Source of the DNA: Chloroflexia bacterium SDU3-3
GTDB lineage: Bacteria > Chloroflexota > Chloroflexia > Chloroflexales > Roseiflexaceae
Assembly (NCBI GenBank): GCA_009268125.1
Contig: WBOU01000029.1
Span: 1 to 35,594 of the forward strand
Length of the DNA: 35,594 nucleotides
Reading direction: 5' to 3'
Under the pieces are notes generated by a model. The model ran no database searches. It worked only from the letters and a program-made list of their open reading frames with translations, and was not told the origin of the DNA. The position numbers and the translations under genes were made by a program. Positions within the stretch are counted from its first letter, which is position 1, and every line of letters begins with the position of its first letter. Positions 1 to 35,594 of this stretch are shown piece by piece.

Positions 1-210
1 CGGAAGGGCAGGGGGAAGCGGCGGAAGGGCAGGGGGAAGCGGCGGAAGGGCAGGGGGAAGCGGCGGAAGGGCAGGGGGAAGCGGCGGAAGGACAGGGGGA
101 AGCGGCGGAAGGACAGGGGGAAGCGGCGGAAGGGCAGGGGGAAGTGGCGGAAGGGCAGGGGGAAGTGGCGGAAGGGCAGGGGGAAGTGGCGGAAGGGCAG
201 GGGGAAGTGA
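1..210. repeat. 21-bp tandem repeat (minisatellite), 10 copies
   Basis: Ten head-to-tail copies of a 21-bp purine-rich unit begin at 1, 22, 43, and so on to 190; the array probably continues beyond the left edge. Copies 5 and 6 (85-126) share a G-to-A change, and copies 7-10 (127-210) share a C-to-T change, so variants are clustered, as expected if the array grew by local duplication. The period is a multiple of three and the unit has no stop in the plus-strand frames, so it can be read as a heptapeptide repeat (AEGQGEV in one frame). That reading soon runs into ordinary intergenic sequence, so I treat the array as non-coding unless a gene enters from the left. Confidence 0.95.
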
Positions 211-281
211 TGGAGGAGCCGACATTTTGCATCGCCGTGCTCTCCTTCGTATGTTTGCCGTATAGATCTTTTCTCCTTCCC

Positions 282-334
282 TTGGAGTCTTGGAGTCTTG
301 GTGGTAACAAACCCCCGCATCTTCGTGGTGAAAA
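282..334. other. Intergenic stretch with short TTGGAGTC direct repeat
   Basis: TTGGAGTC occurs twice in tandem (282-289, 290-297) and is followed by TTGG and a T/G-rich segment ending in GTGGTGAAAA. No gene is visible between the tandem array and the O-antigen ligase. The phrase resembles an interspersed intergenic repeat, but only one copy lies in this window, so this cannot be judged here. Confidence 0.35.
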
Positions 335-346
335 CCGTTCCCATGG

Positions 347-352
347 TATAAT
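347..352 (+). promoter_or_regulatory. -10 element TATAAT upstream of the O-antigen ligase gene
   Basis: A perfect TATAAT hexamer predicts a transcription start near 359. No convincing -35 lies 16-18 bp upstream. A strong intrinsic terminator begins only about 23 nt after the predicted start, so most RNA from this promoter would be about 50 nt long unless termination is prevented. Confidence 0.5.
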
Positions 353-381
353 GCGCCGCTATATGTGTTTCCTGCGATGAC

Positions 382-411
382 GCAGACGGCCCACGGCTGT
401 CTGCCTTTTTT
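382..411 (+). terminator. Promoter-proximal intrinsic terminator / attenuator
   Basis: GCAGACGGCC (382-391) pairs with GGCTGTCTGC (395-404) over 10 bp, with one G-T wobble and a 3-nt loop. C and six T follow at 405-411. It stands between the TATAAT at 347-352 and the likely start codons of the O-antigen ligase at 416 or 455. It could end a transcript entering from the left, or act as an attenuator for the polysaccharide genes. Confidence 0.75.
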
Positions 412-415
412 ACCC

Positions 416-1873
416 ATGCGCCAAGCTGCTTTCCGCCTCCGCTCGCCCATCCCCATGCCCCTTGCGATCACCCTGCTTGCCGCGCTGGCGCTGGTGCTGG
501 CCCTGGCCCCGCTGCGCATTGCGCTGGCGCTGGTGGCGCTGGTGGCCGTGGCCGCGCTGGCCTGGGTCGGGCCAGTGTGGGGCGTATACCTCGCCATCCT
601 CTCGGTGCCGGTGCAGCAGTACGTGCTGCTGCCGGGCGGCACCAGCCTGACCCAGGCCGCCGTGCTGCTGATGGCTGGGGCTTGGCTGCTGCGCCTGCTG
701 GCCCAGCCCCAGCAGCGGCTGGCGGGCGGCCCCATGCTGTGGGCCTGGCTGGCGCTGTTGGCCGCGTTGGCGCTCTCGGCATCGCTCACCCCCTACGATC
801 AGGGCGAGGCCCTGAAGGCCACCATGCGCTGGGGCGTGGCCTTCCTGGTGTGGCTGGTGGCCGCCAGCGTGGTGCGCGAGCGCTGGCAGGCGCTGGGCCT
901 GCTGGCCTGCCTGCTGGCCGCGCCCGCCGCCGAGGCGCTGATCGGCCTGTTCCAGTTCTTCGCGGGCTACGGCCCGGCCAGCTTCCGGATCGCGGCCAGC
1001 CTGCCCTTCGTGCGGGCCTACGGCAGCATCGGCCAGCCCAACTCGTTCGCGGGCTATATGAACATGGCATGGCCGCTGGCCGTGGCGCTGGCGGTGGGCG
1101 CGGTGTGGCGCGGGCGGCGCACGGGGCTGCGGCTAGCGCCGCTGGCCGGGCTGGTGGGCGCTGCTGGCGTCACCGGCGGGGCGCTGCTGGCCTCGTTCTC
1201 GCTGGGCGGCTGGGTGGGCGGGCTGCTGGGCTGCGTGGGCCTGCTGGCCACGCTGGGGCGGCGCTGGGCGGCGGGCGCGTTCGGCGCGGCGGGCGCGCTG
1301 GTGGGCTTCCTGGCGCTGGGCGGTGTGCGGCTGCTGCCCGATGCGGTGGCCGGGCGCATGACGCGGCTCACCAGCATGCTCAACTTCTTCGACCCCGCGA
1401 CGGTCACCGTCACCCCCGAGAACTTCGCGCTGGTCGAGCGCATGGCCCAGATGAAGGCCGGGGCGCAGATGTTCCTGGCCCACCCGCTCACCGGCGTCGG
1501 CCCCGGCAACTTCACGCCCGCCTACAGCCACGTGGCCAGCGCGCCGTGGTATGTCTCGCGCGGGCACGCCCACAACTTCTACCTGCACATGGCCGCCGAG
1601 GCTGGCGCGCTGGGGGCGGCGGCCTACCTGGCGCTGTTGGGCGCGAGCATCTGGCTGGCCGTGCGGGCCATGGGCCGCGCGCGCGGCTGGCTGGCCCGTA
1701 GCGTCGCGGCGGGATGTTGTGGTATCATCGCAGCCGTCGCTGGACACAACATGTTTGAGAACTTGCACGTGCTGAACCTGGGCGTGCAGCTGTCTGGCGT
1801 CTGGGCTATCCTCGCCGTGCTCCCGCGCATTGAAGCGCCCGAGCCGCATGATGAAGGGGACGAGCGCCGCTGA
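416..1873 (+). CDS. O-antigen ligase / Wzy polymerase family membrane protein
   Basis: This polytopic membrane protein of about 485 residues has a dozen or so hydrophobic segments. Two signatures of the Wzy_C/WaaL family are visible: GQPNSFAGY near residues 206-214, followed by a transmembrane stretch, and HPLTGVGPGNF...HAHNFYLHMAAEAG near 356-398 in the large external loop, where the conserved His lies. The family joins or polymerises undecaprenyl-linked glycans at the outer face of the membrane. Whether this copy is a ligase or a polymerase cannot be told from sequence. The start is uncertain: GTG 365 and ATG 377 would place a terminator hairpin inside the coding region, so ATG 416 is preferred. 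ATG 455 is equally possible and no candidate has a clear ribosome site. It is first in a plus-strand run of polysaccharide genes. Confidence 0.85.
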   Translation: MRQAAFRLRSPIPMPLAITLLAALALVLALAPLRIALALVALVAVAALAWVGPVWGVYLAILSVPVQQYVLLPGGTSLTQAAVLLMAGAWLLRLLAQPQQRLAGGPMLWAWLALLAALALSASLTPYDQGEALKATMRWGVAFLVWLVAASVVRERWQALGLLACLLAAPAAEALIGLFQFFAGYGPASFRIAASLPFVRAYGSIGQPNSFAGYMNMAWPLAVALAVGAVWRGRRTGLRLAPLAGLVGAAGVTGGALLASFSLGGWVGGLLGCVGLLATLGRRWAAGAFGAAGALVGFLALGGVRLLPDAVAGRMTRLTSMLNFFDPATVTVTPENFALVERMAQMKAGAQMFLAHPLTGVGPGNFTPAYSHVASAPWYVSRGHAHNFYLHMAAEAGALGAAAYLALLGASIWLAVRAMGRARGWLARSVAAGCCGIIAAVAGHNMFENLHVLNLGVQLSGVWAILAVLPRIEAPEPHDEGDERR

Positions 1874-1911
1874 TGTGGGCCGCCCGTGCTCTTTGCTAAA
1901 GCTGAAACTGT

Positions 1912-2880
1912 ATGCGATACCTTATCACCGGTGGCGCTGGCTTTATCGGCAGCCACCTGAGCGAAGCGCTGCTGGCACGCGGCGATGAAGTGATCTGCGT
2001 CGATAACTTCAACACCTACTACGACCCCGCGCGCAAGCGGCGCAACATCGCCGCCGCGCTTGAGCGCCCCGGCTATACCCTGGCCCAGGCCGACATCTGC
2101 GACGCCCCCGCGCTGGAGGAGATCTTCGCCACCCACCGCCCACACCGCGTGGCCCACCTGGGCGCGATGGCCGGGCCGCGCCGCTCGGTCGAGCAGCCCA
2201 GCCTGTACGAGGAGGTGAACGTGCGCGGCTCGCTCAACATCCTGGACATGGCGCGGCGCTATGCGGTGGGCGGGCTGGTGCTGGCCTCCACATCCTCGGT
2301 CTACGGCTTCTCGCCCACGCCCTGGGTCGAGAGCCTGCCCGCCGTGCAGCCGCTCTCGCCCTACGCCGCCACCAAGCGCGCATCCGAGCTGCTGGCCTAC
2401 ACCTACCACAACCTGTACAAGATCCCCACCCGCGTGGTGCGCTTCTTCACGGTGTACGGCCCGCGCGGTCGCCCCGATATGACGCCGCACCTGTTCGTGG
2501 ACGCCATGGTGCGCCGCCAGCCGATCACGCTGTTTAATGGCGGCGAGGGCATCTACCGCGACTGGACCTATGTGGCCGATATTGTGGCAGGCGTGATGGC
2601 CGCGCTGGATGCCGATATCGCCTTTGATACCTTCAACCTGGGCAACTCCAGCCCGGTGGAGCTGCGCGCGTTTGTGGCCAAGCTGGAGGAGATCACCGGC
2701 ATGGAGGCGCAGGTGGTGTCGAAGCCGCTGCCCGCCACCGAGCCGACCATCACCTACGCCAACACCGAGAAGGCCCAGGCCCTGCTGGGCTTCGCGCCGC
2801 GCACCACGCTGGATGTGGGCCTGGCCAACTTCTGGGAGTGGTACCAGCGCGAGGGCCTGAGCCGCGCGATCAACGGCTAG
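1912..2880 (+). CDS. NAD-dependent nucleotide-sugar epimerase/dehydratase
   Basis: The 322-residue protein is an extended short-chain dehydrogenase. The Rossmann motif GGAGFIG is at 7-13, with an NAD-ribose-binding DNFN at 31-34. HLGAMAG lies at 82-88, the STSSVYG segment with the catalytic Ser at 126-132, and the Tyr-Lys pair YAATK at 151-155 (Y151, K155). [10 protein letters not shown] at 181-190 resembles the substrate-binding part of UDP-glucuronate 4-epimerases and GalE-like enzymes. It probably epimerises a UDP-hexose or UDP-uronate in the cytoplasm for exopolysaccharide synthesis, matching the O-antigen ligase 38 bp upstream and the glycosyltransferase downstream. The exact substrate is not decidable; UDP-glucuronate 4-epimerase is the best guess. 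Confidence 0.88.
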
Positions 2881-2935
2881 CCGATACTTTCGCCAACATA
2901 ACGATCGCTGTGATAGGAAAGGATCAGCGGACACC

Positions 2936-4000
2936 GTGATCAACGAACAATCTTCCGAGTCTTCTTCCGAGGAGGCACCCCAGCTTTCTGCCGATGCCGA
3001 GTCTGTCGAGCGCGAGGGCTTCTCGCTCGGCAAGGCCGTGCGCAACCCCCGCACGCTGATCTCGCTGGTGCTGGTGGTGGCGATCATCTTCGTGATCGTC
3101 AAAAACTTCGACCTGGATGCGGCGACGATCTGGGCCAACATGAAGCAGGCCAACCTGGGCCTCTACCTGCTAGGCTTCGTGGCCTTCTATGCGACCTTCC
3201 CCATCCGCGCCTACCGCTGGCGCGTGCTGATGGAAAACGCCGATGTGCCGATCGCCGAGGGCCGCAAGACCTGGGCCTCGCTGCCAGCGCTGGTGGAGTA
3301 TGTGGGCCTCTCGTGGTTTGCCAACTGCATCGTGCCGGCCAAGCTGGGCGACGCCTACCGTGGCTACCTGCTGAAGCACAACGGCGGGGTCTCGTTCTCC
3401 TCCACCCTGGGCACTATTTTTGCCGAGCGCCTGCTGGACATGCTGTGCCTGTTCGCCTTCCTGATGCTCTCGGCGTGGTCGGTGTTTGGGGTGCACATGC
3501 CGCCGGGCACGGGCATCATCTTTGGCGGCGGGCTGGTGCTGGTGGTGGCGATCGTCATCGGTCTGGCGGGCATGCGCTTTTTCGGCCCGCACATCCGCAA
3601 GATCGTGCCTGGCCGGTTCCAGCGCATGTACGTCAGCTTCGAGCACGCGGCGCTTAGCTCGTTCCGCCCGGCCATCCTGCCCAAGCTGGTGCTGCTGACC
3701 GCGCTGGTGTGGCTGCTGGAGGGCATGCGGCTGTACTTTGTGATCGAGGCGATGCACATCGATGGCATCGGCATCGCGGCGATCATCTTTGTGGCGCTGG
3801 CATCCTCGCTGCTCACCGCCATCCCGGCCACGCCCGGCGGCCTCGGGCTGGTGGAGGGCACGGTGGCCTTTGTGCTGACCACGATCTTCTCGGTGGAGCT
3901 GAACCTGGCCACGGCGGTGACGCTGCTGGACCGCATCATCAACTTTTGGAGCATCGTGGTCTTCGGCCTGATCCTCTACATCTTCAGCAAGCGGAAGTGA
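2936..4000 (+). CDS. UPF0104/LPG-synthase-TM-like flippase-domain membrane protein
   Basis: The protein has 354 residues, an acidic Ser/Glu-rich N-terminal tail (1-35) and about seven to eight hydrophobic segments starting at 40-56. Family marks are RAYRWRVLM at 91-99, PAKLGDAYRGYLL at 134-146 and PATPGGLGLVEG at 297-308, as in the lysylphosphatidylglycerol synthase transmembrane-region family (PF03706). The soluble aminoacyl-transfer domain of MprF is absent, so this is a stand-alone membrane domain, often annotated as a flippase. Given its neighbours, moving or handling a lipid-linked glycan is a reasonable inference but unproven. The start is GTG with AGGAAAGGA at 2915-2923. The next gene is separated by a palindromic terminator. 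Confidence 0.82.
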   Translation: MINEQSSESSSEEAPQLSADAESVEREGFSLGKAVRNPRTLISLVLVVAIIFVIVKNFDLDAATIWANMKQANLGLYLLGFVAFYATFPIRAYRWRVLMENADVPIAEGRKTWASLPALVEYVGLSWFANCIVPAKLGDAYRGYLLKHNGGVSFSSTLGTIFAERLLDMLCLFAFLMLSAWSVFGVHMPPGTGIIFGGGLVLVVAIVIGLAGMRFFGPHIRKIVPGRFQRMYVSFEHAALSSFRPAILPKLVLLTALVWLLEGMRLYFVIEAMHIDGIGIAAIIFVALASSLLTAIPATPGGLGLVEGTVAFVLTTIFSVELNLATAVTLLDRIINFWSIVVFGLILYIFSKRK

Positions 4001-4022
4001 CCGGGCGCGACTCGGAAGACCA

Positions 4023-4053
4023 GGGCGAAAGGTAGCGCTACCTTTCGCCCTTT
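4023..4053 (+). terminator. Perfect 28-bp palindrome, probable terminator
   Basis: GGGCGAAAGGTAGC (4023-4036) is followed directly by its exact reverse complement (4037-4050) and then TTTGTGTG. The hairpin is very stable but its T-tract is short, so read-through into the glycosyltransferase is plausible. Confidence 0.65.
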
Positions 4054-4086
4054 GTGTGCGCCGCCCGTGCGGCGGCGGGGGCACCT

Positions 4087-5250
4087 ATGATCATTGGTAT
4101 CGACTACACGGCGGCGCTGCACCAGGGCGCGGGGATCGGGCGCTACACCCGCGACCTGATCGGCGCGGTGCTGGAGCAGGGGCCGCAGCACCAGTATCGG
4201 CTGTTCTATGCGGCGGGCGGGCTGGATGCGGGCGGGCCATACATGGCCGAGCTGGCCCGGCTGTGCCGCCGCCCGGGCGTGCGGGCCGCGCCCATACCGC
4301 TCTCGCCGCGCCGCCTGACCCAGCTGTGGCAGCGGCTGCGCGCCCCGCTGCCGGTGGAGCTGTTCACCGGGCGGCTGGATGTGCTGCACGCGCCCGACTT
4401 CGTGCTGCCGCCCACCTTCGCCCGCACCCTGCTCACCGTCCACGACCTGTCGTTCTTGGTGCACCCCGAGCTGACGGTGCCCAGCATGGTGCGCTACCTC
4501 TCCGGGGCGGTGCCGCGCTCGGCCCGCCGCGCCGACCACATCCTAGCCGACTCGCTGGCCACCCAGCGCGACATAACGAGTCTGCTGGGCGCGCCGGAGT
4601 CGCGCATGAGCGTGGTCTACCCTGGGCTGGCGGCAGGCTTCGGGCCGCGCCCCGCCGAGGAGTGCGCCGAGGTGCGCGCCCGACTGGGCCTGCCCGAGCG
4701 CTTCCTGGTGTTTGTCAGCACGCTCTCGCCGCGCAAGAATGTGGAGCGGCTGGTGGACGCCTTCGCCCAGGTGGTATCGCAGGGCCGGGTCGCGCCTGAT
4801 CTGGCGCTCATCCTGATCGGCAGCCGGGGCTGGATGGATGAGGGCATCTTCGCCGCGATCGAGCGGGCTGGGCTGGGCGAGCGCATCCGCTGGCTGCGCT
4901 ATGTGGGTGACAACGACCTGCCTGCGGTGTATAATTTAGCCTCGGCGATGGTGTATCCTTCGATCTATGAAGGATTCGGCCTGCCCGCGCTTGAGGCGCT
5001 GGCGTGCGGCACCCCCGTGCTCACCGCCGACAACTCGAGCCTTCCCGAGGTGGTGGGCGACGCGGCGGTGCTGGTCGATGCGATGTCGGTGCCGTCGATT
5101 GCGGGCGGGATCGAGCGCCTGATGAATGACAGCGCGCTGCGCGCCCGGCTTGCCGCCCAAGGCCCTGCCCAGGCCCGCCGCTTCACATGGGATCACGCAG
5201 CGCAACAGGTGCTGGCCTGCTATGAGCAGCTGGCACAACAGAGGAGATAA
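4087..5250 (+). CDS. GT4-family glycosyltransferase
   Basis: The 387-residue protein is a GT-B fold retaining glycosyltransferase of family 4. The N-terminal half has the acceptor-side loop GAGIGRYTRDL (15-25) and LTVHDLSF (116-123). The C-terminal half opens with FVSTLSPRKNVERLVDAF (209-226) and carries the donor-site motif EGFGLPALEALACGTPVL (295-312), whose E295 and E303 form the typical E-x7-E pair. It resembles mannosyltransferases of O-antigen synthesis. The chosen start is ATG 4087, preceded by a G-rich stretch; an upstream GTG at 4054 would begin inside the terminator tail. It sits 8 bp before the PAP2-like gene and is probably co-transcribed with it. Confidence 0.9.
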   Translation: MIIGIDYTAALHQGAGIGRYTRDLIGAVLEQGPQHQYRLFYAAGGLDAGGPYMAELARLCRRPGVRAAPIPLSPRRLTQLWQRLRAPLPVELFTGRLDVLHAPDFVLPPTFARTLLTVHDLSFLVHPELTVPSMVRYLSGAVPRSARRADHILADSLATQRDITSLLGAPESRMSVVYPGLAAGFGPRPAEECAEVRARLGLPERFLVFVSTLSPRKNVERLVDAFAQVVSQGRVAPDLALILIGSRGWMDEGIFAAIERAGLGERIRWLRYVGDNDLPAVYNLASAMVYPSIYEGFGLPALEALACGTPVLTADNSSLPEVVGDAAVLVDAMSVPSIAGGIERLMNDSALRARLAAQGPAQARRFTWDHAAQQVLACYEQLAQQRR

Positions 5251-5258
5251 ACAGACGC

Positions 5259-5891
5259 ATGGCCCAACAACCTCATATGTCGAGCGAACTCCTAGCGGAT
5301 GACCGCGCCAGCCGAAGCTATGCGTTTGGCCTGCTGCTCTCGCGCATTTTTCACCCGGTGCCGCTGGCTATCTTCATGTTTCTTGTCGTCGGGATCTACG
5401 CCGCCGATAGCGCCTCCAGCGGCATCGTGTGGGCTATCGTGTGCGTCCTGACCATGATCCTGCCCACCACGATCTTCTTCGCCGTGCGGCTGCGCCAGGG
5501 CGTGTATAGCGACGAGGATGTGTCGCAGCGCCATCAGCGCACCGAGCTGTACGTGGTCTCGATCTCGACCATGGTGCTGGGCACCGGCGTGCTGGCCTAC
5601 CTGGGCCTGCCGCGCCCGTTCCTCGCGCTGCTGGCCTCGTCGCTGCTGATCGGGCTGCTGGCCTTCGGCATCAACATGTTTTGGAAGATCAGCGTGCACG
5701 CTGGCTCGGTGGCCTCGGCGGCCACCGTGGCCACGCTCTACTCGGGCGGGCTGGGCCTGGCGCTGTGGCTGTGCGCGCTGGCGGTGGGCTGGGCCAGGGT
5801 GCGCACCGGCAACCACACCGTGATGCAGGTGACGATGGGCATGCTGCTGGCGCTCTCGGTGATCACGCTGGTGTTCCGCCTGATGGCCTAG
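5259..5891 (+). CDS. PAP2-like membrane phosphatase family protein
   Basis: The protein has 210 residues and five to six transmembrane segments. Three blocks match a divergent PAP2 active site: SDEDVSQRHQRTELY (84-98) in place of the K-x6-R-P block, KISVHAG (143-149) for PSGH, and WARVRTGNH (178-186) for SR-x5-H. Here R180 and H186 are kept, but the Asp normally four residues after the His is Gln190. PAP2 enzymes dephosphorylate lipid (di)phosphates such as undecaprenyl pyrophosphate, which would fit the glycan genes upstream. With a degenerate active site, catalysis is not certain. GAGGAGA lies about 12 nt before the ATG. Confidence 0.7.
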   Translation: MAQQPHMSSELLADDRASRSYAFGLLLSRIFHPVPLAIFMFLVVGIYAADSASSGIVWAIVCVLTMILPTTIFFAVRLRQGVYSDEDVSQRHQRTELYVVSISTMVLGTGVLAYLGLPRPFLALLASSLLIGLLAFGINMFWKISVHAGSVASAATVATLYSGGLGLALWLCALAVGWARVRTGNHTVMQVTMGMLLALSVITLVFRLMA

Positions 5892-5948
5892 ACCCGCAAG
5901 AGGCAATGGACGCGAATACTACGTGAAAGATCCTTTACCGGCGCGCAA

Positions 5949-5977
5949 TTTACAATTATCGCGCGAGGTTTTACAAT
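5949..5977 (+). promoter_or_regulatory. sigma70-type promoter of the aldolase gene
   Basis: TTTACA (5949-5954), a 17-bp spacer and TACAAT (5972-5977) predict a start near 5984 and a leader of about 65 nt ending in the TGGAGGT ribosome site before ATG 6049. Confidence 0.65.
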
Positions 5978-6048
5978 AGGCGCACAACACATTATCTGTA
6001 TTGAAGGCATATAACCATAACGCCTCAATGTGATGGAGGTTTAATCCC

Positions 6049-7086
6049 ATGGCCAAAGTCAAGATCACCAAAGGGAAGTACGAGCGCCTGCTCACCTGCT
6101 CCGACGAGAATGGCGTGATCGCCGCCGCCGCGATGGACCAGCGCGGCTCGCTGCAGAAGTCGATCGCCAAGGCTCGCGGCGCGAACGGCACCGCCGACGC
6201 CCACGACCTAGAGGTGTTTAAGGCCGTCGTCACCCGCGTGCTCACCAAGCACTCCAGCGCCATCCTGATGGACCCCGAGTTCGGCCTGGAGGCGATCAAG
6301 CAGCGCGCGCCGAAGACCGGCGTGCTGCTGGCCTATGAGAAGACCGGCTACGATGCGACCCTGAAGGGCCGCCTGCCCGATCTGCTGCCCGAGTGGAGCG
6401 TGAAGCGCCTGATCGACGCTGGCGCGGATGCGATCAAGATCCTGCTGTACTACAACCCGTTCGACGCCGAGAGCGTGAACGTGATCAAGCACGCCTTCGT
6501 GCAGCGCGTGGGCGCGGAGTGCGCGGCCTACGATGTGCCGTTCTTCCTTGAGCCGATCGCCTACGACGACGAGATCACCGGCGCGTTCGAGTTCGCCCAG
6601 GCCAAGCCCCGCTATGTGAAGGGCTACATGGAGGAGTTCTCGAAGCCCGAGTACTACGTCGACATCCTGAAGGTCGAGGTGCCGGTGAACGTGACCTTCG
6701 TCGAGGGCATGAAGGTGTTCGGCGGCCAGAAGGCCTACAGCCGCGACGAGGCCAAGGAGCACTTCCGCGAGGCGGCCAGCCTGGCCAAGAAGCCCTTCAT
6801 CTACCTGAGCGCGGGCGTCACCGACGAGGTGTTCCGCGACACGCTGGAGCTGGCCGCCGAGGCTGGCACGCCGTTCTCGGGCGTGCTGTGCGGCCGCGCC
6901 ACCTGGCAGGATGCCATCCCGGTCTACGCCCTGGAGGGCGAGGCTGCGCTGGAGGCCTGGCTTGAGGACCGCGGTCTGGCCAACGTGCACGCGCTGAACG
7001 CCGTGCTGGCCAAGGGTGCGAAGCCCTGGTGGGACTTCTACGGCGGCAAGGAGAACCTGGAGATCATCGAGCGCGTGATCGCGTAG
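6049..7086 (+). CDS. lacD: Tagatose-1,6-bisphosphate aldolase (LacD-like class I aldolase)
   Basis: The 345-residue protein aligns along its length with LacD-type class I aldolases (DeoC/LacD superfamily). Marks are AAAMDQRGSL (25-34), MDPEFGLEA (74-82), LLAYEKTGYD (93-102), ADAIKILLYY (126-135), FFLEPIAYDD (165-174) and DILKVEVPVN (205-214), where K208 is the expected Schiff-base lysine. YLSAGV and GVLCGRATW close the phosphate site. The reaction is cleavage of tagatose 1,6-bisphosphate to DHAP and glyceraldehyde 3-phosphate; LacD enzymes also accept fructose 1,6-bisphosphate. No other lac/tagatose-pathway gene is near, so a fructose-bisphosphate aldolase role is possible. Both products join the triose pool fed by the glp/dha cluster. 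It has its own promoter, a strong ribosome site and a terminator. Confidence 0.9.
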   Translation: MAKVKITKGKYERLLTCSDENGVIAAAAMDQRGSLQKSIAKARGANGTADAHDLEVFKAVVTRVLTKHSSAILMDPEFGLEAIKQRAPKTGVLLAYEKTGYDATLKGRLPDLLPEWSVKRLIDAGADAIKILLYYNPFDAESVNVIKHAFVQRVGAECAAYDVPFFLEPIAYDDEITGAFEFAQAKPRYVKGYMEEFSKPEYYVDILKVEVPVNVTFVEGMKVFGGQKAYSRDEAKEHFREAASLAKKPFIYLSAGVTDEVFRDTLELAAEAGTPFSGVLCGRATWQDAIPVYALEGEAALEAWLEDRGLANVHALNAVLAKGAKPWWDFYGGKENLEIIERVIA

Positions 7087-7108
7087 TCTTCCCGCCTACC
7101 GTCTGCCT

Positions 7109-7142
7109 GCCCGCGTGTGCCGTTTGGCGCGCGGGCTTTTTT
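7109..7142 (+). terminator. Intrinsic terminator of the aldolase gene
   Basis: GCCCGCG (7109-7115) pairs with CGCGGGC (7130-7136), with further pairing inside the loop, followed by six T (7137-7142). Confidence 0.88.
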
Positions 7143-7158
7143 CGTCATATGGTCGCAC

Positions 7159-7186
7159 TTGCTTTTCCTTTCTTTGCATGTATACT
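7159..7186 (+). promoter_or_regulatory. Promoter of the DoxX-like gene
   Basis: TTGCTT (7159-7164), a 16-bp spacer and TATACT (7181-7186) lie just after the aldolase terminator and predict a start near 7193, about 32 nt before ATG 7225. Confidence 0.6.
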
Positions 7187-7224
7187 CACAAAGAACATAC
7201 GTGCGTGTGAGAAGGAGCGTAAGC

Positions 7225-7638
7225 ATGCAGTCGACGTCGGTCGCTACCGCCCCCTCTGCGGGGAAGATTCGCTGGGCTGGCTATGTGCTCATGGCGCTGG
7301 CCGGGTTGTTTCTGCTGATGGATGGCGTGGTGAAGCTGATGCAGGCGCAGGTGGCGGTGGAGGCCACCGTGGCGCTGGGCTTCTCGGCCAGCGTGCTGCC
7401 GGTGCTGGGCGTGCTGCAGCTGGCTTGCCTAGCGATCTACCTATTCCCCCGCACCGCCGTGCTGGGCGCGGTGCTGCAGACCGGCTACCTGGGCGGCGCG
7501 ATCGCCATCCACCTGCGTGCCGACACCGGGCTGTTCAGCTACATCTTCCCCGTGCTGATCGGGCTGATGATCTGGGGCGGCATCTACTTCCGCGAGCCGC
7601 GCCTGTGGCCGCTGCTGCCTTTGCGGAAGGTAGGCTAG
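7225..7638 (+). CDS. DoxX-like four-helix membrane protein
   Basis: The 137-residue protein has four hydrophobic helices (about 17-34, 54-73, 78-97, 103-121). It has the DoxX/DoxD-like layout, including GLFLLMDGVVKLM (28-40) in the first helix and GAIAIHLRAD (91-100) at the end of the third. Members of this superfamily are small inner-membrane proteins of mostly unknown role, some linked to oxidoreductases. The start is ATG 7225 with AAGGAG at 7212-7217. It is a monocistronic gene with its own promoter and terminator, so the neighbours give no functional clue. Confidence 0.75.
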   Translation: MQSTSVATAPSAGKIRWAGYVLMALAGLFLLMDGVVKLMQAQVAVEATVALGFSASVLPVLGVLQLACLAIYLFPRTAVLGAVLQTGYLGGAIAIHLRADTGLFSYIFPVLIGLMIWGGIYFREPRLWPLLPLRKVG

Positions 7639-7661
7639 GCGGGGCGTCCGAGGTGCACAAG

Positions 7662-7694
7662 GGCGGCTGGCATACGCCAGCCGCCTCTGTTTTT
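7662..7694 (+). terminator. Intrinsic terminator after the DoxX-like gene
   Basis: GGCGGCTGGC (7662-7671) and GCCAGCCGCC (7676-7685) form a perfect 10-bp stem with a 4-nt loop, followed by TCTGTTTTT. It separates this gene from the convergent rtcB and may also slow transcription coming from rtcB. Confidence 0.88.
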
Positions 7695-7718
7695 GCGCTA
7701 TAGGATTCGCGCCGACCG

Positions 7719-9044
7719 CTAGTCGTCGCCATCCTCGCCCGCCATGATCACGGCCACCGGGCGCATGCGCGCCAGCGGGCGCACCAGCCCGGCGTCTACC
7801 TGGATCTGCATCCCCCGCTCGATGTCCTTGTAGGCGTGTGGGGCCTCGTCGGCGCTCAGGCCCTCGACGAGGATGTCGTGCCGCTGCATCCAGCGCCGCG
7901 CCTCGGCCAGGCTTACCCGGCTGCGGGCCTGGGCGCGGCTGCCCAGCCGCCCAGCCCCATGCGACGCACTGGCGAGCGCCTGCGGGTTGCCTAACCCGGC
8001 CACCAGGTATGAGGCGCTGCCCATGCTACCGGGGATGATCCCCAGATCGCCGGGGCCAGCGGGCGTGGCCCCCTTGCGGTGGATCACCGCGTCGCCCTCG
8101 CGCCAGGCGAAGTTGTGGTGGTTTTGCGCGGTTAGCAGTGGCCGCAGGCGCGCGCGCCGCGCGAACAGCTCGTGGATGACCTCGTGGTTGGCCCTGGCGA
8201 AGTCGCCCGCTAGCTCCATGGCCTGCCAGTACTCCTGCCCGGCCTCGCCATCCAGGCTTAGCCACTCGTACATGCGCGGCACCTTGGCGCGCTGCGCGGT
8301 CTCCTGGCTGGCCAGCCGCATGTAGGTGTTGGCGATGGCGTAGCCCACCCCGCGCGAGCCGCTGTGGGTGAGCAGGCCGCAGAACGCCGCTGGGGTGCCC
8401 GCGTCGGGTGCGATGGCCTCGCCCACCACCAGCTCAGCAAAGTGGTTGCCGCTGCCGCTGGTGCCCAGCTGCTGGGCGGCCTTCTGGCGCAGGCTGCGGG
8501 TCTGCGAGGTCATACCCCAGCGCGCATCCTCCAGGATGGCGTGGTCGGCGCTGCGCAGGCTGTTGCCGCCCGCGCCGAAGCTGGTAACCTCGCGCAGGCT
8601 GGCGAACAGGGCCTCGCGGTTGGTCAGCAGGTCGTCGGGCGACATGTCGAAGATGGTGAGGTGCATGCGGCAGCCGATGTCCACGCCCACCATGGCCGGA
8701 GCCACGGCGCGGTGTGCGGCGAACACCCCGCCGATCGGCAGAGCGTAGCCGGGGTGGCCGTCGGGCATCAGCGCGCCGCCCAGGGCGATGGGCAGGCGTA
8801 GCGCCAGCTCCAGCTGGGCCACGGCTGGCTGCTCGATGTCCGCGCCCACCTCGCCGAACACACGGTAGGGCTGCGGCGCCTCGCGCATGCTGGCGATCTC
8901 GGGCGGCGGGCCGAACTCTTGGGCGATGGTGGCCTGGATCTGCTCCACGGCTACGCCCTGCTTCTTCAGCGCCGCCGCCCTGGTGGCCATGGCGGTGAAG
9001 CGCTTGTCGCCCTTCCAAGCGGCGATAATCTGGTTGGGCTTCAT
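7719..9044 (-). CDS. rtcB: RNA-splicing ligase RtcB
   Basis: The 441-residue protein belongs to the RtcB family of GTP/Mn-dependent ligases, which join RNA 2',3'-cyclic phosphate or 3'-phosphate ends to 5'-OH ends. All main motifs are present: MPDGHPGYALPIGGV (93-107), VGVDIGCRM (119-127, metal ligand C125), GSGNHF (197-202, H201), HSGSRGVG (227-234, H227), QNHHNFAW (307-314), HRKGATPAGPGDLGIIPGSM (322-341) and SASHGAGR (359-366). H362 is the expected guanylylated residue. An N-terminal segment of about 45 residues precedes the core. Its ATG overlaps the stop of the upstream HAD phosphatase gene by four bases (ATGA), so the two are translationally coupled. No RtcA or archease gene is visible in the window. 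Confidence 0.96.
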   Translation of the reverse strand: MKPNQIIAAWKGDKRFTAMATRAAALKKQGVAVEQIQATIAQEFGPPPEIASMREAPQPYRVFGEVGADIEQPAVAQLELALRLPIALGGALMPDGHPGYALPIGGVFAAHRAVAPAMVGVDIGCRMHLTIFDMSPDDLLTNREALFASLREVTSFGAGGNSLRSADHAILEDARWGMTSQTRSLRQKAAQQLGTSGSGNHFAELVVGEAIAPDAGTPAAFCGLLTHSGSRGVGYAIANTYMRLASQETAQRAKVPRMYEWLSLDGEAGQEYWQAMELAGDFARANHEVIHELFARRARLRPLLTAQNHHNFAWREGDAVIHRKGATPAGPGDLGIIPGSMGSASYLVAGLGNPQALASASHGAGRLGSRAQARSRVSLAEARRWMQRHDILVEGLSADEAPHAYKDIERGMQIQVDAGLVRPLARMRPVAVIMAGEDGDD

Positions 9045-9733
9045 TCGCCCAGGATGATCTTGACTGCGATCGCCGTGTCGGTCAGATCTTCCAGCACGGC
9101 ATCGGCCCCAGCCTCGCGAAGCTGCTGGCTGGTAAACGCACCGGTGGCGACGGCGATGATGCGCGCGCCATTGGCTTTGCCGCAGGCCACATCGTTGGGC
9201 GTGTCGCCGATCACCACGATCTCCTGTCCGCTGAAGGTGCGCCCGTAGCGCGCGGCGGCCCGCTGCACGGCGAAGGGTACGAGCGCCGGGCGGTGGTGGT
9301 GGTCGCTGCCGTAGGCCCCGATCTCGATATCCAGGTAGTGATCTAGCCCAAAGAACGAGAGCTTGGCGCGGGCGCTATCCTTGATGTTGCCGGTGAGCAG
9401 AGTCTGCAGCACGTCGGGGGTCTGCTGCAGGTGTTGGAGCACCTCGCGCACGCCTGGCATCGGCCCGCCGCGCCGCGCATACTCCTCGCGGCGCGCGGAT
9501 AGCTCCTCCATGTAGATATCGATGAAGCCCGGCATCTGATCAAGCAGCGCGGCCTGGTCGTGGTCGGGGTAGGAGTTGAAGAGGATCTGGCGGTCGGTCA
9601 TGCCAGCGTAGGCGAAGGGCGCACCGGTGATCACGCCAAAGGTGCGCGTCATGGCCGCGCGCAGCGATTCGCCCGCCACGCCGCCGCTGCGGAGGATGGT
9701 GCCGTCGATGTCCCAGAGGATGAGGTGTTTCAC
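9041..9733 (-). CDS. HAD-family phosphatase (phosphoglycolate phosphatase-like)
   Basis: The 230-residue haloacid dehalogenase hydrolase has motif I WDIDGT (7-12, nucleophile D8 and acid/base D10), motif II LLTGN (112-116), a lysine region with K124, and motif III VIGDTPNDVACG (174-185, D177 and D181). The helical cap between motifs I and II (about 18-85) is that of the Gph/PGMB class. Substrate is unknown; phosphoglycolate or another small phosphate ester is typical. The start is GTG 9733 with GGAG at 9739-9742; longer frames would run through the terminator of the upstream gene. Coupling to rtcB by ATGA overlap suggests joint expression, though a link to RNA repair is only inference. Confidence 0.87.
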   Translation of the reverse strand: MKHLILWDIDGTILRSGGVAGESLRAAMTRTFGVITGAPFAYAGMTDRQILFNSYPDHDQAALLDQMPGFIDIYMEELSARREEYARRGGPMPGVREVLQHLQQTPDVLQTLLTGNIKDSARAKLSFFGLDHYLDIEIGAYGSDHHHRPALVPFAVQRAAARYGRTFSGQEIVVIGDTPNDVACGKANGARIIAVATGAFTSQQLREAGADAVLEDLTDTAIAVKIILGE

Positions 9734-9755
9734 AGGAACTCCATTGGTGTGTTGC

Positions 9756-9805
9756 AAAAAAACGAGCGATGATGCGGGGCTTTGCGCCCAGAACACCATC
9801 GCTCG
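9756..9805 (-). terminator. Intrinsic terminator (minus strand) of the 9838-10527 gene
   Basis: On the minus strand CGAGCGATG (9805-9797) pairs with CATCGCTCG (9771-9763), with a nested GGGC/GCCC stem between them, and is followed by seven T (complement of 9756-9762). Confidence 0.85.
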
Positions 9806-9837
9806 GGTATCACATTGTCTCGATCGGGCCAGCGGGC

Positions 9838-10527
9838 CTATTTTTGCGCTGGCAGCGGGTCGGGCTGGGGTACATCCAGGCCCAGGAAGGGTGCGATCGG
9901 GTAGACCAGCCGATCGACCACCTGGCCCAGCCGCCGGAACTGCGGGGCCAGCTCGGTGTCTTTCATGGCGATGTCGACAGGCACATCCAGCTTGATCGGG
10001 ATGGTCACGTTATCCAGCGGGATATCCATCTTCAGCGCGATTTTGAGCGGCGTGCCCTGCGGCAGCACCAGGTTGATGTTGCTGGCCCGCAGTCGGTTGC
10101 CCCCGCCCAGATCGATGTCGGCACCGGCCAGGCTCAGCGGCACCGGCTCCTGCAGGGTGACGGTCGTCACCTGGTCGACCGGCACCACCACGCCTGCGCC
10201 CTGCAGCGGCAGCGGCTGGTCGAGCGCGATGGTGGTGCGGATATGTGCGGCCTGGAGCTGATCGACCACATCGCGCAGCTCGGATACCTCGCCTGTGGCG
10301 AAGCCCTGTAGCCCCACGCCCGCGCCAAACAGCTGGGTGCGCCAGCTGAACACAAAGCCAACCAGCAGCAGCACCACCGTGAGCAGGATGATGTTCATGA
10401 TGAACGAGGTCAGCACCATCGCTTTCCAGAGCTTGGGCAGCGTGGATGTGATCGGCTGCGGCTCTGGATCGACTGGCTCGCTGCGGCGGGGTAGGAAAGA
10501 GAAGCGGCGGGCTTGTGGCTGGGCCAT
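9838..10527 (-). CDS. Single-pass membrane protein of unknown function
   Basis: I do not recognise this 229-residue protein. It has a basic and Pro-rich cytoplasmic head (1-30), one transmembrane helix at about 38-61, and an outer domain of about 165 residues. That domain contains short repeating strands such as PLPLQGAGVVVPVDQV, PVPLSLAGADIDLG and DIPLDNVTIPIKLDVPVDI, which suggest a beta-rich or amphipathic sheet. There are no cysteines or obvious catalytic motifs. AAGGAG precedes the ATG, a good promoter lies at 10570-10598 and a terminator follows, so it is a monocistronic and probably well expressed gene. It is likely a lineage-specific envelope protein. Confidence 0.8.
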   Translation of the reverse strand: MAQPQARRFSFLPRRSEPVDPEPQPITSTLPKLWKAMVLTSFIMNIILLTVVLLLVGFVFSWRTQLFGAGVGLQGFATGEVSELRDVVDQLQAAHIRTTIALDQPLPLQGAGVVVPVDQVTTVTLQEPVPLSLAGADIDLGGGNRLRASNINLVLPQGTPLKIALKMDIPLDNVTIPIKLDVPVDIAMKDTELAPQFRRLGQVVDRLVYPIAPFLGLDVPQPDPLPAQK

Positions 10528-10569
10528 GTGTCAGCTCCTTGCTGGATGCTACCAAGTACCGTATGTGCC

Positions 10570-10598
10570 AGTATAGCTCACAACAGAGCAGTATGCAA
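10570..10598 (-). promoter_or_regulatory. Promoter of the 9838-10527 gene
   Basis: On the minus strand TTGCAT (10598-10593), a 17-bp spacer and TATACT (10575-10570) predict a start near 10563, about 36 nt before the ATG. Confidence 0.68.
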
Positions 10599-10637
10599 GG
10601 TGTATGGCTTTGCAATGCACTTTGGCACGCAAAGGTT

Positions 10638-11231
10638 CTAGGGCGTGCCGAAGTGGCGCAGCGCCAGCCGCAGCCGCTCCTCTAGCTCGGCGGGGGCGTC
10701 GGCGGGCAGCGCGGCCACGGCCCCCGCCGCCTCGGCGGCGCTGAAGCCCAGGCTGGTGAGCATCTCCACCAGCTCGGCGTTGGCGCTGGTGGCGGCGGGT
10801 GTGGCGCCAGCGGGCAGCGGCCCGCCCTTCACACCCACTTTGGTCTTCAGCTCTAGCACCAGCCGCTCGGCGGTCTTCTTGCCGATGCCGGGCACCCTGG
10901 CCAGCCGCGCCGTGTCGCCCCCGGCGATCGCCAGGCGCAGCTCGTCGGGGGTGGTGGTGGAGAGCAGGCTCAGCGCCACCTTGGGGCCGATCCCGCTCAC
11001 GCCGATCAGGGTCTCGAATAGGTGGCGCTGGTCGATGGTGGCGAAGCCGTACAGCGCCAGCGCATCCTCGCGGATGTGCATGTGGGTGTAGAGCCGTACC
11101 TCGTCGCCCAGCTGGCCCAGGTTGGCCAGCACGGTCTTGGGCGCGAAGACCTGCAGACCCATGCCGCCCATCTCCACCACGCAGTGGTCGACGCCGAGAA
11201 AGATGAGCGCCCCGCGCACCGATGCTATCAT
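10638..11231 (-). CDS. ruvA: Holliday junction branch migration complex subunit RuvA
   Basis: The 197-residue protein has the three RuvA parts. These are an N-terminal OB fold (MIASVRGAL...[16 protein letters not shown], 1-63), a central domain with two helix-hairpin-helix motifs ([13 protein letters not shown] at 75-87 and [14 protein letters not shown] at 111-124), a flexible Ala/Pro/Gly linker near 135-150, and a C-terminal domain III (about 150-195) that contacts RuvB. RuvA binds Holliday junctions as a tetramer and directs the RuvB motor. Neither ruvB nor ruvC is adjacent. It follows the kinase gene by 9 bp with AGGGAGAAGG as ribosome site, so the two share a transcript. Confidence 0.97.
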
Positions 11232-11240
11232 GCCTTCTCC

Positions 11241-13325
11241 CTAACGTGTCACCAGCATCACCACCAGCAGCAGCAGCACCGCCACCGCCAGCCCGATGGC
11301 AACCCACATGTACACCCGATCCCAGTTCAAGAAGCGCCAGTCGTTGGGGATGTTGTGCTGGAAGCCGTAGATATGCAGGCTGTAGGTGTTGACGATCTGC
11401 TGCTGGGCGGGCGTCACGCCTTCCTTGCCCTTGGGCATGGGGGCCTCGGCGGCCTTCTGCATCTCGCCGAGGTCGAACACCAGCTCGGCCACAGGGATGA
11501 AGCTCACCACCAGCTCGGTCAGCGCGATCTTGGTGGTGTCCTCCACCACGCCTTTCTCGGCCTCTTTGATCAGGCCAGCCACGGCGGGCAGGCTCTTCCA
11601 CGCGCCGCGGAAGCCGCCCACCTGCCGCTCGTGGTAGACCTCGCTGGGCGTGCATGTCTTGGCCAGCCAGGCCTCATCTACATTGGGCAGGTCGTCGTGG
11701 CTGTTCAGCTCCATGGTGCGGCGGCTCCAGGCCACGGTCTTCTGCTCGATCATGCGGCCCACGCCATCGCAGGCGGCGCACTTCACCCCTCCCGTGCCGG
11801 TGCAGTCGGGGCAGGGGATGATGGTCTCGGTCTTGGCCGGGGCTGCGGTGGCGCTGGCGGTGGCCGCGCCGCCGGGGCCTGCGGGCTTGGCGGCGTCGGG
11901 CTTGGGCGCGGTGGCGGCGCTGGCCACCGGGGCCTCGCGCACGATCGTGATGCGGCCCTTGCCCTTGCAGCGCTGGCACGGCACGCGGGCCACGCCGCTG
12001 CACACGCCGCAGTTCACCACCCGCACCGAGCCAGGCACCACCACGCTGCCGCCCGGCTCGGGGCCAAAGCCCTTGGGCGCGGGCAAGCTCATCTCCCAGC
12101 GGCCCAGCTCTTTTTCCAGCGGGAACTGGGCAGCCTTGCGATCTGGCTCGGCGCTGCTCTTGGGTGGCAGGCGGGTCTCGTAGAGCACGCGCAGGGTGTA
12201 GAAGTAGATGTTGGTGTGCGTGATGCGGTGCATGGCGGCCTGGCGGCCCAGCAGCCTGCGCCGCATGCGGCCCTGCTCGCTCCACGCGTTCAGCAGCTCG
12301 GCCAGCTCTTGCGGGTTCGAGAGTGTGTCGGCGTGCTTGCGGGCCTCCTGGATCGGCCCCTTCAGCAGGTCGGGGCCAAGCACGGTCTCGACGGGGTGCA
12401 GCTCGACTGGCGGCGTGATCGGGATGGTGGCCCGGATGGCGGTGATGCCCTGCGATGCGCTGGGCTTGTCGCTGGGGCTGATCACCTGGGTGGTGGCGGT
12501 GTGGCGGTTCAGCACCGCCTCTAGATCCTCTAGCGCCAGCTGCACCGAGGGGTAGCGCTTGGTTGGGTCCACCGCCATCATGGTCTGGATGACGCGGTCC
12601 ACGCCGGGGGGCAGGTTGGTCACCCCCACGTCGGCCAGGGTTTTGGGCGGGGTGAAGGGGCCGCCGCCGCCGTCGGCCATGCCGGGCGTGTGGTCCCAGG
12701 GCAGCCGCCCGCTGAGCATCTCGAACAGCACCACGCCCAGGCTGTAGATGTCGGACAGGTGCGTGACCGCCGTGGCCGAGGCGGCGTGCTCGGGCGAGAG
12801 GTAGCCCGGCGTGCCCATCACCGCGCTCACCGTGGTGATGCCGGCCTTGCCCGACTGCCGCGCGATCCCGAAGTCGGTGAGCAGCACGCGCTTGGCCCCC
12901 GACTCAAGCAGAATATTGCCCGGCGAGACGTCGCGGTGGATGACGCCGCTGGTGTGCGCGAAGTCGAGCGCGGCACCGGCGCAGCGGAAGATGTGTACGG
13001 CCTGATCGAGCGAGAGCTTCTTGCTCTGCCGGAAGGCCTCGCGCAGCGACCCGCCGTTGACATACTCCATGACGGTGTAGTGGTGCGGGCCTTGCGTGCC
13101 GTGGTCGAGGATCTGGATGATGTTGGGGTGCCGCAGCCGACTGGTGATCGCGGCCTCCAGCGTGAATCGCTCGATCCACTCCTGATCCTGCGAGAGCAGC
13201 AGCTTGATGGCGACGGGCCGATTCTCGAGCGACTGATGGCGCGCAAGCCAGACCTCGCTCGATCCGCCTTTGCCGATCCGCCTATCGAGGGTGTAGTTTC
13301 CAATACGTGATGGGAGATTGCTCAT
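11241..13325 (-). CDS. Ser/Thr protein kinase fused to DnaJ-type CxxCxGxG zinc motifs, tail-anchored
   Basis: The protein has 694 residues in three parts. A eukaryotic-like kinase spans about 10-275: glycine loop IGKGGSSEV (17-25), K41 in VAIK, HRDVSPGN (130-137; D132, N137), DFG (151-153) and GTPGYLSPEH (171-180). The lysine usual in HRDxKxxN is Ser134, a change also seen in some bacterial kinases. A middle region carries four cysteine pairs with glycines (C439/C442, C450/C453, C505/C508, C516/C519) in the CxxCxGxG style of the DnaJ central domain, split by an Ala/Pro linker (466-500), so two Zn sites are likely. One helix at about 672-692 ends the chain, making it C-terminally membrane anchored. 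There are no PASTA repeats. It is co-transcribed with ruvA, perhaps only by position. Confidence 0.93.
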   Translation of the reverse strand: MSNLPSRIGNYTLDRRIGKGGSSEVWLARHQSLENRPVAIKLLLSQDQEWIERFTLEAAITSRLRHPNIIQILDHGTQGPHHYTVMEYVNGGSLREAFRQSKKLSLDQAVHIFRCAGAALDFAHTSGVIHRDVSPGNILLESGAKRVLLTDFGIARQSGKAGITTVSAVMGTPGYLSPEHAASATAVTHLSDIYSLGVVLFEMLSGRLPWDHTPGMADGGGGPFTPPKTLADVGVTNLPPGVDRVIQTMMAVDPTKRYPSVQLALEDLEAVLNRHTATTQVISPSDKPSASQGITAIRATIPITPPVELHPVETVLGPDLLKGPIQEARKHADTLSNPQELAELLNAWSEQGRMRRRLLGRQAAMHRITHTNIYFYTLRVLYETRLPPKSSAEPDRKAAQFPLEKELGRWEMSLPAPKGFGPEPGGSVVVPGSVRVVNCGVCSGVARVPCQRCKGKGRITIVREAPVASAATAPKPDAAKPAGPGGAATASATAAPAKTETIIPCPDCTGTGGVKCAACDGVGRMIEQKTVAWSRRTMELNSHDDLPNVDEAWLAKTCTPSEVYHERQVGGFRGAWKSLPAVAGLIKEAEKGVVEDTTKIALTELVVSFIPVAELVFDLGEMQKAAEAPMPKGKEGVTPAQQQIVNTYSLHIYGFQHNIPNDWRFLNWDRVYMWVAIGLAVAVLLLLVVMLVTR

Positions 13326-13875
13326 ACCGTGTTTCTCGTTCGGACGGCACCCAGAGGCCGCGCCCAGCCATTATACCACGGTACATCTGTGCGCATTGTT
13401 GGCGGGCTGCTAGCGGTGGTCGGTTTTCTTGGCTGGGTGTTTTCGGCCCGCTAGGGCTTCGGGCTGCTGGGCTGGCTCTTTTTCGTGGGGAGATCCTAGC
13501 ATTCCATGCCATTGCATCCTCGTAGGATTGCTGGGCTGGATGTCCTGTCATATATAGGCGTATATGTATATCAGATAATTTTTTGAAAAATGACGTTTAT
13601 CTATGTTTGCTTGTATCATTTTGCTATATAGGTTAAATAAAATAGATTATTAAATGATATTTTAATAATTATAGTATAATTTAATAGGGTATTTACAGTA
13701 TAGCGAACCTATGATACTATAGCGCTTGTCCCTGAAGGCGAATTTATATCAATACAAAAATACGCTAAACTTGATACTCATACATATCAAGGTTGGCGGT
13801 GTAGAAATGGTGTCTAGGGTACATTGTGCCTTATACATAGGTTGAGTGTGTCTTCTGAATAAAAAGGAGTTGTCA
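13326..13875. other. AT-rich intergenic island between divergent genes
   Basis: No gene is supported in these 550 bases. From about 13540 the composition changes sharply from G+C-rich to strongly AT-rich, with runs such as TTAAATAAAATAGATTATTA, until about 13800. It holds many possible -10 boxes for both the kinase (minus) and the secreted-protein gene (plus), so I name none. An inverted pair TTGATA (13771-13776) and TATCAA (13785-13790) could be an operator. The composition suggests an imported segment or a large regulatory region. Confidence 0.7.
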
Positions 13876-14397
13876 ATGGCTTGGAACCGACGTCTTATGA
13901 CAGGAATCCTGAGCGCGGTGGTGATGATCGGAAGCAGCTTTACGGTGGCGCAGGCGGCGAACCCCAGCTATGATGATACCTACACCAACATTACCTACAC
14001 CGGTACTTGGCAGGCGGTTACTGGGGTGATCGGCGCGGTGAACCAGACGCTGCACTGGTCGAACGTGACAGGTTCCGAGGCGTCCTTTTCCTGCCCGGCG
14101 GGCGGCAGCGGAGCGTATGGCGTGGCCTTCTACCTGACTGCCAGCAAGGCCTACAACCGGGGTATCGCGAATGTCTGGTTTACCAGCCCGTTCTACCCTG
14201 GTGAGATTCGCGGCCTGACGAAGGTGGATCTGTTCGAGCCAGGCGTGACGCGCCAGGTGCGCATCCCGATCAGCACCGATATGCCGCTTGGTACTGGTAG
14301 CCCCTATACCATTCACGTACAGGTGAGTGGCGAGAAGAACATATCCTCTAGCGGCACGTTTGTCGATATTGACAGCTACGAGTGCGATCTGAGCTAG
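13876..14397 (+). CDS. Secreted beta-rich protein, possible jelly-roll module
   Basis: The 173-residue protein has a classical signal peptide: basic MAWNRR, a hydrophobic core at 7-24 and likely cleavage after AQA (25-27). The mature part of about 146 residues is rich in Tyr, Thr, Ser and Gly. It contains YTGTWQ (41-46), LHWSN (59-63), VAFYL (83-87), VDLFEPG (117-123) and FVDIDSYEC (162-170). This order recalls the single beta-sandwich modules attached to many secreted glycosidases (Y-x-G-x-W, then H-x-S, then V-x-V-D near the end), but the match is by eye. C73 and C170 could form a disulfide. The start is ATG 13876 with AAAGGAG at 13863-13869. Codon use is less G+C-rich than in the neighbours, consistent with the AT-rich island upstream and possible transfer. 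Confidence 0.8.
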   Translation: MAWNRRLMTGILSAVVMIGSSFTVAQAANPSYDDTYTNITYTGTWQAVTGVIGAVNQTLHWSNVTGSEASFSCPAGGSGAYGVAFYLTASKAYNRGIANVWFTSPFYPGEIRGLTKVDLFEPGVTRQVRIPISTDMPLGTGSPYTIHVQVSGEKNISSSGTFVDIDSYECDLS

Positions 14398-14427
14398 GCA
14401 GCGCATAGCCTCGTTTCTGCTACGATT

Positions 14428-14468
14428 ATGCCAATGCCCCAAGATAAACTATCTTGGGGCATTGGTAT
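14428..14468 (+). terminator. Long hairpin terminator after the secreted-protein gene
   Basis: A 16-bp perfect stem (14431-14446 with 14450-14465, starting CCAATGCCCCAAG) with a 3-nt loop extends by three more pairs at its base. The downstream T-tract is weak (CTTTC). The rest of 14466-14659 shows no gene. Confidence 0.7.
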
Positions 14469-14659
14469 CTTTCAGCACACTTTCTTGATCTTGTGGCAAT
14501 ACAGGTTGTGGAGGCAAGCATAGGGATAGCCTGTGTGCATGGATGAACATCAGGTGAGGTACACTCATCTCAGGAGAAAATAACATAGGATTGTAGGATT
14601 ATAATCACCCTGCGACGCATATCTCTACTGTAGAAATGAGATCGAGCGTATATGCCAAT

Positions 14660-14717
14660 CTCGGCGCTGGCTCGGGGATCGTGATCATATTTTCGCGATC
14701 CCCGAGCCAGCGCCGAG
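14660..14717. terminator. 22-bp perfect inverted repeat at the end of the pts/dha operon
   Basis: A 22-base arm at 14660-14681 is exactly complementary to 14696-14717, with a 14-nt AT-rich loop. It begins 27 bp past the ptsI stop on the minus strand. There is no proper T-tract on the minus side (ATTGGC follows) and only AGTTTTG on the plus side. It may act as a terminator or as a 3'-end stabiliser of the long glp-dha transcript. Confidence 0.65.
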
Positions 14718-14744
14718 AGTTTTGTCGGTAAATGGCTCTGCTGC

Positions 14745-16412
14745 TCAGTGCTCGCCAGCGAGCATGCGCTGTGCGGCCTGCTGGGCCTGGGCCAGGGTGG
14801 CCTGCCCCAGCTGCTCCTTGGTGGAGGGGATGGCGGCGGGCACCATGGACAGCTCGTCAAGGCCGAGGCCGGCCAGGGCCAGGGCGGCCTCGGGGTCGGC
14901 GGCCAGCTCGCCGCACAGGCCGATGGGGATGCCTGCGGCGTGCGCGGCCTGGGCGGCCAGCTGGATGAGGCGCAGCACGGCGGGGGACTTGTGGGTGTAG
15001 CGGGCAGCCAGCGGCGACTGCCCGCGATCGGCGGCCATGGCGTACTGGGTCAGGTCGTTCGAGCCGACGCTGAAGAAGGCGGCCTCGCGGGCCAGGATGT
15101 CGGCGGTGACGGCGGCGGCGGGGGTCTCGATCATGATGCCCACGGGCAGATCGGCGCGGTGGGCGATGCCCTCATCGGCCAGGCTCTGGGCGGCGGCGCG
15201 CAGGCGGGCCTTGCCCCAGCGCAGGTCGTCGAGCGTGGCGACCATGGGCAGCATCACCCACAGGTCGCCGTGGGGCGCGGCGCGCAGCAGGGCGCGTAGC
15301 TGGGTGTGGAACAGCAGCGGCTGGGCCATGCATAGGCGCAGGGCGCGCACGCCTAGGAAGGGGTTTTCCTCGTGGGGCATGGGCAGGTAGGGCAGGGGCT
15401 TGTCGCCGCCGATGTCGAGCGTGCGCACCACCACGGTGCCGCCCTCCATGGCTTCGAGCACCGCGCGGTAGGCATGGTACTGCTCGTCCTCGCTGGGCGC
15501 GCTGGCGCGGTCGAGGAACAGGAACTCGGTGCGGAACAGGCCCACGCCCTCGGCCCCGCTGGCGCGGGCGGCCCGGGCCTCGTCGGGGCTGCCGATGTTG
15601 GCCCACAGCGCCACGGGCGTGCCGTCGGCCAGCTGGCCGGGCTGGCCGCGCAGGGCGCTCTGGCGCGCGGCGGCGGCGGCTAGCTCCTCGGCGCGCTGGC
15701 GGTAGCTGGCCTGCTGCTGTGGGGTCGGGTCGGCGATCAGGGTGGCCGCGCCGCCGTCGAGGATGAGCGGGGTGCCGGGGGCGATGCCCAGCAGCCCTGG
15801 CCCAAGGCCCACCGCCGCCGGGATGCCCAGCGAGCGAGCCAGGATGGCGGTATGGCCGGTGGGGCCGCCGTAGGCGGTGGCGAAGCCCGCCACGCTGCCG
15901 CCGCGCAGCCCGGCGGTCTGGGTCGGGGTCAGGTCATCGGCCAGGATGATCGCGCCGGGGGGGATGTCGGCCTGGGCCTGCTGGCCGCCGATGGCCAGCA
16001 GGATCTCTTGGCCCACCGCGTCCATATCGGCGGCGCGCTCGCGCAGGTAGTCGTCGTCCAGCGCCTCAAGCGTGGCGCGCATGGCGGCGGTGGTCTGGCG
16101 CACGGCCTGCTCCAGCGGTGCCTGCTCGTCGTTCACCAGCCGCGCCACCTCCTCGCTCAGGAAGTCGTCCTCGACCAGCAGGGCCTGGGCGTCGAAGATG
16201 CCCGCCTCCTGCTCGTGGCCCCCGTCGCGGAACTGCTGGGCCAGGGCGCGCAGGCGCTCGGCGGCGCTGGCGCGGCCCTGGGCGAAGCGCGCGAGCGCGG
16301 CCTGGGGGCTGGCGTCGGCGGGCGCGGCGGGCGCGGCCTGGGCGGCCAGGTGGGCCGCAGGGCCCAGCGCCACCCCTGGCGCGCCGCCGACCCCGGTGAG
16401 CGTGTGTGGCAT
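14745..16412 (-). CDS. ptsI: PTS enzyme I (phosphoenolpyruvate-protein phosphotransferase)
   Basis: The 555-residue protein is a full-length enzyme I, which takes phosphate from PEP and passes it to HPr. The phospho-histidine is H187 in GGPTGHTAILARSLGIPA (182-199). PEP-site motifs follow: GLFRTEFLFLDR (291-302), VVRTLDIGGDKPLPYL (328-343), EENPFLGVRALRL (348-360), MIETPAA (427-433), FSVGSNDLTQYAMAADR (447-463) and LCGELAAD (499-506) with catalytic C500. The start ATG 16412 has GGGGAG 8 nt upstream and lies 4 nt after the HPr stop; a TTG at 16427 in frame is rejected. It is last in the glp-dha cluster and probably serves DhaM rather than sugar uptake, as no EIIB/EIIC gene is present here. Confidence 0.96.
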   Translation of the reverse strand: MPHTLTGVGGAPGVALGPAAHLAAQAAPAAPADASPQAALARFAQGRASAAERLRALAQQFRDGGHEQEAGIFDAQALLVEDDFLSEEVARLVNDEQAPLEQAVRQTTAAMRATLEALDDDYLRERAADMDAVGQEILLAIGGQQAQADIPPGAIILADDLTPTQTAGLRGGSVAGFATAYGGPTGHTAILARSLGIPAAVGLGPGLLGIAPGTPLILDGGAATLIADPTPQQQASYRQRAEELAAAAARQSALRGQPGQLADGTPVALWANIGSPDEARAARASGAEGVGLFRTEFLFLDRASAPSEDEQYHAYRAVLEAMEGGTVVVRTLDIGGDKPLPYLPMPHEENPFLGVRALRLCMAQPLLFHTQLRALLRAAPHGDLWVMLPMVATLDDLRWGKARLRAAAQSLADEGIAHRADLPVGIMIETPAAAVTADILAREAAFFSVGSNDLTQYAMAADRGQSPLAARYTHKSPAVLRLIQLAAQAAHAAGIPIGLCGELAADPEAALALAGLGLDELSMVPAAIPSTKEQLGQATLAQAQQAAQRMLAGEH

Positions 16413-16416
16413 GGCG

Positions 16417-16689
16417 CTACTCCCCAAAGTTGTCCTGGATGAGCTTCACGAGCGCTGCGACCGCCGCATCCTCATCGTCTCCCTCGGCGCGGATGACCAC
16501 GTGGTGGCCGGTCTTCACGCCGATCTGCAGCAGGTTGAAGGCGCTGATGGCCACCGCCTTGGTGCTGGGGCGGTCGAGGTTCTGGATGGTGATCTTGCTG
16601 GTAAACTGGCGGGCGGCCTGCACGAAGCTGGCGGCAGGGCGGGCGTGCAGCCCGACGGGATGGGCGACGGCGACAGTTGCTTCTTTCAT
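16417..16689 (-). CDS. HPr phosphocarrier protein (dedicated type, no Ser46)
   Basis: The 90-residue HPr has the phosphocarrier motif HPVGLHARPAASFV (10-23) with active-site H15 and R17. The usual regulatory block KSIMG around Ser46 is replaced by STKAVAISAFNLLQIG (42-57), with Val at position 46, so phosphorylation by an HPr kinase is not expected. This fits an HPr used only as an intermediate between EI and DhaM. It is 8 nt downstream of dhaM and 4 nt upstream of ptsI, so the three are one transcription unit. The ribosome site is poor (A-rich), which may mean coupled translation. Confidence 0.95.
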   Translation of the reverse strand: MKEATVAVAHPVGLHARPAASFVQAARQFTSKITIQNLDRPSTKAVAISAFNLLQIGVKTGHHVVIRAEGDDEDAAVAALVKLIQDNFGE

Positions 16690-16697
16690 TTTTTCTT

Positions 16698-17087
16698 TTA
16701 CCCCTGCACTTTCACAAGCTCGCGGCCCTGCAGCGCGGCGGCGGCGGCCTCGGCTAGGCTCGCGCCGCTGGCGGCCTCCACCCCGGCCAAAAACGCGCCC
16801 TCGACGATCGGGCCGTCGCTGATCTGCACCGGCACGCCGCTGTACATCTCCAGCGCGGTCTCAAGTGCGATCACCGCGCCGGAGAGATCGACTAGGGCCA
16901 GGATACCCTCGGGCGACTCGGCCTCGCGCAGGCCATCTAGGATGCGGTCTACGCTGGTGCCAAGCCCACCATCAGTGCGCCCACCGGCTGCGACGATTTT
17001 AATCTGGTTGTGTGTTGCTTGCCCGACAAATTCTTGGATACCCTCAGCAAGCTTGGCGCTATGAGAGACGATGAGCAGGCTAACCAT
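16698..17087 (-). CDS. dhaM: PTS-dependent dihydroxyacetone kinase phosphotransferase subunit DhaM (EIIA domain only)
   Basis: The 129-residue protein is an EIIA-mannose-type domain. VSLLIVSHSAKLAEGI (2-17) carries the phosphorylatable H9, followed by AAGGRTDGGLGTSVDRI, the DhaM form of the GTD segment, and SGAVIALETALE. DhaM receives phosphate from HPr and rephosphorylates the ADP permanently bound to DhaL. Here it is EIIA alone, as in lactococci, while the enterobacterial DhaM is an EIIA-HPr-EI fusion; the next two genes supply the missing parts in the same order. ATG 17087 with AGAGGA upstream is a better start than the longer frame. Two hairpins separate it from glpC. Confidence 0.93.
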   Translation of the reverse strand: MVSLLIVSHSAKLAEGIQEFVGQATHNQIKIVAAGGRTDGGLGTSVDRILDGLREAESPEGILALVDLSGAVIALETALEMYSGVPVQISDGPIVEGAFLAGVEAASGASLAEAAAAALQGRELVKVQG

Positions 17088-17105
17088 AGGCGTTCCTCTT
17101 TTTCT

Positions 17106-17177
17106 GCCGCGCGCCAATAGCAGAAAAGGGCGCGCGGCTCACACAGGGATGGTGCTGCGCGGGGCTGGCCGCGCAGC
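17106..17177 (-). promoter_or_regulatory. Two tandem hairpins between glpC and dhaM
   Basis: GCCGCGCGCC (17106-17115) pairs with 17129-17138 over 10 bp, and GCTGCGCGG (17154-17162) pairs with 17169-17177 over 9 bp. Neither has a T-tract on the minus strand, so they are more likely RNA-processing, stability or attenuation elements dividing glpABC from the PTS genes than full terminators. Confidence 0.5.
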
Positions 17178-17197
17178 GCATGGGGCTTTGCTGGGGG

Positions 17198-18469
17198 CTA
17201 GCTGTAGGCCTCGCGCAGGATCTCGATCGGGTGCTTGCTGGCCACGCCGCTGCCGTGGGTGATCTGCCAGCGGCAGGTCTCCGAGTCGCACAGGGCCTCA
17301 TCGCTGCCGCTCTCGCGCACGAAGTCGAACAGCGGCTTGCCCACATCCATACCGATCTGGTACTTCTCCTGCTTGAAGCCGTAGGTTCCGGCGATCCCGC
17401 AGCAAGCGGCGGTGCTGTCGGTGATCGTCAGGCCGGGGATTAGCTCCATGATGTCGAGCGCGGGCTTGCCGATGCGGTGGGCGCGCAGCTGGCAGGGCGC
17501 GTGGTAGGGCAGGCTGCGCTCGATGGGCTTGAAGTTGGTGTTCAGCTCGCCCTTCTCGTGCAGCATGCGCAGGAACTCGAAGATATCGTAGGTGTTCTCG
17601 GCCACGGCGCGCACCGGCTCGGAGTGCAGGCCCAGCAGCTCGGGGGCCTCCTCCTTCAGCGTCAGCGTGCAGCTGGTGCTGGTGCCCACGATTGGGATGC
17701 CCTTCTGGACGTAGGGGTAGAGCTTCTCGACGTTGTAGTCGTGGTACTTCTGCGCGTCGGGGAAGGCCCCGTTGGAGAGCAGCGGCAGGCCGCAGCAGCC
17801 CTGCTCGGCCACGATCACCTCGTAGCCGTTCAGCTCTAGCACCTCGATGGCGGCCTTGCCCACGTGCGGCTCGTAGTAGTTGGTGGCGCAGCCGTGGAAG
17901 AAGACCACCTGTTTTTTTGCGCTGGCCGTGGGCGCGGCGGGCGTGGGGCTGCCGCCCTCCTGGGCTTGCCTGCGGCTGCGGCGCTTCACCCACGAGCGAA
18001 AGGTGTAGGTGCTGAAGGGCGGGAAGGGGGCCTTGCGTGCCACGCCGAACAGCTTCTCGGCCACATAGCGGGCCGGGCCGAAGTTGGCCGCGAAGTTGGC
18101 CAGCGGGGCCTGCGGGCCGCTGCCCAGCACGCCGATGATGTCGGAGTGGCCCAGCATCAGGTTGCGCAGCGGCAGGCCCTTCTCCTCCACGATCTTGGCG
18201 CGGGCGCGGGCGTTCAGCTCGGCGATGCGCACGCCGGTGGGGCAGACCTGGTTGCACACCCGGCAGCCCGAGCAGTAGTCCACCGACTCGTCGGGGGTGG
18301 GCTGGCCGGCCTGGCGGAAGCGCTGGGCCTGCGGCCCCACGTACTTGGGGCCGGGGAACTTGTCGGTGACGGCGCTGACGGGGCAGGCCGACGCGCAGAT
18401 ATTGCACTTGATGCAGTGGTCGAGCGACTGCTCAAGCGACAGCTCGATCAGATCTATCGTATGTTCCAT
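17198..18469 (-). CDS. glpC: Anaerobic glycerol-3-phosphate dehydrogenase subunit C (Fe-S, CCG domains)
   Basis: The 423-residue protein has two four-cysteine ferredoxin clusters at the N-terminus: C19/C22/C25/C29 and C66/C69/C72/C76 (CSGCRVCNQVCP). Two CCG-type domains follow, marked by GCATNYYEPHVG with EQGCCGLPLLSNG, and by YHAPCQLRAHRIG with AACCGIAGTYGFK. In GlpABC this subunit anchors the GlpAB dimer at the membrane and passes electrons to the quinone pool. A variable Ala/Pro linker lies near 170-190. ATG 18469 has AGGAAA upstream. It is the third gene of glpABC. Confidence 0.94.
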   Translation of the reverse strand: MEHTIDLIELSLEQSLDHCIKCNICASACPVSAVTDKFPGPKYVGPQAQRFRQAGQPTPDESVDYCSGCRVCNQVCPTGVRIAELNARARAKIVEEKGLPLRNLMLGHSDIIGVLGSGPQAPLANFAANFGPARYVAEKLFGVARKAPFPPFSTYTFRSWVKRRSRRQAQEGGSPTPAAPTASAKKQVVFFHGCATNYYEPHVGKAAIEVLELNGYEVIVAEQGCCGLPLLSNGAFPDAQKYHDYNVEKLYPYVQKGIPIVGTSTSCTLTLKEEAPELLGLHSEPVRAVAENTYDIFEFLRMLHEKGELNTNFKPIERSLPYHAPCQLRAHRIGKPALDIMELIPGLTITDSTAACCGIAGTYGFKQEKYQIGMDVGKPLFDFVRESGSDEALCDSETCRWQITHGSGVASKHPIEILREAYS

Positions 18470-18510
18470 AGGTGTTTCCTGCTGGTTTTCTGCTGGGTAT
18501 CGTTGGGCCG

Positions 18511-19746
18511 CTAGAGCAGGCTCTGGGCTGCCGCGTAGCCGGTGGCCAGGGCCAAGCCGCTGTAGCAGCGCTCGCGAACAGGGTCAGCGCCTGCAAGCGC
18601 CGCGCCAGCAACCGCGACATTTTCATACACCACCTGCCCACCATCGATCGGGCGGAAGCGCGTATCTACCGCCACCCCGGCCTGGAAGATCGGGTGGCCC
18701 GTCGGGTCGAGGAAGCGCGGCGAGAACCACTGGCCGCGTCCCTGCGGTGCCAGGATGGGCAGGCCCAGGGCGCGCTCCCAGACCTTGCCCTCGGGGTCGC
18801 TCCAGACCCCGCCGCCGCCCACGCCGCCGGTGGCCAGCACGAACTGCTGTGCGCTGTGCTGCTGCTGGCGCGCGGCGGCCTCGCTGTAGATATGGCGCAG
18901 CTGCTGGCCCTCGCCCTCGGCGCGCTCCACGAACGCGCCCAGCTGCATGCGCCCGCCCGCCGCCGTGATCGCTCTGGCGAAGATCTCGGCCAGGCGCATG
19001 CCGGGGACGGATGCCGGAACGGTGGGGATCTCGAAGATTAAGGCTCCGGCCTCGCGCTGAAGGTCGGCCACCACGGCCATGGGGTCGTGCAGGCCCAGCA
19101 CGGCGGGCAGGCCGATGCGGGTGGCGTCGCCCTTCAGCTTGCGCAGCTGCTGGCCGATCTGCGCGCGCCACTCGGGGCGGTCGAACAGCAGGGCGAAGCT
19201 GCGGGTGTTGAAATCGAGCGTGCGCCCGGTGGATGCGGGTAGATCCAGGTAGACGCCCTGGGCGTCGTGGCCCTGCTCGCGCAGGTTGGCAGCGATCATG
19301 GGCGGGAAGAAGTCGCGCAGCTGGCGGAACCCGGCGATCAGCGTCTTGCCGCCCTGGCGCATGTCGCCCGCCGCCATGGTGGCGGGGAACAGCGCCGCCG
19401 GGCGCAGCGCGCCGATGGCGGTGGGCAGCAGCACGTTGCGGTCAAGCCCGCCCACGTAGGGGTAGCGGGCGGCCTCGACCAGCGCGCGGAAGCGCTCGAT
19501 GGCGGACTCGACCTGGGCCACACCCACGCGGGCGTAGGGGTGCTCGGGCCGACCGGCGATCAGGGCCTCTAGGGCCTCGCGCAGGGTCTGGTCGCCCACC
19601 GCGCCCCAGATGTCGATGGTGCCGGGTGTCCAGTGGGTCGCGCCCTGGCCCTTGGCCAGCACGAGCGGCCTGCGCCCGGCCTCGGCGAGCTGGAGCGCGG
19701 CCATCAGGCCCGAGAGGCCAGCGCCGATAACAATAGTGTCTCGCAT
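18511..19746 (-). CDS. glpB: Anaerobic glycerol-3-phosphate dehydrogenase subunit B
   Basis: The 411-residue flavoprotein has an N-terminal dinucleotide fold DTIVIGAGLSGLMAALQLAE (3-22), then GQGATHWTPGTIDIWG (33-48), typical of GlpB. Near the C-terminus it has ATGGVGGGGVW and a FRPIDGG...NVAVAGAALAGAD FAD-closing segment. GlpB works with GlpA in moving electrons from glycerol-3-phosphate to GlpC. It lies between glpA (57 bp) and glpC (41 bp). The ribosome site is weak (GAGATAG before CCTATG). Confidence 0.92.
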   Translation of the reverse strand: MRDTIVIGAGLSGLMAALQLAEAGRRPLVLAKGQGATHWTPGTIDIWGAVGDQTLREALEALIAGRPEHPYARVGVAQVESAIERFRALVEAARYPYVGGLDRNVLLPTAIGALRPAALFPATMAAGDMRQGGKTLIAGFRQLRDFFPPMIAANLREQGHDAQGVYLDLPASTGRTLDFNTRSFALLFDRPEWRAQIGQQLRKLKGDATRIGLPAVLGLHDPMAVVADLQREAGALIFEIPTVPASVPGMRLAEIFARAITAAGGRMQLGAFVERAEGEGQQLRHIYSEAAARQQQHSAQQFVLATGGVGGGGVWSDPEGKVWERALGLPILAPQGRGQWFSPRFLDPTGHPIFQAGVAVDTRFRPIDGGQVVYENVAVAGAALAGADPVRERCYSGLALATGYAAAQSLL

Positions 19747-19803
19747 AGGTTCTATCTCGGTGTCGGTCGCGCGGCCAGGGCGGGCCGGGCCACGCGGCGG
19801 TGC

Positions 19804-21447
19804 TTATGCGTTGTCGTACTCGGTGGCGATCGCGGCGTGCTTGGTGACCACGCCCTCGCCCGCCTGGCTGTTCTCGCCGCCGGGGGGCAGCAGGTCGACA
19901 CCCAGCGTGTCGAGGTACATGATCTCGTCGAGCCGAGCCTGGCGCAGCTGGTCTGCCCACATCACGGCGGTCAGGCCCTTCCAGCGCTCCTGGAGGAAGT
20001 GGCGCAGCAGCGCGCCCGAGAGCGAGACGCTGGAGGAGCCACCCTCGGCCTGCTGCGCGGCCTTCTGCTCTTCCCAGAGGGCCACGGCGCGGAAGGTGCA
20101 GAAGCCGCCCTGGCACGGCCCCATGCCCAGCCGGGTGTCGCGGCGGATGTCGTCGATGTTGCGCGCCCCGGCCTGGATAGAGGCCAGCACGTCGCCGCGC
20201 GTCACCAGCTCGCACTCACAGATCAGGTCGCCGTAGGTGTCGTCGCGCTCGATCTGGGCCAGCCGCTCGCCCTTGCGGTGGAAGTGGCCGGCTTGGTTGT
20301 GGGGCAGGATCTCGCCTGCGGTGCGGCAGGGCTGGGTGTTGCCCAGCTTCTTGGCGATTGCGTCCACCGCCTCCTCGGCCATCATGCGGTAGGTTGTCCA
20401 CTTGCCGCCCACGATCGACATCAGGCCCTCCACGCCGTCGCGCTGGCTGTGGTCAAGCAGCTTGTAGGTGCGGCTGATGTCGCGGTCGTCGGCCACATCC
20501 TGGTCTTTGTAGAGCGGGCGGACCCCGGCCCAGGCGCGCAGGGCGCGGTAGGATGTGAAGTTGGGCACCAGCTTCGCGCCCTCCTCCATCATCAGGGCCA
20601 CCTCGTCGGGGTCGATGCCGTAGACATCGGGGTCGGGCACGTGGCGGTCGGTGGTGCCGATCACGGCCACGGTGTGGGCAGGCACGATGATGTCGCCGTC
20701 GGCGGGCATCTTGCAGCGGTTGATCACAGTGTTGACCATGCGGTGGTTCATGGCCACCATCACGCCCTTGCCGGGCACCACGGTCACCTTCACCCCGGCC
20801 ATGCCTGCGATCTTGCCCGCCCACGCGCCTGCGGCGTTCAGCACATAGGCCGCCTCGATCCGCTTGTGCTCGCCGGTGCTCAGGTCTTCCACCACCGCGC
20901 CCACCACGCGGTCGCCCTCGCGGATGAGGTCCACCACGGCGTGGTAGGGCAGGGCCTGCGCGCCGTAGTGCTTGGCCGAGAGTACGTTCAGGTCGGTGGC
21001 CAGGAACGAGTCGGCGGATGCGTCGTTGACCTCGAAGGCGCGGCTGATGCGCGGGTTGAGCGCTGGCTCGCGGCGCAGCGCCTCGGCCACGCTGATCTCC
21101 TCGCAGGCCACGCCGGTCTTGCGGCAGCCTTCCAAGAAGGTGTCGCCGTAGCTCGGGTCATCCCAGGGGGTGGCCACGAAGAAGCCGCTGGTATCCTCGA
21201 TGCAGTGCGGCATGATCGTGCGCAGGATCTTATTTTCCACCGCGCACTCGTGGGCCGACTGCGGGTCTTTTACCGCGTAGCGCCCGCCGCTGTGCACCAG
21301 GCCGTGGTAGCGGCCCGTGGTGCCGTGGGTCATGTCGCCCTTCTCGACCAGCACGGCGCGGATGCCGCGCATGGCCAGGTCGCGCAGGCAGCCAGCGCCG
21401 GTCGCGCCGCCGCCGATGACAAGCACTTCGGTTACGATCGTTTGCAT
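19804..21447 (-). CDS. glpA: Anaerobic glycerol-3-phosphate dehydrogenase subunit A with BFD-type [2Fe-2S] domain
   Basis: The 547-residue protein oxidises glycerol-3-phosphate to DHAP with FAD. The FAD motif VLVIGGGATGAG is at 8-19. RYHGLVHSGGRYAVKD (46-61) and VGGKWTTYRMMAEEAVD (346-362) are typical of the DAO/GlpA/GlpD fold. The C-terminal part holds the BFD-like domain with C410/C412 (ICECELVT) and C445/C450 (GMGPCQGGFC), which distinguishes GlpA from aerobic GlpD. Length is close to the E. coli protein. The start is ATG 21447, since longer frames lack family similarity. It begins about 260 bp downstream of the G/C homopolymer block. Confidence 0.95.
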   Translation of the reverse strand: MQTIVTEVLVIGGGATGAGCLRDLAMRGIRAVLVEKGDMTHGTTGRYHGLVHSGGRYAVKDPQSAHECAVENKILRTIMPHCIEDTSGFFVATPWDDPSYGDTFLEGCRKTGVACEEISVAEALRREPALNPRISRAFEVNDASADSFLATDLNVLSAKHYGAQALPYHAVVDLIREGDRVVGAVVEDLSTGEHKRIEAAYVLNAAGAWAGKIAGMAGVKVTVVPGKGVMVAMNHRMVNTVINRCKMPADGDIIVPAHTVAVIGTTDRHVPDPDVYGIDPDEVALMMEEGAKLVPNFTSYRALRAWAGVRPLYKDQDVADDRDISRTYKLLDHSQRDGVEGLMSIVGGKWTTYRMMAEEAVDAIAKKLGNTQPCRTAGEILPHNQAGHFHRKGERLAQIERDDTYGDLICECELVTRGDVLASIQAGARNIDDIRRDTRLGMGPCQGGFCTFRAVALWEEQKAAQQAEGGSSSVSLSGALLRHFLQERWKGLTAVMWADQLRQARLDEIMYLDTLGVDLLPPGGENSQAGEGVVTKHAAIATEYDNA

Positions 21448-21758
21448 AGGGTACGCCTTTGTTTGTTGCGAATGAGCGCGCAGCATCCTAGCGCGGCGGG
21501 CGCGTGCCTCGTCGCCATCGGCGGCCCGTGTTGTGTGTGGCTGCGCTTGCTCGTGGTCGTGGTGATGCGGTAAAGAAGATATGCCGAGAAAATGTAAAGG
21601 GAAGGAGGTCGAGCGCCCGTAAGACAAAGGGTGGGCGCTCGGCCAAATCCGCATAAGGAAGACAACGCGGGCGCAATCGTGCGCTCTTTCTGCTTTTGCC
21701 TACTGGCGGGGGGGGGGGGGGGGGGGGCCCCCCCCCCCCCCCCCCGCCGCCGTACCGC
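21448..21758. other. glpK-glpA intergenic region with hairpin, no gene
   Basis: These 311 bases contain no supported gene. An 8-bp inverted repeat (GAGCGCCC 21611-21618 with GGGCGCTC 21633-21640) could fold in the leader of glpA, and a homopolymer palindrome lies at 21708-21745. I see no clear promoter for glpA on the minus strand, though the size of the gap suggests that one or an RNA element is present. Confidence 0.6.
21708..21745. repeat. G20-C18 homopolymer palindrome
   Basis: Twenty G (21708-21727) are followed at once by eighteen C (21728-21745). This is a self-complementary block with no loop sequence. It may be a real extreme hairpin, or an assembly join of a contig ending in poly-G with one beginning in poly-C, as can arise from two-colour sequencing chemistry. 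Confidence 0.95.
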
Positions 21759-23255
21759 CTACTCGACCCAGTCGAAGGTCTTGGTCACGGCCTTCTTCCA
21801 CTGGCTATAGAGCGAGTCGCGCTGGTCGGCGCTCATCTTCGGCTCCCAGGTCTTCTCGATCTGCCAGTTCTGGCGCAGGTCGTCGGTGCTCTTCCAGAAG
21901 CCGGTGGCCAGGCCCGCCGCGTAGGCCGCGCCCAGCGCGGTGGTCTCGGCCACCTTGGGCCGCACCACCGGCACGCCCAGGATGTCGGCCTGGAACTGCA
22001 TCAGCGTCTCGTTGGCCACCATGCCGCCGTCCACCTTCAGGGCCTTCAGATCCACGCCCGAGTCGGTGTTCATGGCATCCAGCACCTCGCGGGTCTGGAA
22101 GGCGGTGGCCTCCAGCACGGCGCGGGCGATGTGGCCCTTGTTGACATAGCGGGTGAGGCCAGCGATCACGCCGCGGGCGTCGGATCGCCAGTAGGGCGCG
22201 TACAGGCCCGAGAAGGCCGGCACGAAGTAGGCCCCGCCGTTGTCCTCCACGGTCTTGGCCAGCTCTTCGATCTCGCCGCTGTTCTTGATGATGCCCAGGT
22301 TGTCGCGCAGCCACTGCACCAGCGCGCCCGCGATCGCGATCGAGCCTTCCAGCGCGTAGACTGGGGCCTGGTCGCCGAACTTATAGCCCATGGTGGTGAG
22401 CAGACCGCTCTTCGAGGGCACCATCTCGTTGCCGGTGTTCAGCAGCATGAAGCAGCCGGTGCCGTAGGTGTTCTTGGCCTCGCCGCTGCTGTAGCATGTC
22501 TGGCCCACCAGCGCGGCCTGCTGGTCGCCCAGGATGCCCGCCACTGGGATGCCGCCGATCACGCCCACCGCGTTGCCGTAGACCTCGCTGGAAGAGCGGA
22601 TCTCGGGCAGCATCTGGCGCGGGATGCCCAGCGCATCCAGCATGTCGTCATCCCACTGCAGCGTGGCGATGTTCATGAGCATGGTGCGGCTGGCGTTGGT
22701 CACGTCGGTGATGTGCACGCCGCCGTTCGGCCCGCCGGTGAGCCACCATGTCACAAAGGTGTCCATGTTGCCGAACACCGCGTCGCCGCGCTCGGCGGCC
22801 TCGCGCGCGCCCGGCACGTTGTCCAAGATCCAGCGGATCTTGGGGCCGGAGAAGTAGGTCGAGAGCGGCAGGCCGACCTTCTCGCGGAAGCGATCCTGGC
22901 CGCCCTCGCGGGCCAGATCGTTGCAGATCTGGGTGGTGCGGGTGTCCTGCCACACGATCGCGTTGTAGAGCGGTCGCCCGGTGTTCTTGTCCCACACCAG
23001 CGTGGTCTCGCGCTGGTTGGTGATGCCAACCGCCGCGATGTTGTCGATGTTAATGTTCCCCTTGCGCAGCGCCCCGTCAACCACATCGTTGGTGCGTGTG
23101 CGGATCTCGTTCGGGTTGTGCTCGACCCAGCCGGGCTGCGGGTAGATCTGCTCGTGCTCTTTCTGATCGACGCAGACGATATTGCCGCCGTGGTCGAAGA
23201 TAATGCAGCGTGTGCTGGTGGTACCCTGATCGATTGCCGCCACATACTTTGCCAT
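21759..23255 (-). CDS. glpK: Glycerol kinase
   Basis: The 498-residue FGGY kinase phosphorylates glycerol with ATP to sn-glycerol-3-phosphate. Marks are [18 protein letters not shown] (4-21), [10 protein letters not shown] (42-51), [14 protein letters not shown] (77-90), [11 protein letters not shown] (97-107), [27 protein letters not shown] and KVDGGMVAN. The segment after SSEVYG (223-228) lacks the His that PTS phosphorylates in Firmicute GlpK, so HPr-dependent activation is not expected despite the nearby PTS genes. ATG 23255 has a perfect AAGGAGGT. It lies between dhaL and glpA in the cluster. Confidence 0.97.
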
Positions 23256-23285
23256 AGATGACCTCCTTGTCATTGTGGGTGAGCA

Positions 23286-23321
23286 GCGCTGGCGCGGGCC
23301 GGGGTGGCGGCGCGCCAGCGC
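23286..23321 (-). promoter_or_regulatory. Hairpin between dhaL and glpK
   Basis: GCGCTGGCGCG (23286-23296) and its exact complement (23311-23321) enclose a 14-nt loop just upstream of the glpK ribosome site. No T-tract follows, so an mRNA stability or processing role is more likely than termination. Confidence 0.5.
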
Positions 23322-23359
23322 CGGTTGAAACTGGGTCTCTGCGCAGCGTTGGGGCTGGC

Positions 23360-23998
23360 CTACGCGCCCTGCGCCAGGGTCTCGGCCAGCACCTGCGACA
23401 TATAGAACGCCGATGTCGCGCCTGGGTCTTGGTGCCCGATGCTGCGCTCGCCTAGGTACGAGGCGCGGCCTTTGGTGGCCAGCATCGGGATGGTGTCCTT
23501 CATGCCCTGCTCGACGGCGGCCAGGGCCTGGGCGGTGGCCTCGTGGGGGGGCACCCCGCTGGCCAGCGCAGCCTTGAGCGCGTCGATGCCGGGTGCGATG
23601 GCGTCCACCATGGTCTTCTCGCCGCGCTGGGCCTTGCCACGGGCGATAATGCCCTCCAGCGCGGCGTCGAGCGCCACCACCAGCTCGTTCTCGCTGATCT
23701 CGTAGCGGTCGGCCAGGGCCATACCGGCGCGCATGTAGGCGGTGCCGTACAGCGGGCCGGATGCGCCGCCCACGGTGGAGACCAGGGTCATACCAGCGGT
23801 CTTCAGGATGGTCCCGATGTCTTTGTCGGCCACGGTGGGCAGCTTGGCCACCACGGCGGCGAAGCCACGGTCGAGGTTTGCGCCGTGGTCGGCGTCGCCA
23901 ATCGCCGAGTCGAGCTGGGTCAGCTCGTCGCGGTGCTGGCTGATGCGCGCGGCCACCCCCTCGATGTAGCGGATGATCATGTCGGCAGTGATCTGCAT
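23360..23998 (-). CDS. dhaL: Dihydroxyacetone kinase subunit DhaL (ADP-binding)
   Basis: The 212-residue protein matches bacterial DhaL throughout. [18 protein letters not shown] (29-46) supplies the Mg-nucleotide ligands D30, D35 and D37. [12 protein letters not shown] follows in the middle, and [14 protein letters not shown] and [21 protein letters not shown] lie towards the end. DhaL holds ADP as a cofactor that is rephosphorylated by DhaM and passes phosphate to DHA bound on DhaK. GGAGGA lies before ATG 23998. The 168 bp between dhaK and dhaL hold no gene. Confidence 0.97.
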
Positions 23999-24166
23999 GT
24001 GTTCTTCCTCCGAGACGTAGGGAAGAGAAACCGGAAGCTCTACTCTATCACATCCGCCTGGCGCGGTGGTCGGATCTGCCGCGGCAAGATCGCTGCGGCG
24101 CGGCCTCGCGGGCCTCCGGCGCTCTTCCCCCCTCATCCCCTCCATGCCCTCCGCCGCGCGGCGATC

Positions 24167-25168
<1,002 letters not shown>

Positions 25169-25206
25169 TGACCCTCTCCTTAATCAGTGGCACCGCCGTG
25201 GTGCCG

Positions 25207-25926
25207 CTAGCCTGCCAGCGCGCGGAACAGCACGCCGCCCAGCACCGCGCCGATGATCGGGCCGACCACCGGGATCCACGCGTACTCCCAGTCGGAGCTG
25301 CCCTTGCCTGCGATCGGCAGGATGGCGTGCATGATGCGCGGGCCGAGGTCGCGGGCGGGGTTCAGGGCGTAGCCGGTGGGGCCGCCCAGGCTCAGGCCCA
25401 GCGACCAGATCAGCATGCCGACGAGGTAGGTGTTCAAGCCTGGGGTTGCGCCGCTGACCGCCTTGCCGATGGCGCTGACGATGAAGATCAGGCTGAAGGT
25501 GCCGATGATCTCGGTGATCAGGTTGGCCACCGGGTTGCGGATGGCCGGGCCGGTGCTAAATACGCCCAGCTTCGCGCCCTTGTCCTCGGTGATCTCCCAG
25601 TGGGGCAGGTAGGCCAGCCACACCAGCAGCGCGCCCAGCATCGCGCCCAGGAACTGCGCCACGATCAGCATCACGCCGTTGCCAATGTCGGCACCGGCGG
25701 CAAACCAGCCCTGGATGATCCCGGCGGGGTTGAGCGAGCCAGGCCCGCCGAAGGCCGCCGAGACAAACGCGCCACACATGACCGCAAAGGCCCAGCCAGC
25801 GGTGATCACGATCCAGCCTGCGTTCTGTGCTTTCGACTTGTTGAGCAGAACTGCCGCCACCACCCCATCGCCAAGCAGGATGAGCACCATGGTTCCAAAC
25901 AGTTCGCCTAAGAATCCTGCGGGCAT
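25207..25926 (-). CDS. glpF: Glycerol uptake facilitator (aquaglyceroporin)
   Basis: The 239-residue MIP-family channel has six membrane helices and two pore half-helices. The first NPA motif is in GSLNPAG (64-70, N66) and the second in YALNPARDLGPR (186-197), where the D after NPAR marks glycerol facilitators rather than strict water channels. It lets glycerol, and probably DHA, diffuse in for trapping by GlpK and DhaKLM. GAGGAGG precedes ATG 25926. It is the first structural gene of the operon, with a predicted promoter about 360 nt upstream. Confidence 0.96.
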   Translation of the reverse strand: MPAGFLGELFGTMVLILLGDGVVAAVLLNKSKAQNAGWIVITAGWAFAVMCGAFVSAAFGGPGSLNPAGIIQGWFAAGADIGNGVMLIVAQFLGAMLGALLVWLAYLPHWEITEDKGAKLGVFSTGPAIRNPVANLITEIIGTFSLIFIVSAIGKAVSGATPGLNTYLVGMLIWSLGLSLGGPTGYALNPARDLGPRIMHAILPIAGKGSSDWEYAWIPVVGPIIGAVLGGVLFRALAG

Positions 25927-26292
25927 CGTCGTCCCTCCTCACATCAATGCTTCAGAGCACGGAAGTCTCAAGGTTTCGGAAATCGCCATTGATCGCCAAG
26001 AAGAATCCAGTCGCGCGAGCGGCGCACAGAGACAGCGGCCCCCTTTCTACGTACTGCGACGATGTGCCGATCATGGGTGCGCCAGACGACGCATGGCAGC
26101 GCTCCCTTGCGCTTTATTGAAGGGATCGTTTGGTTCGGCGTTAGGGTAGTGGGGGAAGAAGCAGACAGGCGCAAGAAGATAGGGCTATCATCTTGAACGG
26201 GCGCTCCATCGCACAACTACCTGGCTCTGATCGTGAAACCAGATATACCGTCGCAAAGATCAAACCTTCAGAAGGTGTTGCTGTCTGCCTTT
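25927..26292 (-). promoter_or_regulatory. Long leader of the glpF operon with possible closing stem
   Basis: No gene is supported here. On the minus strand the predicted transcript would begin near 26286 and run about 360 nt to glpF. Its 5' end GCAGACAG (26288-26281) is complementary to CTGTCTGC (26168-26161), which could close a structured domain of roughly 110 nt. No classical terminator with T-tract or known riboswitch core is recognised. Confidence 0.4.
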
Positions 26293-26320
26293 ATGCTACC
26301 ACGCTGCGAATCCTTGTCAA
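26293..26320 (-). promoter_or_regulatory. sigma70-type promoter of the glpF-dha-glp operon
   Basis: On the minus strand a perfect TTGACA (26320-26315), a 16-bp spacer and TAGCAT (26298-26293) form a promoter with a strong -35 and poor -10, a common design for activated promoters. The predicted start is near 26286. Confidence 0.6.
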
Positions 26321-26351
26321 TAGAAAAACTGGACGTGGTTGCAGCCTGGCC

Positions 26352-26379
26352 TGTTTCAATAGTGAAACATATTGTTTCA
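26352..26379. promoter_or_regulatory. Candidate DhaR operator: TGTTTCA-N4-TGAAACA plus third half-site
   Basis: A perfect palindrome of TGTTTCA (26352-26358) and TGAAACA (26363-26369) is followed by another TGTTTCA (26373-26379) that overlaps the dhaR stop codon. Palindrome centre and extra half-site lie about 75 and 90 bp upstream of the predicted glpF start. An activator site is likely; assignment to DhaR is inference from position. Confidence 0.6.
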
Positions 26380-28350
26380 ATGTTTTGACTGCCACAGCAG
26401 GTCGCGGTCCAGGGCGTAGCGGCGCATCTTGCGCCAGAGCGTGGCGCGGCTGATGCCCAGGCGCTCGGCGGTGCGGCCCAGGTGCCCGCCCGACTCGTGG
26501 TAGGCCCGCACGATCGCCTCGCGCTCGGCCAGGGCGTGGTGGTCGTGCAGGCGGGCGGGGGCGGGCGCGCCGTGGGGCGCGTGGCTGGCCACGGCGGCGG
26601 GCAGGTCGTCGAGCGTCAGCACGCTCTTCTCGCTCAGGTGCAGCAGCCGCTCCAGCAGCGTCTCTAGCTCGCGCACATTGCCGGGCCAGGGGTAGGCCCG
26701 CAGCGCGGCCAGGGCCTCGGGGGCCAGCAGGGTCTGCTTGCCCAGCCGCCGGTTGATCGTGGCCAACATGTGGCTGGCCATCAGCAGGATGTCGTCGCCG
26801 CGCTCGCGCAGCGGCGGGATGCGGATGGAGAGCACGCCCAGCCGCAGCAGCAGGTCGGCGCGGAACCGGCCATCGGCCACCTCGGCGTCGAGGTCGCTGG
26901 GCGTTGCGGCGATCACCCGCACATCCAGCGGGATGACGCGCCGCCCGCCCAGCCGGATGATGTGCCCGGTCTCGATCGCGCGCAGCAGGCTGGTCTGGGC
27001 CTCGGGGGTGAGCGCGCTGATCTCCTCAAGCAGCAGGGTGCCGCCCTGGGCCAGCTCCAGCCGCCCGGGCCTGCCCTCGGCGGGGCCGCGCTGGGCGGGG
27101 TCGCTGGCATGCTGGCCCTCGTAGCCCACCAGGTCGCCCAGCAGCAGCGATCGCGGCACGGCGGCGCAGTTCAGCACGATAAACGGCCCGCCGCTGCGCG
27201 GGCTAGCGTTGTGCAGGGCGTGGGCGAACAGCTCCTTGCCCACGCCCTGTTCGCCCTCCAGCAGCACCGGCGCAGGCGAGAAAGCCGCAGCGCGGGCGTG
27301 GCGGATGGCATCCTGCATCGGGGCGCTCTCGCCGATGATGTCGGCGAAGGTGAAGCTGGCCTGCGCCCCCACCACCTGCTGCACCAGGCGCTGCACGCTC
27401 TCGGGTGGGCGCAGGGTCAGCAGCGCACCGCGGTAGCGCCGCCCGCGATCCCAGGCGGGGCGCAGGTTGCACAGCACCACCAGCGGCCCCTTGCGGCCCG
27501 CCAGCTGCAGCTCTTGGTCGGCCAGCTCGTGCCGCCGCTCAAGCGCATCGCGCAGGTTGGGGGGCAGGGTGATCAGCTCGTCGAGCCGCCTGCCCATCTG
27601 CCGAGCCGTGATGCCGAGCATCTGGCTGGCGCGCGTGTTGATCTTGCCCACGCAGCCCTGGGCATCCACAAAGATCAGGCCCTCGCTGATCGCCTCGACC
27701 ACGGCGTTCAGCTCGGCCAGATGCTCGTTGGTCTCGGCCAGCAGCAGGTTGTTGCGCTCCTGGGTGTGGATGGCCTGGGCGGCGGCGATCACCATGCCTA
27801 GGGTGTGGGCGTGGGCCGCGCCGCTTGGCCCCAGCACGCCCAGCACGCCCACCGCCTGCCCATCCACATCGAACAGCGGGGCCGCCGAGCAGGCCAGCGC
27901 GTGGTAGGCCCGGCGGTAGTGCTCGGCACCGCTGGTCTGGCAGGGCGCGGCCTCGGCCAGGGCGAGGTTCGCGGCCATGGTGCCGATGCGCTGCTCGGCC
28001 CAGCTGGTGCCCGGCCCCAAGCCCAGCGCGGCGATCTGCTCGACCATGGGCGCGTCGCCGATCAGGTCGATCATGGCTAGCGCGGCGTTGTGCAGCATCA
28101 CCGCGAAGCCGGAACCCTCCATGAACTGGTAGAGGTCTTCCATGGATGGGCGGGCCAGGGCGCACAGCTCGTCGTCGGCGGCGCTGTGCGGCGCGGCTGG
28201 CTGCGCGGCCAGCGCCGCCTCGGCGGGCACCCCGGCGGCGGCGCTGCGCTCCCACGAGCGCAGGATGGGCGGCGCGAGGTGGAGCCCGGCGGTGCTGCCG
28301 GTGGCCAGAAAATGCTGCCAGGCCGCATGGCTCATGTGTAAACTATTCAT
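26377..28350 (-). CDS. dhaR: DhaR/AcoR-type transcriptional activator (GAF-PAS-AAA+-Fis) without GAFTGA
   Basis: The 657-residue regulator starts with the class-typical ILRSWERS (29-36). A GAF-like sensor (about 60-205), a PAS-like domain (about 212-320), an AAA+ domain (about 335-565) and a Fis-type helix-turn-helix (about 617-645) follow. Walker A is EGEQGVGKE (365-373); Walker B is TLLLEE (438-443), with Glu in place of the first Asp. The sigma54-contact GAFTGA is missing: between GYEG (409-412) and GRLELAQGG the loop has unrelated sequence. In E. coli, DhaR activates a sigma70 promoter and is controlled by DhaK and DhaL, and a similar logic is likely here. The gene ends 450 bp upstream of glpF in the same direction and is divergent from an ANTAR regulator. 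No good ribosome site precedes ATG 28350; ATG 28335 is an alternative. Confidence 0.9.
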   Translation of the reverse strand: MNSLHMSHAAWQHFLATGSTAGLHLAPPILRSWERSAAAGVPAEAALAAQPAAPHSAADDELCALARPSMEDLYQFMEGSGFAVMLHNAALAMIDLIGDAPMVEQIAALGLGPGTSWAEQRIGTMAANLALAEAAPCQTSGAEHYRRAYHALACSAAPLFDVDGQAVGVLGVLGPSGAAHAHTLGMVIAAAQAIHTQERNNLLLAETNEHLAELNAVVEAISEGLIFVDAQGCVGKINTRASQMLGITARQMGRRLDELITLPPNLRDALERRHELADQELQLAGRKGPLVVLCNLRPAWDRGRRYRGALLTLRPPESVQRLVQQVVGAQASFTFADIIGESAPMQDAIRHARAAAFSPAPVLLEGEQGVGKELFAHALHNASPRSGGPFIVLNCAAVPRSLLLGDLVGYEGQHASDPAQRGPAEGRPGRLELAQGGTLLLEEISALTPEAQTSLLRAIETGHIIRLGGRRVIPLDVRVIAATPSDLDAEVADGRFRADLLLRLGVLSIRIPPLRERGDDILLMASHMLATINRRLGKQTLLAPEALAALRAYPWPGNVRELETLLERLLHLSEKSVLTLDDLPAAVASHAPHGAPAPARLHDHHALAEREAIVRAYHESGGHLGRTAERLGISRATLWRKMRRYALDRDLLWQSKH

Positions 28351-28530
28351 TGCTATGTGTTAGGAAATAGCCGCTGGGCGAGCGCGCGTTGCGCAATGGC
28401 AGCACGTTCTGGAACGCGGAAAGAACGGTTTATCTTGGCTATGATCTGTGGTATCATAACGCATTATTGGATGATATCATGCTCCACACTGCTGGCAAGG
28501 CTCGCCTGTCGTTCAGTGTTAAGGAAACAT
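28351..28530. promoter_or_regulatory. Divergent dhaR / ANTAR-regulator promoter region
   Basis: The 180-bp gap contains CGTTCTGGAACG (28405-28416), a short palindrome that could be an operator, and ATGATATCAT (28471-28480). A weak plus-strand candidate is TTTATC-N17-TATCAT around 28429-28457. No TGTTTCA element of the glpF type is present. Confidence 0.35.
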
Positions 28531-29127
28531 ATGGCAGCAACACGCATTCTCGTCGCCGAAGACAACGATCTGGTCGCGCTTACCCTGGAAGAGCAGCTCA
28601 AGGGCCTCGGGTATGATGTGATCGGCGTTGCCCGCACTGGCGCCGAGGCTATCGAGCTGGCATCCCGCCTGACCCCCGATGTTATCATCATGGACATCCG
28701 CATGCCCGAGGTCGATGGCACCGAGGCGACCGCCCGCATCAACGCGCAGCACCCCACGCCGATCATCATGCTCACCGCCTACACCGACCGCGAGACCATC
28801 CGCCGCGCCGAGAACGCGGGCGCGCTGGGCTACCTAGTGAAGCCGGTGAACGAGGTCGAGCTAACGCCCGCGATCAACATCGCGCTGGCCCGCTTCCGCG
28901 AACTGCAGGATCTGCGCTCCAAGGTTGACGAGCTTTCCGAGTCGCTAGAGGCCCGCAAGGTCGTCGAGCGCGCCAAGGGCATCCTGATGCAGCGCCTGGG
29001 CCTGAGCGAGCGCGACGCCTACGAGCGGCTGCGCCACCGCGCCCGCGACAAGCGCGCCAAGATGAAGGATATCGCCCAGGCGATCATCGAGGCCGAGGAG
29101 CTGCTTGGCCCATCGTCGGCATCGTAG
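28531..29127 (+). CDS. ANTAR-domain response regulator (RNA-binding antiterminator type)
   Basis: The 198-residue protein has an N-terminal receiver (1-120) with acidic pocket E10/D11, phosphoacceptor D55 in IIMDIRMPEVDG, T82-A83 and K104 in LVKPV. A coiled segment (122-143) joins it to a C-terminal ANTAR domain (about 143-192; VVERAKGILMQRLGLSERDA then RLRHRARDKRAKMKDIAQ). ANTAR proteins bind dual-hexaloop hairpins in nascent RNA and prevent termination. No cognate histidine kinase is next to it. ATG 28531 has AAGGA upstream. Being divergent from dhaR, it may act on this region, but its RNA target is unknown. Confidence 0.93.
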   Translation: MAATRILVAEDNDLVALTLEEQLKGLGYDVIGVARTGAEAIELASRLTPDVIIMDIRMPEVDGTEATARINAQHPTPIIMLTAYTDRETIRRAENAGALGYLVKPVNEVELTPAINIALARFRELQDLRSKVDELSESLEARKVVERAKGILMQRLGLSERDAYERLRHRARDKRAKMKDIAQAIIEAEELLGPSSAS

Positions 29128-29154
29128 GCCGCTCACAGGGGATATTGGTGACGT

Positions 29155-29192
29155 CGGCGGCAGGATAACCCTGCCGCCGTTTGGTGTTTTTT
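29155..29192 (+). terminator. Intrinsic terminator of the ANTAR regulator gene
   Basis: CGGCGGCAGG (29155-29164) and CCTGCCGCCG (29170-29179) form a perfect 10-bp stem with a 5-nt loop, followed by TTTGGTGTTTTTT. Confidence 0.88.
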
Positions 29193-29217
29193 GGCTCTGG
29201 GGGGCGCAAAAGCGGGG

Positions 29218-29246
29218 TTGACGCTGATCATGCCTCGCGGTATAAT
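29218..29246 (+). promoter_or_regulatory. Near-consensus promoter
   Basis: TTGACG (29218-29223), a 17-bp spacer and TATAAT (29241-29246) predict a start near 29253, about 35 nt before GTG 29288. Confidence 0.8.
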
Positions 29247-29287
29247 CGGCACCGCTGTGTTGCGCCCACAAGATTCAGGAGGCCGGT

Positions 29288-29839
29288 GTGAACCCGATGG
29301 TATATCTTACAACCCCCGATCCGCTCTTTGGCTGGCTGGAGTGGATCCTCTTTCTCCCTCAGATCATCCTCCTGCTTGCGGGCGCGTACTTTGGTATCGT
29401 CCACCGCGACTCGCTGGCGATACGGCAGACGCTGCTGCAGCGTCTGGGCTATGTGCTGCTGGCGCTGGGCGGCCTCGGCGCGCTGCTGGGCGTGCTGAAG
29501 ATGTCCGCCATCGCGCCCTTCGACACCCGCGTGTGGCTGCTGGTGATCGTGCTGTTCGAGCTGGCGGCGGCGGCGGTGGTCTGGGCCTATATCCGCAAGG
29601 TCTACCCGCAGCAGCGGGCGGCGGCCCGTGGCGCGCGGCCCGCTGTGGCTGCTGCGCCTGCGCGGCCCGCCGCACCGCGCCCGCCCAAGCCCGCCGCCAA
29701 GCCTGCGGTCGCCAAGCCCGCCGATACCGCCGCAGCGGGCGCGGCCGCTCCCAAGCCCGAGCCGCGCCCGCTGCCGCCCAGCGCGCACCGCCCCGGCGAG
29801 CGCCACCGCACCCGCCGCGAGCGCAAGCGCCGCAGCTAG
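29288..29839 (+). CDS. Membrane protein with basic Ala/Pro-rich tail, unknown function
   Basis: I do not recognise this 183-residue protein. Three hydrophobic helices (about 17-36, 54-72, 81-102) are followed by a cytoplasmic or external tail (about 107-183) of low complexity rich in Ala, Pro, Arg and Lys, ending HRTRRERKRRS. Such basic tails bind nucleic acid, ribosomes or acidic polymers in other proteins, but nothing specific can be claimed. The start is GTG 29288, 5 nt after AGGAGG; ATG 29297 is too far from it. It has its own strong promoter and terminator. Confidence 0.8.
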   Translation: MNPMVYLTTPDPLFGWLEWILFLPQIILLLAGAYFGIVHRDSLAIRQTLLQRLGYVLLALGGLGALLGVLKMSAIAPFDTRVWLLVIVLFELAAAAVVWAYIRKVYPQQRAAARGARPAVAAAPARPAAPRPPKPAAKPAVAKPADTAAAGAAAPKPEPRPLPPSAHRPGERHRTRRERKRRS

Positions 29840-29862
29840 GAGCGCGATCTGCGCGATAGCAG

Positions 29863-29902
29863 GCGACGGCGTGGGGCTGCCCCACGCCGTCGCTTTGTGT
29901 TT
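29863..29902 (+). terminator. Intrinsic terminator
   Basis: GCGACGGCGTGGGG (29863-29876) and its exact complement (29880-29893) form a 14-bp stem with a 3-nt loop, followed by TTTGTGTTT. It separates two convergent genes. Confidence 0.88.
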
Positions 29903-29909
29903 GCCCCGC

Positions 29910-30278
29910 CTACGCTGGGATCGGCACCCTGCCGGTGAAGAAGTAGCTGCGCTCCCATAGCCTGCCGCCGATCCGCGAGGATGCGAGCAGGTGGATGCTG
30001 GGCAGATCGTCGAGCGCGCCGCTGAGCGGGATGGTGATCCGGTCCTCGTCGCCGTCGGCGGTAAGGCTGCCGCTGGCGTTGCCGCTGCGGATGTCGACGA
30101 TCACCGCGTCGGGACGCCTGCCCCGCGTGTAGGTGAGCGCTAGCTCGGCGGATGGCGTGGGGTCGTCGGCGACTCGCGTGATCACGGCGCTCTGGATGCG
30201 GGCCGGACGGCCCAGGAAGGCCAGCCCGCCTAGCAGCCCCAGGCCGGCGGCGATCAGCACTGTTGGTCGTGGCATCAT
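29910..30278 (-). CDS. Small N-terminally anchored protein, unknown function
   Basis: The 122-residue protein has a hydrophobic N-terminus (MPRPTVLIAAGLGLLGGLAF, 2-21) that can serve as signal or anchor, then an exported domain of about 95 residues. That domain has likely beta strands (AELALTYTRG, DAVIVDIRSG, DRITIPLSGAL) and no cysteines. I do not recognise a family. ATG 30278 has AAGGAG at proper distance; the frame extends further but without a site. It follows the lytic transglycosylase by 13 bp and is probably co-transcribed, so an envelope role is likely. Confidence 0.75.
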   Translation of the reverse strand: MMPRPTVLIAAGLGLLGGLAFLGRPARIQSAVITRVADDPTPSAELALTYTRGRRPDAVIVDIRSGNASGSLTADGDEDRITIPLSGALDDLPSIHLLASSRIGGRLWERSYFFTGRVPIPA

Positions 30279-30291
30279 TGGCACGCTCCTT

Positions 30292-32682
30292 CTAGGGATG
30301 GTAGATGCTGCGGTATGCTCCGTAGTAACCATAGACTAGCTTAACATACCCTTCGGTCTCAGGGTAGTCGATCGTCTCGACGAACTGCTCGGGGTCGGCC
30401 ACATCCTGCCCATCCGCCCAGCGGATCGCGTTTCCCGGCCCGCCGTTATACGCCGCCAGCGCCCCCTGCAGGCTGCCGTTCATCGTGCGCTGCTGCTGGC
30501 TGAGGTAGTAGGCCCCGAAGCGGATGCTGACCAGCGGGCGGTAGAGGTCATCGGCGTGGAAATCCTCCACCTGCAGGCGCGCCGCGATGCCGCTGGCGGT
30601 CTCGGGCATCACCTGGGCCAGCCCGCGCGCGCCCACCCACGAGGTGGCGTCGGGGTCGAAGTGGCTCTCTTGGCGCAGCAGCGCGTAGAGCGCGCGCGGG
30701 TCCACGTCAAACTCGTTGGCCTGGGCGATCACGGTCTCGGCGTAGGGGGTGGGGAAGATCATGCGGCGGACGGCCAGCGGCGCGGGCGCGCTGCCATCGG
30801 GGGCCAGGGCGGCCAGATCCTCGGCGGCGCGTAGGGCGGCGGCGGGCATGTCGTGCTCGCTGGCGTAGCGCGCGGTCAGGTAGAGCATGGCCGGGCTATC
30901 GTGCCAGCCCAGCCGGGCCTCGGCCCACTCGTTGATGGCGTCCTCGTACAGGCCCACGTCGGCCAGGGCCACGGCGCGGGCGATCGGGCCGCTGGCCGTG
31001 AACTCGGCGGGGTAGCCGTCGGTGTCCACGGCGGGCATGGGCTTGCCGCTCCACTGCGCCACCCAGGCCTCGGCCTCGCGCCACTGCTCGGCGCTGGTGG
31101 TGGCGGTCAGCGGCTCGCTGGCGGGGGGCAGGGCGTCGCGCTGCTCGGCGGCGCGCACGCCGTAGTAGGCCTCGGGCGCGGCCTGTGCGGCCTTGTCCAG
31201 CAGGCTGGCCGCATCGCCACCCGCCGCAGCGGCGGCGCGGCTGGCCCAGAACCAGGCCCGCGCCGCCACCGCGCCTTTGCTGGCCCCGGCCAGCGCCTCC
31301 CACGTGGCCTGGGCCTCGGCGGCGCGCCCGGCCTGGGAGAGCTGCATGGCTGCGGTGTCTAGCGCGCTCTGGCCCTGCTGGGCGGCGGGGTAGCGCCTAC
31401 CTAGGTCGAGCCGCTGCTGCAGCGCGCCCTCGGTGTCGCCTAGCCGATCCAGCAGCAGCGCGGCCCGCTGCAGCGCCTCGGGGGCGCGCGCGTCGTCGGG
31501 GTAGCTCTGGGCGTACTGGCGGTAGCCCTCGATTGCGGCCTCGGTCTCGCCGCCCATGCCGCGCGTCTGCACCCAGTCGAGCTGGGCCTGCCGCCCGGCC
31601 TCGCCGCTGGGGTCGGCGGCGCTGATCGCGGCCAGCTCGCCTAGCGCCCAGCTCAGGTCGCCCTGGGCGCTAGGCGCCAAGGCCCGCCGCCTGCGCAGGT
31701 CGAGCGCGTCGGCGGGGGCGGCCTGGGCGATCGCAGCATCCAGCAGCGCCACCACCTGCTCGGTCTGCTCGTGAGCTTCGTAGACACGCGCCGCATCGCC
31801 GGGGGCCAGCGTGGCACCTGCGTCGCCCTGCAGCGTGGCCACCGCGCCCAGCGCCTCGGCGCTGGCGGGGAACTGGGCGATCAGCTCGCGCTCCCACGTG
31901 CGGGCCTGCTCGGCCTGGTCCATCTGGCGGGCCAGGGCCGAGGCCTCGGCCAGGATGCGCAGGCGGTAGTCCGATTTCTCGGCGAAGGCCAGCAGGTCGG
32001 CGTAGAGCTTGAGCGCCGCACCCTGCTGCCCTAGCTCGCGGTAGAGCGCGATCGCCTTCTCGTGCGATCCGGCCCGCTCGCCGCGCGCCACCCCCGACGC
32101 GGCCACGGCGGCGTAGCTGGCGGCGGCGGCCTCGCGCTGGCCTGCAGCCTGCTGCTGCGCGGCCTGGCGCATGCGGGCGTATGGCTCTAGCGGCGTGCCC
32201 AGCGCGCGGTACTGCTCGTAGAAGTCGGCGGCCTCGGCCCAGCTGCCGGCCTGCTCGGCGCAGCGGGCCAGCCAGAACAGCGCCCGGCTGGATAGGTCGT
32301 CGGCCACGCCGTCGTTGCGAAAGCTGCGCATGGCCACCGCCGCGTCGCTCCACAGACCGCGCAGCGCAAAGCTCTCGGCCAGATAGTAGCGGGCCTGCCG
32401 CACCTCGGGCGCGCTGGCGTGGCCGTTGGTGATGGCGTAGAAGTCGGCTGCGGCCAGCTCGTACTCGCCCAGCGTACGGTGCTGCAGCCCGCGCGCCAGC
32501 AGCTCGGCGGGCGCGAGATTGGCGTCGGCGGCGAGCGTTGGGATGGCATGGGCGGCTGCGGCGGTGGCTGCGGGAGCGGTTGCAGGGGCTGCGGCCTGCG
32601 GGGTGTGCAGCGAGCATGCGGCCAGCAGGGTGGCCGCTACCACAGCACACAGCGCATGTGCCGAAGGTAGAAGGTTTTGCAT
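30292..32682 (-). CDS. Lipoprotein soluble-lytic-transglycosylase (SLT) with TPR-like superhelix
   Basis: The 796-residue protein begins with a lipoprotein signal, MQNLLPSAHALCAVVAATLLAAC, whose lipobox LAAC gives lipidated C23. An Ala/Pro linker leads to a long helical region (about 45-620) of TPR-like repeats, as in Slt70 and YbgF/BamD-like proteins. The C-terminal SLT domain (about 645-796) has the catalytic glutamate E672 in LLRQESHFDP, then GARGLAQVMPETA, FGAYYL and ALAAYNGGPGNA. It cleaves peptidoglycan glycan strands to anhydro-muropeptides, outside the cytoplasmic membrane. A leaderless start is predicted because an extended -10 lies 6 bp before the ATG. Confidence 0.94.
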   Translation of the reverse strand: MQNLLPSAHALCAVVAATLLAACSLHTPQAAAPATAPAATAAAAHAIPTLAADANLAPAELLARGLQHRTLGEYELAAADFYAITNGHASAPEVRQARYYLAESFALRGLWSDAAVAMRSFRNDGVADDLSSRALFWLARCAEQAGSWAEAADFYEQYRALGTPLEPYARMRQAAQQQAAGQREAAAASYAAVAASGVARGERAGSHEKAIALYRELGQQGAALKLYADLLAFAEKSDYRLRILAEASALARQMDQAEQARTWERELIAQFPASAEALGAVATLQGDAGATLAPGDAARVYEAHEQTEQVVALLDAAIAQAAPADALDLRRRRALAPSAQGDLSWALGELAAISAADPSGEAGRQAQLDWVQTRGMGGETEAAIEGYRQYAQSYPDDARAPEALQRAALLLDRLGDTEGALQQRLDLGRRYPAAQQGQSALDTAAMQLSQAGRAAEAQATWEALAGASKGAVAARAWFWASRAAAAAGGDAASLLDKAAQAAPEAYYGVRAAEQRDALPPASEPLTATTSAEQWREAEAWVAQWSGKPMPAVDTDGYPAEFTASGPIARAVALADVGLYEDAINEWAEARLGWHDSPAMLYLTARYASEHDMPAAALRAAEDLAALAPDGSAPAPLAVRRMIFPTPYAETVIAQANEFDVDPRALYALLRQESHFDPDATSWVGARGLAQVMPETASGIAARLQVEDFHADDLYRPLVSIRFGAYYLSQQQRTMNGSLQGALAAYNGGPGNAIRWADGQDVADPEQFVETIDYPETEGYVKLVYGYYGAYRSIYHP

Positions 32683-32688
32683 AGCGGC

Positions 32689-32697
32689 ATTGTAGCA
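32689..32697 (-). promoter_or_regulatory. Extended -10 giving a leaderless transglycosylase mRNA
   Basis: On the minus strand TGC-TACAAT (32697-32689) stands 6 bp before ATG 32682, so the expected +1 is the A of the start codon. There is no ribosome site. No -35 at standard distance is seen, which fits an extended -10 promoter. Confidence 0.55.
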
Positions 32698-32731
32698 TAC
32701 AGAAATATGTGCGGAATAGTCAAAATTGCTG

Positions 32732-32737
32732 TATAAT
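32732..32737 (+). promoter_or_regulatory. -10 element TATAAT of the DEAD-box helicase gene
   Basis: A perfect TATAAT predicts a start near 32744 and a leader of about 130 nt before GTG 32874. No clear -35 is seen. A terminator hairpin begins about 15 nt after the predicted start. Confidence 0.55.
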
Positions 32738-32758
32738 AATAAGCGTGATTAACAGCGT

Positions 32759-32787
32759 CGCAGGAATCACTCCTGCGTTTTTTATTT
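32759..32787 (+). terminator. Promoter-proximal intrinsic terminator / attenuator before deaD
   Basis: CGCAGGA (32759-32765) pairs with TCCTGCG (32771-32777) with a 5-nt loop, followed by TTTTTTATTT. It lies between the TATAAT and the helicase gene, so it would stop most transcripts at about 40 nt unless antitermination occurs. Confidence 0.8.
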
Positions 32788-32873
32788 GTCCAAAAGGGCT
32801 GCCAGTGGGTCTTGCACAGGTTCGTGCCGTATGTGCCCAGGTTGGCTCGTTCTTGGGCGCATATGAGGACAGT

Positions 32874-34580
32874 GTGACCACAACTTCGACCGTGACATTT
32901 GCTGATCTGGGACTGAACGAAAGTATCCTTCGCGCTATCGGTGAGCTTGGCTTTGAGGAGCCGACCCCCATCCAGGCGCGCACCATCACCAAGCTGCTTG
33001 AGGGCGTCGATGTGATCGCCCAGGCGCAGACCGGCACCGGTAAGACGGCGGCCTTCTCGCTGCCGATCATCGAGCGCATCGACCCCGCCGTGCGCATCCC
33101 CCAGGCGCTAATCCTCACCCCCACCCGCGAGCTGGCGGTGCAGGTCGCCGAGGCCTTCCACTCCTATAGCAAGCACTCGTCCCTCACCGTGCTGCCGGTC
33201 TACGGCGGCCAGCCGATCGATCGCCAGCTGCGCGCCCTGGATCGCGGCGTGCACGTGGTGGTGGGCACCCCAGGCCGCATCCTCGACCATATCGAGCGCG
33301 GCACGCTCAAGCTAGAGAACGTGCGCATGGTGGTGCTGGATGAGGCCGACGAGATGCTGGACATGGGCTTCGTCGAGGATATCGAGGCCATCCTGAAGGA
33401 GACCCCCGCCGAGCGCCAGACCGCGCTGTTCTCGGCCACCATGCCCGGCCCGATCGCCGAGCTGGCCTCGCGCTATATGCGCGAGCCGGAGCGAATCGTG
33501 GTGAAGGCCGAGCAGCTGACGGTGCCCCAGATCCGCCAGGTCTACTACGAGGTCGGCGGCCGCGACAAGTTCGAGATGCTGGCCCGCATCCTCGACTTCG
33601 AGCAGCCGACCTCGGCTATCATCTTCTGCCGCACCAAGAGCGAGGTCGACTCGCTCGGCGAGCGCCTGATCGCCCGCGCCTTCCCAGCCGAGACGCTGCA
33701 CGGCGACCTGAGCCAGACCCAGCGCGACCGCGTGATGGGCCGCTTCCGCACCAACCAGGTCGAGGTGCTGGTGGCCACCGACGTGGCGGCGCGCGGCCTC
33801 GACATCGAGCACGTGTCGCACGTGATTAACTACGACATGCCGCTCGACCCCGAGATCTACGTGCACCGCATCGGCCGCACCGGCCGCGCGGGCCGCACCG
33901 GCTCGGCCATCACCCTGGTGACGCCGCGCGAGCGCCGCCTGCTGCGCTCGATCGAGCGCTCCACCAGCGCGCCCATCCAGCGCCTGCGCCTGCCCACCAT
34001 CGCCGATGTGATCGCCCGCCGCCGCGAGACCTTCAAGGAGACGCTGCGCGAGACGATCGAGCAGGGCGGGCTGGAGCCGTACACCATCATGGCCGAGGAT
34101 CTGGGCGAAGTCTACAGCCCCACCGATCTGGCCGCCGCCGCCTTCAAGCTGCTGCTCGGCGCGCCCCAGGATGAGTCCGAGGACGTGCTGGCCGCCGCTG
34201 AGCCTTCCGAGGAGGAGCGCAGCCGCCGCAACCGCGCCGACCGCGACTTCCGCGGCGGGCGCGAGTTCGGCGGTGGCCGCGAGTTCGGCGGCGAGGGCGA
34301 CTTCCGCGGTGGTCGCCGCAGCTTCGGCCCCGAGCGCGGCATGACCCGGCTCTACATCGACGTGGGCCGCGACGATGGCGTGCGCCCCGGCGACATCGTA
34401 GGCGCGATCGCCAACGAGGCCAACATCCCTGGCCGCGCCATCGGCAACATCGAGCTGTTCGAGCGCTTCGCCTTCGTCGAGGTTCCCGAGCAGTTCGGCG
34501 AGCGCGTGATGCGCGCCCTCAAGCGCACCACCATCCGCGGCCGCAAGATCTCGCCTAGCGTGGCCAAGCCCCGCCGCTAG
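32874..34580 (+). CDS. deaD: DEAD-box ATP-dependent RNA helicase with DbpA-type RNA-binding domain
   Basis: The 568-residue CsdA/DeaD-type helicase unwinds RNA duplexes in ribosome assembly and mRNA handling, often in the cold. Motifs in order: Q motif (F9, Q34), AQTGTGKT (51-58), PTRELA (83-88), TPGR (132-135), DEAD (156-159), SAT (187-189), IIFCRTK (249-255), TDVAARGLD (302-310) and HRIGRTGRAG (331-340). A linker with repeated FRGGREFGGG elements (about 455-488) resembles RGG boxes. A DbpA-like domain (about 490-560, TRLYIDVGRDDGVRPGDIVG) ends the protein. The start is GTG 32874 with GAGGA 5 nt upstream; the frame opens further but runs through the terminator. Confidence 0.95.
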   Translation: MTTTSTVTFADLGLNESILRAIGELGFEEPTPIQARTITKLLEGVDVIAQAQTGTGKTAAFSLPIIERIDPAVRIPQALILTPTRELAVQVAEAFHSYSKHSSLTVLPVYGGQPIDRQLRALDRGVHVVVGTPGRILDHIERGTLKLENVRMVVLDEADEMLDMGFVEDIEAILKETPAERQTALFSATMPGPIAELASRYMREPERIVVKAEQLTVPQIRQVYYEVGGRDKFEMLARILDFEQPTSAIIFCRTKSEVDSLGERLIARAFPAETLHGDLSQTQRDRVMGRFRTNQVEVLVATDVAARGLDIEHVSHVINYDMPLDPEIYVHRIGRTGRAGRTGSAITLVTPRERRLLRSIERSTSAPIQRLRLPTIADVIARRRETFKETLRETIEQGGLEPYTIMAEDLGEVYSPTDLAAAAFKLLLGAPQDESEDVLAAAEPSEEERSRRNRADRDFRGGREFGGGREFGGEGDFRGGRRSFGPERGMTRLYIDVGRDDGVRPGDIVGAIANEANIPGRAIGNIELFERFAFVEVPEQFGERVMRALKRTTIRGRKISPSVAKPRR

Positions 34581-34601
34581 ATCGGCCCGCCCTTCGCACG
34601 C

Positions 34602-34637
34602 AGAAGCCCGACGGTGCTAACCGCCGGGCTTCTTTTT
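34602..34637 (+). terminator. Intrinsic terminator of deaD
   Basis: AGAAGCCCGACGGT (34602-34615) pairs with 34620-34633 with one mismatch and a 4-nt loop, followed by TTTT. It separates deaD from the convergent hydrolase gene. Confidence 0.88.
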
Positions 34638-34653
34638 GTGCCGCGCGCTCGTT

Positions 34654-35430
34654 CTACACGTGCAGGAACCACTGCAGCACCGTGCTGAAGGCCTCGGGCT
34701 GCTCCATGTTCGAGAGGTGGCCCGCGCCGGGCAGCACCGCCACGTGGCTCTCCGCGATATGTGTGCTCAGCTCCTGCAGCTCGGCCTCGGTGGCGATGGT
34801 GTCGTGCTCGCCGCCGATCAGCAGCGTGGGCACCTGGATGTCGGCCAGCAGGTCGCTGGAGTCGGGGCGGCCCGCGATGGCGCGGATGGCGTCGGCCAGC
34901 CCCTCGCGCGGGTTGGTGGCGATGATGCTGCGCACGTGCGCCTTCAGCGCGTCGGGGGCGGCGGGCGAGAGCAGCGTGGGCAGCATGCGGTCGGCCAGGG
35001 CATCCGGGCCGTCGGCCAGCGTCAGCGCGATATTCTCGGCCCGCTTGGCCTTGGCCTCCTCGCTGTCGGCGGGCACGCGGCTGTTGGCGAAGATCAGGGT
35101 GCGCAGCCGCTGCGGGTGGGCGCGCAGCATGGCTAGCGCCACATAGCCGCCCAGCGACAGCCCGCAGACCGCCGCCTTCTCCACCCCTAGCTGGTCGAGC
35201 AGCCCGACCATGGTGTCGGCGTAGCCCGCCATATCGATCCCCTCGGCCCGCGCGCTCTTGCCAAACCCCGGCAGGTCGGGCGCGATCACGCGCACATAGG
35301 GCGCGAGCGCCTCGATCTGCGCTTCCCACATGGCGCTGCCCATTGGGAGCGCGTGGATGAGCAGGAGCGCCTCGCCAGCGCCCGCCTCGCGGTAGTGCAG
35401 CGCGCGCCCGTTGATGGTTGTCTCTGGCAT
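34654..35430 (-). CDS. Alpha/beta-fold hydrolase
   Basis: The 258-residue protein is an alpha/beta hydrolase of the 3-oxoadipate enol-lactonase/BioH-like group. The oxyanion segment is LLIHALPMGSAMW (23-35), the nucleophile elbow GLSLGG (90-95, S92), the acid D210 in IGGEHDTIA and the base H238 in PGAGHLSN. DLPGFGKS (52-59) is also typical. The cap region (about 120-195) is short and helical. Substrate is unknown, and no aromatic catabolism gene is near. The start is ATG 35430 with GAAAGG upstream; the frame extends 14 codons further without support. Confidence 0.9.
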   Translation of the reverse strand: MPETTINGRALHYREAGAGEALLLIHALPMGSAMWEAQIEALAPYVRVIAPDLPGFGKSARAEGIDMAGYADTMVGLLDQLGVEKAAVCGLSLGGYVALAMLRAHPQRLRTLIFANSRVPADSEEAKAKRAENIALTLADGPDALADRMLPTLLSPAAPDALKAHVRSIIATNPREGLADAIRAIAGRPDSSDLLADIQVPTLLIGGEHDTIATEAELQELSTHIAESHVAVLPGAGHLSNMEQPEAFSTVLQWFLHV

Positions 35431-35495
35431 CGTCTGAGCCTTTCGTGTGCCGCTAGGGGCATGGCCGCTCAACAGGTGTCACTTTTGTGGCGAGG

Positions 35496-35523
35496 TGGAC
35501 AGAACGCGCAAAACGGGTATGCT
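35496..35523 (+). promoter_or_regulatory. Possible promoter of the gene at the right edge
   Basis: TGGACA (35496-35501), a 16-bp spacer and TATGCT (35518-35523) would start transcription near 35530, upstream of the GGAG and ATG 35561. Confidence 0.45.
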
Positions 35524-35560
35524 TTGCGTGCCAACCCAAACCATACCCTATGGAGTCGTT

Positions 35561-35594
35561 ATGCCCCCCTCGCCCCGCTATCATACCATCATGG
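35561..35594 (+). CDS. Partial CDS cut by the right edge, unknown product
   Basis: ATG 35561 has GGAG about 6 nt upstream and opens a frame reading MPPSPRYHTIM that stays open to the end of the window. Only 11 codons are visible, so no function can be given. The promoter-like pair just upstream and the divergent orientation to the hydrolase support a real gene. Confidence 0.5.
   Translation, partial: MPPSPRYHTIM

Follow-up and report, generated by a model that had tools for sequence, protein, structure and literature searches.

The window analysed here, that is the whole stretch of 35,594 nucleotides from Chloroflexia bacterium SDU3-3, carries on its minus strand a gene for a DhaR-like regulator and, downstream of it, an operon in the order glpF-dhaK-dhaL-glpK-glpA-glpB-glpC-dhaM-HPr-EI, where glpB, glpC and dhaM stand for glpB-like, glpC-like and dhaM-like genes (Table 1). 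The glycerol operon closes with genes for a split dhaM-like EIIA, HPr and enzyme I (14745-17117, minus strand), as if this PTS chain served the dihydroxyacetone kinase, and no second member of the family of the dhaM-like EIIA domain was found in the genome. The gene divergent from dhaR (28357-29127, plus strand) codes for a response regulator that has an ANTAR RNA-binding domain.

Table 1. Genes of the glycerol operon and elements of its predicted control region, in positions of the window.
Feature	Position	Strand	Remarks
dhaR-like regulator	26377..28350	-	GAF, PAS, AAA+ without GAFTGA, Fis-type HTH (GISRATLWRKM)
extra half-site TGAAACA	26373..26379	-	3 bp upstream of the palindrome: TGAAACA-N3-TGTTTCA-N4-TGAAACA
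DhaR operator palindrome (predicted), TGTTTCA-CTAT-TGAAACA in glpF direction	26352..26369	-	exact match, kept in relatives
-35 element TTGACA	26315..26320	-	31 bp downstream of the palindrome
-10 element TAGCAT	26293..26298	-	16-bp spacer; TAnnAT-type hexamer at the equivalent place in most relatives
predicted transcription start of the glpF operon	26286..26286	-	inferred, about 7 nt past the -10
glpF-like aquaglyceroporin	25207..25926	-	first gene of the operon
dhaK	24167..25168	-	TIGR02363 above cut-off
dhaL	23360..24145	-	TIGR02365 above cut-off; annotated start may be too early
glpK	21759..23273	-	
glpA-like anaerobic glycerol-3-phosphate dehydrogenase subunit	19804..21654	-	
glpB-like FAD protein	18511..19746	-	name inferred from position and domain
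glpC-like iron-sulfur protein	17198..18469	-	
dhaM-like EIIA-man domain protein	16698..17117	-	
HPr	16417..16689	-	
PTS enzyme I	14745..16427	-	

The best-scoring NCBIfam family of the regulator is DhaR (NF008485), with 497.7 bits; because this value lies below the curated equivalog cut-off of 551, and strict equivalog status is therefore not reached, we call the protein DhaR-like. Its build is that of DhaR, with a GAF/PAS sensory part, an AAA+ domain and a Fis-type helix-turn-helix, and the dihydroxyacetone kinase genes are its neighbours and predicted targets. The GAFTGA loop is absent, since in the alignment VGYEGQHASDPAQRG stands where GYEKGAFTGA is expected, and it is likewise missing in E. 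coli DhaR and in the aligned relatives; E. coli DhaR has been considered sigma70-dependent on the grounds of this missing loop (PMC3162934). The genome of the window encodes RpoN, and its only other clear Fis-type enhancer-binding protein (EBP) possesses GAFTGA and has an unrelated recognition helix. In the same genome, rpoN was also seen at most 3 kb from a GAFTGA-bearing EBP of the response-regulator type (G000:C16, L023, L035).

The first-pass annotation of this DNA had described, upstream of glpF, a TGTTTCA-N4-TGAAACA palindrome with a third TGTTTCA and, farther downstream, a perfect TTGACA followed after 16 bp by a weak -10, and each of these elements was found again. Read on the minus strand toward glpF, the half-site TGAAACA is followed by the three bases ATA, the palindrome, 31 bp, TTGACA, 16 bp and TAGCAT; the centre of the palindrome, recomputed, falls near -75 relative to the predicted start near 26286, in agreement with the distance of about 75 bp given before. 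The reported overlap with the dhaR stop codon holds for the third half-site, whose first three bases are the TGA at 26379-26377, but not for the palindrome itself. As to the idea that the control region begins in the last codon of its own activator, the overlap is there but seems to be fortuitous, since at other loci as many as several hundred bp separate the site from dhaR, or the two lie far apart on the chromosome.

We then considered how unusual these repeats are in the window and in its genome. TGTTTCA occurs four times in the window against 0.85 in shuffled sequences, none of 100 shuffles reaching four; three of the four copies are those of the operator, while the fourth is solitary at 9726. 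The 454-bp intergenic stretch contains two perfect 7-bp inverted repeats against 0.3 in shuffles. There is, as had been stated, no second copy of the palindrome in the window, where it is the sole site at three mismatches or fewer; shuffled windows give 0.18 such sites and, because 17 of 100 possess at least one, this mildly improbable result is suggestive but not decisive. In the genome of 6.76 Mb there is one exact copy of the palindrome, and at two mismatches or fewer there are 9 genomic sites against 0 for the reversed control. Those at L002-L004, elsewhere in the genome, have no tested glp or dha neighbour and no -35 geometry and were set aside as chance occurrences.

By itself, then, the sequence is mildly unusual, and it is the comparison among genomes which settles its reading as a predicted operator. 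We searched 158 genomes of the class for DhaR and found it in 30; in 26 of these 30 loci a palindrome with a spacer of 4 or 3 bp is present beside dhaR or upstream of glpF. The first-pass annotation had made its proposal depend on the conservation of the palindrome in relatives and, on scanning, it proved to be kept class-wide upstream of glpF. Counting as operators the 32 palindromes of the class which have a 4-bp spacer and are assigned to glpF or dhaL, the distance from the palindrome end to the -35 is 29-31 bp in 31, at glpF and dhaL promoters alike, and the lone exception (L058) has a gap of 19 bp, one helical turn (11 bp) closer. The conserved promoter at this fixed distance is TTGACR-N16-18-TAnnAT, the -35 of glpF in relatives being TTGACA, TTGACT or TTGACG with a spacer of 16-18 bp, and the information content is highest at both half-sites and at the -35. 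A site upstream of the -35, at a fixed helical position and with its centre near -75, is the arrangement of a class I sigma70 activator. Two further loci of the phylum with DhaR (L089, L090) had no site at two mismatches or fewer.

Nearness to the coding end of dhaR is ruled out as the reason for the conservation, because unlinked glpF and dhaL genes keep the palindrome. In three genomes (G032, G034, G057) glpF is not linked to dhaR or lies far from it, and the palindrome stands upstream of glpF (L061, L063, L073) with a gap of 30 bp; five genomes of genus g12 have an unlinked dhaL with a palindrome of its own (L062, L065, L067, L080, L081), also with a gap of 30 bp, at promoters where TTGATC or TTGATT precedes a TAGNAT-type -10. 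Across the 158 genomes the exact pattern has 26 places, 21 of them upstream of glpF (16) or dhaL (5), against 2 places for the reversed control pattern. No tested glp or dha gene adjoins the exact sites of G063:C156, G069, G082 and G109, which also lack the -35 geometry and were attributed to chance (G063:C400 is outside the comparison).

The third half-site recurs as well. TGMAACA begins exactly 10 bp before the palindrome in 15 of the 32 operators and lies at 20-22 bp in 13, and no other upstream offset has as many; in genus g12 the upstream half-site is absent. Being one helical turn away, it would probably strengthen binding through a second DhaR contact.

On these grounds we consider it very probable that the palindrome and its extra half-site serve as operator for the DhaR-like protein whose gene lies immediately upstream, and that the promoter of the glpF operon is of the sigma70 type and activated by DhaR. 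The same proposal, made before from the letters of the window, is now supported by conservation and by unlinked copies, and also by co-occurrence with DhaR and by an E. coli counterpart, both described below. Instead, the main effect of the bound protein could be to repress, or to form a roadblock for transcription that continues from dhaR into glpF, as E. coli DhaR is annotated as a dual regulator and the site lies between two co-directional genes. However, a centre near -75 places the site upstream of the promoter and not over it, the promoter distance is unchanged where no dhaR reads in (L061, L063, L073 and the dhaL sites), and the TTGACG elements and 18-bp spacers of relatives suggest promoters in need of an activator; we give repression or a roadblock only a slight chance. 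The chance is slighter still that DhaR works as an ordinary EBP at a sigma54-dependent enhancer site serving a -24/-12 promoter, a reading to which the build of the protein, the presence of RpoN and a palindrome of the TGT-N12-ACA kind seen for enhancer-binding proteins (PMC6615313) would lend themselves. Against it, none of the aligned DhaR proteins has GAFTGA, the best -24/-12 score is no higher than in shuffles (p 0.71) and the element found at the fixed distance is the one with TTGACR and TAnnAT hexamers; with neither a -24/-12 site above shuffles nor GAFTGA, a sigma54 promoter was rejected.

We compared the predicted operator with the dhaK promoter of E. coli which, read toward dhaK, contains TGTTTCA-CTA-TGAAACA and, 31 bp upstream, AGTTTCA-ATA-TGGAACA; this E. 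coli operator (TGTTTCACTATGAAACA) may already have been published. The half-sites TGTTTCA and TGAAACA are common to both, and the two proteins have in common their domain build, the lack of GAFTGA and targets of the dhaK type. In E. coli, however, the spacer is 3 bp, while it is 4 bp in the window and throughout the DhaR clade to which the window belongs; E. coli has a divergent dhaR-dhaK region with two palindromes at a distance of 31 bp, while the window has one palindrome and a half-site; and the target operon of the window, unlike dhaKLM, is headed by glpF and includes glpK and glpABC. The operator is of a kind known in principle, and this variant is distinguished by its 4-bp spacer, its additional half-site, a strict promoter distance of 30 bp and an operon headed by glpF. 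Spacers of 3 bp were also found at L009-L011, L057 and L091-L095, commonly in pairs 29-32 bp apart, of which the nearer site lies 15-17 bp and the farther one 45-49 bp from a -35.

In a maximum-likelihood tree of 42 DhaR proteins, where the rows of L036, L050 and L054 were labelled from unlinked glpF sites, all loci with a 4-bp spacer fall in one clade of 30 rows (support 100/99), and E. coli and all the 3-bp loci fall outside it. A single change of the spacer from 3 to 4 bp is therefore likely on this tree, in which neither the root nor the long branch of E. coli is placed with certainty. The spacer is not set by a single residue of the recognition helix, a possibility ruled out by the occurrence of ISRTTLWRKM with N4 but ISRTTLWRRL with N3. 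We lean towards the view that in one DhaR clade the operator was rebuilt as a whole, the spacer passing from 3 to 4 bp and, in the class of the window, the pair of palindromes about 32 bp apart (15-17 and 45-49 bp before the -35) being replaced by one palindrome at 30 bp from the -35, with half-sites one turn apart; regulator, operator and promoter distance would have changed together once, with the target pathway kept. Promoter distance and spacer need not have changed at one moment, and they possibly did so separately, because in family f30, within the 4-bp clade, the N4 palindromes upstream of dhaK are not in the 30-bp arrangement with a promoter.

We also evaluated whether the presence of the palindrome depended on the presence of DhaR. 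The exact site is present in 19 of 31 genomes with DhaR (the 30 mentioned above and G042, in which the end of a dhaR lies against a contig boundary), compared with 3 of the 127 that lack it. The Fisher p of 1e-13 is optimistic given the relatedness of the genomes, but the trend is clear, and the palindrome occurs essentially only with DhaR. The binding of DhaR is a prediction and AT-rich palindromes are common operators, and a different transcription factor might bind this one, the proximity of DhaR being coincidental. That reading is as improbable as the sigma54 one: dhaK is present in 75 genomes and the exact site in none of the 44 of these which have no DhaR, the E. coli dhaK promoter has the matching half-site, and spacer type agrees with DhaR phylogeny. 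Least probable of all is an RNA hairpin, such as a weak dhaR terminator, or a CRISPR-like repeat: the 7-bp stem can form (-4.7 to -6.8 kcal/mol) and the best Rfam match is a CRISPR repeat, but both were rejected on the lack of a U-run after the repeat, its single copy in the genome and an Rfam score of 22.3 bits, far under the threshold of 37, and the repeat is kept upstream of glpF and dhaL promoters without an adjoining dhaR.

If the site is the operator of DhaR, a dimer of the protein would bind TGTTTCA-N4-TGAAACA centred near -75 and would recruit or stimulate the housekeeping RNA polymerase, and transcription would then run from glpF through EI. In the enteric system DhaK is an antagonist of DhaR and unphosphorylated DhaL is its activator (PMC12821955). 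If the E. coli scheme applies here, the protein would be kept inactive by free DhaK and switched on by unphosphorylated DhaL once there is a supply of dihydroxyacetone, the likely signal being the phosphorylation state of DhaL as set by the supply of dihydroxyacetone. Every protein of the DhaK/DhaL relay, including DhaM, HPr and enzyme I, is encoded in the glpF operon.

Sites of the TGT-N10-12-ACA type, known for NifA, FhlA and several clostridial regulators (PMC6615313), resemble that of the window in the outer TGT and ACA, 11-12 bp apart, and in the Fis-type helix-turn-helix of the proteins; they act with sigma54 over distance, however, while the site of the window keeps a fixed distance of 29-31 bp to a -35 of the sigma70 type and its protein has no GAFTGA. 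Also comparable are TyrR, HupR and other relatives without GAFTGA (PMC3162934), in which the build of an enhancer-binding protein is likewise adapted to the housekeeping RNA polymerase. The ligands and targets of TyrR and HupR differ from those of the window's DhaR. To our knowledge, the operators of TyrR and HupR are not TGTTTCA-N4-TGAAACA. Working from sequence only, the analysis assigns to a DhaR-like activator a predicted operator, promoter and regulon (glycerol uptake via dihydroxyacetone phosphorylation), in a group on which little regulatory work has been done, and it suggests how proteins resembling sigma54 activators, which are poorly understood as a group, may work at housekeeping promoters. 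The passage from a 3-bp to a 4-bp spacer on a common half-site would offer a small natural example of how a regulator and its site change in concert.

Some observations concern the leader between promoter and glpF, which is roughly 340-770 nt long and in the window corresponds to 25927-26286. Nearly all the leaders of the 4-bp clade that were examined (the window, L006-L008, L037-L053 and L058) have, 100-440 nt ahead of the ATG, a sequence resembling GARAGGRGGTGA that is complementary to the tail of the 16S rRNA and is followed by no obvious start codon; the copy in the window is of the weakest kind (GTAGAAAGGGGGCC). A structured RNA in the window's own leader is unsupported (z +1.3). In genus g12 this leader (about 270 nt before glpF) has about 80% identity in 8 genomes, unlinked copies included (L041, L043, L044, L045, L051, L053, L061, L063), and an Rfam search of it (L043, L045, L053) gave no match there; its predicted fold is multibranched with 65 pairs, 6 of which have changes on both sides. 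Near the dhaR locus of a relative, a SAM riboswitch scores above the gathering threshold at L010 (314-493, minus strand).
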